NCBI RefSeq assembly: GCF_000226095.1
Contig: NC_016474.1
Coordinates: 4,216,001 to 4,280,000, forward strand
Length of the DNA: 64,000 nucleotides
DNA from: Thermothelomyces thermophilus ATCC 42464
Lineage: Eukaryota; Ascomycota; Sordariomycetes; Sordariales; Chaetomiaceae
Direction: 5' to 3'
The notes beneath the pieces are model-generated. The model did no database searches. It was not told the origin of the DNA and saw only the letters and a list, made by a program, of their open reading frames with translations. The position numbers were made by a program, and so were the translations under genes. Below, piece by piece: positions 1 through 64,000 of this stretch; the stretch's first letter is position 1, and every line of letters begins with the position of its first letter.

Positions 1-638
1 GTATCTCGATTCTAGGATAATTATCATCTCCTGGATACTAGTAACTAGGAAGGTATTAGAAGTCTTCTTTTTCTATACCCTTTATATTATACCTATAAAG
101 ACTATACTTATTATTTAGGAGATTCCTATTTATCTAGGCTATAAAGGGATCTTATAGATAAGTAGTCCTGGTTATATACTAATTATAAGAATGCCTATAT
201 ATATATCTAGTATAACTTTCTAGTATTTTATCTATAGGAGGCCTAATATAATATTATATATAAGTCCTAAGACTATATAGAACACTACCTAGCTCTCCTA
301 ACTATTAATATCCATTATAATATAGGCTATCTAAGTGATCTTCTAGTCTAGTTATAGCCTATCACGGTCCTAAAGGTATATATAGTAGGTAAACTAATCT
401 ACTTAATTCTAAGCTTCTAGTATATTCTCTTATTAATGGTATTATAGCTAGAATATCCACTATCTACTTAAGCGTTTATAAAGCTAATAGAGTTAAGGAA
501 GATTGGAATAAGAAAAGGAGGTCTATCTATTTTTTTACTAATCTCTACAAACTTATCTTCTAGGTAGTTATAGTCTTTTAGCCCCCTTACAAGACTTTAC
601 TTAGGGGCTACTCTTTTTCCTGCTCATTGTCTTCTTCG
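1..638. other. RIP-degraded sequence, unidentified; left target flank of element D
   Basis: AT-rich sequence dominated by TA, CTA and TAG, with no open frame of useful length. It ends exactly where the 5' LTR of element D begins. The five bases before that LTR (CTTCG, 634-638) match the five after the D 3' LTR (CTTTA) if two C:G to T:A changes are allowed. This stretch and 35998 onward are therefore probably the two halves of one sequence interrupted by D. I do not recognise what it was. Confidence 0.5.
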
Positions 639-1084
639 TGTCACGGATAAGCACATAGACGGCCTGGTAGGCTGTAGCTAGGACACGGGACATTCCAACA
701 GCCAATCACTTGACAAACTAATTAGAAGATTATCACCGCCAAGACTAAGGTCTTTACTAGTAATAATAATATATTACTATCGACAACACGGAATCACGGA
801 GTAAAAGGAGAAATAGTACTAGTAATGACTATCAAAGAGGGACAGATAATTATATATATATAACTAGCTAATCACTCGTTATAATAGACTCTAGGAGTTT
901 ACTAGTGATAGTAATTACAATTATAGTACTTATACTAGCATTACCAATTACCATAAGAGACAACTCTAGTGTTGTTATAAACCCTTTAGCTTTACCAAAT
1001 CCCTTAGACGACCTATATATTTGTCCTATTTAACCTACCTTTGTCTAAACTCTTTTAGAAGAAGTCTAAGTTAGGTTTGTTATA
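639..1084 (+). repeat. 5' LTR of element D (type-1 U3)
   Basis: 446 bp, starting TGTCACGG and ending in a RIP-altered form of GTTCGTCACA. The sense-strand order is a CCAAT pair (one copy mutated), TTATCACC-type motifs, a TATATATATA box, then R-U5 shared with every other element here. The U5 has CTCTAGTG, the one-base-shorter form that marks subfamily II. Confidence 0.9.
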
Positions 1085-1111
1085 CATTGCTATTACTCCC
1101 TTTGTTCTATT

Positions 1112-1392
1112 ATAGTTTAGGACAAAGGTGACTTTAACCTCGATATCAATATAGCTACTAATGTTATAGCTAAATAGCTATCTGCTTAGCTTAGGTAACT
1201 CTAGTAGCAGATCTAAGAGTTAGATTAGAGAGATAAGGCTACTTAAGCTCGAATTAAGGAACTCGAGAACGGCGAAAAGCACTTATAGAAACTAGTTAAT
1301 AAGGCCTATACTAAAATTAAGGCGCTTAAGACTACCAAAGTAAGCTATATCAAGATCGAACTACCTAGCAAATACAGAAGAACTAAGGAAGA
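1112..1392 (+). pseudogene. gag N-terminus of element D (5' fragment)
   Basis: Begins 28 bases after the LTR, where the family ATG has become ATA. It can be followed alongside the gag of A and G through the coiled N-terminal region up to the position equivalent to the KYGGTKEDL motif, where element B is inserted. Several CAG and TGG codons have become TAG, so it cannot be expressed. The gag resumes at 24112. Confidence 0.75.
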
Positions 1393-1682
1393 TATTACAA
1401 GCCAACTATATACCGCGACCCGGTAGGGTGCAGCAGGCTAAATGAGCCACTAATCAAGAAGGGCACGAAGCAAGGCTGACATAGGATCGCTAGGGAGCGT
1501 GGGCTACCACAGGCAAACAATTGCCAAAAAGGGAAAGATAGCAGAGGATAGCTAGCTACCAAAGGCGATCCAAGGACAGGATAGAAGGGGACTATAAGCG
1601 ACCGACAGAAGTATATATACATGTAAATAGTCACTCGTTATAGTAGACTCTAGGAGTTTACTAGTAATAGCAACCCCCCTTA
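1393..1682 (+). repeat. 5' LTR of element B, first part (interrupted by element A)
   Basis: Type-3 U3 running to the run of C residues inside R, where element A is inserted. It is nearly colinear with 23651-23940, the same part of the 3' LTR of B. The LTR resumes at 9275 and ends at 9445; 290 + 171 = 461 bp, exactly the length of the intact 3' LTR. An AGTAATAGCAAC form of the self-priming site lies just before the break. Confidence 0.9.
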
Positions 1683-2130
1683 TATGACGAACCTAGCTCA
1701 GACTTCTTCTGAAAGGGTCTAGACGGAGGTGGGTTGAGCGGAACAAGCAGGCAGGTCGTCTAAGGGATTCGGTAAAGCCAAAGGGTTCACAACAACACTT
1801 AGAGTTGTCTCTCACAGTAATCAACAATGCTTGGTATGAGTACTATGATTGTGATTATTACCACTGGCGAACTCCCAGAGTCCACCATAACAAGTGACTA
1901 GCTAGCTATATATATATAATGGTCTGTCCTTCTTCAATAGTTATCACCAGTATCACTTCTCCTTTCACTTCGTGATTCTGCGTTGTCGACAGTGACATGT
2001 TATTATCACCAGTGAAGACCTTAGTCTTGGCGGTGATAATCTTCTGATTGGTCTGTCGAGTGATTGGCTGTCGGAATGTCCCATGTCCTAGCTACAGCCT
2101 GCCAGGCCGCCTATGTGCTTATTCGTGACA
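1683..2130 (-). repeat. 3' LTR of element A
   Basis: 448 bp, TGTGACG-like start (here TATGACG) to GTGACA on the plus strand. Differences from the 8822-9269 copy are almost all C/T or G/A transitions, as expected from RIP rather than age-related mixed substitution. Confidence 0.93.
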
Positions 2131-2142
2131 CGATGCCCTTCC

Positions 2143-2166
2143 TTTAAGGCTTTCGACCCGAAAGCC
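2143..2166. other. Hairpin beside the polypurine tract, element A
   Basis: The sequence GGCTTTCG ACC CGAAAGCC forms a perfect 8-bp stem with a 3-base loop at 2148-2166, next to the polypurine tract (AAAGGAAGGG on the minus strand) that precedes the 3' LTR. It is conserved at the same place in C (about 12395-12413) and G (about 46373-46391). In F the stem is replaced by GTCTTTT/AAAAGAC (43267-43286), keeping the pairing with different bases. Confidence 0.6.
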
Positions 2167-2257
2167 CTCTTAGGTCGTTTCAAATAGCGCTAACAACCCT
2201 TCGCTTGTAAGTACTATATTCTCCCTGTTTCTATATCGTGGTCGCCATGCTGACAAA

Positions 2258-2908
2258 ATGCCGATAGAGAAACGGAAGTCACACTCTGTACGTTACCGTG
2301 CTTCCCTTGCTTAGAATATCGCTAAGAACGGTTTTGTCGTTATGCCTTGCTCTTGGTACGCGTCGTAAGGCCTTGTCTGCAAAATGATCACGCGCACAAA
2401 GCGTTGCGAGGCCTGTGTTTGTTAAGGTCGTTCTTACGATAGCTTTGGTATCCCGCTTTCTTCCTATAAGCCTGTCTCCTTTTTTTTTTTTTTTTTTTTA
2501 CTATAATTCCTGATGTTTGTTCTAGTAGATCGTATTCTTTAGGAGCAGCGTCATATTAAAGATGCTAAATGTCGTGCCGAACTTGAGCTAGATGAATCCT
2601 AATGCCGTCTAGAAGAGGCCTAGCGTAAGTTGTCCGAAAAGCTTACATGGCTCCGGCGTCTTTGTTAGTAGAAGGAGTTTTTAGTAGAGAAAGGTGCCAA
2701 TATAGTGGCACGTAGTCTGTCGACCTTAGACGAGTTAGAGGAGGTTAAGCGGCAAGAGACGCCTGCTATGCCCTTGTTATAGATTAATGATACCGTCGAT
2801 GCTATCAACTGGGGCGCCGTCTTTGGTTCTGTCCCAGGTTTTCCTTTGGTCGATCCGGGTTCTGCCGATAGAACTATTCCAGTTTCTTAGGGCAGTTCAA
2901 ATTCTTAA
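2258..2908 (+). pseudogene. Antisense Zn2Cys6/coiled-coil gene of element A
   Basis: It lies between the end of pol and the 3' LTR, on the opposite strand to the element. Exon 1 is 2258-2465 (208 nt) with ATG 128 bases from the LTR edge; exon 2 is 2526-2908. The intron carries a long T run and a TTCTAG acceptor; its donor has been changed from GT to AT by RIP. Exon 1 shows, allowing for TGY-to-TAY changes, the spacing C-x2-C-x6-C-x8-C-x2-C-x6-C of a fungal zinc cluster. Exon 2 reads as a charged coiled coil around EKLTWLRRL and KEFLVEKGA. In-frame TAG/TAA codons stand where the G copy or C copy keeps sense codons. The last 123 bases overlap the 3' end of pol tail to tail. DNA binding is inferred from the cysteine spacing only. 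Confidence 0.7.
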
Positions 2909-5900
2909 CTAGTTCCTATAAGTTATCTTCTAGTCCGAAATCAAGCTATTTGACTAGGTACTATAGTTCCCCATTAATAATACATAAATCCAGAATTTCT
3001 TCGACGTCCTATTCTTCCTCTTCGTCCTCTGCTTCGATGTGCGTAGCAACCTTAGCGTTCTTTGGTGCTGGTTCGAGAAGTGAAATATAAAAAACATCCG
3101 TCCGTAGGCATATAGATGACGGTAACGATAGTCGGTAGTTAGATGTCGAAATTCGTTCTTTGATAATGAAGGGTCCGACCTTCTTAAAGTCTAGCTTCGC
3201 GCTTGGTTGTTTGGTTCGCAGGTTTCGTGCAATTAGGTAGACTTTGTCTCCCCTCTGTAGGCAAGGTCCCTCGAGCCTGTGTTTGTCGTAGTAGCTCTTT
3301 ATTCTGGTTCTAACAAACTCGAGTTCCTTTTTCAGCTTCTTATATAGTATATGCATCTGTTTTGCTTTGACTGCTGCTCTTGGCACTATGACCTCTAGTC
3401 CTTGCCTAAGGTCTGCTTTATATCCGTAGTTCGCGAAGAACGGTGTGACTTTGGTCGTTTCCATTGGCATCGTATTGTAAGCAAGTTATGCTGTTGGCAA
3501 CAGTATGACCTAGTTATTTTGCTGGTAATTGACGTAAGAACAGAGATACTGCTTGATAACTTGGTTTAGTCGCTCCGTTTGTCTGTCGGTCTACGGGTGA
3601 TATGCTATTGACAGCTTACTGTTAACGCCTAATCGTTGTATTAACGCTTGCTAGAACTTCGACGCGAACTTGGTGTCTCTGTCGGTGATCCATTCTTGCG
3701 GCTAAGTATACACTAATGTAACTTGCCGATAGATCACGTCTGCCAACTGTTCTGCTATCTAGGACTCCTTGTAAGGAAAGAAGTATACCTACTTAGTCAG
3801 GTAATCTACTATAGTAAGAATACTATTATAGGTTACTCCTATAGCTATATCCTTAGATTCTAGCAGCTTCGTAATAAAGTCTATCGTAACTAAACTCTAT
3901 AGTTTGTCAGCTATTAGTAGTAGCTAAAGTAGCCTATACGGCTTATATTATACCGTCTTGCTTCGATTGCAAATGTCGTAGTTCCGTATAACTTCCTTAA
4001 CTCGTACCGTCAACTGTAGAAAGTCATAGTGTTTCTTAACTTGTGCGACAGTCTTCGTGACTCCTTTGTGTCCTCCGAGTTTCGACTCGTAGAGTTCTCG
4101 AATCATTCGTAGCTATTGATCCCCGTCGTAGATATATGCTTTGCCTCGGTACCAGAGTTTCCTATCTTTTTCTTCCACTCCGTTAGGTACTACTGGTCCA
4201 GGTGCTACTTAATACTATGCCTCGTTGATCCTTTCCTCTCGAAAGATTGTATAGCATTCTAGGAACGAGTCAAGTGGATCATCTTCTACGGGTGTCTACA
4301 TTTCGTGATACAGCGTTCTGTCTGTTCGTTCCTTGAACAATGGTAATGTTGTTCCTGTTCGTCCTTTTGTATGATCCGTTTATCGACTTAAAATGTCCGC
4401 TCGTACGTTTTCTTTGCCCTTCTTGTAGCGGATCTTGAAGTTGAATTCCGCGAGGAATTCTGCCTATCGTATTTGTCGTCCGTTAAGTTCCTTCGTCGTC
4501 GTGAAGTATCGCAAATTCTTGTGATCCGTATATACTTGTACTAGTTCAATTGTACTACTAAGGTATAGTCACTATTCCTTGAAAGCTTCAACAATTGCAA
4601 GTAGTTCCTTGTCGTAAATCGGATAATTGAGATATGGTCTATCGAGCTTCTTTAAAAAGAAGGCTATAGGATGTAGCTTCCCTTGTTCGTCTTGTTATCC
4701 CAATTGTCCTCCGATAGCGTAGTCTGAAGTGTCCGTTTCCACCTCGAATGGCTTCTTAGGGTCTGGTAGTACTAGTACTAGATCTTTAGTAATGGCGTTA
4801 CGGATCTGTGTAAATGCTTGCTCGTATTGCTCTTCCTATTAGAATTTAGCATTCTTCTTGGTAAGCTCGTGTAAAGGTCGTACGATCGCTCCAAAGTTCC
4901 TGATAAACATTTAGTAGAAGTTCGCAAATCCGATGAAGCTTCGTACTTCCGTAACTGACGTCGGTCGTGGCCAATTCTTAATGGCTTCAACCTTTGAAGG
5001 TTCCATCCGGATTTGTCCTAGGGATATTTCGTATCCTAAAAAGACTGTCTTCCTGACATGGAATTCGCTCTTTTCCTTGTTAACTGATAGCTTATACGCG
5101 TGTAGCGCGTCTAGCACTGCTATCACGTGCTTCCGGTATTCGTCTATCGTCTTAGAGAAGATGAGTATATCGTCGAGATAATATACCGCAAATTTGTCGA
5201 GAAAGGGTCGGATAGCTTGATCAATTAGGGCTTAGAACGTTGCCGGCGCGTTTATAAGTCCGAATGGCATGACAAGGTACTTATAGTGGCTATAGGGTGT
5301 CCTAAAGGCCGTTTTCCACTCGTCGCCTTCTTTGATCCGTATATAGTTGTAGGCCGATGGCAAGTCAAGACGCGTAAAATATTAGGCTCTTGCTAACTGA
5401 TCTCAGAGCCGTGAGATTAGCGGTAACAGGTATCGGTTTTTCACGGTCTGTTCGTTAAGTTACCGATAGTCGACATATAACTATAGCTTTCCGTCTTTCT
5501 TAGGCATAAACAGGATCAGGTAGCCTGCTAGCAATATCGACAGGCAGATATATCCTCTTCAAAGGTTCTCCTCTAAATATCGCTTAAGTTCTTCGTTCTA
5601 TGTCTAGCTCGTATGGTAAATCTTGAAGAACTTTAGTCGTGCTCCTTCCTTAAGCTTGATCTCGTGATCCTATAGGCCGTATTCTAGTAATCCTTCTAGA
5701 TACTTTGGTTCAAATACTAGGTGTCCCTTATACTCCTTCGGTACTTCCCTAGTCTTGCCTCGTTTCTCGGTTTTCTAATAGTATGCGAACTTGGTTCTGT
5801 CTATAGCGATGCTAGCGATTTCTCCTGTCTCAACCTACTACTCTAATTGCAGTGCTCCGCATTCGTCAACGGAGAGAACAGCTATTAGCGATTCAGCTCG

Positions 5901-6570
5901 TTCCTCCTGTCACGATATCGATGTCGTTGTGCCGCCTCTTCCAGAGTCCGTAGTGGTCTGTCTGCCACTGTCCGTCTCTTACGGTGGATCCGTAGGACAT
6001 GCCTTTCCTTGAGCATCGTCTGCTCGCGATCCTTGCGTGCTCCCCATCTCGCTAGTCGAATACGACTCCGTTCGGGGTTATAGGTGGCTACCATTCTTCT
6101 AGCTAATGTCTAGGTCATAGTCTTCATGCTATGGTAACCCTAATATCATGTCTTTGTCATTGCCCATATCCACGATACTAAATACGACTGCTGTAGTCTT
6201 TCCTGCCATAGTGATGTCAATCGGTTTGGTCTCCCTACGTACCTATTACGTTAGAAATGGCCCTTTGACTATGCCATGCTTCTGCTTTATTCTCTAGGGT
6301 ATTCGTAGCTGATTTACAAGTATCGGCGAAATCAGATTTATCTCTGCTCCACTATCCACTAGTACGAGCATTTCGTGCTATTTCTACTATGCTATTATCT
6401 ACAATCGCTTGTCTTGCCGCCGTCGTCTAAAGATTGCAGCGATTTCCTATATTTCTGCTAGGAGGTCTCGATATAGTAATCTCTTACGCTAGTTCCTCCT
6501 ATACTACGCTACCACTTGCCGCTATGTAGGCGTTAATAGTTTCCAGGCCCCTCGAAGGGCCCTAACCCGT
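2784..6570 (-). pseudogene. pol of element A: protease, RT, RNase H, integrase, chromodomain
   Basis: Pol is in the -1 frame relative to Gag. From the 5' side: aspartic protease motif LVDSGAE (about 6340-6372), RT with NAPATFQ and YLDD (about 5160-5260), RNase H with VETD (about 4735-4755), integrase with an H-H-C-C zinc finger (about 3955-4130) and the DDE core (from about 3890 down to 3590), and the C-terminal domain with chromodomain at 2940-3030. Gag start to pol stop is 6011 nt, which plus the one re-read base equals 2004 codons. Long segments survive, such as the integrase C-terminus at 3009-3470, but premature stops from RIP make it inactive. Confidence 0.85.
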
Positions 6571-8794
6571 TTCCTAGGTTAGTGCTAACCTCTTCGGTTG
6601 TTCGGCTAATAGCAGCTTCGTCAATCGTGCTCATTTCTGTGAGCCATTAAGTGCTTGCGGCTTCCTACCATTAGGTCCGTTCTGCTTTCCGTCGTATATA
6701 CTATAGCTTTGTCTAAAGCTCCCAAATTCGCAATTTCTTTTCGTCCGCGTAATAGAGGCAATCGTTGCTCTAGCACGAATCCTATATATCTCGTCCGGTT
6801 CCGTAGTACCTAGGCCAGGCTCGTTTTAGAACTATCGTAATGCTTTCTAGGTCGCAGGCTTCGATCTTCCAGAGCAATTCGGCCGCTCTATTTCCTGCAT
6901 CGTAGACCTATTCCACAGGGCATAAGCTTCTGTCCTCATTTCCTTGTCAGGTCGGCTAGTAATTGTTTTCGAATTTGTCACGGAAGTGGTATCAGCATTC
7001 GTATGCCATACACTGGAACCAGGGCACTTGCGTATGTGCCTCGTGTCAAGGGTGCAGTCGCGTGGCGTCGCTTAGGAGGTATTAGAATTCTTTCCTGAAT
7101 CCTTCCTACTATACGTAGACCGTAGGTACTCTAGTGCTAATATAGGAGTGTTTCTTCTAATAGCTTTCCCACGTACGCTCGTCTTTTCCGCGGTTCGCGC
7201 GCATAAACTAGTATTCTAGGTTCCGCACGTTGTTGCTAAGTTATTAGCTGTCAAGATACTCGGCGTAGCTATCAGGCCTATCGTATATCACAGGCTATTC
7301 TCCTTTAATAGTTTCTACGATACGTCGGAGTTCCCTTATTTCGTCCCTTATTCTATCGCTTTATTAGGCAAGTCGAATCAAGCGCCTGTCCCATTCGCGT
7401 AGTTCCGTATTAAGCCGAAAAACTTCGTTATAGTACCATTCGATTCGTTCCTAAAGGAATAGAACATTAGGTCCGGGTCTTTCAATTCCTTAGGTGTCGG
7501 TTGTCCACGATCCATCCCGCCTCTACGTAACTATGAAACCCTATTGCCTTAAGGCTAGGAGAATCGAAACTAGCGGTACATATTCTCCTGCTATATCCTA
7601 TTCGGCAAGACCTGTCTCTGGGTCCACAGTGACCAGTTCGGAGTACGGTGCTTGTTCGTCTTCACCGTTGCCGTCGTGTCCGAGACTATCCGTGTCACTG
7701 TCCTTGTCTTCGTAGCTCGTAGCCGCTACTTCGATAACGTCCTTAGTAGTTTCGTCAATAGTCGCAATTTCCTTTCTAGGGGTTGGTTTCCATTCTTTCT
7801 TCGGGCTTTGGCATTCTCGCTTATAGTGCCCTTTCTTTCCGTAGTTATAGCAGGTAACATTAGACTTGTCTTTGGCCGTCTTCTTCTAGTCCTACTTCTA
7901 CGCTGCATCTATATCTATGGCTCTGGGGTACGTCCTATACAAGGTACTGACGTATGCTCGCTTTTTCTTGTCGTTAGCCTTAACTGTGGTTCCGTTTATT
8001 TGACCTTGTTTCTGCTGCTCTTGTACGTAGAGTCGATTATCGATCCTAATAGCCTACGCGATATATTTATCTAGAGTCTTAGGCCGATCGTACTTGTATA
8101 GCTCGTCCTTAACCTTTTCCTTTAGGCCATTATAAAACAATTACATTAACGCCTTATCGTTAAGCTAAGACTTGAGCATGTCCTATCTAAATTGTACAGC
8201 GTAAGAGGCTACTAACTTAGTCTATCGGAGATTAGCGAGTCTTTCTTATATATAAATCTTCTTATCTTTGTCGCTAAAAACTTTCCAAAGCTCTTCTTCG
8301 AAACGGTCGTAAGATTAGAAGACTGCCTGCGTAAACGCGTCTCGGTCGTCTTCGTCTTCCTTAGTGAGATAGTCATTCTACGTCGGCTCGAACCATCTAA
8401 GTGCCTTGCCCTCTAGTCTCGTGGCTACGTAAAGGACTTTGGCTTTTTCGTCTAGAAACTTGTCGTCGTTAAGCCAGAAGTAGGATCGGAGATTTGTCAA
8501 GAATCCTACAAGATCCTCCTTGGTTCCTCCGTATTTACCAGGTAGTTCGATCTTGATGCGCTTCGCTTTGGCGCCCTCAAGTGCCTCGATTTTGGCATAG
8601 GCCTCGTTGACCAACTTCTGCGAGTACTTTTCGCGGTTCTCGAGTTCCTTGATTCGAGCTTGAGCAGCCTTGTCTCTCTGGTCTAACTCCTGGATCCGCT
8701 ACTAGAGTTGACCAAGCTAGGCGAGCAGTTGTTCGGCCGTGACGTCGGTAGCCATGTCGGTATCGAGGTCGAAGTCACCTCCGTTCTGAACCAT
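6533..8794 (-). pseudogene. gag of element A
   Basis: ATG at 8794, 28 bases from the 5' LTR, reading MVQNGGDFDLDTDM, then an N-terminal coiled coil, the retrotransposon capsid region (YGGTKEDLVGFL ... RWFEP, about 8370-8560) and a CCHC knuckle around 7835-7870. One knuckle Cys is now Tyr (TGC to TAC). A spacer of about 400 residues follows before the TAA at 6533-6535. It forms the structural particle and binds the genomic RNA. The nested slip signal at 6569-6575 diverts part of translation into Pol. Many stops from RIP. Confidence 0.8.
6569..6575 (-). promoter_or_regulatory. Predicted -1 frameshift site, element A
   Basis: Minus-strand AGGAAAC, in the zero frame, is the RIP-altered form of GGGAAAC kept in element C. 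Six bases downstream is a GGGCCC stem-loop. The AAC codon lies 2223 nt (741 codons) from the gag ATG; protease is in the -1 frame. Confidence 0.75.
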
Positions 8795-8808
8795 GACAGA
8801 ACAAAGGG

Positions 8809-8819
8809 AGTGGTAACAA
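8809..8819 (-). other. Self-priming primer-binding site, element A
   Basis: On the minus strand TTGTTACCACT, two bases inside the 5' LTR boundary. It is fully complementary to AGTGGTAACAA in the same LTR (8994-9004). No tRNA-type TGG site adjoins the LTR. This matches the Tf1/sushi arrangement, in which the 5' end of the RNA primes reverse transcription. Confidence 0.75.
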
Positions 8820-8821
8820 CG

Positions 8822-9269
8822 TGTGACGAACCTAGCTCAGACTTCTTCTAAAAGGGTCCAGACGGAGGTAGGTTAAGCGGAATAAGTAGGCAGGTTGTCT
8901 AAGGGATTCGGTGAAGCTAAAGGGTTTATAACAACACTTAGAGTTGTCTCTTATAATAATTAACAATGCTTAGTATGAGTACTGTGATTGTAATTGTTAC
9001 CACTGGCGAACTCCTAGAGTCTACCATAACGAGTGACTAGCTAGCTATATATATATAATAGTCTGTCCTTCTTTAATAGTTATTACCAGTATCACTTCTC
9101 CTTTCACTTCGTGATTCTGCGTTGTCGACGGTGATATGTTATTATCACTAGTGAAGACCTTAGTCTTGGCGGTGATAATCTTCTGATTGGTCCGTCGAGT
9201 GATTAGCTGTCGGAATGTCCCGTGTCCTAGCTGCAGCCTGCCAGGCCGCCCATGTGCTTATTCGTGACA
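8822..9269 (-). repeat. 5' LTR of element A
   Basis: 448 bp, TGTGACG ... GTGACA. Read on the minus strand: U3 with two CCAAT boxes, TTATCACC motifs, a TATATATATA box near 9045-9056, the putative RNA start at 9004, then R-U5 ending at 8822. Confidence 0.93.
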
Positions 9270-9274
9270 CCTTA

Positions 9275-9445
9275 CAATTACAATACTTATACCAAGCATC
9301 GTTATTAACTACTATAAGAGATAACTCTAGTATTATTATAAACCCTTTGGCTTTACCGAATCCCTTAGACGACTTGCCTACTTGTCCTGCTTAATCTACC
9401 TTCGTCTGAACCCTTTTAGAAGAAGTCTAAGTTAGGTTCGTCACA
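9275..9445 (+). repeat. 5' LTR of element B, second part
   Basis: R-U5 remainder following the second CCTTA target duplication of A; ends GTTCGTCACA. It contains CTCTAGTA/CTCTAGTG, the subfamily II form. Immediately downstream is the RIP-altered primer-binding site of B. Confidence 0.9.
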
Positions 9446-9472
9446 TATTACTATTACTCCCTTTGTTCTATT

Positions 9473-11958
9473 ATAGTTTAGAACAGAGGTAACTTCGACC
9501 TTAATATCGATATAGCTACTAACGTCATAGCTAAATAGCTGCTTACCTAGCTTGGTCAACTCTATTAGCGAATCTAGGAGTTAGACTAAAGAGATAAGGC
9601 TGCTTAAGCTCGAATCAAGGAACTCGAGAACAGCGAAAAGCACTTGTAGAAATTGGTTAACGAGGCCTATACCAAAATCAAGGCACTCGAGGGCACTAAA
9701 GTAAGCTATATTAAGATCGAACTACCTAGCAAATATAGAGGAACTAAGGAGGATCTTATAGGATTCCTAATAAACCTCTGATCCTACTTCCGGCTTAATG
9801 ACGACAAGTTTCCGGATAACAAAGCCAAAGTCCTTTATATAGCTATAAGACTAGAGGGCAAGGCACTTAGATAGTTCGAGCCTACGTAGAATGACTATCT
9901 TATTAAGGAAGACGAAGATAACCGAGACGTATTTACGTAAGTAGTCTTTCGATCTTATAACTATTTTAAAGAAGAGCTTTAGAAGGTTTTTAGCAATAAA
10001 GATAAGAAGATTTATATATAAGAAAGACTTGCTAATCTCTAATAGACTAAGTTAATAGCCTCCTATACTATATAGTTTAGATAAGACATACTTAAGTCTT
10101 AGCTTAATAATAAAGCATTAATATAACTATTCTATAATGGCTTAAAGGAAAAGGTTAAAGATAAGCTATATAAGTATAATTAGCCTAAGACTCTAGATAA
10201 ATATATTATATAGGCTATTAGAATTAATAATTAACTCTATATACAAAAGTAGTAGAAACGAGGTCGAATAAATAGAACTATAATCAAGGCTAATAATAAG
10301 AAAAAGCGAACGTACGTTAGTACCTTATATAAGATATACCCTAGAGCTATAGATATAGATATAATATAGAAGTAGGACTAGAAGAAGATAACCAAAGATA
10401 AGTCTAATGTTACCTACTATAACTATAGAAAGAAAGGGCACTATAAGCAAGAATATTAAAGCCTAAAGAAAGAGTAAAAGATAGTCCCTGGAAAGGAAAT
10501 TACGGCTATTAACGAAACTACTAAGGACGTCATCGAAGTAGTAGCTACGAGCTACAAAGACAGGGGCAATGATATAGACAGTTTTAGATACGACAGTAAC
10601 GGTAAAGACGAACAAGCACCGTACTCCGAACTGGTTACTATAGACCTAGAGATAGGTCTTGCTAAATAGGACATAGTGGGAGAATACGTACTGCCAATTT
10701 CGATTCTCCTAGCCTTAAGGCAGTAGGGTTTCACGGTTATATAGAGGCGGGATAGATCGTAGATAACCGACACCTAAGGAATCGAAAGACCTGGACCTAA
10801 TATTCTATTCCTCTAGGAATAAATCAAATGGTACTATAATGAAGTTCTCTGGCTTAATACGGAACTATGTAAATAAGATAGACACTTGATTTGACTTGCC
10901 TAGTGGAGCGATAAGATAAAAGACGAGATAAGGGAACTCTGACGTATCATAGAAACCATTAAAGGAGAATAGCCTGTGATATATAATAGGCCCGATAGCT
11001 ACGCCGAGCACCTTAATGACTAGTAACTTAGTAACAATATACGGAACCTAAAATACTAGTTTATATACGCGAACCGTGGAAAAGACAAGCGTATATAGGA
11101 AAGCCATTAGAAGAAATACTTTTACTATAGTATTAGAGTACCTATAGTCTATGTATAATAGGAAGGATTTGGGAAAGAATTCTAATACCTCCTAGGTAAC
11201 GTTATACGACTATACCCTTAATACGAGGCATATATACAAGTGCCCTAGTTTTAGTATATAGTATATAGATGCTAATATCACTTCTATAATAAATTCGAAA
11301 ACAATTACTAGCCAACCTGACAAGGAAATGAGGACGGAAGCTTATACCTTATAGAATAGGTCTACAATATAGGAAATAGAGTGGCCGAATTGCTCTAGAA
11401 GATCAAAGCCTACGATCTAGAAGGCATTACGATAGTTCTAAGACAAGCCTAGCCTAGGTACTATAGAATAGGACGGGACATATAGGACTCATGCTAGAGC
11501 AACGATTGCCTCTATCACGTAGATAAAAAGGAATCGCGAATTCGGGAGCTTTAGATAAAGCTATAGTATGTACGACGGAAAGCAGAACGGACCTAATAGT
11601 AGGAAGCTATAAGCACTTAATAGCTTACAGAAATAAGTATGATTGACGAAGCCGCTATTAGCCGAACAACCAAAGAGGTTAGCACTAACCTAGGAAACGG
11701 GTTAGGGCCCTTTAAGGGGCCTAGAAACTATTAATGCCTATATAGCGGCAAGTAGTAATATAGTATAGGAGGAACTAGCATAAGAGACCACTATATCAAG
11801 ACCTCCTAGCAGAAATATAAGAAATCGCCGTAATCTTTAGACGATAGCGGTAAGATAAGCGACTATAGATAATAGCATAATGGAAATAGCACGAAATACT
11901 TGTACTAGTAGATAGTAGAGTAGAGATAAACCTAATTTTGCCGACGCTTATAAATTAG
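9473..11958 (+). pseudogene. gag and gag-pol junction of element B (5' part)
   Basis: Start codon is now ATA at 9473. The frame follows the gag of A and G: N-terminal coil, capsid region near 9690-9900, CCHC knuckle near 10420-10460. The slip signal AGGAAAC is at 11692-11698, again exactly 2223 nt from the start codon position. Protease begins before the frame is broken by element C at 11958. Dense TAG/TAA changes at former CAG, CAA and TGG codons. Confidence 0.75.
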
Positions 11959-12377
11959 TGTGACGAACCCAACTCAGACTTCTTCTAAAAGGGTCCAGAC
12001 GGAGGTAGGTTGAGCGGGACACGTAGGCAGGTCGTCTGAGGGATTCGGTGAAGCCAAAGGGTTTACAACAACACTTAGAGTTGTCTCTCACAGTAATTAG
12101 CAATGCTTGGTATGAGTACTGTGATTGTGATTGTTACCACTGGTGAACTCCCAGAGTCCACCATAACGAGTGACTATCTACATGTATATATAATCCTAGT
12201 GATCACTCCTGATCACGGTGATCATGAGTGATCGCATAGTGGTGATCACCCTGATCGCTGGTAAGCGTAGTGATCACTATACTTCCCATGTTGTAATTGG
12301 TCCTTCCGTTCCTTCGGCTTGATTGGCCCGTTTGTGCCGGTAGCCTAGGCGGCATCTGCATATATATTTCCGTGACA
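11959..12377 (-). repeat. 3' LTR of element C (type-2 U3 with GATC array)
   Basis: 419 bp. The U3 holds seven GATC cores, mostly TGATCAC, within 12200-12280, and two CCAAT boxes (ATTGG on the plus strand) near 12295-12330. A TATATATA box lies near 12184-12193. R-U5 matches the type-1 elements. Confidence 0.92.
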
Positions 12378-12507
12378 CGATGCCCTCCCTCCAAGGCTTT
12401 CGACCCGAAAGCCCTCTTTTTAGGCCGTCTTAAATAGCACTAACATCCCTTGCGTTACTTGTACGTGTTTTTCTCCTTAGTCCTCGTTACCCTTCGTGCT
12501 ATTAATC

Positions 12508-13118
12508 ATGCTGTCTAACGCGCGCAGATCCCTAGCGTCTATTCGTCGTGAGCGTTTGGCTTAGTTTATTTCCGATCACGGGTTCGTAGTGATGGTGTGT
12601 TCCCATTGCGTAGAGTACAACCGAGTATGTAAGATGATTAAAAAATCTCGTTACTACGAGGCTTGCGTGCGTCGGGGTCGTGCTTATAATGGTTCTAGCG
12701 TTCCCGTTTCTTCTTGTAAGTTCCTGTTTTCTTGCGAGGGCACGTCTCTGATCATAACGCAGTAGATCGTATTATACGCAAGCAACGTCGTTTGAAGGCT
12801 GAAGAGAAAGAGGCCGAAGCCTTGCTACGGGAATATCAATACAAAGCTTCTAAGGCGTTAGCCCGTCTGACTCGGGTTCGTGAACAACGAGAGTTCCTGG
12901 TGGAGAAGGGGGCAGACATGGTTACACGGGGTTTGTCGAATCTAGACGAGTTGGAGGCGGTAGAATAGCAGGAATCGGGGGCCGTCGTGTAACTTAACGG
13001 TAGCGTCGACGTTATTGACTAGGGCGCTGTTTTCGGTTCTGTCCCAGGTTTGCCTTTGGCTGATCTGGGTTCTGCCGATGGAACTGTTCTAGTTTCTTAG
13101 GGCAGTTCAAGTTCTTGA
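12508..13118 (+). pseudogene. Antisense Zn2Cys6/coiled-coil gene of element C
   Basis: The clearest copy of this gene. ATG at 12508, 130 bases from the LTR. Exon 1 is 12508-12715 (208 nt, the same length as in A and G). The intron 12716-12762 has a GTAAGT donor, a CTGATCATAAC branch region and an ACGCAG acceptor. Exon 2 is 12763-13118; total 188 codons. Exon 1 has CSHC, then C six residues later and EAC; two Tyr codons sit where the other cluster cysteines are expected, giving C-x2-C-x6-C-x8-C-x2-C-x6-C. Exon 2 is a coiled coil (KQRRLKAEEKEAEALLREY) with a conserved tail LDELEAVE. Stops at former Gln/Trp codons inactivate it. Its 3' end overlaps pol convergently. Related to fungal proteins with a zinc cluster and coiled coil; role unknown. 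Confidence 0.75.
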
Positions 13119-16100
13119 CTAGTTCCTATAAGTTATCTTCTAGTCCAAAATCAAGCTATTTAACTAGGTACTATAGTTCCCCATTGATAATACGTAAATC
13201 TAGAATTTCTTCAACGTCCTATTCTTCTTCCTCGTCTTCTGCTTCGATGTATATAGCAACCTTAGCGTTTTTCGGTACTAGTTCGAGAAGCGAAATATGA
13301 AAAACATCCGTCTGTAGTCGTATAGATGACGGTAACGATAGTCGGTAGTTAGATGTCGGAATTCGTTCTTTGATAACAAAGGGTCCGACCTTCTTAAAGT
13401 CTAGCTTCGTGCTTAGTCGTTTGGTTCGCAAGTTTCATGCGATCAGGTAGACTTTGTCTCCCCTCTCTAGGCAAGGTCCCTCGAGCCTATATTTGTCGTA
13501 GTAGTTTTTCATTCTAGTTCTGACAAACTCGAGTTCCTTTTTGAGCTTCTTATGTAGTACGTATATCTGTTCTACTTTGACTACTGCTCTTGGCACTGTG
13601 ACCTCTGGTCCTTGCCTAAGGTCTACTTCGTATCCGTAGTTCGCGAAGAACGGTATAACTTTAGTCGTTTCTGTCGGCGTTATATTATAGGCAAGTTATG
13701 CTATTGGTAATAGTATAACCTAGTTGTCTTGCTAGTAATTGATGTAAGAGCGGAGGTATTGCTTAATAACTTGGTTTAGTCACTCCGTTTGTCTATTGGT
13801 CTGCGGGTGATATGCCGTTGACAGCTTGCTATTAACGCCCAATCGTTGCATTAACGCTTGCCAGAACTTTGATACGAACTTGGTGTCTCTGTCGGTGATC
13901 CATTCTTATGGCCAAGCGTGTACTGATGTAACTTGCCGATAGATCACGTCTACCAACTGTTCTGCTGTCTAGGACTCCTTGTAGGGAAAGAAGTATGCCC
14001 ACTTGGTCAGGCGATCTACTATAGTAAGAATACTATCATAGGTCACTCCTGTGGCTATGTCCTTAGATTCTAGCAGCTTCGTAATAAAGTCTATCGTAAC
14101 TAAACTCTATGGTTTGTCGGCTGTTAGTAGTGGCTAAAGTAGCCTATACGGCTTGTATCGTGCCGTTTTGCTTCGATTGCAGATGTCGTAGTTCCGTACG
14201 ACTTCCTTAACTCGTGCCGTTAACTATGGAAAGTCATAGTGTTTCTTGACTTGTGCGACAGTCTTCGTAACTCCTTTATGTCCTCCGAGTTTTGACTCGT
14301 AGAGTTCTCGAATCATTCGCAGCTGTTAATCTTTGTTATAGATATATACTTTGCCTCGGTACCAGAGTTTTCCATCTTTTTCTTCTACTCCGTTAGGTAC
14401 TAGTGGTCCGGGTGCTACTTAATACTATGTCTCGTTAATCCTTTCTTCTCGAAAGATTGTATAGCATTCTAGGAACGAGTCGAGTAGATCATCTTCCACG
14501 GGTGTCTACGTTTCGTGGTATAATATTCCGTCTATTCGTTCCTTGAACAACGGTGGTATTATTCCCGTTTGTCCTTTCGTGTGATCCGTTCGTCGACTTA
14601 AGATATCCGCTCGTACGTTCTCTTTACCCTTCTTATAGCAGATCTCAAAGTTAAATTCTGCAAGGAATTCTGCCTATCGTATTTGTCGTCCGTTAAGCTC
14701 CTTCGTCGTCGTAAAGTATCGCAAATTCTTGTAATCCGTATATACTTATACCGGTTCAATCGTGCTACTAAGGTATAGTCGCTATTCCTTAAAAGCTTCG
14801 ACAATCGTAAGTAGTTCCTTATCGTAGATCGGATAATTAAGATATAGTCCGTCGAGCTTCTTTAAAAAGAAGGCTACAGGATATAGCTTCCCTTGTTCGT
14901 CTCGTTATCCCAATTATCCTCCGATGGCGTAGTCTAAAGCGTCCGTTTCCACCTTAAATAGCTTCTTAGGGTCTAGCAATACTAGTACTAGATCCTCAGT
15001 AATGGCGTTACGGATCTATATAAATGCTTACTCGTATCGCTCTTCCCATTGGAATTCAGTATTCTTCTTAGTAAGGTCGTGCAAAGGTCGTGCGATCGCT
15101 CTAAAGTTCCTGATGAACATCCGGTAGAAGTTCGCAAATCCGATAAAACTTCGTATTTCCGTAACTGACGTCGGTCGTGGCCAATTCTTGATAGCTTTAA
15201 CCTTTAGAGGTTCTATCTAAATTTGTCCTAGGGATATTTTGTATCCTAAAAAGACTATCTTCCTAATATAGAATTTGCTCTTTTCCTTGTTGACTAATAG
15301 CTTATACGCGTGTAGCGCGTCTAGTACTACTTTTACGTGCTTCCAGTGTTCGTCCATTGTCTTAGAGAAAATAAGTATGTTGTCGAGATAATATACCGTA
15401 AATTTGTCGAGAAAGGGTCGGATAGCTTGATCAATCAGGGCTTGGAACGTTGCCGGCGCGTTCGTAAGTCCAAATGGCATGACGAGGTACTTGTAGTGGC
15501 CATAAGGTGTCCTAAAGGCCGTTTTCCACTTATCGCCTTCTTTAATCTATATATAGTTATAGGCCGATAGCAAGTCAAGACGCGTGAAATATTAGGCTCC
15601 TGCTAACTAATCTTGGAGCCGTGAGGTTAGCGGTAACAGGTATCGGTTTTTCATAGTCTGTTCGTTAAGTTGCCGATAGTCGACATATAACCGTAGCTTT
15701 CTATCTTTCTTAGGTATAAACAGGATTAGGTAGCCTGCTAGCAATGTTAATGGGCGGATATATCCTCTTCGAAGGTTCTCCTCCAAATATCGCTTAAGTT
15801 CTTCATTCTATATCTAGCTCGTATAGTAAATCTTGAAGAACTTTAGTCATACTCCTTCTTTAAGCTTAATCTTATGATCCTATAGGCCATGTTCTGGTAA
15901 TCCTTCTAGATACTTCGGTTCGAATGCTAGGTGTCCTTTGTATTCCTTTGGTACTTCCCTAGTCTTGTCTCGTCTCTCGGTTTTCTAGTAGTATACGAAC
16001 TTGGTTCCGTCTATGGCGATGCTAGCGATTTCTCCTATCTCAGCCTACTACTCTAATTACAATGCTCCGCATTTGTCAACGGAGAGAACAGCTATCGGCG

Positions 16101-16780
16101 ATTTAGCTCGTTCCTCCTGTCGCGATATCGATATCGTTATGCCGCCTCTTCCAGAGTCTGTAGTAGTCTGCCTGCCACTGTCCGTCTCTTGCGGTAGATC
16201 CGTAGGACATGCCTTTCTCTAAGCATCGTCTGCTTACGATCCTTGCGCACTCCCTATCTTGCTAATCGAATACAACTCCGTTCGGGGTTATAGGTAGCTA
16301 CCATTCTTCTAGCTAATGTCCGGGTCGTAATCCTTATACTATGGTAACCCTAATATTATATCTTTGTCATTACCCATGTCTACGATGCTAAATACGACTA
16401 CTATAGTCTTCCCTACTATAGTAATATCGATCGGTTCGGTCTCCCTATATACCTATTACGTTGGAAATGGCCCTTTGACTATACTATACTTCCGCTTCAT
16501 TCTCTAGGGTATCCGCAGCTAATTTACAAGTGTCGGCGAAATCAGGTTCATCTCTACTCTACTATCCACTAGTACAAGCATTTCGTGCTATTTCCACTAT
16601 ACTATTATCTATAATCGCTTATCTTGCCGCCGTCGTCTAAAGATTATAGCGATTTCCTATGTTTCTACTAGGAGGTCTCAATATAGTAGTCTCTTACGCC
16701 AGTCCCTCCTATACTACGCTACCACTCGCCGCTACACAGGCATTAATGGTTTCTAGGCCCCTCGAAGGGCCCTGACCCGT
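12994..16780 (-). pseudogene. pol of element C
   Basis: The -1 frame product follows the slip site. Visible segments: protease LVDS near 16560, RT block MPFGLTNAPATFQALIDQ (15425-15480) with YLDN in place of YLDD (RIP: D to N at about 15375), RNase H near 14930, integrase from about 14330 to 13500, and the integrase C-terminus to chromodomain at 13130-13430. Interrupted by many RIP stops. Confidence 0.85.
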
Positions 16781-19004
16781 TTCCCAGGTCAGTGCTAACC
16801 TCTTTAGTTGTTCGGCTAATAGCGGCTTTATCAATCGTACTCATTTCCGTAAGCCATTAAGTGCTTGCGGCTTCCTACCATTAGGTCCGTTCTACTTTCC
16901 GTCATACGTACCATAGCTTCGTCTGAAGCTCCCGAATTCGCAATTTCTTTTCTTCCACGTGATAGAGGCAATCGTTGCTCTAGCACGAGTCCCATATGTC
17001 TCGTCCCGTTCCGTAGTGCCTAGGCCAGGCTCGTCTTGGAACTATTATAATGCTTCCTAGATCGCGGGCTTCGATCTTCCAGAGCAATTCGGCCGCTCTG
17101 TTTCCTGCATCGTAGACCCATTCTACAGGGCATAAGCTTCTGTCCTCATTTCCTTATCAGGTCGGCCAGTGATTGTTTTCGAATTTGTCGCGGAAGTGGT
17201 ATCGGCATTCGTATGCCACACACTGGAACCAGGGCACTTGCGCATATGCCTCGTGTCGAGGGTATAGTCGCGTGGCGTCGCCTAGGAGGTATTAGAATTC
17301 TTTCCCGAATCCCTCCCATTGTATGTAGGCCGTAGGTACTCTAATGCTAAGATAGGAGTGTTTCTTCTAGTAACTTTCCTACGTACGCTCGTCTTTTCCG
17401 CGGTTTACGCACATGAACTAGTATTCTAGGTTCCGCACGTCGTTACTAAGTTATTGGCCGTCAAGATACTTGGCGTAGCTATCGGGCCCATCGTATGTCA
17501 CAGGCTATTCTCCTTTGATAGTTTCCACAATACGTCAGAGTTCCCTTATCTCGTCCCTCATTCTATCGCTCTACTAGGCAAGTCGAATCAAGCGCCTATC
17601 CCGTTCGCATAGTTCCGTATTAAGTCGGAAAACTTCGTTACGGTACTATTCGATTTGTTCCTAGAGGAATAGAGCATTAGGTCCGGGTCTTTCGATTCCT
17701 TAGGTGTCGGTTGTCTACGATCTATCCTGCCTCTGCGTGACTATGAAACCCTACTAACTCAAGGCTAGGAGAATCGAAATTAGTAGTATATACTCTCCTG
17801 CCGTATCCTATTCGGCGAGACCTGTCTCTAGGTCTATAGTGACCAGTTCGGAGTACGGTGCTTATTCGTCTTCACCGTTGCCATCGTGTCCGAGACTATC
17901 CGTATCACTGTCCTTATCTTCGTAGCTTGTAGCCGCTACTTCGATAACGTCCTTGGTAGTTTTGTCGATAGCCGTAATTTCTTTTCCAGGGGCTGGTTTC
18001 TATTCTTTCTTTAGGCTCCGGCATTCTCACTTGTAGTGCCCTTTCTTTCTGCAGTTGTAGCAGGTAATATTGGACTTGTCTTTGGTCGTCTTCTTCTAGT
18101 CCTGCTTCTATGCTACGTCTATATCTATAGCTCCGGGGTACGTCCCGTACGAGGTACTAACGTACGCTCGCTTTTTCTTGTCGTTAGCCTTAACCGTAGT
18201 TCCGTTCATTCGACCTCGTTTCTGCTACTCTCGTGCGTAGAGTCGATCATCGATCCTAATAGCCTGTACGATGTATTTATCTAGAGTCTTAGGCTGATCG
18301 TACTTATATAGCTCGTCCTTAACCTTTTCCTTTAGGCTATTATAGAACAATTACATCAACGCCTTATCATTAAGCTAAGACTTAAGCATGTCCTATCTAA
18401 ACTATACGGCATAAGAGGCTACTAACTTAGTCTATCAGAGATTAGCGAGTCTTTCTTACGTATAAATCTTCTCGTCTTTGTCGCCAAAAACCTTCTAAAG
18501 CTCTTCTTCGAAACGGTCGTAAGATCGGAAGACTGCCTGTATAAACGCGTCTCGATCGTCTTCGTCTTCCTCCGTGAGATAGTCGTTCCACATAGGCTCG
18601 AACCATCTAAGTGCCTTGCCCTCTAGTCTCATAGCTACATAGAGGACTTTAGCTTTGTCATCTAGAAACTTGTCGTCATTAAGCCGGAAGTAGGATCGGA
18701 GGTTTGTTAGGAATCCTACGAGATCCTCCTTAGTTCCTCCGTATTTGCCAGGTAGTTTGATCTTGATGCGCTTCGCTTTAGCGCCCTCAAGTGCCTCGAT
18801 TTTGGCGTAGGCCTCGTTAACCAACTTCTGCGAGTACTTTTCACGGTTCTCGAGTTCCTTGATTCGAGCTTAAGCAGCCTTGTCTCTCTAGTCTAACTCC
18901 TAGATCCGTTGCTAGAGTTGACCAAGCTAAGCGAGCAGCTGTTCGGCCGTGACATTAGTAGCCATGTCAATGTCGAGGTCAAAGTCACCTCCGTTCTAAA
19001 CTAT
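16743..19004 (-). pseudogene. gag of element C
   Basis: The start codon is ATA at 19004 (ATG lost); the zero-frame stop TAA is at 16743-16745, 754 codons including the stop. A 109-codon open stretch (18495-18824) preserves the capsid N-terminal region. The zinc knuckle at about 18020-18062 reads CYNCRKKGHYK followed by a stop and EC, so the three Cys and the His of a CCHC knuckle are all present. Confidence 0.8.
16779..16785 (-). promoter_or_regulatory. -1 ribosomal frameshift site GGGAAAC, element C
   Basis: Canonical X-XXY-YYZ heptamer GGGAAAC on the minus strand, positioned in the zero frame (AAC codon 741 codons after the start). A spacer GGGTCA follows, then GGGCCC TTCGAG GGGCCT (16772-16755), a 6-bp stem with one RIP-altered base. 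The zero frame ends 36 nt later at TAA; the -1 frame continues into protease. Total length 6011 + 1 = 3 x 2004 supports exactly one -1 shift. Confidence 0.85.
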
Positions 19005-19018
19005 AATAGAACAAAGGG

Positions 19019-19029
19019 AGTGGTAACAA
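19019..19029 (-). other. Self-priming primer-binding site, element C
   Basis: Minus-strand TTGTTACCACT, two bases from the 5' LTR edge at 19032, fully complementary to AGTGGTAACAA at 19204-19214 in that LTR. Confidence 0.75.
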
Positions 19030-19031
19030 CG

Positions 19032-19450
19032 TGTGACGAACCTAACTCAGACTTCTTCTAAAAGGGTCTAGACGGAGGTAGGTTGAGCAGGATATGTAGG
19101 CAGGTCGTCTAAGGGATTCGGTGAAGCTAAAGGGTTTATAACAACACTTAGAGTTGTCTCTTATAGTAATTAGCAATGCTTGGTATAAGTACTGTAATTG
19201 TGATTGTTACCACTGGTGAACTCCTAGAGTCTACCATAACGAGTGACTATCTACATATATATATAATCCTAGTGATCACTCCTGATCACGGTGATCGTAA
19301 GTGATTGCATGGTGGTGATCACCCTGATCGCTGGTGAGCGTAGTGATCACTGTACTTCCCATGTTGTAATTGGTCCTTCCGTTCCTTCGGCTTGATTGGC
19401 CCGTTTGTGCCGGTGGCCCAGGCGGCATCTGTATGCATATTTCCGTGACA
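19032..19450 (-). repeat. 5' LTR of element C
   Basis: 419 bp. It differs from the 11959 copy essentially by C/T and G/A transitions. Carries the GATC array (19270-19350) and two CCAAT boxes. Confidence 0.92.
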
Positions 19451-19455
19451 ATTAG

Positions 19456-22400
19456 CTATAGATACCCTAGAGAATGAAGCGGAAGTATAGTATAATTAAA
19501 GGGCCATTTCCGATATAATAGATATATAAGGAAACCAAACTAATCAACATCACTATAGTAGGGAAGACTATAGTAGTTATATTTAGTATTATAAATATAG
19601 GTAATAATAAAGATATAATATTAGGGTTACTATAATATAAAGATTATAACCCGGACATTAGCTAGAGGAATAGTAGCTACCTACGACCCCGAACGGAGTT
19701 ATATTTAACTAGTAAGATAGGGAGCATATAAGGATCGCAAGCAGATAATGCTCAGGGGAAGGCATGTCCTACAGATCTACTATAAGAAACAGATAGTGGC
19801 AGGCAAACTACTATAGACTCTAGAAGAAGCGATATAATGACACCGACATTACGATAGAAGGAACGAGCTAAACTACTAATAGCTATTCTCTCCGTTGATA
19901 AATATAGAGCATTATAACTAGAGTAGTAGGTTGAGATAGGAGAAATCGCTAGTATTGCTATAGACGGAACTAAGTTCGTATACTATTAGAAAAGCGAGAG
20001 ACGAGACAAGACTAGGGAAGTACCAAAAGAATACAAAGGACACCTAGCATTCGAACCGAAGTATCTAGAAGGACTACTAGAACACGGCCTATAGGATTAC
20101 GAGATCAAGCTTAAGGAAGGAGTATAATTAAAGTTCTTTAAAATCTATTATATAAGCTAGACTTAGAACGAAGAACTTAAGCGATATTTAGAGGAGAACC
20201 TTCGAAGAGGATATATCCGCCTGTCGACATCGCTAGTAGGCTACCTAATCCTATTTATACCTAAGAAAGACAGAAAGCTATAGTTATATGTCGACTATTA
20301 GTAACTTAACGAATAGACCGTGAAAAACCGATACCCGTTACTGCTAATCTTATGGCTCCGAGATCAGTTAGTAGGAGCCTAATATTTCATGTGTCTTGAC
20401 TTGCTATCGGCCTATAACTATATATAGATCAAAGAAGGCAACGAGTAGAAAATGGCCTTTAGGATATCCTATAGCTATTACGAATACCTTGTTATGCTAT
20501 TCGGAGTTATAAACGCGTTAGTAACGTTCTAAGCCTTGATTGATTAAGCTATCTAACCCTTTCTCGACAAATTTATAGTATATTATCTCGACGACATACT
20601 TATCTTCCCTAAAACGATAGACAAATACTAGAAGTATATAAAAGCAGTGCTAGACATGCTATATATATATAAACTATTAGTTAATAAGGAAAAGAGCAAA
20701 TTCCATGTTAGGAAAACGGTATTTTTAAGATACAAGATATCCCTAGGATAAATCTAGATAGAACCTTTAAAGCTTAAAGCTATTAAGAATTAGCTATAAC
20801 CGACGTTAGTTACAGAAGTACGAAGCTTTATCAGATTTATAAACTTCTACCGGATGTTTATTAGGAACTTTAGAGCGATTATACGACCTTTGTACAAACT
20901 TACTAGGAAGAACGCTAAATTCTAATGGAAAGAATAGCACAAGTAAGCATTTATATAGATTCGCGACGCCATTACTAAAGATCTAGTACTAGTATTACTA
21001 GATCCTAAGAAGCTATTTGAGGTAGAAACGGACGCTTTAGACTATACTATTAGAAGACAATTAGAATAATAAGATAGATAAGGAAAGCTATATCCTATAG
21101 CCTTCTTTTTAAAAAAGCTTAATAGACTACGTCTTAATTATCCGATCTATAATAAGGAACTACTTACGATTATCAAAGCTTTCAGGGAATAGTGACTATA
21201 CCTTAATAGTACAATTAAACCGGTACAAGTATATATAGATTATAAGAACTTGCGATACTTTACGATAATAAAAGAACTTAACAGACGACAAATACAATAG
21301 GCAGAATTCCTTGCGGAATTTAACTTCGAGATCTGCTATAAGAAGGGCAAAGAGAACGTATAAGTAGACATCTTAAGCCGACAAACGGATCACACGGAAG
21401 GACGAACAGAAACAACACTACTATTGTTCAAGGAACAAACAGACGGAACGCTATATCATGAAACGTAAATACCCGTAGAAGATGATCTACTTGACTCGTT
21501 CCTGGAGTATTATGTAATCTTTCGAGAAGAAAGGATTAACGAGATATAGTATTAAGTAGCACCTAGACTACTAGTACCTAACGGAGTAAAAGAAAGAGAT
21601 AGGAAACTCTGGTACCGAGGCAAAGTATATATCTACAATAGGGATCAATAGCTACGAATGATTCGGGAACTCTATAAGTCGAAACTTGGAGGATATAAAG
21701 GAGTTATAAAGACTGCTATATAAGTTAGGAAACATTATGACTTTCTATAGTTAATGGTATAAGTTAAGAAAGTCGTACGGAACTACGACATTTGTAATTG
21801 AAGCAAAATGGCATAATATAAGCCGTATAGGCTACTTTAGCCACTGCTAACAGCTGACAAACTATAGAGTTTAGTTATGATGGACTTTATTATAAAGTTA
21901 CTAGAATCTAAGGACATAGCTATAGGAGTAACCTATAATAGTATTCTTACTATAGTAGATTGCCTAACTAAATAGGTATACTTCTTTCCCTATAAGAAGT
22001 CCTAGATAGCGGAATAGTTAGTAGATATAATCTATTGGCAAGTTATATTAGTATATGCTTAGCTATAAGAATAGATTACTAACAAAGATACTAAGTTCGC
22101 GTCGAAGTTCTAGCAAGTATTAATATAATGATTAGGCATTAATAGCAAGCTATTAATAGCATATTACCTACAGACTAACAGACAAATGGAGCGACTAAAC
22201 TAAGTTGTCAAGTAGTATCTCCGTTCTTATGTCAACTACTAGTAAGATAACTAGGTCATGCTATTACTAATAGTATAACTCGCTTATAATATAATACTAA
22301 TAGAAACGACCAAAGTTACACCATTCTTCGCGAACTACGGATATAAAGCAGACCTTAGGCAAGGACTAGAGGTCATAGTGCCAAGAGCAGTAGTCAAAGT

Positions 22401-23637
22401 AGAATAAATGTACACACTATATAAAAAGCTTAAAAAGGAACTCGAGTTTGTCAAGACCAAAATGAAGAATTACTATAACAAATATAGGCTTAAGGGACCT
22501 TGCCTAGAGAGGGGAGACAAAGTCTACCTAATCGTATAAAACTTACAAACTAAACAACCAAGCATAAAGCTAGACTTTGAGAAGATCAGACCCTTTGTTA
22601 TTAAAGAATGAATTTTGACATCTAACTACCAACTATCGTTACTATCATCTATACAACTACAGATAGATATTTTTTATATTTCACTTCTCGAACCAATACT
22701 AAAGAATGCCAAGGTTGCTATATATATCAAAGTAGAGGATAAAGAGGAAAAATAGGACATCGAAGAGATTCTAGATTTATATATTATTAATAGAGAACTA
22801 TAATACCTAGTCAAATAGCTTAATTTTAGACTAGAAGATAACTTATAGGAACCTATTAAGAACCTAAATTGCCCTAAGAAACTAAAGCAATTCTACCGGC
22901 AGAATCCTAACCAGCCATAATAACCGGCTCTAAAGCCTATTCCCCGACAGAAAAAGAGGGGAACCCACCAGAATTAGGACCAGGATCTAACCCGATTAAC
23001 TCCTAATCAAGTACGTCAAAAGCACCTAACGCCTAAGCCTAACCTACAAAGGTCTACATCTCCGATATCAGCGGAGGAGTATCTAGCTCTTCTTCCTCCT
23101 CTAGACGAGCTATACCACGACGAAAAACTTTAGTACTACGATCGTACAGGGATTGCTATAAACGACGTAATCGACTTAAATGGCTCAACGTCTAAGCAAG
23201 TAACGCCTTAGTCTTAGTAATCTTCCTCGAAACCTTCTCCTGCTCTAATAAATTCGAAAGGACTAAGATAGTTAATAATCTAAGACTATAAAGGAAAATA
23301 ACGAGGAACCTATAGGTATCTATAATGTTCGGACTATTATACTTCTTGCCTATATAAATATAGTTTTAATACTTATTTAAACCCTCTATCATTATATAAC
23401 GCTTTTACGGCTTTATATTCTAATAATGCTCGCAAGGTATAGCGACTTTATAACCCTCTCGCTTAATCTTAATCGTAATAGTATATCGTTCACGTTTAAG
23501 ATTACGACGATTCCTAGGAATACAATCAGCTATAGCGAAAGGAAGTTAGCAGAAGAAGGACGTTACCTACTAGGAAGAGAGGGGTATTAGTAGTACTCGA
23601 AACAAGTTATAAGAAGCTTTTAGGTCGAAAGCCCTAA
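19456..23637 (+). pseudogene. pol of element B with in-frame C-terminal extension
   Basis: Continues from 11958 after C. Protease remainder, RT (about 20160-20760, YLDD near 20580), RNase H (from about 21020), integrase (about 21590-22330) and chromodomain (about 22740-22880). Instead of stopping soon after FYRQN as its relatives do, the same frame continues through a Pro-, Ser- and Gln-rich segment of about 220 codons (from about 22915) to TAA at 23635. Removing C, start to stop plus the -1 shift is 6669 nt, exactly 2223 codons, so the extension is in frame despite heavy RIP. Recognisable stretches are STSPISAEEYLALLPPLDEL and NDVIDLNGSTS. Function of the tail unknown. Confidence 0.7.
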
Positions 23638-23650
23638 AGAGGGGGCATCG

Positions 23651-24111
23651 TATCACGAGCCAACTATATACTACAACCTAGTGGGGTATAGCAGGCTAAA
23701 TGAGCCACTAATCAAGAAGGGCACAAAGCGAGGCTGATATAGGATCGCTAGGGAGCGCGGGCTACCACAGGCGAACAATTGCCAAAAAGGGAAAGATAGC
23801 GGAGGATAGCTAGCTACTGAAGGCGATCTAAGGACAGGATAAAAGGGGACTATAAGCAACCGACAGAAGTATATATATATATAAATAGTCACTTGTTATA
23901 GTAGACTCTAGGAGTTTACTAGTGATAGTAACCCCCCTTACAATCACAGTACTTATACCAAGCATCGTTATTAACTACTGTAAGAGACAACTCTAGTGTT
24001 GTTGTGAACCCTTTGGCTTTACCGAATCCCTTAGACGACTTGCCTACTTGTCCTGCTCAATCTACCTTTATCTGAACCCTTTTAGAAGAAGTCTGAGTTG
24101 GGTTCGTCACA
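23651..24111 (+). repeat. 3' LTR of element B (type-3 U3, intact)
   Basis: 461 bp, TATCACGAGCC to GTTCGTCACA. The U3 has no similarity by eye to types 1, 2 or 4 apart from a CCACTAATCA remnant of a CCAAT box and a TATATATATA box. From the segment beginning TAGTCACT onward it matches the common R-U5. Confidence 0.92.
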
Positions 24112-25986
24112 GAAGATCTTATAGGATTCCTAACGAACCTCTAATCCTACTTCTAGCTTAATGACGATAAGTTTCCAGATAATAAAGCTAAAGTCCTCTA
24201 CGTAGCTATAAGATTAGAGGGTAAGACATTTAGATAGTTTAAGCTTATATAGAATGACTACCTTACTAAGGAAGATAAAGACGACTAAGATATATTTACG
24301 TAAGTAGTCTTTCGATCCTATAACCGTTTTAAAGAAGAGCTTTAGAAGGTCTTTAGTGATAAAGATAAGAAGATTTACGTATAAGAAAGACTTACTAATC
24401 TCCGATGGACTAAGTTAGTAGCCTCTTATATTATATAGTTTAGATAAGATATACTTAAGTCTTAGCTTAATAATAAGGTATTAATATAACTATTCTATAA
24501 TGGCTTAAAGAAAAAGGTTAAAGATAAGCTATATAAGTATAATTAGCCCAAGACCTTAGATAAATATATTATATAGGCTATTAGAATTAATAATCGACTT
24601 TATATATAAGAGTAGTAGAAATAAGGTTAAATAAATAGAACTATAGTTAAGGCTAACGATAAGAAAAAATAGGCATATATTAGCACCTTATATGGGATAT
24701 ATCTTAGAGCTATAGATATAGATATAGTATAGAAGTAGGACTAGAAGAAGACGATTAAAGACAAGTCTAATATTACCTATTATGACTATAGAAAGAAAGG
24801 ACATTATAAATAAGAATGTTAAAGCCTAAAGAAAGAGTAGAAAATAGTCCCTAGAAAGAAAATTACGGTTATTAACGAAACTACTAAAGATGTCATCGAA
24901 GTAGTAGCTACAAGCTACAAAAATAGGGATAGCGATATAGACAGTCTTAGACACGATAGCGACAATAAAGACAAATAAGTACTATACTCCGAACTGGTTA
25001 CTATGGACCTAGAGATAGGTCTTATTAAATAGGACATGGCAGGAGAGTATATACTACCAATTTCAATTCTCCTAGCCTTGAGGTAATAGGGTTTCATAGT
25101 TATATAGAGGTAGGATAGATCGTAGATAACCGATACCTAAGAGATCGAAAGACCTGGACCTAATGTTCTCTTCCTCTAGGAACAAATCGAATAGTACTAT
25201 AATGAAGTTTTCTAGCTTAATATAGAACTATACGAACGGGATAGACGCTTGACTTGACTTACCTAGTAGAGTAATAAGATAAGGGACGAGATAAGGGAAC
25301 TCTAATATATCGTAGAAACTATTAAAGGAAAACAGCCTATAATATATAATAGACCTAATAGCTATACTAAGTATTTTGATGACTAGCAACTTAGTTATAA
25401 TATATAGAACCTAGAGTACTAGTTTATATATATAAACTATAGAAAAGATAAACGTACGTAGGAAAGCTACTAAAAGAAACATTCCTACCTTAGCATCAGG
25501 GTATCTATAGTCTATATATAGTAAGAAGGATTCGGGAAAGAGTTCTAATACCTCCTAGGCGACGCTATATGACTATACCTTTAATATAAGGTATATATGT
25601 AAGTGCCCTAGTTTTAGTATATATTATACAAATGCCGATACTACTTTCGTGATAAAATCGAAAACAATTACTAGCCGACCTAATAAGGAAATGAGAATAG
25701 AAGCCTCTACCCTATAGAATAGGTCTATAATATAGGAAACAGAGTAGCCGAATTACTCTAGAAGATCGAAGCCTATAATCTAGAAGGTATTATAGTAGTT
25801 CTAAAACGAGCCTAGCCTAAGTACTATAGAATAGGACAAGATATATGGGACTTGTACTAGAGTAACGATTGCCTCTACTATATAGACAAAAAGAAATCGC
25901 AGATCTAAGAGCTTTAGATAAAGCTATAGCATATATAACGAAAAGTAGAACAGACTTAATAGTGGGAAGCTATAAGCACTTAATGG
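24112..25986 (+). pseudogene. gag of element D (continuation)
   Basis: Resumes exactly at the GAAGA duplication left by B and follows the capsid region, CCHC knuckle (about 24760-24820) and spacer of A and G up to the position equivalent to A 6646, where the LTR of E begins. Very heavily RIP-mutated. Confidence 0.7.
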
Positions 25987-26404
25987 TGTGACGAACCTAA
26001 CTCAGACTTCTTCTAAAAGGGTTCAGACAAAGGTAGATTGAGCGGGACAAGTAAGCAGGTCGTCTAAGGGATTCGGTAAAGCCAAAGGGTTTATAACAAC
26101 ACTAGAGTTATCTCTCATAGTAATTAGCAATGCTTGGTATAAGTACTATAATTATAGGTTACTATTACTAGTAAACTCTCAGAGTCTACCTAACGAGTGA
26201 CTATCTATATGTATATATAATCCTAGTGATCACTCCTGATTACGGTAATCGTAAGTGATCGCATGGTGGTGATCACTCTGATTGCTGGTGAGCGTAGTGA
26301 TCACTATGCTTCCTATGTTATAATTAGTCCTTTTGTTCCTTCGGCTTGATTGGCCCGTTTGTACCGGTGGTCTAGGTGGCATCTATATATATATTTCTGT
26401 AATA
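25987..26404 (-). repeat. Left (3') LTR of element E
   Basis: 418 bp, type-2 U3 with GATC motifs (26225-26310) and CCAAT boxes. R-U5 has the one-base-shorter ACACTAGAG form (plus strand). Confidence 0.88.
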
Positions 26405-26534
26405 TCATGCCCTCCTTTTAAGGCTTTCGACCTGAAAGCCCTCTTTTAGGCCGTTTCAAATAGCGCTAATATCCCTTGCGTTCCTTGTATATATTTTCCT
26501 CCTTAGCCCCTTATTGCCCTTTGTACTATTAATT

Positions 26535-27145
26535 ATGCCGTCCAACGCGTATAGATCCCTAGCGTCTATTTGCTATAAGCGTTTAGCTTAGTTTATTTCC
26601 GATTATAGGTTCGTAGTGATGGTATATTCCTATTGTATAGAGTATAACCAAGTATATAAAATGATTGAAAAATCTCGTCGTTACAAGGCTTATATACGTT
26701 AGGGTCGTACTTACAATAGTTCTAGCGTTCTAGTTTCTTCTTATAAGTTCCTGTTTCCTTGCGAAGGCACGTCTCTGATCGTAACGTAGTAGATCGTATT
26801 ATACACGAGCAACGTTGTTTAAAGGCTAAAGAGAAAGAGGCCGAAGCCTTGCTATAAGAATATTAATATAAAGCTTCTAAGGCGTTGGCCTATCTGATTT
26901 AGGTTCGTGAATAACGAGAGTTCCTAGTAGAAAAGGGGGTAGATATAGTTATATAGGGTTTATCAAATCTAGATAAATTAGAGGCAGTAGAATAGTAGGA
27001 ATCGGAGGCTATTATATAACTTAATAGTAGTGTTAACATTATTAACTAGGGCGTCATTTTCGGTTCTGTCCTCGGTTTGCCTTTAGCCGATCTAGGTTTT
27101 ACTAATAGAACTGTTCTAGTTTCTTAGGGTAGTTTAAGTTCTTAA
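26535..27145 (+). pseudogene. Antisense zinc-cluster gene of element E (type 2)
   Basis: Equivalent to 12508-13118 in C, with ATG at 26535, 131 bases from the LTR. Exon 1 ends at 26742 (208 nt); the donor is changed from GT to AT by RIP. Exon 2 starts after the ACGTAG-type acceptor near 26790. Several cluster Cys codons read Tyr, and stops are frequent. Confidence 0.65.
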
Positions 27146-30100
27146 CTAGTTCTTATAAGCTATCCTCTGGTCCGAAATCAAGCTATTTAACTAGATACTA
27201 TAGTTCCCTATTAATAATACGTAAATCTAGAATTTCTTTGACATCCTATTTTTCTTCCTTATCTTCTACTTTAATATATATAATAACCTTGGCGTTTTTC
27301 GGTGCTAGTTCGAGAAGCAAAATATAAAAAACATCTATCTATAGTCATATAGATAACGGTAACGATAGTCAGTAGTTAGATATCGAAATTTGTTCTTTGA
27401 TAATGAAGGGTCTGACCTTTTTAAAGTCTAGCTTCGTGCTTAGTCGTTTGGTTCGTAAGTTTTATATAATCAAGTAGACTTTGTCTCCCCTCTCTAGGCA
27501 AGGTCCCTTGAGCCTATGTTTGTTATAGTAGTTCTTTATTCTGGTCTTGACAAACTCGAGTTCCTTTTTGAGCTTCTTATATAGTGTATGTATTTGTTTT
27601 ACCTTGACTGCTGCTCTCGGCATTGTAACCTCTAGTCCTTGCCTAAGGTCTGCTTTATATCTATAGTTCGCAAAGAACGGTATGACTTTAGTCGTTTCTA
27701 TTAATGTTATATTATAAGCAAGTTATACTACTAGTAATAGTATAACCTAGTCATCTTGCTAGTAGTTAACGTAAGAATAGAGGTATTATTTGATAACTTA
27801 GTTTAGTTATTCCGTTTATCCGTTAGTCTACGAGTAATATACTATTAATAGCTTGCTATTAACGCCTAATTATTATATTAACGCTTACTAGAACTTTAAT
27901 ACGAACTTGGTGTCTCTATTAGTAATCTATTCTTATAGCTAAGTATATACTAATATAACTTGCTAATAGATTACGTCTACTAACTGTTCTACTATCTAGG
28001 ACTCCTTATAGGGAAAGAAGTATATCTATTTAGTTAGATAATCTACTATAGTAAGAATACTATCGTAGATTACTCCTATAGCCGTGTCCTTAGATTCTGG
28101 TAGCTTTATAATAAAGTCTATTATAACTAAACTCTATAGTTTATCAGCTATTAGCAGTAGCTAAAGTAGCCTATATAGCTTGTATCGTGCCGTTTTGCTT
28201 CGATTACAAATGTCGTAGTTCTATATGACTTCCTTAACTTGTGCCGTTAACTATAGAAAGTTATAGTATTTCCTAACTCATGTAATGGTCTTCGTAACTC
28301 CTTTATATCCTCCGAGTTTCGACTTATAGAGTTCTCAAATCATTTATAGCTATTAATCCCCGTTATAGATATATGCTTTGCCTTAGTACTAGAGTTTCCT
28401 ATCTCTTTCTTCTACTCCGTTAGGTACTACTAGTCTAAGTATTACTTAATACTATGTCTCGTTAATCCTTTCTTCTCGAAAGATTATATAACATTCTAGG
28501 AACGAGTCAAGTAGATCATCTTCTACAGGTGTCTACGTTTCGTAATGTAGCATTCTGTCTATTTGTTCCTTGAACAACGGTAGTGTTATTTCCGTTTGTC
28601 CTTCCGTATGATCTGTTCGTCGGCTTAAGGTGTCTACTTATACGTTCTCTTTGCCCTTCTTATAGCAGATCTCAAAGTTAAATTCCGCGAGGAATTCTGC
28701 CTATTATATTTATCGTCTATTAAGTTCTTTCATCGTTGTAAAGTATTATAGGTTCTTATAATCTATATATACCTATATTAGTTTAGTCGTACTACTAAGG
28801 TATAGTTACTATTCCTTAAAAGCTTCGATAATCGTAAGTAGTTTCTTGTTATAGATTAGATAATTAAGATATAGTCTATCGAGCTTCTTTAAAAAAAAAG
28901 GCTATAGGATATAGCTTTCCTTGTTTGTCTCGTTATCCTAATTATCCTCTAATGGCATAGTCCAAAGCGTCCGTTTCTACCTTAAATGGCTTCTTAAGAT
29001 TTAATAATACTAGTACTAGATCTTCGGTAATAGCGTTATAGATCTATATAAATGCTTACTCGTACTATTCTTTCTATTGGAATTTAGCGTTCTTCCTAGT
29101 GAGTTTATATAAAGGTCGTGTAATCGCTCCGAAATTTCTAATAAACATCTGGTAGAAGTTTGTAAATCTAATGAAGCTTTGTACTTCTATAACTAACGTT
29201 AGTCATAGCTAATTCTTAATAGCTTTAACCTTTGACAGTTCTATCTAAATTTGTCCTAGGGATATCTTATATCCTAAAAATACTATTTTCCTAACGTAGA
29301 ATTCGCTCTTTTCTTTGTTAACTAATAGTTTGTACGCGTGTAGCGCGTCTAGTACTACTTTTATATACTTCCGGTGTTCGTCTATTATCTTAGAGAAGAT
29401 AAGTATATTATCAAAATAATATATTACAAATTTGTCAAGAAAGGGTCGGATAGCTTGATTAATTAGGGCTTAGAACGTTGCTAGCGTATTTATAAGTCCG
29501 AATGGCATAACGAGGTACTTGTAGTAGCTATAGGGTATCCTAAAGGCCGTTTTCTACTTGTCGCCTTCTTTAATCCGTATATAGTTATAGGCCGATAGCA
29601 AGTCAAGACGCGTAAAATATTAGGCTCCTACTAACTAATCTTAGAGCTATAAGATTAGTAGTAACAGGTATCGGTTTTTCATAGTCCATTCGTTAAGTTG
29701 CCGATAGTTAATATATAACTATAGCTTTCTATCTTTCTTAGGCATGAATAGGATTAGGTAGCCTGCTAGCGATATCAACAGGTAGATATATCCTCTTCGA
29801 AGGTTCTCCTCTAAATATCGCTTAAGTTCTTTGTTCTATATCTAGCTCGTATAGTAAATCTTAAAGAACTTTAGTTATGCTCCTTCCTTGAGCTTGATCT
29901 TATAATCCTATAGGCCGTATTCTAGTAATCCTTCTAGATACTTTAGTTCAAATGCTAGGTGTCCTTCGTATTCTTTCGGTACTTCCTTAGTCTTGTCTTA
30001 TCTCTCGGTTTTCTGATAGTATACGAACTTGGTTCTGTCTATAGCGATGCTAGCAATTTCTCCTATCTTAACCTACTACTCTAATTATAGTACTCTATAT

Positions 30101-33033
30101 TTGTTAACGGAGAGAATAGCTATTAGTAGTTTAGCTCGTTCTTCTTATTATAATGTTAGTATTGTTATATTGCTTCTTCTAGAGTCTATAGTAGTCTGCC
30201 TACTACTATCTGTCTCCTACGGTAGATCTATAGGATATGCCTTCCCTTGAGTATCGTCTGCTTATAATCCTTACGTACTCCCTATCTCGCTAGTCGAATA
30301 TAACTCCATATAGGGTTATAGGTAGCTACTATTCTTTTAGCTAATGTCTAGGTTATAATTTTTATACTATAGTAACCTTAATATTATATCTTTATTATTA
30401 CCTATATCTATAATGCTAAATACGACTATTATAGTCTTCCCTACTATAGTAATATCAATTAGTTTAGTCTCCCTATATACCTATTACATCGGAAATAGCC
30501 CTTTAACTATACTATGCTTCCGCTTTATTCTCTAAGATATCTATAGCTAATTTATAAGCGTTGGCGAAATCAGGTTTATCTCTGCTCTACTATCTACTAG
30601 TATAAGTATTTCGTGCTATTTCCATTATACTATTATCTATAGTCGCTTATCTTACCGCCGTCGTCTAAAGATTATAGCAATTTCCCATATTTCTACTAGG
30701 AGGTCTTAATATAGTAGTCTCTTACACTAGTTCCTCCTATACTACGCTACTACTCGCCGCTACATAGGCATTAATAGTTTCTAGGCCCCTCGAAGGGCCC
30801 TAACCCGTTTCCTAGGTTAGTACTAACCTCTTCGGTCATTCGGCTAATAGTGGCTTCGTCGATTGTACTTATTTCCGTAAGCCATTAAATGCTTACGGCT
30901 TCCTACCATTAAGTCTGTTCTGCTTTTCGTTATATATGCTATAGCTTTATCTAGAGCTCCCGAATTTGCGATTTCTTTTCGTCCGTATAATAGAGATAGT
31001 CGTTGCTCTAGCACAAGTCCTATATATCTTGTCTTATTCCGTAGTACCTAGGCTAGGCTCGTCTTAGAACTATCGTAATGCCTTCTAGATCGCGGGCTTC
31101 GATCTTCTAGAGCAATTCGGCCGCTCTATTTCCTATATCGTAGACCTATTCTACAGAGTATAAGCTTCCGTCCTTATTTCCTTGTCAGGTCGGCTAGTAA
31201 TTATTTTCGAATTTGTCGTAGAAGTGATATCGGTATCTATATACTATATACTAGAACCAGGGCACTTATATATATGCCTTATATCGAAGGTATAGTTATA
31301 TAGTATTGCCTAAGAGGTATTAGAATTCTTTCTCGAATCCTTCCCATTATATATAGACTATAAGTACCCTAATACTAAGGTAGGAGTGTTTCTTCTAATA
31401 ACTTTCCTATATACGCTTGTCTCTTCTACAGTTCGCGTATATAAACTGGTATTCTAAGTTCTATACGTCATTACTAAGTTACTAGTCATCAAGGTACTTA
31501 GCGTAGCTATTAGGCCTATTATATGTCATAGGCTATTCTCCTTTAATAGTTTCTACGATACGTCAGAGTTCCCTCGTCTCGTCTTTTATCTTATCGCTCT
31601 ACTAGGCAAGTCAAGTCAAGCATCTATCCCATTTGCACAGTTCCATATTAAGTTAGAAAACTTTATTATAGTACTATTTGATTTGTTCCTAGAGAAATAG
31701 AACATTAGGTCCGGGTCTTTCGATTCCTTAGGTATCGGTTGTCTACGATCTATCCCGCCTCTATATAACCGTAAAACCCTACTACCTTAAGGCTAGGAGA
31801 ATCAAAATTAGCAGTATATACTCTCCTACTATATCCTATTCGGCAAGACCTATCTCTAGGTCTACAGTGATTAGTTTAGAGTATAATACTTATTCATTTT
31901 CACCGTTACCGTCGTGTCTAAGACTATCTATATTACTGCCCTTATCTTTATGACCTGTGGCCGCTACTTTAATAATATCCTTAGTAGTTTTATCGATAGC
32001 CGTAATTTCCTTTCTAGGGACTATCTTTTACTCTTTCCTCGGGCTTCGACATTCTCGCTTATAGTGCCCTTTCTTTCTATAGTTATAGTAGGTAATATTA
32101 GACTTGTCTTTAGTCATCTTCTTCTAGTCCTACTTCTATACTATATCTATATTTATAGCTCTAGGGTATATCCTATACGAGGTACTAATATACGCTCGTT
32201 TTTTCTTGTCATTAGCCTTAACTATAGTTCCATTTATTTGACCTCGTTTTAACTCCTCTTATATATAGAGTCGATTATTAATTCTAATAGCCTATATAAT
32301 ATATTTATCTAGGGTTTTAAGCTGATTATACTTATATAGCTTGTCTTTAACCTTTTCCTTTAAGCTATTATAGAACAATTATATTAACGCCTCGTCGTTA
32401 AGCTAAGACTTAAGTATATCCTATCTAAACTATATAGCATAGGAGGCTACTAACTTAGTCTATTAGAGATTAGCGAGTCTTTCTTATATATAAATCTTCT
32501 TGTCTTCATCGCCAAAAAACCTTCCGAAGCTCTTCTTCGAAATGGTCGTAGGATTGAAAGACTACCTATATAAATGCGTCTCGGTCGTCTTTGTCTTCCT
32601 TAGTAAGATAGTCATTCTATATAGGCTCGAACTATCCAAGTATCTTGCCCTCTAGTCTTATAGCTATATAGAAGACTTTAGCTTTATTATCTAGAAACTT
32701 GTCGTCATTAAGCCAGAAGTAGGATCAGAGGTTTATTAGGAATCCTACAAGATCCTCCTTAGTTCTTCTATATTTACTAGGTAGTTCGATCTTAATATAG
32801 CTTGCTTTAGCGCCCTCGAGTGCTTTGATTTTAGTATAGGCCTCGTTAACTAGTTTCTATAAGTGCTTTTCGCCATTCTCGAGTTCCTTGATTCGAGCTT
32901 AAGTAGCCTTATCTCTCTAGTCTAACTCCTAGATTCACTAATAAAGTTAACTAAGCTAGGTAAGCAGCTGTTCGGCTATAACGTTAGTAGCCATATCAAT
33001 GTCAAGGTCGAAGTTACCTTCGTTCTAAACCAT
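27021..33033 (-). pseudogene. gag-pol of element E
   Basis: ATG at 33033 survives. The slip-site remnant AGGAAAC is at 30807-30813, 2224 nt from the ATG, one base off the family value and so indicating a small indel. RT, RNase H, integrase and chromodomain follow down to about 27170, stop near 27021. Nearly every Gln and Trp codon position is hit by RIP. Confidence 0.7.
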
Positions 33034-33060
33034 GACAAAATAAAGAGAATAATGGTAACA

Positions 33061-33482
33061 TATGACAAACCTAACTTAGACTTCTTCTAAAAGGGTTTAG
33101 ACGAAGGTAGATTAAGTAAGACAAGTAGGCAGGTCGTCTAAGGGATTCGGTAAAGCTAAAGGGTTTATAATAACACTAGAGTTATCTCTTATAGTAATTA
33201 GTAATACTTGGTATAAGTACTATGATTATAGATAGGTTACTATTACTAGTGAACTCTTAGAGTCTACCTAACAAGTGACTATCTATATGTATATATAATC
33301 CTAGTGATCATTCCTAATTACAGTGATCGTGAGTGATTGTATGGTGGTGATCACCCTGATCACTGGTAAGTGTAGTGATTACTATGCTTCCTATGTTGTA
33401 ATTGGTCCTTTCGTTCCTTTGACTTGATTGGCCCGTTTATGCCGATGGCTTAGGCGGCATCTATATGTATATTTCCGTGATA
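33061..33482 (-). repeat. Right (5') LTR of element E
   Basis: 422 bp, starting TATGACAAAC (from TGTGACGAAC). It contains a 4-bp insertion relative to the left LTR within R, so the two LTRs are not simple copies of each other. Confidence 0.88.
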
Positions 33483-34870
33483 TACCTAGACTAGTGGTAC
33501 CTAACGGAGTGGAAGAAAAAGATAGGAAACTCTAGTATTAAGGTAAAGTATATATCTATAATAAAGACTAATAGCTATAAATGATTCGAGAACTCTATAA
33601 GTTAAAACTTAGAGGATATAAAGGAGTTATAAAGACTGTTGTATAAGTTAAAAAATACTACGACTTTCTATAGTTAATAGTATAAGTTAAGAAAGTCGTA
33701 CGAAGCTATGACATCTATAATCGAAGCAAAATAGTATAATATGAGCCGTATAGGCTACTTTAGCTATTGCTAATAGCTGACAAACTATAGAGTTTAGTTA
33801 TAATAGACCTTATTATAAAGCTATTAGAATCTAAGGATATAGCTATAGGAGTAATCTATGATAGTATTCTTACTATAGTAGATCGCCTAACTAAATAGGT
33901 ATACTTCTTCCCATATAAGGAGTTATAGATAGCTAAATAGCTAGTAGACGTGATCTATCGGCAAGTTACATTAGTATATACTTAGCTATAAAAATAGATT
34001 ACCAATAGAGATACTAAGTTTATATCGAAGTTCTAGCAAGCGTTAATATAATAATTAGGCATTAATAGCAAGCGGTATATTACCTATAGACTAATAGACA
34101 AATAGAATAACTAAACTAAGTTATTAAGTAGTACCTCCGTTCCTATGTTAACTACTAGTAAGATGACTAGGTCATGCTATTACTAATAGTATAACTCGCT
34201 TATAATATAATACCAATGGAAACGACCAAGGTCACACCATTCTTTACAAACTATAGATACGAAGCAGACCTTAGGCAAGGACTAGAGGTTATAGTACCAA
34301 GAGTAGCAGTTAAAGTAAAACAAATATACGTACTATATAAGAAGCTTAAAAAGGAACTCGAGTTTATTAGAACTAGAATAAAGAACTACTATAATAAATA
34401 TAGGCTCGAGGGACCTCGCCTAGAGAGGGGAGACAAAGTCTACCTAATCATACAAAATCTATAAACCAAACAACTAAGTACAAAGCTAGACTTTAAGAAG
34501 ATTAGACCCTTCGTTATCAAGGAACGAATTTCGACATCTAACTACCGACTATCGTTACCATTATCTATACAATTATAGACAGATGTTTTTTATATTTCAC
34601 TTCTCGAACTAGTACCAAAGAATGCCAAGACCGCTATAAATATTAATGCAGAGGATAAAGAGGAAGAATAGGACATCAAAGAAATTCTAGATTTATATAT
34701 CATTAATAGGGAACTATAGTATCTAGTTAAATGACTTGATTTTAGATTAGAAGACAACTTATAGAAACTAGTTAGGAATTTAAACTGCCCTAAGAAACTA
34801 GAACAGTTCTACTAGCAGAACCTAGATCGATTAAAGGAAAACCTAGGACAGAACTAAAGATAGCGCCCTA
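33483..34870 (+). pseudogene. integrase and chromodomain of element D
   Basis: Starts in the region just upstream of the integrase zinc finger, directly at the LTR of E. The H-H-C-C region, DDE core (about 33810-34140) and C-terminal domain can be followed; an 82-codon open stretch (34216-34464) matches the integrase C-terminus at 3220-3461. Chromodomain at about 34660-34790. Confidence 0.7.
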
Positions 34871-35424
34871 ATCGATAGTATCGACGGTATCATTAATCTA
34901 TAACAAGGGTATAGTAGGCGTCTCTTGCCGCTCTTACCACTTAACCTCCTCTAACTTGTCTAAGGTCGACAGACCATACGCTATTATATTAGCACCTTTC
35001 TCTACTAAAAACTCCTTCTACTAATGAAGATACTAGAGCTATGTAAGCTTTTCGGACAACTCGTACTAGGCTTCTTCTAGATAGTATTAAGATTTATCTA
35101 GCTCAAGTTCGGCACGACGTTTAGCATCCTTAATATGACGCTGCTCCTAGAGAATACGATCTACTAGAACGAACATCAGGAATCATACTTATAAAAAAAA
35201 AAGGAGACGTGCTTATAGGAAGAAAGTAGTATGCTAAAGCTATCGTAAGAACGACCTTAGCAAACGTAGGCTTTGTAACGCTTTATACATGTGATCATTT
35301 TATAGATAAGGCCTTATAACGTATATTAAGAGTAAGATATAACGATAAAACCGTTCTTAGCGATGTTCTAAGCAAGGAAAGTATAGTAATGTATAGAATA
35401 CGACTTCCGTTTCTCTATTAGCAT
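34772..35424 (-). pseudogene. Antisense zinc-cluster gene of element D (type 1)
   Basis: ATG on the minus strand at 35424, 128 bases from the 3' LTR. Exon 1 is 35217-35424, again 208 nt; exon 2 is 34772-35163. The intron has a T10 run (A10 on the plus strand) and a mutated donor. The total is 200 codons with RIP stops. The type matches the U3 type of D. Confidence 0.62.
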
Positions 35425-35551
35425 TTTGTCAATATAGCAACTATAACGTAGAAATAGAAAGAATATAATACTTACAAGTAAAGAGTTGTTAGTGCTATTT
35501 GAAACGGCCTAAGAGGGCTTTTAGGTCGAAAGCCTTAAAAGAGGAGCATCG

Positions 35552-35997
35552 TATTATAGATAAGTATATAAACGGCCTAGCAGGCTATAGCTAGGACACG
35601 GGACATTCCGACAGCTAATCACTTAATAAACTAATCAAAAGATTAATACCGCCAAGACTAAGGTTTTTACTAGTGATAATAACATGTCACCGTTAATAAT
35701 ACGGAATTACAGAGTAAAAGGAGAAATAGTACTAGTAATAACTAGTAAAGAGGGATAGATAATTATATATATATAGCTAGCTAGTCACTTATTATAGTAG
35801 ACTCTAGGAGTTTACTAGTGATAGTAATTATAATTATAGTACTTATACCGGTATTACCGATTACTATAAGAGATAACTCTAGTGTTGTTATAAACCCTTT
35901 GGCTTTACCGAATCCCTTAGACAACCTATATATTTGTCCCGTTTAACCTACCTTCGTCTAAACCCTTTCAGAAGAATTCTGAGTTAGGTTTGTCACA
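35552..35997 (+). repeat. 3' LTR of element D
   Basis: 446 bp, same length as the 639-1084 copy; ends GTTTGTCACA. Type-1 U3, subfamily II U5. Confidence 0.9.
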
Positions 35998-37240
35998 CTT
36001 TATTAGATAGGTTGTTATCTTCTTTCTAATCCTTAGCCTCTAAGGCATTAATATCGGTTCTTGACTAGTTTTACTATATTAGCCTTAAAGCAGGGGTAAA
36101 GTTATATTTAATAATAAAGTAACCCTTCTACCTATACTAGATATATACTCTAACTACCTATTAGGCTATATATACTTCTAGACTAACCTATTTTACCTAT
36201 AGGTCGTTACCCTTACATTTTCCTACCTTATCCTTATTAGGTCCCTTCCTTTATAGGTTAATATATAATAAATTAATTCTAGTTATTAGTATATCTCTAT
36301 CTATATCCTTCTCTCTCTATAGTTCAAGTACTACCTACTACCTTTATATCTACTAATACTTATTACTAAGCTAAAGAGCTTTAAGATCCATAGTAATCTT
36401 ATAGTATTTTTTAACTACTATTATATAGTTATCCTAAGGAATTCCTCGTCTAACCACTATATATTTAAGTTTTAGAGAGAGGTATTATTATAATTTGATT
36501 AGGTATAGCTTATCACCCTAAAGGAAACTACCTACCTTTAATAGCTTAGCCTTAAACTAAATAATAAAGGTAGTAAACAGTTTATTATCTCTTTATTATA
36601 AGAATTCTAGTTCTAATAAGGCTATTATCTTCTTATAAGGGTTAGAAAAGATACTCTTAAGATATTAAAAGAACTAAGTTAGGTTATACCTAACTTTTAG
36701 GCCTATAGATTTATAGTAGGCTATAACTTAGGTCTATACCTAATATATAAGGTTTCCCTAGATAAAGACCTATTAGTTATAATTAGAGCTAATAAAATCC
36801 CTATTAGCTATAAGGACATATTCTATCGTACTCTTCTATACTATAAAGAGTTCCTTTTTACCGTCAAAAGGTTATCTAGTTAGGAGACGCTTCTACTACG
36901 GCCGTTAAGCTTTAAAGAGCACCCTAACTATCTTAGGGGTTAGGACAGGTTAGGTTTAGAATGCCTAGAGGGTGTCAATCGTAACATTCTACTGTTCTAC
37001 TACTACTTAAAGGGAGCAGATAAGCTCTTATAATTCCGCTAAGCCTAAAGGCCTATATACTCCTAAATCCGCTATAACTATATTATTAATAACTCCCTTA
37101 AGGAGTTACTACTAGTAAGGAAGGTAGTTAAAATGTAATATACTAGCCTTATAACATTTATAGATAAGTATATAATATTTTATTTAACTACCTTAAGGAG
37201 GGAAAAAAGGAAGAATATAAGAGTTATATAGAAGAGTGCC
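35998..37240. other. RIP-degraded sequence, unidentified; right flank of element D
   Basis: Continuation of the sequence that D inserted into. It is AT-rich with strong CTA/TAG bias, and no frame longer than a few dozen codons or motif I can place. It could be an old LINE or DNA transposon. Confidence 0.4.
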
Positions 37241-37470
37241 TTTTTAGTATATATGTATATAGCCTAGGTAGGGCCTGGTTAGGCTTCGGGTTAGGTCCTA
37301 AGCAGGCCCTGACCGTATACCCTACGAACGACCTACGAACGTCTCGCGAACCAATTATACACGCTTAGGTAGGTCGAGTGGGTCCGGTCTGTTACCGGGT
37401 AGGTCTGGTCCATTGCTAGGCAAAGCCTGGCATTATTTAGCCCGGGTAAAGCCTAGGCCTGTAATATAGT
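37241..37470. repeat. GC-richer remnant with short repeated motifs, possible hAT-type terminus
   Basis: Several imperfect copies of GGTAGGTC-GGTC and GGGCCTGG, in both orientations, sit in an otherwise AT-rich context. Clusters of this kind are common in the subterminal regions of hAT DNA transposons. I see no transposase and no confirmed terminal inverted repeat, so the assignment is weak. Confidence 0.2.
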
Positions 37471-37853
37471 ATTAATAATTATTATTATTTAATTTAATAA
37501 TATTTTTGTAAAAATTTAAATATATAAAACCTTAGTAGTAATATGTCTAGCTATATTAGCATGTCTAGGGGTTTAGGCCTTACCTATTAGGAGATAGGTA
37601 GTAGTCCTGAACTAATTAGTCAGCACTAACCACCGGGTAACCAAACGCTTGTTGATGTCGGTTGCTAGGGTTACCTCAAATCAGCACCCTGCCCTTCGGG
37701 TTGGTTGGTTCATGCTTGGCGCTCTTTCCCGACGCGTTAAACAGCGGTCGCGGCAGCACACGAATTACATCCAAACAAGCACAAGCAACTCACACGGCCA
37801 GGCAAAACCAAAACAACCATCGCATAACGAACATTCCAAAAACGCGTCCCCCT
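37471..37853. other. Boundary of RIP-affected DNA and 5' region of the first island gene
   Basis: Up to about 37600 the sequence is extremely AT-rich (ATTATTATTATT runs). From about 37620 base composition becomes ordinary and the TA excess stops. The last 200 bases form the putative promoter and leader of the gene starting at 37854; no clear TATA box seen. Confidence 0.5.
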
Positions 37854-39157
37854 ATGGCACATTTGCCAGCGACAAACCTAATTACATCAAATCATCGGTT
37901 CTTGATGGAGGACGACGCTGAAGCGAAACGCTTCCAGCGGCAATGCATCGAGCACCTCGAGAACGTGCTCGAGCGCGTCCGGAGTTTTGGCGAAAGTGTC
38001 TACATCCTCAATGATGAGCATCTCGCCGCGCTGAACGTGCGCAAGGCCGAGCCGCTTGACATCGAGGAGCAGAGCGTTGACTTCGGACGCCGCTTCTTCT
38101 ACCCTCGCTTCACCCTCGAGGAAGCACGCAAAAAGACGACCGATTTTATTTCCGAGAATGGCCAAGACGTCGGCCATTACGGCGACTGGCCCAAGAGATG
38201 TCGACGAGGCTCCTACGTCGGCTTTGAATCAACCCCTGGTCCCTATGACCCCGAGGAGAGACACCCGCTCTGCGATCCGATGACGCATGCCGACATCAGA
38301 CTCCGCTGGTTTCTGACCGTGATGGGCGTGGACTTTCTTCCTTGGATCGACACGCGCAACTTCGGCGTCTGGGAGGGTTCGGAGTGGTGCTACGTGAGGT
38401 AGGTTCCTTGCGTCTGGCCACCTTTCTTCCATGACATTCATTAGGCGTGCAACATCAGGGGAGGGAACCACTTTCAAAAACTAACCCGTCCTCTCAGTGA
38501 AAGGGATCTGTTCCCTAATCGGATGGGCAATCTTCCTATCCATTACTCACATGGCCCAAGGGTTGGGAATCCTCCGCATCAGTACGCATTTTATGCCAGC
38601 GCGGCCTTTGTGATCCCGGACCCTTCGGCCGATCTACCACACGTAGGGGGCACCGTCGTCGACTCCACAGAGCCTTGCGAAGGCGAAGTCCTGCGCAGTG
38701 AGGTTGCCGCTGCTGTTGGGCTCCTCAAGCATCAATTTTGTCGGGGCGACTTTCGCCGCCACCATACTCTGCCCGTGAGAACCTTCCCCTCTCTCCATCC
38801 AAGCCGTTTCCCATTTTTCCTGCATCACGACAGCACTTGGTGCTATTTGATGGTTCAAGTATTGATGAGACCGCGTTGGATCAGGCCATCGTCTTCTCCT
38901 TCCACCATGACCGCTTCGGCCGAGTCACACAATTCCACTTTGACGGCCGCTCTCTTGTGTTACGGCAATCCCGTCTCCTCGACTTCCGAAGCGACGAACC
39001 GACAGTCGACGCCTATCACATGATCCGGTGGATGGCCAACCGCCCAATGGGGGAGACCAGGTTTTTGCGTACTGCCGCTGAGGAGGCAGAAGGGTCAGAA
39101 TCGCAGGACATGGATAAGAACAGCACCCAGTTGCCCATCGATGTACGAGGAGCATGA
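37854..39157 (+). CDS. Protein of unknown function, 381 aa, three exons
   Basis: Exons 37854-38398, 38498-38774 and 38834-39157 join to 1146 nt, an exact 382 codons with stop. Intron 1 has GTAGGT, a CTAAC branch site and CTCTCAG; intron 2 has GTGAGA and CGACAG. Each intron resolves a frame change between strongly coding stretches, which supports the model. The start is the first in-frame ATG (MAHLPATN); MEDDAEAKRF at 37905 is an alternative. No signal peptide or membrane segment. The protein is rich in Trp/Tyr/Gly motifs such as GHYGDWPKRC and RWFLTVMGVDFLPWIDTRN in exon 1, and FHFDGRSLVLRQSRLLD in exon 3. I do not recognise a named domain. It has no RIP damage although it lies between two RIP-mutated blocks. 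It is co-oriented with the next gene 987 bases downstream. Confidence 0.78.
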
Positions 39158-40143
39158 GTGTCGGACAGTAGCTGTGAGAACCAGGGTAGGCAATGTGGGT
39201 GACAAACCTGATCTGTAAACAAGGTATGAGGGATAGCTCGGTTAATCATCTGCACAAAGCCTGTGAGTATTGCCCTAAGTTTCGACCGCCAGATGCGCCC
39301 AGCCATCCTCTGGTGCGAGACAGAACAGATCACTTGATCGCGGATGGACCCAGCGGGCTATGCTGCCAGAGCAGAGTATGGTCATCTCTATGCCGCGCAA
39401 GAAGACAAACAAGCAAGCTCGTACATTACGGAAGCAGTTTGGTTGGTTGATATATACCCTTTCTTTTTCTTTTCTTTTTCTTCTTTTTCTCTGATCTTTT
39501 TTTGGGTCAATTTGGGCTGACATGCAAAATTCTTCGGCGGCCCAAAAACAGCGCTTCATCGCTGCATCAACCTAGCAGTTACCATTGGTTCGCCTCATGA
39601 CCAAGTGTCGCATGGCTTGACGGTGCTGTCCCTGTTGGTTCCAAGCTGCCCAATCATGGGAACAACAGAATCGAACAGCAGTGAAAATACCCAAGAGAGG
39701 GGGCTGTCCCTGCCCAACGGCATTGGGTCGTCTCAAATAGCCGCCATCTTACGGCCATAGTGAAGCCTGACCTGAGGCCACCGCTGAGACCCCCAGACAT
39801 ATGAGTCCGCCATTGTCTAGCGAAATTCGACGTATTGTGTCCCTACTGCAACAACATTGCTCGACGGCGAGGCTCCGGGACAAGGCCTGCAACGCTTCGC
39901 CCTGTCACAGGCCAGTGAACTCATTTCAGTCATTTTTTTCCCCGAGAGCCAGCATTTTCTGCCAAATCCTCTGGGGCCATAAGACGGACGCTGCTGGCTG
40001 AGGTGTATGAACAGAGTCCTCACTTCATCGAACGCCAAGGATTGCAGAGACCGTCACATATTAGACAAGTACACTTCCTACACACCCACCATATCCTCAT
40101 CATCCCACTACCCGCAGTCCAGATACCGCGCAGTCGCAACACA
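39158..40143. other. Intergenic region; includes duplicated promoter of the nuclease-like gene
   Basis: It holds the 3' end of the first island gene, a C/T-rich tract (39460-39515) and the leader of the gene at 40144. From about 39370 to the start codon it is similar, in reverse orientation, to 58890-59460. Small open frames here, on both strands, have no support. Confidence 0.6.
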
Positions 40144-41907
40144 ATGGTCGTTACTAAAACTAAAAACCCCATCTCACCTGTCCAGTGGTGGAAGAGGGCC
40201 AAAGATTTGAATCTTGACCCGACGAGCCTCAACGTCACGACGTATGAGGCCCATTCAGCGTCCAAGTTCAACGAAACCGACTTCATCCACTTGAAGGCTG
40301 TGTGGGAAAACAGAATCGTGACCGAGTTCCACATCAGCGAGTACGTGCGTGAGGAATACGTTAGGAGAGCCGAGGAGCTTGTGGGCTTGAGGGCTAGCCC
40401 ATCGTCCGAGCAGGGGCAGCCTGTGTGCTTGCTGCGACAGAATCTGCGAGCATTCATTGATGCATCTGCGGCTCCGTTTCGTCTGAATGATCCCGTGAAC
40501 AGTCGACTTGGGCCGTTCCTCATTGTCAAATGGTACCTCGAACGAACTAAGGCTGTCAACAATCAAGGCCTGGACCTGGGAGGAGACGTGCCCAAGCTCC
40601 TTCGAACGTCGGAGCGACTGCGGGAGAAAAGGCGAGCAGCGGAAGCCGCTAGGAAGGCCGAAGAAGCATCGTTGTCCCAGAAGATGGGCGCCATTTTACT
40701 CGAAGAGCAGAACGCTCGAGAGCCGACGACTTCCGCCAAGAGACCCCAAACACCGTCCACACAGGTGATAGATGGTTCGGATGCTGCCGTGGCCGCAACA
40801 AAAGAGCTTGACGTTATCAGCCCAGAAAGCATGCAGTTCGACAAGAGCCGATCTGAGGACGAAGAGATCGTCAACTCGGCATTGGTGACACTGCTAATCA
40901 CCACCACCCTCTGCTCCGGTATCGGTATCGGCGGCCGTCAGGGGCTTGAATGGCTTCCAAAGCGAGAGTGTTTCCGACTGGGGCCACTAAACCACCCCGT
41001 TTGCGAAGCTCGTACCGATGGGCTTCTGCGCGACAACGGTTCATGGAGCGGCGGCGAAGCGCACCCTTGCCATCTTGGAAGTGAAGCCATACAAGCGCCA
41101 CATGGCCTTGGAAAAGATCAAGTGGCAAGAAGCTTGCCAAATGGCCGCGTGGATCTCGACCAGCCTTGACCAGAAATCGGCGGAGAAGAGGAAAGAAGGG
41201 ATTCTGCGCACGAGTGACAACAAGAACCGGTAAGTATTGTCGCCCGCATCCCATGGAGTTCCGTCCCCATTATCAATAATCAAGAAACTTGGCTATGCTG
41301 ACCCCGATGCAGCCGAATCCTGATATCGCAGGATTACCGTCATCTGTACATCACGGTGGGAGAGTGGGGCCCCGGGTATGAGAGATACATCCAGGGAGGT
41401 CATCGGCCGGTGACGCCGCCGTCCAACAACAGCTCGCCAACCAAGAATCGAGGACGGGTGAAGGAGAAGGTTGGTTCCGGGAGCGAGTCGGGCAGTTCTG
41501 GCGATTCCCAGAGTGGCATAACAACCCGGCTGGACTCTGATGTCCGTCGCGGCCGCGGCCGAGGCCGAGGGAAGGAGGACACTGACAGGGCACCGTCGCC
41601 TTCCCGGCCGCGAGCTTCATCGAAACCAGAACCGCAAGCGATGGGGACATCGCTCCCCGAGCCGGGTTCCGCCCCGACGGAATCGGGCTCCAGACGAACT
41701 TCGTCTTCGACACCCCAGGTCGGCACCGAATCAGGCCCACTGCCCCAGCGCCAACCCCCGCAACCTACAGCGGAGGATCTCGACAAGGGTAACTTCTTGG
41801 TCATGCGTTGTCACGGGCCATACAGTCTCGACGATGCGCAGCATGTTGGAGCGTTACTTCGCAACGTTTTAGCCTTGATGTTGGAGCTATCGGATCCTTG
41901 CGCATAA
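40144..41907 (+). CDS. PD-(D/E)XK nuclease-like protein, apparently frameshifted
   Basis: Two exons, 40144-41229 and 41313-41907, with a GTAAGT donor, a GCTGAC branch site and a GATGCAG acceptor. The first frame runs through an N-terminal region, a helical REKRRAAEAARKAEEA segment and EARTDG (Asp about residue 292). It then continues in the wrong frame, while the next frame carries TLAILEVKPYKR and KIKWQEACQMAAW. An Asp, then an E-x-K at the end of a hydrophobic strand, then Q-E in a helix, is the PD-(D/E)XK nuclease pattern. Coding length is 1681 nt, one more than a multiple of three, so one extra base between about 41035 and 41060 (near a GCGGCGGCG run) explains the break. After the fold come RRILISQDYRHLY, then an Arg/Ser/Pro-rich tail with a GRGRGRG patch. 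Either a recent pseudogene or a sequence error. Substrate unknown. Confidence 0.7.
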
Positions 41908-42300
41908 CACCGTGCTAGAAAGCAGCCGTGTTGCTTTTGTCCGGTTTTTTTTCTTTTTCTTTTTTTTTTCTTTTTTTTAGGATTGATTAGCTTCTGTCCA
42001 TCTGTGCTGGCCCAACCCTTCCGGCCAGGACTCATGTGAACTTCCTCGATCCTCGTTCACTACATCCCTATCAAACAAGATAGTAGTGGTTAAATATTTC
42101 CTTTTTTTGGATGTTAATGTTCTTTTTAAGTTAGGCTTTGGTATAATGCGGCAGGTTGCTACTACACAGTACAGTACTATACTCGGGGTTCCAAGGAGCT
42201 GTGGCCAAGCTAGGAGACCAGGGGCCGGCTCCACTCATCATACGCACATTTTTCTAGCACTAAGCTTGCTTACCACTGCTAGAGGTTCATCAATCAATTT
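41908..42300. other. 3' region of the nuclease-like gene
   Basis: A T-rich tract at 41945-41980, otherwise ordinary composition. No supported gene. Composition drifts to RIP-like AT-rich sequence after about 42290. Confidence 0.5.
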
Positions 42301-42828
42301 ATAGTATTAAAAAGCAAGGTACATCTAATGGCCATGTTACCTTATCCTTTTTTTTAGACAAGGTAAGTGTTCTTGCCAAATGTAGTTACAAGCTTATATA
42401 AGCGTATAGGAGGCGTTAAGAGTAGTAGTAAAGAAGGAATAGAAAGAGTGCCTTGTTAAACTATCTACAAAGAATAGAAAGAGCGATATAAATAGACAAA
42501 AGAAAATGATCTATACGTCTATAAGCTTATAAGATAGCTTATATTACTTATAGCTAGAGTCCTAGAAGCTCCCTTACTTCTAATATACCCCCTAGTTAAA
42601 TGTAATAGTTACTTTAACTATTTATTATAATAAGGGCTTAGGCAAGGGGCTAGGAGCCAAAGCCTATAGCCCTAGAGGCAGTAAGGTCGACGATCTAGCA
42701 GTAGGTTTAGGAGGGCTATAGAGGGGGCCTACCCCCCCTATAGACCCTACAGAGCAGGCTACAGGCTACAGAACTAGCCATAGTAGCTAGCTAGAGCAAC
42801 CGTTAGAGGGCCGACTAAGCCAGTAGGA
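42301..42828. other. RIP-affected unidentified repeat; left flank of element F
   Basis: This stretch and 57931-58740 flank F with its TAGGA duplication and so were one sequence. A segment ending near 42582 (GAGTCCTAGAAGCTCC) resembles GAGTTCTAGGAGTTCC near 58712-58730, differing mostly by transitions. This suggests a degraded repeat, perhaps an LTR element, at both edges. No coding capacity seen. Confidence 0.35.
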
Positions 42829-43249
42829 TGTAACGAACCCAACTCAGACTTCTTCTAAAAGGGTTCAGACGAAGGTAGATTAAGCAGGACAACAGGCAGG
42901 TCGTCTAAGGGATTCGGTAAAGCCAAAGGGTTCATAACAACACTAGAGTTATCTCTCACAGTAATCAGTAATGCCTGGTATAAGTACTGTGATTATGGGT
43001 TGCTATCACTGGTAAACTCCCAGAGTTCGCTAGAGTCCGGTGGAACGAGTGACTATATATAATTCCCTGTCCTTCCTCTTTGAGTCTTGATCGTATGATT
43101 GCTGCTATAATCCTGCGATCGTTACCTAAGTGCTCGTCTTGATCGAAGTATAATTATTGCGATTACTTCCTGATTAGTCTTTAGATCTTGTGGTTCCTGA
43201 TTAGTCCTATATGCCTTGCTAGGTTGCCTTATGTAGCCAAATTATGATA
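42829..43249 (-). repeat. 3' LTR of element F (type-4 U3)
   Basis: 421 bp. The self-priming partner is least altered here: TTGCTATCACT on the plus strand at 43000-43010. The U3 has GATCG-type motifs (43085-43165) and two former CCAAT boxes (now ATTAG on the plus strand). Confidence 0.92.
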
Positions 43250-43266
43250 CGATGCCTTTCCTTTAG

Positions 43267-43286
43267 GTCTTTTGTCCTTAAAAGAC
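43267..43286. other. Hairpin beside the polypurine tract, element F
   Basis: GTCTTTT GTCCTT AAAAGAC, a 7-bp stem at the position where A, C and G have GGCTTTCG/CGAAAGCC. Sequence differs but pairing is kept. Confidence 0.55.
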
Positions 43287-43381
43287 TCTGGTCTGTTTTA
43301 AATAGTGCTAATATCCCCTGTCTATATATAATTGCGTTTCCTAGTTTCTTCTTTCCTTTGCCTTTTTACGATATTATTAAG

Positions 43382-44020
43382 ATAGCTAATTATATAAGAA
43401 AGAAGTCGAAATCTAAACCTACTATATTGACTCTTTATACTAATTACCTTCTTATAGCAATTCTTTCTTTAGATAGCCTTTTAATAATGCGTCCTTGTTT
43501 ACTATATAAGTCTAAAGGCCTTAGTTTATATAAGGTCTCGAAAGCTAACTCTTCTTGATATATAGAGTACGTTTGTAATAAACACTCGAATTATAACGTT
43601 CTTAGTGTCTCCCCTGCTTAGCTTTAGTCTATCGTAGCTTAGCATTAGAAACTTAAGGATAAACTTATAGCTACTAAGGAGCAAGTCCTTTGTCTTTAGA
43701 AATAAAAGCGGATGTGGTTTAAGAAGATGATAAGGGCTATTGCTTGGGGTATTAATAGTGTAGAGAAGTTAGAGCGAGTGGAGCGTAAGGAGGCTAAGGC
43801 GGTGGCGGCAGCAGAGGCTTCTAGGGTTACTATATCTTCTTTAACCCTATCTTGCCTATCTGCCGATTTCGGATAGCTTTAGGATACTATATATCCTGAA
43901 GTTCCTTTGGATCTATCCTTGCTAGCCGATTTCGAGTTAGTCTCTAGTCTATTGCTTTTAGTCGATTAGGGTTCCTCTAATGGAACTGCTAAAGTTTCTT
44001 AGGGTAATTTAGGTTCTTAA
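43382..44020 (+). pseudogene. Antisense zinc-cluster gene of element F (type 4, intronless)
   Basis: Start codon now ATA at 43382, 133 bases from the LTR; stop TAA at 44018-44020; 639 nt = 213 codons in one frame with no intron, unlike types 1 and 2. RPCLLYKSKG begins the cysteine region, followed by a segment in which Tyr codons (YIEY, SNY) stand at expected Cys positions, with spacing slightly different from types 1 and 2. A coiled coil follows (KLKDKLIATKEQVL, then VEKLERVERKEAKAVAAAEA). It is interrupted by RIP stops. The divergence from types 1 and 2 is large, so it is a paralogue rather than an allele. Confidence 0.6.
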
Positions 44021-45907
44021 TAGGTTCCTATAAGTTATCTTCTAGTCTAAAATCAAGCTATTTAACTAGATATTATAGTTCTCTGTTAACGATTTGTAAA
44101 TCTAAGATTTCTTCGACGTCCTATTCTTTCTCTTCGTCCTTTACTTCGATATACGTAGCAACCTTGGCGTTTTTTGGTACTGGTTCGAGGAGTAAAATAT
44201 AAAAAACGTCTATCCGTAGTTATATAGATAATAGTAATAATAGTCGATAGTTAGATGTCGAGATTCGTTCTTTAATAATAAATAGTCCTAATTTTTTAAA
44301 GTCTAGCTTCTCGCTTAGTCGTTTGGTTTATAGATATTATAAGATTAGATAGACTTTGTCTCTCCTCTCTAGGCAAGGTCCCTCGAGCCTATGTTTGTCG
44401 TAGTAGTTCTTTATCTTAGTTTTGACAAACTTAAGTTCCTGCTTTAGTATTTTATATAGTACGTACATTTGTTCTGCCTTGACTGCTGCTCGTGGTACGG
44501 TGACTTCTAGTCCTTGGCGTAAGTCTGCTTCGTACCTATAGTTCGTAAAGAATGGTATAACCTTTGTGGTTTCTGTCGATGTCGTATTGTAGGCGAGTTA
44601 TACTATAGGCAATAATATAACCTAATCGTTTTGCTAGTAATTGACATAAGAACGGAGATACTATTCGACGACTTAGTTTAGTTACTCCGTTTGTCCGTTG
44701 GTCTATAGGTAATATGCCGTTAATAGTTTGCTATTAACGCCTAATCGTTACATTAATGCTTGCTAGAACTTCGATATAAACTTGGTGTCTCTATCGGTAA
44801 TCCATTCTTACAGCTAAGTATGTACTAATGTAACTTGCTAATAAATCACGTCTGCTAGCTATTTAGCTATCTAGGATTCTTTATAGGGAAAGAAGTATAC
44901 CTATTTAGTTAGGCGATCTACTATAGTAAGGATGCTATCGTAGATCACTCCTATGGCTATGTCCTTAGATTCTGGCAGCTTCGTAATGAAGTCTATCGTG
45001 ACCAAACTCTATAGTTTGTTAGGTGTTGGCAGTGGCTGAAGTAGCCCATACGGCTTGTATCGTGCCGTTTTGCTTCGGTTGTAGATGTCACAGCTTTATA
45101 CGACTTCCTTGACTCGTGCCGTTAACTATAGAAAGTCATAGTGTTTCTTGACTTATACGACAGTTTTTGTGACTCCTTTATATCCTTCGAGTTTCGACTT
45201 GTAGAGTTCTCGAATCATTCGTAGCTATTAGTCTTTGTCGTAGATATACGCTTTGCCTCGGTACTAGAGTTTCTTATCTCTTTCTTCTACTCTGTTAGGT
45301 ACTACTGGTCTAGGTACTGCTTGATACTATGTCTCGTCGGTCCTTTCTTCCTAAAAGATTACGTAATACTCTAGGAACGAGTCAAGTAGGTTATCTTCTA
45401 TAGGTGCCTACGTTTCGTAATATAGTGTCCAATCTATTTATTCTTTAAATAACGGTAGTATTGTTTCTGTCTGTTCTTCTATATGATCTGTTTGTTAGCT
45501 TAAGGTATCCGCTTGTACGTTCTCTTTGCCCTTCTTATAGCAGATCTTAAAGTTAAATTCCGCGAGGAATTCTACTTATCGTATTTATTGTCTATTAAGC
45601 TCCTTTATTATTATAAAGTATTATAAGTTCTTATAATCTATATATACCTATACTAGTTTAATTGTACCGCTAAGGTAGGGTCGCTATTCCTTAAAAGCTT
45701 CGACAATCGCAAGTAGTTCCTTATTATAGATCAGATAATTAAGACGTAGTCTGTCAAGCTTCTTCGAAAAGAAGGCTATAGGATATAGCTTCCCTTATTT
45801 GTCCTATTGTCCTAATTGTCCTCTAATAGCATAGTCTAAAGCGTCCGTTTCTACCTTAAATAGTTTCTTAGGATCTAGTAGTACTAGTACTAGGTCTTTA
45901 GTAATGG
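43930..45907 (-). pseudogene. pol of element F, 3' part (RNase H, integrase, chromodomain)
   Basis: Follows the pol of A from the RNase H VETD region (about 45850) through the integrase to the chromodomain (about 44040-44150). Interrupted at 45907 by element G. The 3' limit is approximate because I did not fix the pol stop in this copy. Confidence 0.7.
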
Positions 45908-46355
45908 TGTGACGAACCCAACTCAGACTTCTTCTAAAAGGGTCCAGACGGAGGTAGGTGAAGCGGGACAAGCAGGCAGGTCGTCTGAGGGATTCGGTGA
46001 AGCCAAAGGGTTCATAACAACACTTAGAGTTGTCTCTCACAGTAATCAGCAATGCTTGGTATAAGTACTGTGATTGTGATTGTTACCACTGGCGAACTCC
46101 TAGAGTCCACTATAACGAGTGACTAGCTAGCTATATATACACAATGGTCTGTCCTTCTTCAATAGTTATCACCAGTATCACTTCTCTTTTCACTTCGTGA
46201 TTCTGCGTTGTCGACGGTGACATGTTATTATCACCAGTGAAGACCTTAGTCTTGGCGGTGATAATCTTCTGATTGGTCCGTCGAGTGATTGGCTGTCGGA
46301 ATGTCCCGTGTCCTAGCTGCAGCCTGCCAGGCCGCCTATATGCTTATCCGTGACA
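45908..46355 (-). repeat. 3' LTR of element G
   Basis: 448 bp. Both CCAAT boxes are intact as ATTGG on the plus strand (46272-46276 and 46288-46292). There are three TTATCACC/GGTGATAA motifs between 46160 and 46265, and a TATATATA box near 46130-46137. Confidence 0.95.
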
Positions 46356-46482
46356 CGATGCCCCTCCTTTAAGGCTTTCGACCCGAAAGCCCTCTTAGGT
46401 CGTTTCAAATAGCGCTAACAACCCTTCGCTTGTGAGTACTACATTCTCCCTGTTTCTGTATCGTAGTCGCCATGCTAACAAA

Positions 46483-47139
46483 ATACCGATAGAGAAACAG
46501 AAGTCGTATTTTACACGTTACCGTGCTTCCCTTGCTTAGAATATCGCTAAGAACGGTTTTGTCGTTATACCTTGCTCTTGGTGCGTGTCGTAAGGCCTCG
46601 TCTGTAAAATGATCACACGCACAAAGCGTTATAAGGCCTATGTTTGTCAAGGTCGTTCTTGCAATAGCTCTGGCATCCCGCTTTCTTCCTGTAAGCCTGT
46701 CTCCTTTTTTTTTTTTTTTTTTTTTTTTTTACTATAATTCCTAATGTTTGTTCTAGTGGATCGCATTCTTTAAGAGCAACGTTGTATTAAAGATGCTAAA
46801 CATCGTGCCAAACTTGAGCTAGATAAATCCCAACGCCGTCTAGAAGAGGCCTAGCGTGAGTTGTCCGAAAAGCTTACGCGGCTCCGGCATCTTCGTCAGC
46901 AGAAGGAGTTTTTAGTAGAGAAAGGTGCCGATATGGTGGCGTATAGTCTATCGACCTTAGACGAGTTAGAGGAGATTAAGTAGTAAGAGACGCCTACTAT
47001 GCCCTCGTCACAGATTAATGATACCGTCAATGCTGTCGACTGGGGCGCCGTCTTTGGTTCTGTCCCGGGTTTTCCTTTGGTCGATCCGGGTTCTGCCGGT
47101 AGAACTGTTCTAGTTTCTTAGGGCAGTTCAAATTCTTGA
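46483..47139 (+). pseudogene. Antisense Zn2Cys6/coiled-coil gene of element G
   Basis: Exon 1 46483-46690 (208 nt), intron 46691-46756 with GTAAGC donor, a long T run, an ACTATAAT branch region and TTCTAG acceptor, exon 2 46757-47139; 591 nt = 197 codons. The start ATG has become ATA. The zinc-cluster spacing is the same as in A, followed by a coiled coil (REL or RRL heptads around 46850-46930) and an acidic TLDELEEIK motif. It overlaps the last 125 bases of pol tail to tail. The 3' LTR U3 lies just upstream and could act as its promoter. Confidence 0.7.
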
Positions 47140-50100
47140 CTGGTTCCTATGAGTTGTCTTCTAGTCCGAAATTAAGCCATTTGACCAGGTACTATAGTTC
47201 CCCGTTAATGATACGTGAATCCAGAATTTCTTCGACGTCCCATTCTTCCTCTTCGTCCTCTGCTTCGATGTGCGTGGCAACCTTGGCGTTCTTTGGTGCT
47301 GGTTCGAGAAGTGAAATATGAAAAACATCCGTCCGTAGGCGTATAGATAACGGTAACGATAGTCGGTAGTTAGATGTCGAAATTCGTTCTTTGACAACGA
47401 AGGGTCCGACCTTCTTGAAGTCTAGCTTCGCGCTTGGTCGTTTAGTTCGCAGGTTTCGTGCAATCAGATAGACTTTGTCTCCCCTCTCTAGGCAAGGTCC
47501 CTCGAGCCTGTGTTTGTCGTAGTAGTTCTTCATTCTAGTTCTGACAAACTCGAGTTCCTTTTTGAGCTTCTTATATAGTGTATATATCTGTTCTACTTTG
47601 ACTGCTGCTCTTGGCACTGTGACCTCTAGTCCTTGCCTAAGGTCTGCTTCATATCCGTAGTTCGCGAAGAACGGTATGACTTTGGTCGTTTCCGTTAGCG
47701 TCGTGTTATAAGCGAGTTATACTATTAGTAACAGTATGACCTAGTCGTTTTGCTAGTAGTTAATATAAGAGCGGAGGTACTGCTTAATAACTTAGTTTAG
47801 TCGCTCCGTTTGTCTATTAGTCTGTAGGTAATATGCTGTTAACAGCTTACTGTTAACGCCTAATTGTTGCATTAACGCTTGCCAGAACTTCGACGCGAAC
47901 TTAGTGTCTCTGTCGGTGATCCATTCTTGCGGCCAAGCATGCACTGATGTAACTTGCCGATAGATCACGTCTGCCAACTGTTCTGCTGTCCAGGACTCCT
48001 TATAGGGAAAGAAGTATGCCCACTTAGTCAGGCGATCTACTACAGTAAGAATACTGTCGTAGGTCACTCCTGTGGCTATGTCCTTAGATTCTAGCAGCTT
48101 CGTAATAAAGTCCATCGTGACTAAACTCCATGGTTTGTCAGCTATTGGTAGTGGCTAAAGTAGCCTATACAGCTTGTGTCGTGCCGTCTTGCTTCGATTG
48201 CAAATGTCGTAGTTCTGTACGACTTCCTTAACTCGTGCCGTCAACTGTGGAAAGTCGTAGTGTTTCTTGACTTGTACGACAGTCTTCGTAACTCCTTTAT
48301 ATCCTCCGAGTTTCGACTTGTAGAGTTCTCGAATCATCCGTAGCTATTGATCTTTGTCATGGATATACGCTTTGCCTCGGTACCAGAGTTTCCTATCTCT
48401 TTCTTCTACTCCGTCAGGTACCACTAGTCCGGGTGCTGCTTGATACTATGCCTCGTTAATCCTTTCCTCTCGAAAGATTATATAGCATTCTAGGAACGAG
48501 TCAAGTAGATCATCTTCCACGGGTGTCTGTGTTTCGTGATGCAGCGTTCCGTCTATTCGTTCCTTGAACAACGGTGGTGTTGTTCCTATTTGTCCTTTTG
48601 TATGATCCGTTCGTCGACTTAAAATGTCCGCTCGTACGTTTTCTTTGCCCTTCTTGTAGCGGATCTCGAAGTTAAATTCTGCGAGGAATTCTGCCTATCG
48701 TATTTGTCGTCCGTTGAGTTCCTTTGTCGTCATGAAGTATCGCAAATTCTTATAATCCGTATACACTTGTACTAGTTCAATCATACTACTAAGGTATAGT
48801 CGCCATTCCTTGAAAGCTTCGACAATCGCAAGTAGTTCCTTGTCGTGAATCGGATAATTGAGACGTAATCTGTCGAGCTTCTTTGAAAAGAAGGCTATAG
48901 GATGTAGCTTCCCTTGTTCGTCTCGTTATCCCAATTGTCCTCTGATAGCGTAGTCTGAAGCGTCCGTTTCTACCTCAAATGGCTTCTTGGGGTCTAGTAG
49001 TACTAGTACTAGATCTTTAGTAATGGCGTTACGGATCTGCATGAATGCTTGCTTATGTTACTCTTCCCATTGGAATTCAGTATTCTTCTTGGTAAGCTCG
49101 TACAAAGGTCGTGCGATCGCTCCAAAGTTCCTGATAAACATTCGGTAGAAGTTCGCAAATCCGATGAAGCTTTGTACTTCCGTGACTAACGTCGGTCATG
49201 GCCAATTCTTAATGGCTTTAACCTTTAAAGGTTCCATCTAGATTTGTCCTAGGGATATTTCGTATCCCAAAAAGACTGTCTTCCTGACATAGAATTCGCT
49301 CTTTTCCTTGTTAACTGATAGCTTGTACGCGTGTAGCGCGTCTAGCACTGCTATCACGTGCTTCCGGTGTTTGTCTATCGTCTTGGAGAAGATGAGTATG
49401 TCGTCGAGATAATATACCGTAAATTTGTCGAGAAAGGGTCGGATAGCTTGATCAATTAGGGCTTGGAACGTTGCCGGCGCGTTTGTAAGTCCGAATAGCA
49501 TGACAAGGTACTCATTTTTCCACTTGTCGCCTTCTTTGATCTGTATATAGTTGTAGGCCGATGGCAAGTCAAGACACGTGAAATATTAGGCTCCTGCCAA
49601 CTGATCTCGGAGCCATGAGATTAGCGGTAACGGGTATCGGTTTTTCACGGTCTGTTTATTAAGTTGCCGATAGTCGACGTATAACCGTAGCTTTCCGTCT
49701 TTCTTAGGCATAAACAGGATCGGGTAGCCTGCTGGCGATGTCGACGGGCGGATATATCCTCTTAGAAGGTTCTCCTCCAAATATCGCTTAAGTTCTTTAT
49801 TCTACGTCTGGCTCGTGTAATAAATCTTAAAGAACTTTAGTCGTGCTCCTTCCTTAAGCTTGATCTTGTGATCCCATAGGCCGTGTTCTGGTAATCCTTC
49901 CAGATGCTTTGGTTCGAATGCTAGGTGTCCCTCGTACTCCTTCGGTACTTCCCTAGTCTTGTCTCGTCTCTCGGTTTTCTAATAGTATACGAACTTGGTT
50001 CCGTCTATGGCGATGCTGGCGATTTCTCCTGTCTTAACCCACTACTCCAATTACAGTGCTCCGCATTCGTCAACAGAGAGAACAGCTATCGGCGATTCAG

Positions 50101-50774
50101 CTCGTTCCTCCTATCGCGATATCGATGTCGTTATGCTGCCTCTTCTAGAGTCTATAGTGGTCTGTCTGCCACTGTCCGTCTCTTGCGGTGGATCCGTAGG
50201 ACATACCTTTCCTTGAGCATCGTCCGCTCGCGATCCTTGCGCGCTCCCCATCTCATTGGTCGAATACGACTCCGTTCGGGGTTGCAGGTGGCCACCATTC
50301 TTCTAGCTAATGTCCGGGTCGTAGTCTTCATACTATAGTAACCCTAATATTATATCTTTATCGTTACCTATGTCTACGATGCTAAATACAACTGCTATAG
50401 TCTTTCCTACTATAGTGATATCGATCGGTTCGGTCTCCCTACGTACCCATTACGTCGGAAATGGCCCTTTGACTATGCTATGCTTCCGCTTCACTCTCTA
50501 GGGTATTTGTAACTGATTTATAAGTGTCGGCGAAATCAGATTCATCTCTGCTCCACTGTCCACTAGTACGAGCATTTCGTGCTATTTCCACTGTGCTGTT
50601 ATCTATAATCGCTTGTCTTGCTGCCGTCGTCCAAAGATTGTAGCGATTTCCTATGTTTCTGCCAGGAGGTCTCGATATAGTGGTCTCTTACGCCAGTTCC
50701 TCCTATACTACGCTACTACTTACTGCTACGTAGGCGTTAATAGTTTCCGGGCCCCTCGAAGGGCCCTGACCCGT
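47015..50774 (-). pseudogene. pol of element G
   Basis: Readable domains in order: protease LVDSGAEMNLISP (about 50525-50570); RT (49238-49780) with NAPATFQ and YLDDIL (49398-49412); RNase H VETD near 48975; integrase zinc finger with CDICNR-type CxxC (about 48180-48340, one Cys replaced); DDE core with MDFITK (48100-48115) and TDRDTKF (about 47930-47950); integrase C-terminus (47260-47617); chromodomain DVEEILDSR...YLVKWL (about 47160-47250). A 27-nt in-frame deletion near 49511 removes nine RT residues. Scattered TAG/TAA from RIP. Chromodomains direct integration to methylated-histone heterochromatin in the best studied relatives; here this agrees with the nesting. Confidence 0.88.
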
Positions 50775-52998
50775 TTCCTAGGTTAGTGCTAACCTCTTCA
50801 GTTATTCGGCTAATAGCAGCTTCGTCGATCGTGCTCATTTCCGTGAGCTATTAAGTGCTTGCGGCTTCCTACCATTGGGTCTGCTCTGCTTTCCGTCGTG
50901 CGTACCATAGCTTCATCTAAAGCTCCCGAATTCGTAATTTCTTTTTGTCCGCGTGATAGAGGCAATCGTTGCTCTAGCACGAGTCCTATGTGTCTCGTCC
51001 GGTTCCGCAGTGCCTAGGCCAGGCTCGTTTTGGAACTACCGTGATGCTTTCTAGATCGCGGGCTTCGATCTTCCAGAGCAATTCGGCCGCTCTGTTTCCT
51101 GTATCGTAGACCCATTCCATAGGGTATAAGCCTCCGTCCCTGTTTTCCTGTCGGGTCGGCCAGTGATTGTTTTCGAATTTGTCGCGGAAGTGATATCGGC
51201 ATTCGTGTGCCATACACTGGAACCAGGGCACTTACGCATGTGCCTCATGTCAAGGGTACAGTCACGTGGCGTCGCCTAGGAGGTATTGGAATTCTTTCTC
51301 AAATCCTTCCCATTGTACGTAGACTGTAGGTACTCTAGTGCTGACATAGGAGTATTTCTTCTAGTAGCTTTCCTACGTACGCTCGTCTTTTCCGCGGTTC
51401 GCGCGCATGAACTGGTATTCTGGGTTCCGCACGTCGTTGCTGAGTTGTTAGCCGTCAAGATACTCGGCGTAGCTATCAGGCCCATCGTATATCATAGGCT
51501 GTTCTCCTTTAATAGTTTCCACGATATGTCAGAGTTCCCTCATTTCGTCCCTTATTCCATCGCTTTATTAGGCAAGTCAAATCAAGCGCCCGTCCCATTT
51601 ACGTAGTTCCGTGTTAAGCCGAAAAACTTCGTTACAGTACCATTCGATTCGTTCCTAGAGGAATAGAACATTAGGTCCAGGTCTTTCGATTCCTTAGGTG
51701 TCGGTTATCCACGATCCATCCTACCTCTACGTAACTATAAAACCCTACTACCTCAAGGCTAGGAGAATCGAAACTGGCGGTGCATATTCTCCTGCCATAT
51801 CCTATTCGGCAAGACCTGTCTCTAGGTCTACAGTGACCAGTTCGGAGTACGGTGCTTGTTCGTCTTTACCGTTGCCGTCATGTCCGAGACTATCTATGTC
51901 ACTATCCTTGTCTTTGTAGCTCGTAGCCGCTACTTCGATAACGTCCTTGGTAGTTTCGTCGATAGTCGCAATTTCCTTTCTAGGGGTTGGTTTCCATTCT
52001 TTCTTCGGGCTTTAGCATTCTCACTTATAGTGCCCTTTCTTTCCGTAGTTGTAGTAGGTAACATTAGACTTGTCTTTAGCCGTCTTCTTCTAGTCCTGCT
52101 TCTACGCTGTATCTACATCTATAGCTCCGGGGTACGTCCTGTACGAGGTATTGACGTACGCTTGCTTTTTCTTATCGTTAGCCTTAACCATGGTTCCGTT
52201 CATTCGACCTCGTTTCTACTACTCTCGTATGTAGAGTCGATCATCGATCCTAATGGCCTGCGCGATGTATTCGTCTAGAGTCTCAGGCCGATCGTACTTA
52301 TACAGCTCGTCCTTGACCTTTTCCTTCAAGCCATTGTAGAACAATTGCATCAACGCCTTATCGTTAAGCTAAGACTTAAGTATGTCCTGTCTAAATTATA
52401 CGGCGTAGGAGGCTGCTAACTTGGTCTGTCGGAGATTGGCGAGTCTTTCTTGTATATGAATCTTCTCGTCTTTGTCGCCAAAAACTTTCCGAAGCTCTTC
52501 TTCGAAACGGTCGTAAGATCGGAAGACTACCTGCGTGAACACGTCTCGGTCGTCTTCGTCTTCCTTAGTAAGATAGTCATTCCACGTCGGCTCGAACCAT
52601 CTAAGTGCCTTGCCCTCTAGTCTCGTGGCTACGTAAAGGACTTTAGCTTTTTCGTCTAGAAACTTGTCGTCGTTAAGCCAGAAGTAGGATCAGAGATTTG
52701 TCAAGAATCCTACGAGATCCTCTTTGGTTCCTCTGTATTTGCCAGGTGGTTCGATCTTGATACGCTTCGCTTTAGCGCCCTCGAGTGCCTCGATTTTGGC
52801 GTAGGCCTTGTTAACCAACTTCTGCGAGTACTTTTCGCGGTTCTCGAGTTCCTTGATTCGAGCTTGAGTAGCCTTGTCTCTCTGGTCTAACTCCTAGATC
52901 CGCTGCTGGAGTTGACTAAGCTAGGCGAGCAGTTGTTCGGCCGTGACGTCGGTAGCCATGTCGGTGTCGAGGTCGAAGTCACCTCCGTTCTGAACCAT
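50737..52998 (-). pseudogene. gag of element G
   Basis: ATG at 52998, TAA at 50737-50739, 754 codons including the stop. N-terminal coiled coil, capsid region (about 52560-52800), zinc knuckle (about 52020-52070; two knuckle Cys now Tyr), and a C-terminal spacer of which 51231-50986 is an open stretch containing MPWFQCMAHECRYHFRDKF. The spacer between knuckle and frameshift site is unusually long (about 400 residues) and contains Cys/His-rich and Trp-rich patches I do not recognise. Confidence 0.82.
50773..50779 (-). promoter_or_regulatory. Predicted -1 frameshift site, element G
   Basis: AGGAAAC (from GGGAAAC) on the minus strand, six-base spacer GGGTCA, then a perfect GGGCCC TTCGAG GGGCCC stem-loop (50749-50766). 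AAC codon 2223 nt from the gag ATG. Zero-frame stop 36 nt downstream. Confidence 0.78.
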
Positions 52999-53012
52999 GA
53001 TAGAACAAAGGG

Positions 53013-53023
53013 AGTGGTAACAA
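53013..53023 (-). other. Self-priming primer-binding site, element G
   Basis: Minus-strand TTGTTACCACT, two bases from the LTR, complementary over all 11 positions to AGTGGTAACAA at 53198-53208. A TATA box at about 53247-53259 lies about 43-50 bases before that segment, consistent with it being the 5' end of the RNA. Confidence 0.78.
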
Positions 53024-53025
53024 CG

Positions 53026-53473
53026 TGTGACGAACCCAACTCAGACTTCTTCTGAAAGGGTCCAGACGGAGGTAGGTGAAGCGGGACAAGCAGGCAGGTC
53101 GTCTGAGGGATTCGGTGAAGCCAAAGGGTTTACAACAACACTTAGAGTTGTCTCTTACAGTAATTAGCAATGCTTGGTATAAGTATTGTGATTGTGATTG
53201 TTACCACTGGCGAACTCCCAGAGTCCACCATAACGAGTGACTGGCTAGCTATATATATACAATGGTCTGTCCTTCTTTAATAGTTATTACTAGTATCACT
53301 TCTCTTTTCACTTCGTGATTCTGCGTTGTCGACGGTGACATGTTATTATCACTAGTGAAGACCTTAGTCTTGGCGGTGATAATCTTCTGATTAGTCCGTC
53401 GAGTGATTGGCTGTCGGAATGTCCCGTGTCCTAGCTGCAGCCTGCCAGGCCGCCCATGTGCTTATCCGTGACA
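53026..53473 (-). repeat. 5' LTR of element G
   Basis: 448 bp, TGTGACGAACCC ... CCGTGACA. U3 of about 265 bp, then R-U5 of about 183 bp if the RNA starts at 53208. Confidence 0.95.
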
Positions 53474-53478
53474 AATGG

Positions 53479-56400
53479 CGTCGCAGATCTATATAAATGC
53501 TTGCTTATATTGTCCTTCTTATTGGAATCTAGCATTCTTCTTGGTAAGTTTATATAAAGGTCGTATAATTGCTCTAAAGTTCCTAATGAACATTTGGTAG
53601 AAGTTTGTAAATCCGATAAAGCTTTGTACTTCTGTAACTATCGTTAGTCGTAGCTAATTCTTAATGGCTTTAACCTTTGAAGGTTCTATCTGAATTTGTC
53701 CTAGGGATATTTTGTATCCTAAAAAGACTATCTTTCTAATATGGAATTCGCTCTTTTCCTTGTTAACTAATAGTTTATATACATGTAGCGCGTCTAGTAC
53801 TACTTTTATGTACTTCCAGTGTTCGTCTATTGTCTTGGAGAAGATAAGTATATCGTCAAGATAATATACCGCAAATTTATTAAGAAAGGGTCGGATAGCT
53901 TGATTAATCAGGGCTTAGAACGTTGCTAGCACGTTTGTAAGTCCAAATAATATGACGAGGTACTTATAGTAGCTATAGGGTGTCCTAAAGGCCGTTTTTC
54001 ACTTATCGCCTTCTTTAATCTATATATAGTTATAGGCCGATAGCAAGTCAAGATATATAAAATATTAGGCTCCTACTAACTAATCTCGGAGCTATAAGAT
54101 TAATAGTAATAGGTATCGGTTTTTTACGGTCTATTTATTAAGTTGCCAATAGTCAATATATAACTATAGCTTTCTATCTTTCTTAGGCATAAACAGGATT
54201 AGGTAGCCTGCTAGCAATATTAACAGGTAGATATATTCTCTTTAAAGGTTCTTCTCTAAATATTGCTTAAGTTCTTCGTTCTACGTCTAGCTCGTATAGT
54301 AAATCTTAAAGAACTTTAGTCGTACTCCTTCCTTAAGCTTGATCTTATAATCCTATAGGCCGTGTTTTGGTAGTCCTTCTAGATGTTTCGGTTCGAATGC
54401 TAGGTGTCCTTTGTATTCCTTTAGTACTTCCCTAGTCTTGTCTCGTCTCTCGGTTTTCTGATAGTATACAAACTTGGTTCCGTCTATGGCGATACTAGCG
54501 ATTTCTCCCCTCTCAACCTACTGCTCTAATTGCAGTACTCTACATTCGTTAATAGAGAGAACAGCTATTGACGGTTTAGCTCGTTCCTCCCATCGTAGCG
54601 TTGGTATCGTTTTGCTGCTTCTTCTAGAGTCTATAGTAGTCTGTCTGCCACTATCTGTCTCTTATAATAGATCCGAAGGATATGCCTTCCCTTAAGCATC
54701 GTCTACTTACGATCCTTATATACTCCTTATCTTGCTAGTCAAATATGATTCTATTTAAGGTTATAGGTAGCTACTATTCTTCTAGCTAATGTCTAGGTCG
54801 TAATCTTTATACTATGGTAACCCTAATATTATATCATTATTATCGCCTATATCTATAATATTAAATATAACTATTATAGTCTTCCTTATTATAGTAATAT
54901 TAATTGGTCCGGTCTCCTTATATACCTATTATATTAGAAATGGTCCTATGACTATGCCATGCTTCCGCTTCATTCTCTAGGGTATCTGTAGCTAATTTAC
55001 AAGCATCGGCGAAATTAGGTTCATCTCTGCTCCACTGTCCACTAGTACAAGCATTTCGTGCTGTTTCCATTGTACTATTATCTATAGTCGCTTATTGTAC
55101 TATCGTCATCTAAAGATCGCGGCAACTTCCTATATTTCTGCTAGGAGGTCTCGATATAGTGGTCTCTTGCGGTAGTTCCTCCTATACTACGCTACCACTT
55201 GCCGCTATACAGGCGTTAATGGTTTCCAGGCCCCTCGAAGGGCCCTAACCCGTTTCCTAGGTCAGTGCTAACCTCTTTAGTTATTTAGCTAATAATAGCT
55301 TCGTTAATTATACTCATTTCTATAAGCCATTAGGTATTTATAGTTTCCTACCATTAGGTCCGTTCTGCTCTCTATCGTACGTACTATAGCTTTATTTAAA
55401 GCTCCCAAATTCGTGATTTCTTTTCGTCCGCATGATAGAGGCAATCGTTACTCTAGCATAAGTCCTATATATCTTGTCCTATTCTATAGTACCTAGGCCA
55501 GGCTCGTTTTAGAACTATCGTAATGCTTTCTAGACTCTAGTCTTTAATCTTCCAGAGCAATTCGGCTGCTCTGTTTCCTACATCGTAGACCCATTCCATA
55601 GGGCGTAAGCTTCTGTCCTCATTTTCTTGTCAGGTTGGCTAGTAGTTGTTCTCGAATTTGTCGCGGAAGTAGTATCGGCATTTGTATGCTATATACTAGA
55701 ACCAGGGCACTTGTACATGTGCCTTGTATTGAGGGTATAGTCGTATAGCGTTGCCTAGGAGGTATTAGAATTCTCTCCCAAATCCTTCCTACTATATGTA
55801 GACTATAGGTACTCTAGTACTAAGGTAGGAGTATTTCTTCTAGTAGCTTTCCTACGTATACTTATCCTTCCTACGGTTCGTACGTATAAACTAGTATTCT
55901 AGGTTTTATATATCGTTACTAAGTTGCTAATCGTTAAAACACTTGGTATAGCTTTTGGGTCTATTATATACTATAAGCTATTTTCCTTTAATAGTTTCTA
56001 CAATACGTTAGAGTTCCCTTGTCTCGTCCCTTATCTTATCGCTCTACTAGGCAAGTTAAGTCAAACGTTTATCCCGTTTGCACAGTTCCGTATTAAGCTA
56101 GAAAACTTCGTTACGATACCCTTCAATTCGTTTCTAGAGGAATAGAACATTAGGTCTAGGTCTTTCGGTTCCTTAGGTATTAGTCATCTACAATCTATTC
56201 TACCTCTATATAACTATAAAACCCTACTACCCCAAGGCTAGGAGAATCGAAATTAGCGGTATATATTCTCTTGCTATATCCCATTTAGTAAGACCTATCT
56301 CTAGGTTTATAGTAACTAGTTCGGAATATAGTACTTGTTCGTCTTTACCATTGCCATCATATCTAAGACTATCTATATCACTGCCCTTGTCTTTGTAGCT

Positions 56401-57477
56401 CGTAGCTACTACTTTGGTAACATTCTTGGTAGTTTCGTCAATATCTGCGATTTCTTTTCTAGAGACTAGCTTCTACTCTTTCTTCGGGCTTCAACATTCT
56501 CGCTTATAGTGCCCTTTCTTTCTATAGTTATAGCAGGTAACATTGGACTTATCTTTAGTCGTCTTCTTCCGGTCCTGCTTCTACGCTATATCTATATCTA
56601 TAGCTCCGGGGTACGTCCCGTACGAGGTACTAGCGTACGTTCGTTTTTTCTTGTCGTTAGCTTTAACTATAGTTCCGTTCATTCGACCTTATTTCTACTA
56701 CTCTCGTATATAGAGCTAATCATCGATTCTAATGGCCTATATAATGTATTTGTCTAGAGTCTTAGGCCGATTATACTTATATAGCTTGTCTTTGACCTTT
56801 TCCTTTAGGCTATTATAAAATAATTATATTAATGCCTTATCGTTAAGCTAAGACTTAAATATATCCTATCTAAACTATATAGCGTAGGAGGCTACTAACT
56901 TAGTCTATCAGAGATTGGCAAGTCTTTCTTATATATGAATTTTCTTGTCTTTGTCGCTAAAAACCTTCTAAAGCTCTTCTTCGAAACGGTCGTAAGACTA
57001 AAAGACTGCCTACATAAATACGTCTCGGTCGTCTTCGTCTTCCTTAGTAAGATAGTCATTTTATGTAGGTTTAAACTATCTAAGTGCCTTGCCCTCTAGT
57101 CTTATAGCTATATAAAGGACTTTAGCTTTTTTGTCTAGAAACTTGTCATTATTAATCCAGAAATAGGATCAGAGGTTTATTAGGAATCCTATAAGATCCT
57201 CCTTAGTTCCTCTATATTTGCTAGGTAGTTCAATCTTGATACGGCTTGCTTTAATAGCCTTAAGCATCTCGATTTTAATGTAGGCCTCGTTAATCAATTT
57301 CTACAAATACTTTTTACCGTTCTTAAGTTCCTTAATTCGAGCTTAAGTAGCCTTATCTCTCTAGTCTAACTCCTAGATCTGCTACTAGAGTTAACTAAGC
57401 TAGGTAAGCAATTATTCGGCTATAACACTAGTAGCTATATTAATATCAAGGTCAAAGTTACCTCTATTCTAAACTAT
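53479..57477 (-). pseudogene. gag and 5' pol of element F
   Basis: Start codon now ATA at 57477. Capsid region about 57020-57260, zinc knuckle near 56480-56560, frameshift signal AGGAAAC at 55252-55258 (2223 nt from the start), protease near 55030, RT down to 53479 where G is inserted; YLDD near 53865. Dense RIP stops. Confidence 0.75.
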
Positions 57478-57491
57478 AATAGAATAAAGGG

Positions 57492-57502
57492 AGTAATAGC
57501 AA
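57492..57502 (-). other. Self-priming primer-binding site, element F
   Basis: Plus-strand AGTAATAGCAA (RIP-altered AGTGATAGCAA), matching TTGCTATCACT in the 3' LTR at 43000-43010 and its RIP-altered copy at 57676-57686. It differs from the A/C/G site at two positions, both compensated in the LTR. Confidence 0.7.
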
Positions 57503-57504
57503 CG

Positions 57505-57925
57505 TATAACAAACCTAACTCAGACTTCTTCTAAAAGGGTTCAGACAAAGGTAGATTAAGCAGGACAATAGGCAGGTCATCTAAGGGATTCGGTAAAGCC
57601 AAAGGGTTTATAATAATACTAGAGTTGTCTCTTATAGTAATTAGTAATACCTGGTATAAGTACTATAATTATAGGTTACTATCACTAGTAAACTCCTAGA
57701 GTTCGCCAGAGTCCGGTAGAACGAGTGACTATATATAATTCCCTGTCCTTCCTCCTTAAGTCTTGATCGTACGATTGCTACTACGATCCTGTGATCGTTA
57801 CCTAAGTGCTTGTCTTGATCGAAGTGCGATCACTGCGATCACTTCCTGATTGGTCCTTAGATCTTGTGGTTCCTGATTGGTCCTATGTGCCTTGCCGGGT
57901 CGCCTTATGTAGCCAAATCGTAACA
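57505..57925 (-). repeat. 5' LTR of element F
   Basis: 421 bp. Six GATC cores between 57764 and 57840 and two intact CCAAT boxes (ATTGG on the plus strand, about 57850 and 57877). Ends CGTAACA. Confidence 0.92.
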
Positions 57926-57930
57926 TAGGA

Positions 57931-58760
57931 GGATATGGCATGTGTTAGACAAGGACCCCCCGTGCCTGGTTTTTATAGGGGAAGGCCTATAAAGGCACTA
58001 GGGCCTAATGAAGGCCTAGAGCTCCCTACTAGTACAGGCCTATATAGGGGCTATTAGCCTCCGTGACTTCCTATTTAGGGTTTAAGTCCCGGGGGTTAGT
58101 ACCCCCTACTATGCCTATAGCTAGGGAAGGGAAACTGTTAAGCACCTAGTTATTTGGTGCCTAAACCTACTAAGAAGCCGAGCGTAGGAATCCTAGGAAA
58201 TACGATTGTAAAGGGACCTAGACCTTGTCTTATAGGGTATAGGGGCCTGTAACTATTGTTTGGTAAGGAGGGTTCTATAGTGGCTAATAGACTTAGGGAG
58301 GCTCCTAGAATACTGCCTTATAAAGAGGCTAGACCAGGAGGTAAGGCCTCTATAGGGTTATTCTAGCTACTTCTCCTTTTCTTTATAGTATATTAGTATT
58401 TTAGATTAGGCGTTAAAGGAGGGATAGAGGTTTTTATCTGGCCTTTTTAGGTATAGTTTCCTTTATATATAATTAGAGAGGCTCTAGTATGCTTATTAGT
58501 CTAACGATATAGGACTAATAATAATAATAATAATATTAGATATCTAATGTTTAAACTATCTTAATTTTATAATAATTATATCCTTTATTACTAACCTATT
58601 AATAGGAATAAAAGATTAGGGTTTAATATATATATATAGATAATACCTTAAAGTGCCTCTAGCACTTAAGAGAAATAATATATCTTTTTATTACTACTTC
58701 TAAGGCTTATATAAGAGTTCTAGGAGTTCCTGCTATAGCGCTTGTACCGCTATGAATAGT
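57931..58760. other. RIP-affected unidentified repeat; right flank of element F
   Basis: Continuation of the sequence at 42301-42828. GC-richer patches such as GGCCTATAAAGGCACTAGGGCC are followed by very AT-rich sequence with an (AAT)6 run near 58508. Ordinary composition resumes at about 58750. No gene recognised. Confidence 0.35.
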
Positions 58761-58889
58761 TGACCACTGTAGCATATCTGACCGTGCTGTAGCCCGTAGG
58801 GTTGAGCTTTAGTTTTTCGGCCTTCCTCTACCACTCGAGGGGTGATGTGGGATTTTCACCTCTAAAGGCTATTGATATTGTGGCTACGC

Positions 58890-59460
58890 TCTTTCTGGAG
58901 TGCCGGTGTGGTGGGTGGGGAGGAAGTATAGGAAGTTATACAAGATGTGACGGTCTTTGCAATCCTCGGTGTTCCATGAAGCTTTCGCAGTACAGCTCTC
59001 AAATATGGAGGACTCTGTTGACACACATCAGCTAGCAGTGTCCATTCTATCACTCCGAGGACCTGGCTGCAACGAGCGATGCATGGACGGAAGGTGGAGT
59101 CTGGTTTGAGACAACCCAATTGACGTTGGGCAGGAAGAGCTCTCCTTCTTTTGTATCTCTGCTGCAGTTTGTTGGTTCCATGATTGGGCTGCTTGGAGTC
59201 AACATGGCCAGCGCCTTCCGCCCATGCGACATTTCGTCATAAGGCGAACCAATGGCAACTGCTAGGCTGTGCAGCGATGTGATGCTGTTCTCGGGGCCAG
59301 CAAAGGATTCTGCGTATTGTCAACCCAAACCGACCTAACAGAGGAAGAGAAGGCAATGGAAGGGCATATCAACCAACAAAACTGCTCCGGTACGGAACGA
59401 GCTTGCTTGGTTGTCTTCTTGCGCAGTACTGCATGATCATCGTCTGTTCAATCATGTGTG
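58890..59460 (-). repeat. Diverged inverted copy of the promoter of the nuclease-like gene
   Basis: Read on the minus strand, this segment follows 39390-40143 block by block. Shared blocks include GCAAGAAGACAA, CAAGCAAGCTCGT, GTTTGGTTGGTTGATAT-like sequence, CCTAGCAGTT-CCATTGGTTCGCC, CCAATCATGG, CTGCCCAACG, GGGTCGTCTCAAA-like sequence, and GAACAGAGTCCTC through GACCGTCACAT. Similarity reaches about the start codon of the gene at 40144 and then ends. No coding part of that gene follows; the RIP-affected block begins about 130 bases further on. It is therefore an orphaned promoter and leader. Substitutions are of all kinds, so the pair is old and not mainly RIP-driven. Confidence 0.75.
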
Positions 59461-59724
59461 TCCTTGATGGTCCGTCTCGGATGGCCATCATCACCCCGGC
59501 CGACTACCCGCAACCGGGCCGGCAGGTGGCAATGCCCCGTGCTCGGGAAATAATCTCCGTTGAGAGCCTGACTACCTACCTCCTGCGGTTTATGCCCACT
59601 AAAATAGACAGGGAAGCATCTCCAATTTTTGCTCTTCTTCTCTGTTATCGTGGTCCTTTCCTATCCTGTTCTCGGATATCCTAATTAGTTTTTTTGCCGT
59701 TCCTTGTCACAGCCTGTCCTGTAA

Positions 59725-60883
59725 TCTCGTACGTCCACGAGCCAAACCTTCGACCAACCTGGACTACGTTTTGGCGTGGAGATTGAGCTTGTTGTTAAGA
59801 GTAAGAGCCGGAACCATGCAGATTTCCGGAGCCTAGCCATGGAAATTTGCCTTCACCTCGAAAAATCCAGGATTCCGAGTCACGTTGCCTGCTTGTCTCA
59901 AAAGGCCGACGTCACCAAATCATACCAAAAATGGATCCAGAATTCAACACTGCCGTCTAACCCAGCTGAAAACCTCTGTAAGTTGACCCTATCGCCATAC
60001 AAGAGATTCCAAGGCAGATGGCCATACTTACCAGAGCTATTTTGAACCAGTCGGTGTTGAGCTCGTATCTTCGATCTTCTACACACAGCAGAGGCACAAA
60101 TGGATCCCCGAGTTACGCGAGACGTGGAGGGTTTTGGAGTCGGGGTTTGAGGTGCACGCCACCAAGGAGTGCAGCACTCACGTCCACCTCTCGCCGGCAA
60201 GCGGACCCTGGACGCTGAGCGCGGCGAGGGGGGTCGCGAAGGAAGCCATCTTCTTCGAGCGGTGCATCGACGGGCTGATGCCGGGCCACCGGCACATCAA
60301 CCCGTACTGCACGAGCAACCGGTGGAACGCGGTGTACGGCGGCCCGGACATGCCCCAGATCTTCGACGACCTCTCCCGCGCGGAGAGCCTCGCGGACCTG
60401 GGCGAGCGCATGTGCTGGTGCTCGAGGGACTCGGTGCACGCGCGGCAGACGCTCCACCAGGACGACTTTGTGCACCCGCACTTCCGCTGGAACCTGACCG
60501 CCCTGACGGAGAGCAGGACGCGGACGATCGAGTTCCGGCAGCCCCCGGCCTCCAGAAACGCCCGCGACACCCTGGCGTGGATCCTCTTTGCCGCCTGCCT
60601 CACCCGGTGGGCGTCCGAGCGCGCGGACGCGGCTCTCAACCCCGCCGAGACGCCCGAGATTGCGGATCTATACCGGTACGTGGGGGCGGGAGCGCACGTC
60701 AGCGTGGTGCCGGATGACATGTTGGCGTTGCTGGAGGGGCTGTTTCGGAGTGCGAAACCGCTGCCCGCGCCTCGGCATGACTTGAAGGGCATGACGGAGG
60801 AAGAAATGGACGAGTTGAAGACGGAGGCAAAGAGGAAAGGAATGTCATTGGAGAAGTATAAGGCACTGTTTGCTTATGAGTAA
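59725..60883 (+). CDS. Amidoligase-family protein (putative), 5' end unresolved
   Basis: The C-terminal exon 60018-60883 contains YFEPVGVELVSS, STHVHLSPASG, PYCTSNRWNAVYGG and TRTIEFRQPP; the upstream exon ends at 59977 and carries RFGVEIELVV. FGVEIE, VELVS, a His-x-His strand and EFR in this order are the signature of the fungal and bacterial putative amidoligase family (ATP-dependent COOH-NH2 ligases related to glutamate-cysteine ligase). The intron 59978-60017 (GTAAGT to GGCAG) is only 40 nt but is the choice that keeps the frame. The frame has a stop at 59722 and no ATG before FGVEIE, so a first exon must lie upstream, perhaps joined at the weak acceptor near 59741. The in-frame ATG at 59839 would lose the FGVEIE strand. 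Substrate unknown. Confidence 0.72.
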
Positions 60884-61636
60884 AGGGAAGTGATATATCT
60901 TTCAACGTTGATAATGTGTTCCTGGAGCTTCAGCACTACTCTCCCGACTGTCAGCTATGAGTTCACGTGTGGATAATCGTAAATGCAAGTGCATCTTGGT
61001 ATGGTAACTGACATCGAGAACACGATGTTGCACCAATAGGGAACGGCGCACTTCCGAATCGGGTAGTTATAGCAGGCTTACACACGGCCCAGCGATGACA
61101 TGCGCATTCACCCCTGCTTGGGTAGGATTAACCAAAAGCTGTGTCGGCCCAGGTGTTGTAGGCCAGGAGCTTCGCCTCCTCAGCAATGCTTTTACGGCTA
61201 TGGAGAAGTACATTCTCGAATCAATGTGTCATTATGGGGTACCGAGGTAGCGGAGATGTTCAGCACGGGGCACTTCCAGCGCCAGTCCGAGCGGCTCTCA
61301 TGATAAGTAATCAAGATTAAACAACGCATCGAAAGCCCTTCCTAACTGGTGATGGCGTCTCAGCTAACGTATTTCTTACTGGAATGATTTGGAATGATTA
61401 GTTATCAGGAATAGCACCCGGCGGAGACCCGAATTCCAGCATCATAAAAGCCCCCCCCTTTTCCCCCCTTTCAACCTCGACGATATGGCCGCTTAATTAA
61501 GCCAAGGAATCGCGATTTTAGGATATCTTTGAAGTCTCCAAATAAACCGTCACCATATCTCTCTTCGTTTTTTTCTTTGTTGTTTTCGTCCGTTTTCTTC
61601 TTCTTTTCTAACAAAAAGTCAAGCCAACCCGTCGCC
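60884..61636. other. Intergenic region with tautomerase promoter
   Basis: No supported gene. A C/T-rich tract at 61556-61612 directly precedes the tautomerase start, as is common in fungal promoters; a C-run lies at 61449-61470. Confidence 0.5.
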
Positions 61637-62222
61637 ATGCCCCTCTGGCAGATCTTCCACCCGCCCTCGACCTTTACCACCCCCGCCTCGAAGCAGGCGC
61701 TGGCGGCCGACCTGACGTCCATCTACACGAGCGCCGGGCTGCCCGCCTTCTACGTGGTCGTCCACTTCATCCCCGTCCCGGGCGCCGACACCTTCGTCGG
61801 CGGCCGCCCCCGCTCGGAGGATGCCGGTGCCCGGCCGTTCGTCCGCTTCGTGGCGGACCACATCGCCGTGCACGTCACGCCGAAGAACGGCGACGACGAC
61901 GACGTCGAGAGCGTGCAGAAGACCACGCGCGTCCTCGACAGGGTCCACGCGGCAATCCGGCCGCACGTGCGCGAGCAGGACTGCGACTGGGAGGTGCACA
62001 TCGACGAGACCCCCCGAGGGCTCTGGGCCATCAATGGGCTGGTGCCGCCCCCTTGTAAGTATTGCTTCTCGAGTCGGTCTCTCTCCTGCTCACTCTCGTT
62101 TTGGGGCACTTTTGAATGCTGATTTGTGATTGCTGTATTTGTGCAAAGTCGGGAGCGATGCTGAAAAGAGATGGGCTGAGCTGAACCGGCCGGTCGAATG
62201 GGAGGAGGAGCAGCCCGAGTGA
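61637..62222 (+). CDS. cis-CaaD-like tautomerase family protein
   Basis: Exons 61637-62054 and 62149-62222 join to 492 nt, 163 residues. The intron of 94 nt has GTAAGT and GCAAAG; splicing replaces the unspliced tail with FGSDAEKRWAELNRPVEW, the conserved end of this family. The start is MPLWQIFHPP: loss of Met exposes Pro1, the general base of tautomerase-superfamily enzymes. WEVHIDETPR-LWAINGLVPPP holds the Glu expected in the active site. The position equivalent to His28 of bacterial cis-3-chloroacrylate dehalogenase is Ile, so dehalogenase activity is not implied. The context GTCGCCATGC favours this ATG over the in-frame upstream start. Cytosolic by sequence. Physiological substrate unknown, as for most fungal members. 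Confidence 0.88.
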
Positions 62223-63825
62223 AAAAATTAAGCAATCAAGGTACAAACAGTATCAGATGCTCAAATTCGAAGGCGGAAGCTTTGGTTTCTCGTATCTGGA
62301 TCAGTCCAGTCAGTTATACTTGAGTGACTGAGACGCAGCAAGCAACAGAGAATCCTAACTCGGTCAACATGCTTTAATTATGCCCCAACTGAAAGTGACT
62401 GAAATAATGTCACAAGAGACCTCGAACGTATTAGTTAACGTTGGTTGGGAATGTAGATCCCTTGCAAACTCAGAAAAGAAATTGAACCGGCTTTTCGAGA
62501 GTTGGTTAATTAATTAGCGGGGCCCAAAAGCGGGAACAGCACTTTACTTGATCGAACACGTCTAGGTAGGCTTGATCTTGGATTTCGACGGAACTTTTGC
62601 GCTGTCCTCTCTAGGGAAATTGCCAAATATAAAAAGAACAGAGGAAGAAAATATGGAGGTACAATACAAGCTTGGTTCCGTGTGTCAGGGGTTAGCTCAA
62701 AGGGAAGCTGCCACACCTTTTTTGAGGAGGAACTTGGCGACTAAGACACAGGATAATTACCTGGTGCAATGAAAACACCGCCACGACGCCGACCAGGGGA
62801 GACGAAGCTTCGATACCTGAGTGTTTCTCCATCAGCATGTACGGACAATGATTGGGTCCTCAGCCTCGGAGACTACCAGACACTGGGCCTAGCAAACCAG
62901 TCCATAATTATGGAGTACATTGGAGGGGAGCTTGCATGCCGTCGTCAAGGGATAGAATGGATTGCCGTGCATGGACAATGCTGTGTCATTCAAGGGGGTT
63001 TGAACCTGCATAGAGTTGGCTTCTAAGGACTAAGGAACAACGTGGTAGATAGGCAGTTGTGGATTTGGACGCGGGCTGAACTGCCGGCGCCCGTGCAGAC
63101 GAACCGCAAGGCGTCGAGATGACGATGATTGCACGGTTCTTCGACCAGTCTGCGGTGGTGTGGCCGACATGTATATGCCGTGACGCCTTGTGGAATCTGT
63201 CGACCAAAAAAGAGCAATGGAACAATGGGGCTGGCGCTCTGGAAGCCCCGAGCCCGTCTCGATCGGGTACATTCCTGTATCCAAAAAGGGATGAATTCAT
63301 CTACAAGCGACATTTGGGGGGGTGGCACGCGCCAATCGGTTCTGTTGACGGAGACAAAGTTGTTTTCCCTGTCGAATAAGAGTTCCCCGGACTTGGCATC
63401 CATAACAAAGGTTAAATTAACCCCCGGCCTCGGCAGTTTCTAGACGAGGATGTAACTGGGCATCCAGAAGAATGACCTCCCATCCTCCCGCCCAGTTTGT
63501 CAGTTCGGCACTGGTCCCCCGCAGGAGCACATGGTGTCGGCAGCGACGAGCTGAGAAACGCGGAAGGAAAGTTGGACAGCAGACAGCCGAGGGCAGAGAG
63601 AGCATATATGAAGCAAGATGGACCTCTGGCTTTGGTCAAAGAGCACAAGCGGTAAATATTGAACTTTCGGTTTGGACTTGCACCGTCTACTTTACCTAGC
63701 ATCGCCGAACGCCTTCTCGCCCTTTCTCCTTACCTTGTTTGAAAATTCAAGTGAATATACGGTGATATCCCCTGCTGAACAAACACCAGCACAAGCCCGT
63801 CCCTCAATCGAGATACCCTCGCAAG
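62223..63825. other. Intergenic region
   Basis: About 1.6 kb of ordinary composition. Overlapping open frames on both strands (for example 62769-63026 and 63023-63403) show no family features, splice support or codon pattern, and I do not call them. The last 200 bases are the probable promoter and leader of the gene at 63826. Confidence 0.5.
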
Positions 63826-64000
63826 ATGCAACAAAAGGCTTGGATTGCTTCCATGGCCGCGGCCCAGGTCGCTAGGGCCCAGGAGCTGATGCGGTTCGGC
63901 TGTTCGCAGCTCACCATCGACCGCATCGACCCCTTGGTCAACCCGGGCAGCATACCGTCTCCGCACATGCACCAGATCATCGGCGGCAACTCGCTCAACG
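63826..64000 (+). CDS. DUF1996 secreted protein, N-terminal part (runs off the window)
   Basis: 58 codons to the window edge. The N-terminus KAWIASMAAAQVARAQE is a short signal peptide with a likely cleavage after ARA. It is followed by ELMRFGCSQL, then RIDPLVNPG, SPHMHQIIGGNSLN. The order Cys-Ser-Gln-Leu, DPLVNPG, PSPHxHQIxGGN is the hallmark of the DUF1996 family of extracellular fungal proteins, often followed by WSC carbohydrate-binding domains. The remainder, including any WSC domain, lies beyond 64000. Role unknown, probably cell-wall or plant-surface related by family distribution. Confidence 0.9.
   Translation, partial: MQQKAWIASMAAAQVARAQELMRFGCSQLTIDRIDPLVNPGSIPSPHMHQIIGGNSLN

What the first reader, a model, noticed from the sequence alone, without database searches (positions are those of the whole stretch)
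12508..13118. Antisense, spliced zinc-cluster/coiled-coil gene inside a chromovirus
Between pol and the 3' LTR, six of seven elements carry a gene on the opposite strand. In A, C, D, E and G exon 1 is 208 nt, begins 128-131 bases from the LTR, and has the spacing C-x2-C-x6-C-x8-C-x2-C-x6-C (once TGY-to-TAY changes are undone), which is that of GAL4-type Zn2Cys6 domains. An intron and a coiled coil follow. Its 3' end overlaps pol convergently. Conservation of exon length, splice sites and frame in copies that are otherwise heavily mutated argues for past selection. An element encoding an antisense DNA-binding-type protein could regulate its own promoter, its own sense RNA, or nearby host genes.
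Basis: partly seen in the sequence, partly recalled or inferred. Interest (0 to 1): 0.85.

Follow-up and report, generated by a model that had tools for sequence, protein, structure and literature searches.

The report
Antisense zinc-cluster regulator in fungal retrotransposon
A family of virus-like jumping elements in a heat-loving mould carries, on the opposite strand, a gene for a probable DNA-binding protein, and this gene and the element's own control region differ together from type to type while the rest of the element stays almost the same, as if each type carried its own lock and key.

Summary
The antisense gene is real. The host is Thermothelomyces thermophilus ATCC 42464. Window copies are RIP-mutated, but at least 18 places in the genome hold an identical exon 1 of a younger type; in the seven copies fetched both exons are stop-free and all six cysteines are present. 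Exon 1 is 208 nt; splicing gives the Ser-Ser-Leu junction of intronless homologues. Of 132 homologues retrieved (named ones mostly Sordariomycetes), 65 have exactly C-x2-C-x6-C-x8-C-x2-C-x6-C. A family AlphaFold model matches only Zn2Cys6 factors, weakly; Pfam scores shown are below cut-off.

A larger finding emerged. Six element types share an almost identical R/U5 and pol (1-9 transversions per 1.3-3.7 kb; 23 per 1.9 kb in the most distant) and, where comparable, gag. Their promoter-upstream U3 and the 5' part of the antisense gene are largely unalignable. U3 and gene types agree in 61 of 61 rows (55 places; six rows are the queries themselves). Three of six U3s hold dense GATCAC-like arrays. 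I propose an exchangeable self-recognition cassette: a dimeric antisense-encoded factor binding its own U3. Coding, homology and cassette structure are shown; binding and sign are inferred. Antisense genes in fungal chromoviruses are known (Boty brtn).

The parts
11959..12377 (-). 3' LTR of element C (sense strand is minus)
   Evidence: Paired LTR at about 19031-19450, 93.8% identical; read
12182..12377 (-). type-specific U3 with nine GATCAC/GTGATC words, the candidate operator array; upstream of the TATA-like box of the sense promoter (by eye) and 5' of the antisense gene
   Evidence: Top hexamer count 9, reached in 0 of 1000 dinucleotide shuffles; 1 of 210 sites of the type-Y U3 aligned by blastn
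12378..12455 (.). conserved island: polypurine tract, inverted repeat GGCTTTCG-ACC-CGAAAGCC (12395-12413) and leader
   Evidence: 0-1 transversions in 77 aligned nt between type Y and types IV and I; not aligned in x43; sequences listed
12508..12715 (+). antisense gene exon 1: basic N-terminus and Zn2Cys6-like cluster; this copy has a stop and Tyr at two cluster positions
   Evidence: identical unmutated exon 1 of type Y at 18 places; spacing in homologues
12716..12762 (+). intron, GTAAGT...CGCAG
   Evidence: same exon-1 position in type Y, where a poly-T tract varies in length among near-identical copies
12763..13118 (+). antisense gene exon 2: predicted coiled coil, conserved helix and tail with conserved Asp-Trp; stops in this copy
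   Evidence: terminal stop TGA 13116-13118
12997..13118 (.). convergent overlap of antisense exon 2 with the 3' end of pol (placed by homology with type Y, where it is 122 nt)
   Evidence: overlap 122 in L045; pol C-terminal match 13791-13036
2258..2905 (+). copy in element A (type Y, RIP-mutated)
26535..27112 (+). copy in element E (type I, RIP-mutated)
34775..35424 (-). copy in a truncated element (type Y, RIP-mutated)
46483..47136 (+). copy in element G (type Y, RIP-mutated)
22980..23527 (-). divergent copy, type D, with its own U3
   Evidence: Weak tblastn, E 0.17 to 2e-4; 9 transversions in 3406 aligned nt of pol against type Y
43400..43960 (+). most divergent counterpart, type x43, with its own U3; assigned by position and by eye
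   Evidence: Read; no tblastn match at E<=1; 23 transversions in 1887 aligned nt of pol against type Y

Best explanation
The chromovirus encodes, on the strand opposite gag-pol and between pol and the 3' LTR, a small protein: a Zn2Cys6-like cluster, a long predicted coiled coil and a tail with a conserved Asp-Trp. I propose that it is made from a spliced antisense mRNA started in or beside the U3 of the 3' LTR, that it binds as a dimer to repeated sites in the U3 of its own type, and that it sets the activity of the sense promoter in the 5' LTR and of its own gene. U3 is the one control region next to both. Gene and U3 form a cassette that has been exchanged by recombination, probably template switching during reverse transcription, on an otherwise uniform backbone, so that each type recognises itself. 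Most likely it is a positive autoregulator or anti-silencing factor (about 55:45 over a repressor or immunity role). Shown: coding gene, splice structure, cysteine pattern, constraint between types, cassette structure, U3 word arrays in three of six types. Predicted: fold and coiled coil. Inferred: expression, zinc and DNA binding, target and sign.
For: All seven fetched type-Y copies have stop-free exons, six Cys and GT-AG sites; 18 places hold an identical exon 1 (a lower bound). Splicing gives Ser-Ser-Leu-Asp-Arg-Ile; intronless P0016 has Ser-Ser-Leu-Asn-Arg-Ile. 67 of 132 retrieved proteins carry the cluster, 65 with the exact spacing. Pfam Zn_clus is hit by 42 of 56 chosen members at E<=10, the next family by 7. 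AlphaFold mean pLDDT 85.8, pTM 0.50, block means 93-96 for residues 31-60, helix 69-127. Both Foldseek hits are Pho7, and the 7 VIA-align rows are 1cld (LAC9, recalled; 33 of 33 residues at 1.8 A), three HAP1, two PUT3 and Pho7. Types Y and IV: transversions by codon position 19/15/30 in exon 1, dN 0.52, dS 2.0; exon 2 dN 0.39, dS 1.02. Backbone nearly identical while U3 and the gene's 5' part hardly align. U3 and gene type agree in 61 of 61 rows, 55 places. GATCAC-like arrays in U3 of types I, IV, V (0 of 1000 shuffles each), not in six R/U5 or three leader-plus-exon-1 controls. The stretch Cys2-Cys3, which in known Zn2Cys6 factors contacts bases (recalled), is the most variable of seven blocks (2.49 bits), Cys5-Cys6 the least (0.51).
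Confidence: 0.6

Rival explanations
1. Passive block: the protein has some other role in the cycle (RNA binding, nuclear import, chaperone), and U3 and gene travel together only because they are neighbours beyond the last template switch.
For: U3 and gene are about 130 nt apart; one switch in pol during minus-strand synthesis would move both together (inference from the known mechanism). U3 alone varies in Tnt1 of Solanaceae (passages of PMC1838419).
Against: It does not by itself explain the GATCAC-like arrays in U3, the resemblance to transcription factors, or the variable Cys2-Cys3 stretch.
Confidence: 0.2
2. The protein acts on host genes (or host silencing in general), not on its own U3.
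For: A Zn2Cys6-like protein could bind many host promoters; the tail with a conserved Asp-Trp resembles an activation tail (resemblance recalled, not tested).
Against: Co-variation with U3 on a shared backbone points to a target inside the element.
Confidence: 0.12
3. The antisense RNA itself regulates the element (double-stranded RNA, quelling) and the protein is incidental.
For: The gene overlaps pol convergently by 122 nt in type Y. Spliced antisense non-coding RNAs are reported from retrotransposons of Blumeria (passages of PMC10648671).
Against: Protein-level constraint between types and 65 of 132 proteins with the exact cluster.
Confidence: 0.06
4. Not a gene: a chance open frame or an artefact of RIP.
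For: The window copies contain stops.
Against: Unmutated copies and 128 database matches.
Confidence: 0.01

Closest known systems
Boty of Botrytis cinerea and its antisense gene brtn (Zhao et al. 2011)
   Same: Fungal gag-pol element with CHROMO domain and an extra antisense gene between pol and the 3' LTR (passages of PMC7264820, PMC8365987, PMC4227169; the primary paper is not held)
   Different: No passage I saw gives brtn a zinc cluster, an intron or a link to U3.
Retand elements with antisense TRP28 genes (PMC11963269)
   Same: Antisense gene between pol and 3' LTR with predicted DNA binding and a suggested regulatory role (passages)
   Different: Plant, non-chromovirus, a different domain (PF04195); in the passages seen no U3-gene cassette
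Maize Grande gene23
   Same: Antisense accessory gene, nuclear product, transcribed from its own promoter (passages of PMC7264820)
   Different: Plant element; the review says no clear similarity of such products to other proteins
VANC anti-silencing proteins of Arabidopsis VANDAL transposons (PMC5735166)
   Same: Element-encoded protein that binds short motifs, dense in its own non-coding DNA, and evolves with them (passages)
   Different: Other element class and protein (recalled); there the targets evolve by tandem repeats, not by exchange of a cassette on a constant backbone
HTLV-1 HBZ (recalled; only the antisense promoter in the HTLV 3' LTR is mentioned in PMC7264820)
   Same: Spliced antisense gene from the 3' LTR encoding a dimerising regulator
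   Different: bZIP, retrovirus of people; no sequence relation tested
Tnt1 superfamily U3 groups (PMC1838419)
   Same: Conserved body with variable U3, called modular evolution (passages)
   Different: In the passages seen, no encoded factor that varies with U3
Immunity regions of lambdoid phages (recalled)
   Same: Regulator and its operators vary together on a shared backbone
   Different: Phage repressor system; only an analogy

Membership tests
Chromovirus (Ty3/gypsy with chromodomain) | gag; pol with protease, RT, RNase H, integrase and C-terminal Chromo domain | tested here: met
   seven pieces of one type-Y copy: Retrotrans_gag 5.5e-12, Asp_protease_2 2.1e-6, RVT_1 9.5e-39, RT_RNaseH_2 5.5e-32, Integrase_H2C2 4.6e-16, rve 6.3e-8, Chromo 4.6e-14. 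Element C itself was tied to it by DNA and pol similarity.
Zn2Cys6 binuclear cluster proteins (PF00172) | Six cysteines, C-x2-C-x6-C-x5..12-C-x2-C-x6..8-C (pattern recalled) | tested here: met
   67 of 132 retrieved proteins, 65 with the exact 2-6-8-2-6 spacing; many of the other 65 are fragments lacking this part; seven unmutated type-Y copies
Zn2Cys6 binuclear cluster proteins (PF00172) | Score above the Pfam gathering cut-off (21 bits) | tested here: not met
   Highest score shown 18.1 bits (P0016); 5 of 10 proteins matched at E<=10 and 42 of 56, best E 0.001 for a member whose bits are not shown; no match for window exons or P0001
Zn2Cys6 binuclear cluster proteins (PF00172) | Fold of two short helices around a two-zinc cluster | tested here: inconclusive
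Zn2Cys6 transcription factors | Conserved basic base-contacting residues between Cys2 and Cys3, and CGG half-sites in targets (recalled) | tested here: not met
   That stretch is variable in the family (2.49 bits); CGG not clearly enriched in five U3s
Zn2Cys6 transcription factors | Coiled-coil dimerisation segment after the cluster | tested here: inconclusive
   Single-chain model has a helix 69-127, block pLDDT 89-99 from residue 71; dimerisation itself not tested
Boty brtn family | Sequence homology to BRTN | not testable with these tools
   Primary paper not held; no BRTN sequence at hand
Self-recognition (immunity-type) regulatory cassette | Regulator gene and control region vary together on a constant backbone | tested here: met
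Self-recognition (immunity-type) regulatory cassette | Type-specific binding and regulation | not testable with these tools
   Needs binding and reporter assays

The most novel reading that the evidence does not exclude
The retrotransposon population is divided into self-recognition groups. Each group carries an antisense-encoded zinc-cluster factor and a matching U3 operator array, exchanged as one cassette on a common gag-pol backbone, so that elements switch on (or hold in check) only their own kind: the retrotransposon counterpart of phage immunity groups.
Probability: 0.4. Interest if true: 0.92.

Novelty: new variant of a known kind. Interest (0 to 1): 0.82.

Why it matters
Antisense genes near the 3' LTR have been known for years in plant and fungal elements without a settled function. 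Here one is tied to a recognisable DNA-binding pattern and, through the U3-gene co-variation, to a concrete target that can be tested in a tube. If true, it shows that retrotransposons evolve self-specific regulation in modules, as phages do, and it offers a function for a widespread family of fungal hypothetical proteins, some named 'Zn(2)-C6 fungal-type'.

Tried and rejected
Rejected: selection argued from conservation within type I. In 31 copies 2 of 208 columns of exon 1 have any transversion; in exon 2 before the pol overlap 9 of 271 do, 6 of them at third positions, a weak hint at most. Rejected: rapid evolution in place as the sole cause of gene divergence; synonymous sites are near saturation between types while pol windows of 150 nt show 0-2 transversions between Y and IV or I. 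Rejected: CGG operators. Inconclusive: single-sequence AlphaFold of P0001 (mean pLDDT 58; only residues about 131-200 confident); PDB sequence searches with P0001 and A3 (no zinc-cluster match); NCBIfam (no zinc-cluster match). Led nowhere: Rfam on the window (0 matches at gathering scores); the search for related loci with A2 (alignment not conserved enough), so DNA context in other species was not seen. Literature searches for a zinc-cluster antisense gene in a retrotransposon listed nothing on point in that open-access library; one search listed 15 of 754 papers and 12 of 57, so absence is not shown. The review PMC7264820 (found) brought up Boty brtn.

Full report
WHERE. The window lies in a 38,744,216-base genome of seven contigs. 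Database proteins named Thermothelomyces thermophilus ATCC 42464 lie on contigs of 4116359, 4127677, 5454242 and 10931058 bases, which are the lengths of contigs C7, C6, C2 and C1 here. So the host is that thermophilic fungus (Sordariales, Chaetomiaceae).

OBSERVATION. Seven pol 3' ends are found in the window, and beside each there is a copy of the gene or a divergent counterpart; the one near 43.4 kb is assigned by position and by eye only. Compared with an unmutated relative, differences are dominated by C-to-T on either strand, mostly at CpA and CpG (for A 695 of 794 differences), which is what RIP does.

IT IS A GENE. A search with protein P0052 gave 177 matches in the genome, 150 of 1097 candidates scored. 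A young type, called Y here, has at least 18 places with identical exon 1 (40 of 211 candidates scored). Seven Y copies were fetched whole (L043-L047, L051, L052). In all seven the LTRs are 448-452 bp and 99.6-100% identical, frames of 767 and 1264 aa lie on one strand, and the antisense gene lies on the other with six cysteines and no stop in the exons. The donor is at base 208. The intron holds a poly-T tract whose length differs among these near-identical copies, shifting the unspliced frame while the exons do not change; this fits an intron. Splicing in types I and Y puts a Leu at the junction, as in P0016, which runs through without an intron. Three protein searches gave 6, 33 and 128 matches (E<=10, 10 and 1; the last two scored only the 7994 and 7995 candidates sharing most words, and one search listed 120 of 128). 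Named sources include Chaetomium, Canariomyces, Corynascus, Verticillium, Pyricularia, Colletotrichum, Metarhizium, Cryphonectria, Apiospora, Fusarium and Pseudogymnoascus; several are called 'Zn(2)-C6 fungal-type' by UniRef.

SELECTION. Between types Y and IV, exon 1 has 37 of 69 residues the same, transversions at codon positions 1/2/3 of 19/15/30, dN 0.52 and dS 2.0; exon 2 has 70 of 122, transversions 28/15/37, dN 0.39 and dS 1.02 (part of exon 2 overlaps pol, and dS is near saturation). Comparisons with RIP-mutated C and V point the same way, except that exon 2 of IV against C has 21/12/21. Within type I the data say little, since nearly all changes are transitions.

THE CASSETTE. Against one Y copy taken as yardstick, transversions in pol are 5 of 3670 aligned sites for type IV, 4 of 3670 for type I, 9 of 3406 for D, 1 of 1330 for V and 23 of 1887 for x43; in R/U5 they are 1-5 of 197-232. 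The gag side could be compared only for IV (8 of 1962) and I (7 of 2242); D and x43 are truncated and of V only 2.7 kb was fetched. Over the same comparisons U3 aligns by blastn at 0-5 sites of 210. Exon 1 aligns at 0 sites of 208 for I, D, x43 and V, and at 64 sites with 12 transversions for IV. The 3' part of exon 2 before the pol overlap does align for I (98 sites, 13 transversions). Forced global alignment of U3 among Y, IV and I gives 136-147 matches, against shuffled means of 119-124 and maxima of 128-133, so some old kinship remains. The diverged block runs from just upstream of the sense TATA-like box to about the end of pol, broken by an island with the polypurine tract (77 nt aligned with 0-1 transversions for IV and I, 41 and 65 nt with none for D and V, none aligned for x43). 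Near-saturated synonymous change beside an almost unchanged pol is hard to get by fast evolution in place; it calls for recombination. Where both parts could be typed (blastn hits under 90 nt dropped), U3 type and gene type agree in 61 of 61 rows, 55 distinct places: 31 type I, 10 IV, 10 Y, 2 D, 1 V, 1 x43 (places counted by me from coordinates). Six of these rows are the query copies themselves, the rows came from gene searches and are not a random sample, and the two parts are neighbours.

OPERATORS. GATCAC (either strand) occurs 9 times in the U3 of type I and 6 times in IV, and AGGATC and GGATCA 5 times each in V; no shuffle of 1000 reached these tops. Y (280 of 1000), D and x43 are not significant, nor are six R/U5 and three leader-plus-exon-1 controls (words of one or two letters left out). 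With 5-letter words the top of Y, ATCAC, was reached by 52 of 1000 shuffles; GTGAT, a word chosen after looking, occurs 5 times in Y against 0.72 expected (2 of 500 shuffles).

READING. U3 of the 3' LTR is 5' of the antisense gene, and U3 of the 5' LTR is upstream of the sense TATA-like box; a factor bound there could control both. I think the product is a self-specific dimeric regulator, more likely positive. Linkage without function is the main rival.

KNOWN. [quoted passage not shown] U3 modules vary in Tnt1. VANC proteins bind motifs in their own transposons. I read one section and otherwise passages of these papers, not whole texts, and saw nothing that links a zinc-cluster antisense gene to U3 (searches, several with only the top of a long list shown).

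Noticed in passing
12395-12413 and the same place in types Y, IV, V; 43267-43286 in x43: A short perfect inverted repeat GGCTTTCG-ACC-CGAAAGCC beside the polypurine tract; in x43 the arms differ but still pair by eye, with one pair changed by transversion on both sides, which suggests a conserved stem-loop.
   Followed up: partly
L043-L047, L051, L052: A recent, apparently un-RIPed burst of type-Y elements in a genome full of RIPed relatives: at least 18 places with identical exon 1.
   Followed up: partly
MYCTH_71551, MYCTH_105130, MYCTH_79143, MYCTH_77342, MYCTH_64320, MYCTH_60726 (P0026, P0028, P0030, P0052, P0111, P0132): Several annotated hypothetical genes of T. thermophilus look like fragments or odd gene models of this antisense gene.
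   Followed up: partly
window 9274-11958: An inverted partial element, matching the LTR and gag side of element A, abuts element C; the window is dense with such elements.
   Followed up: no
P0107 (Pseudogymnoascus), P0091, P0115: More distant homologues with the same cysteine spacing but other residues around the last cysteines; the family may reach beyond Sordariomycetes.
   Followed up: no
L043-L047, L051, L052, intron: A poly-T tract in the intron of near-identical copies varies in length, by up to 14 bases among the seven.
   Followed up: partly
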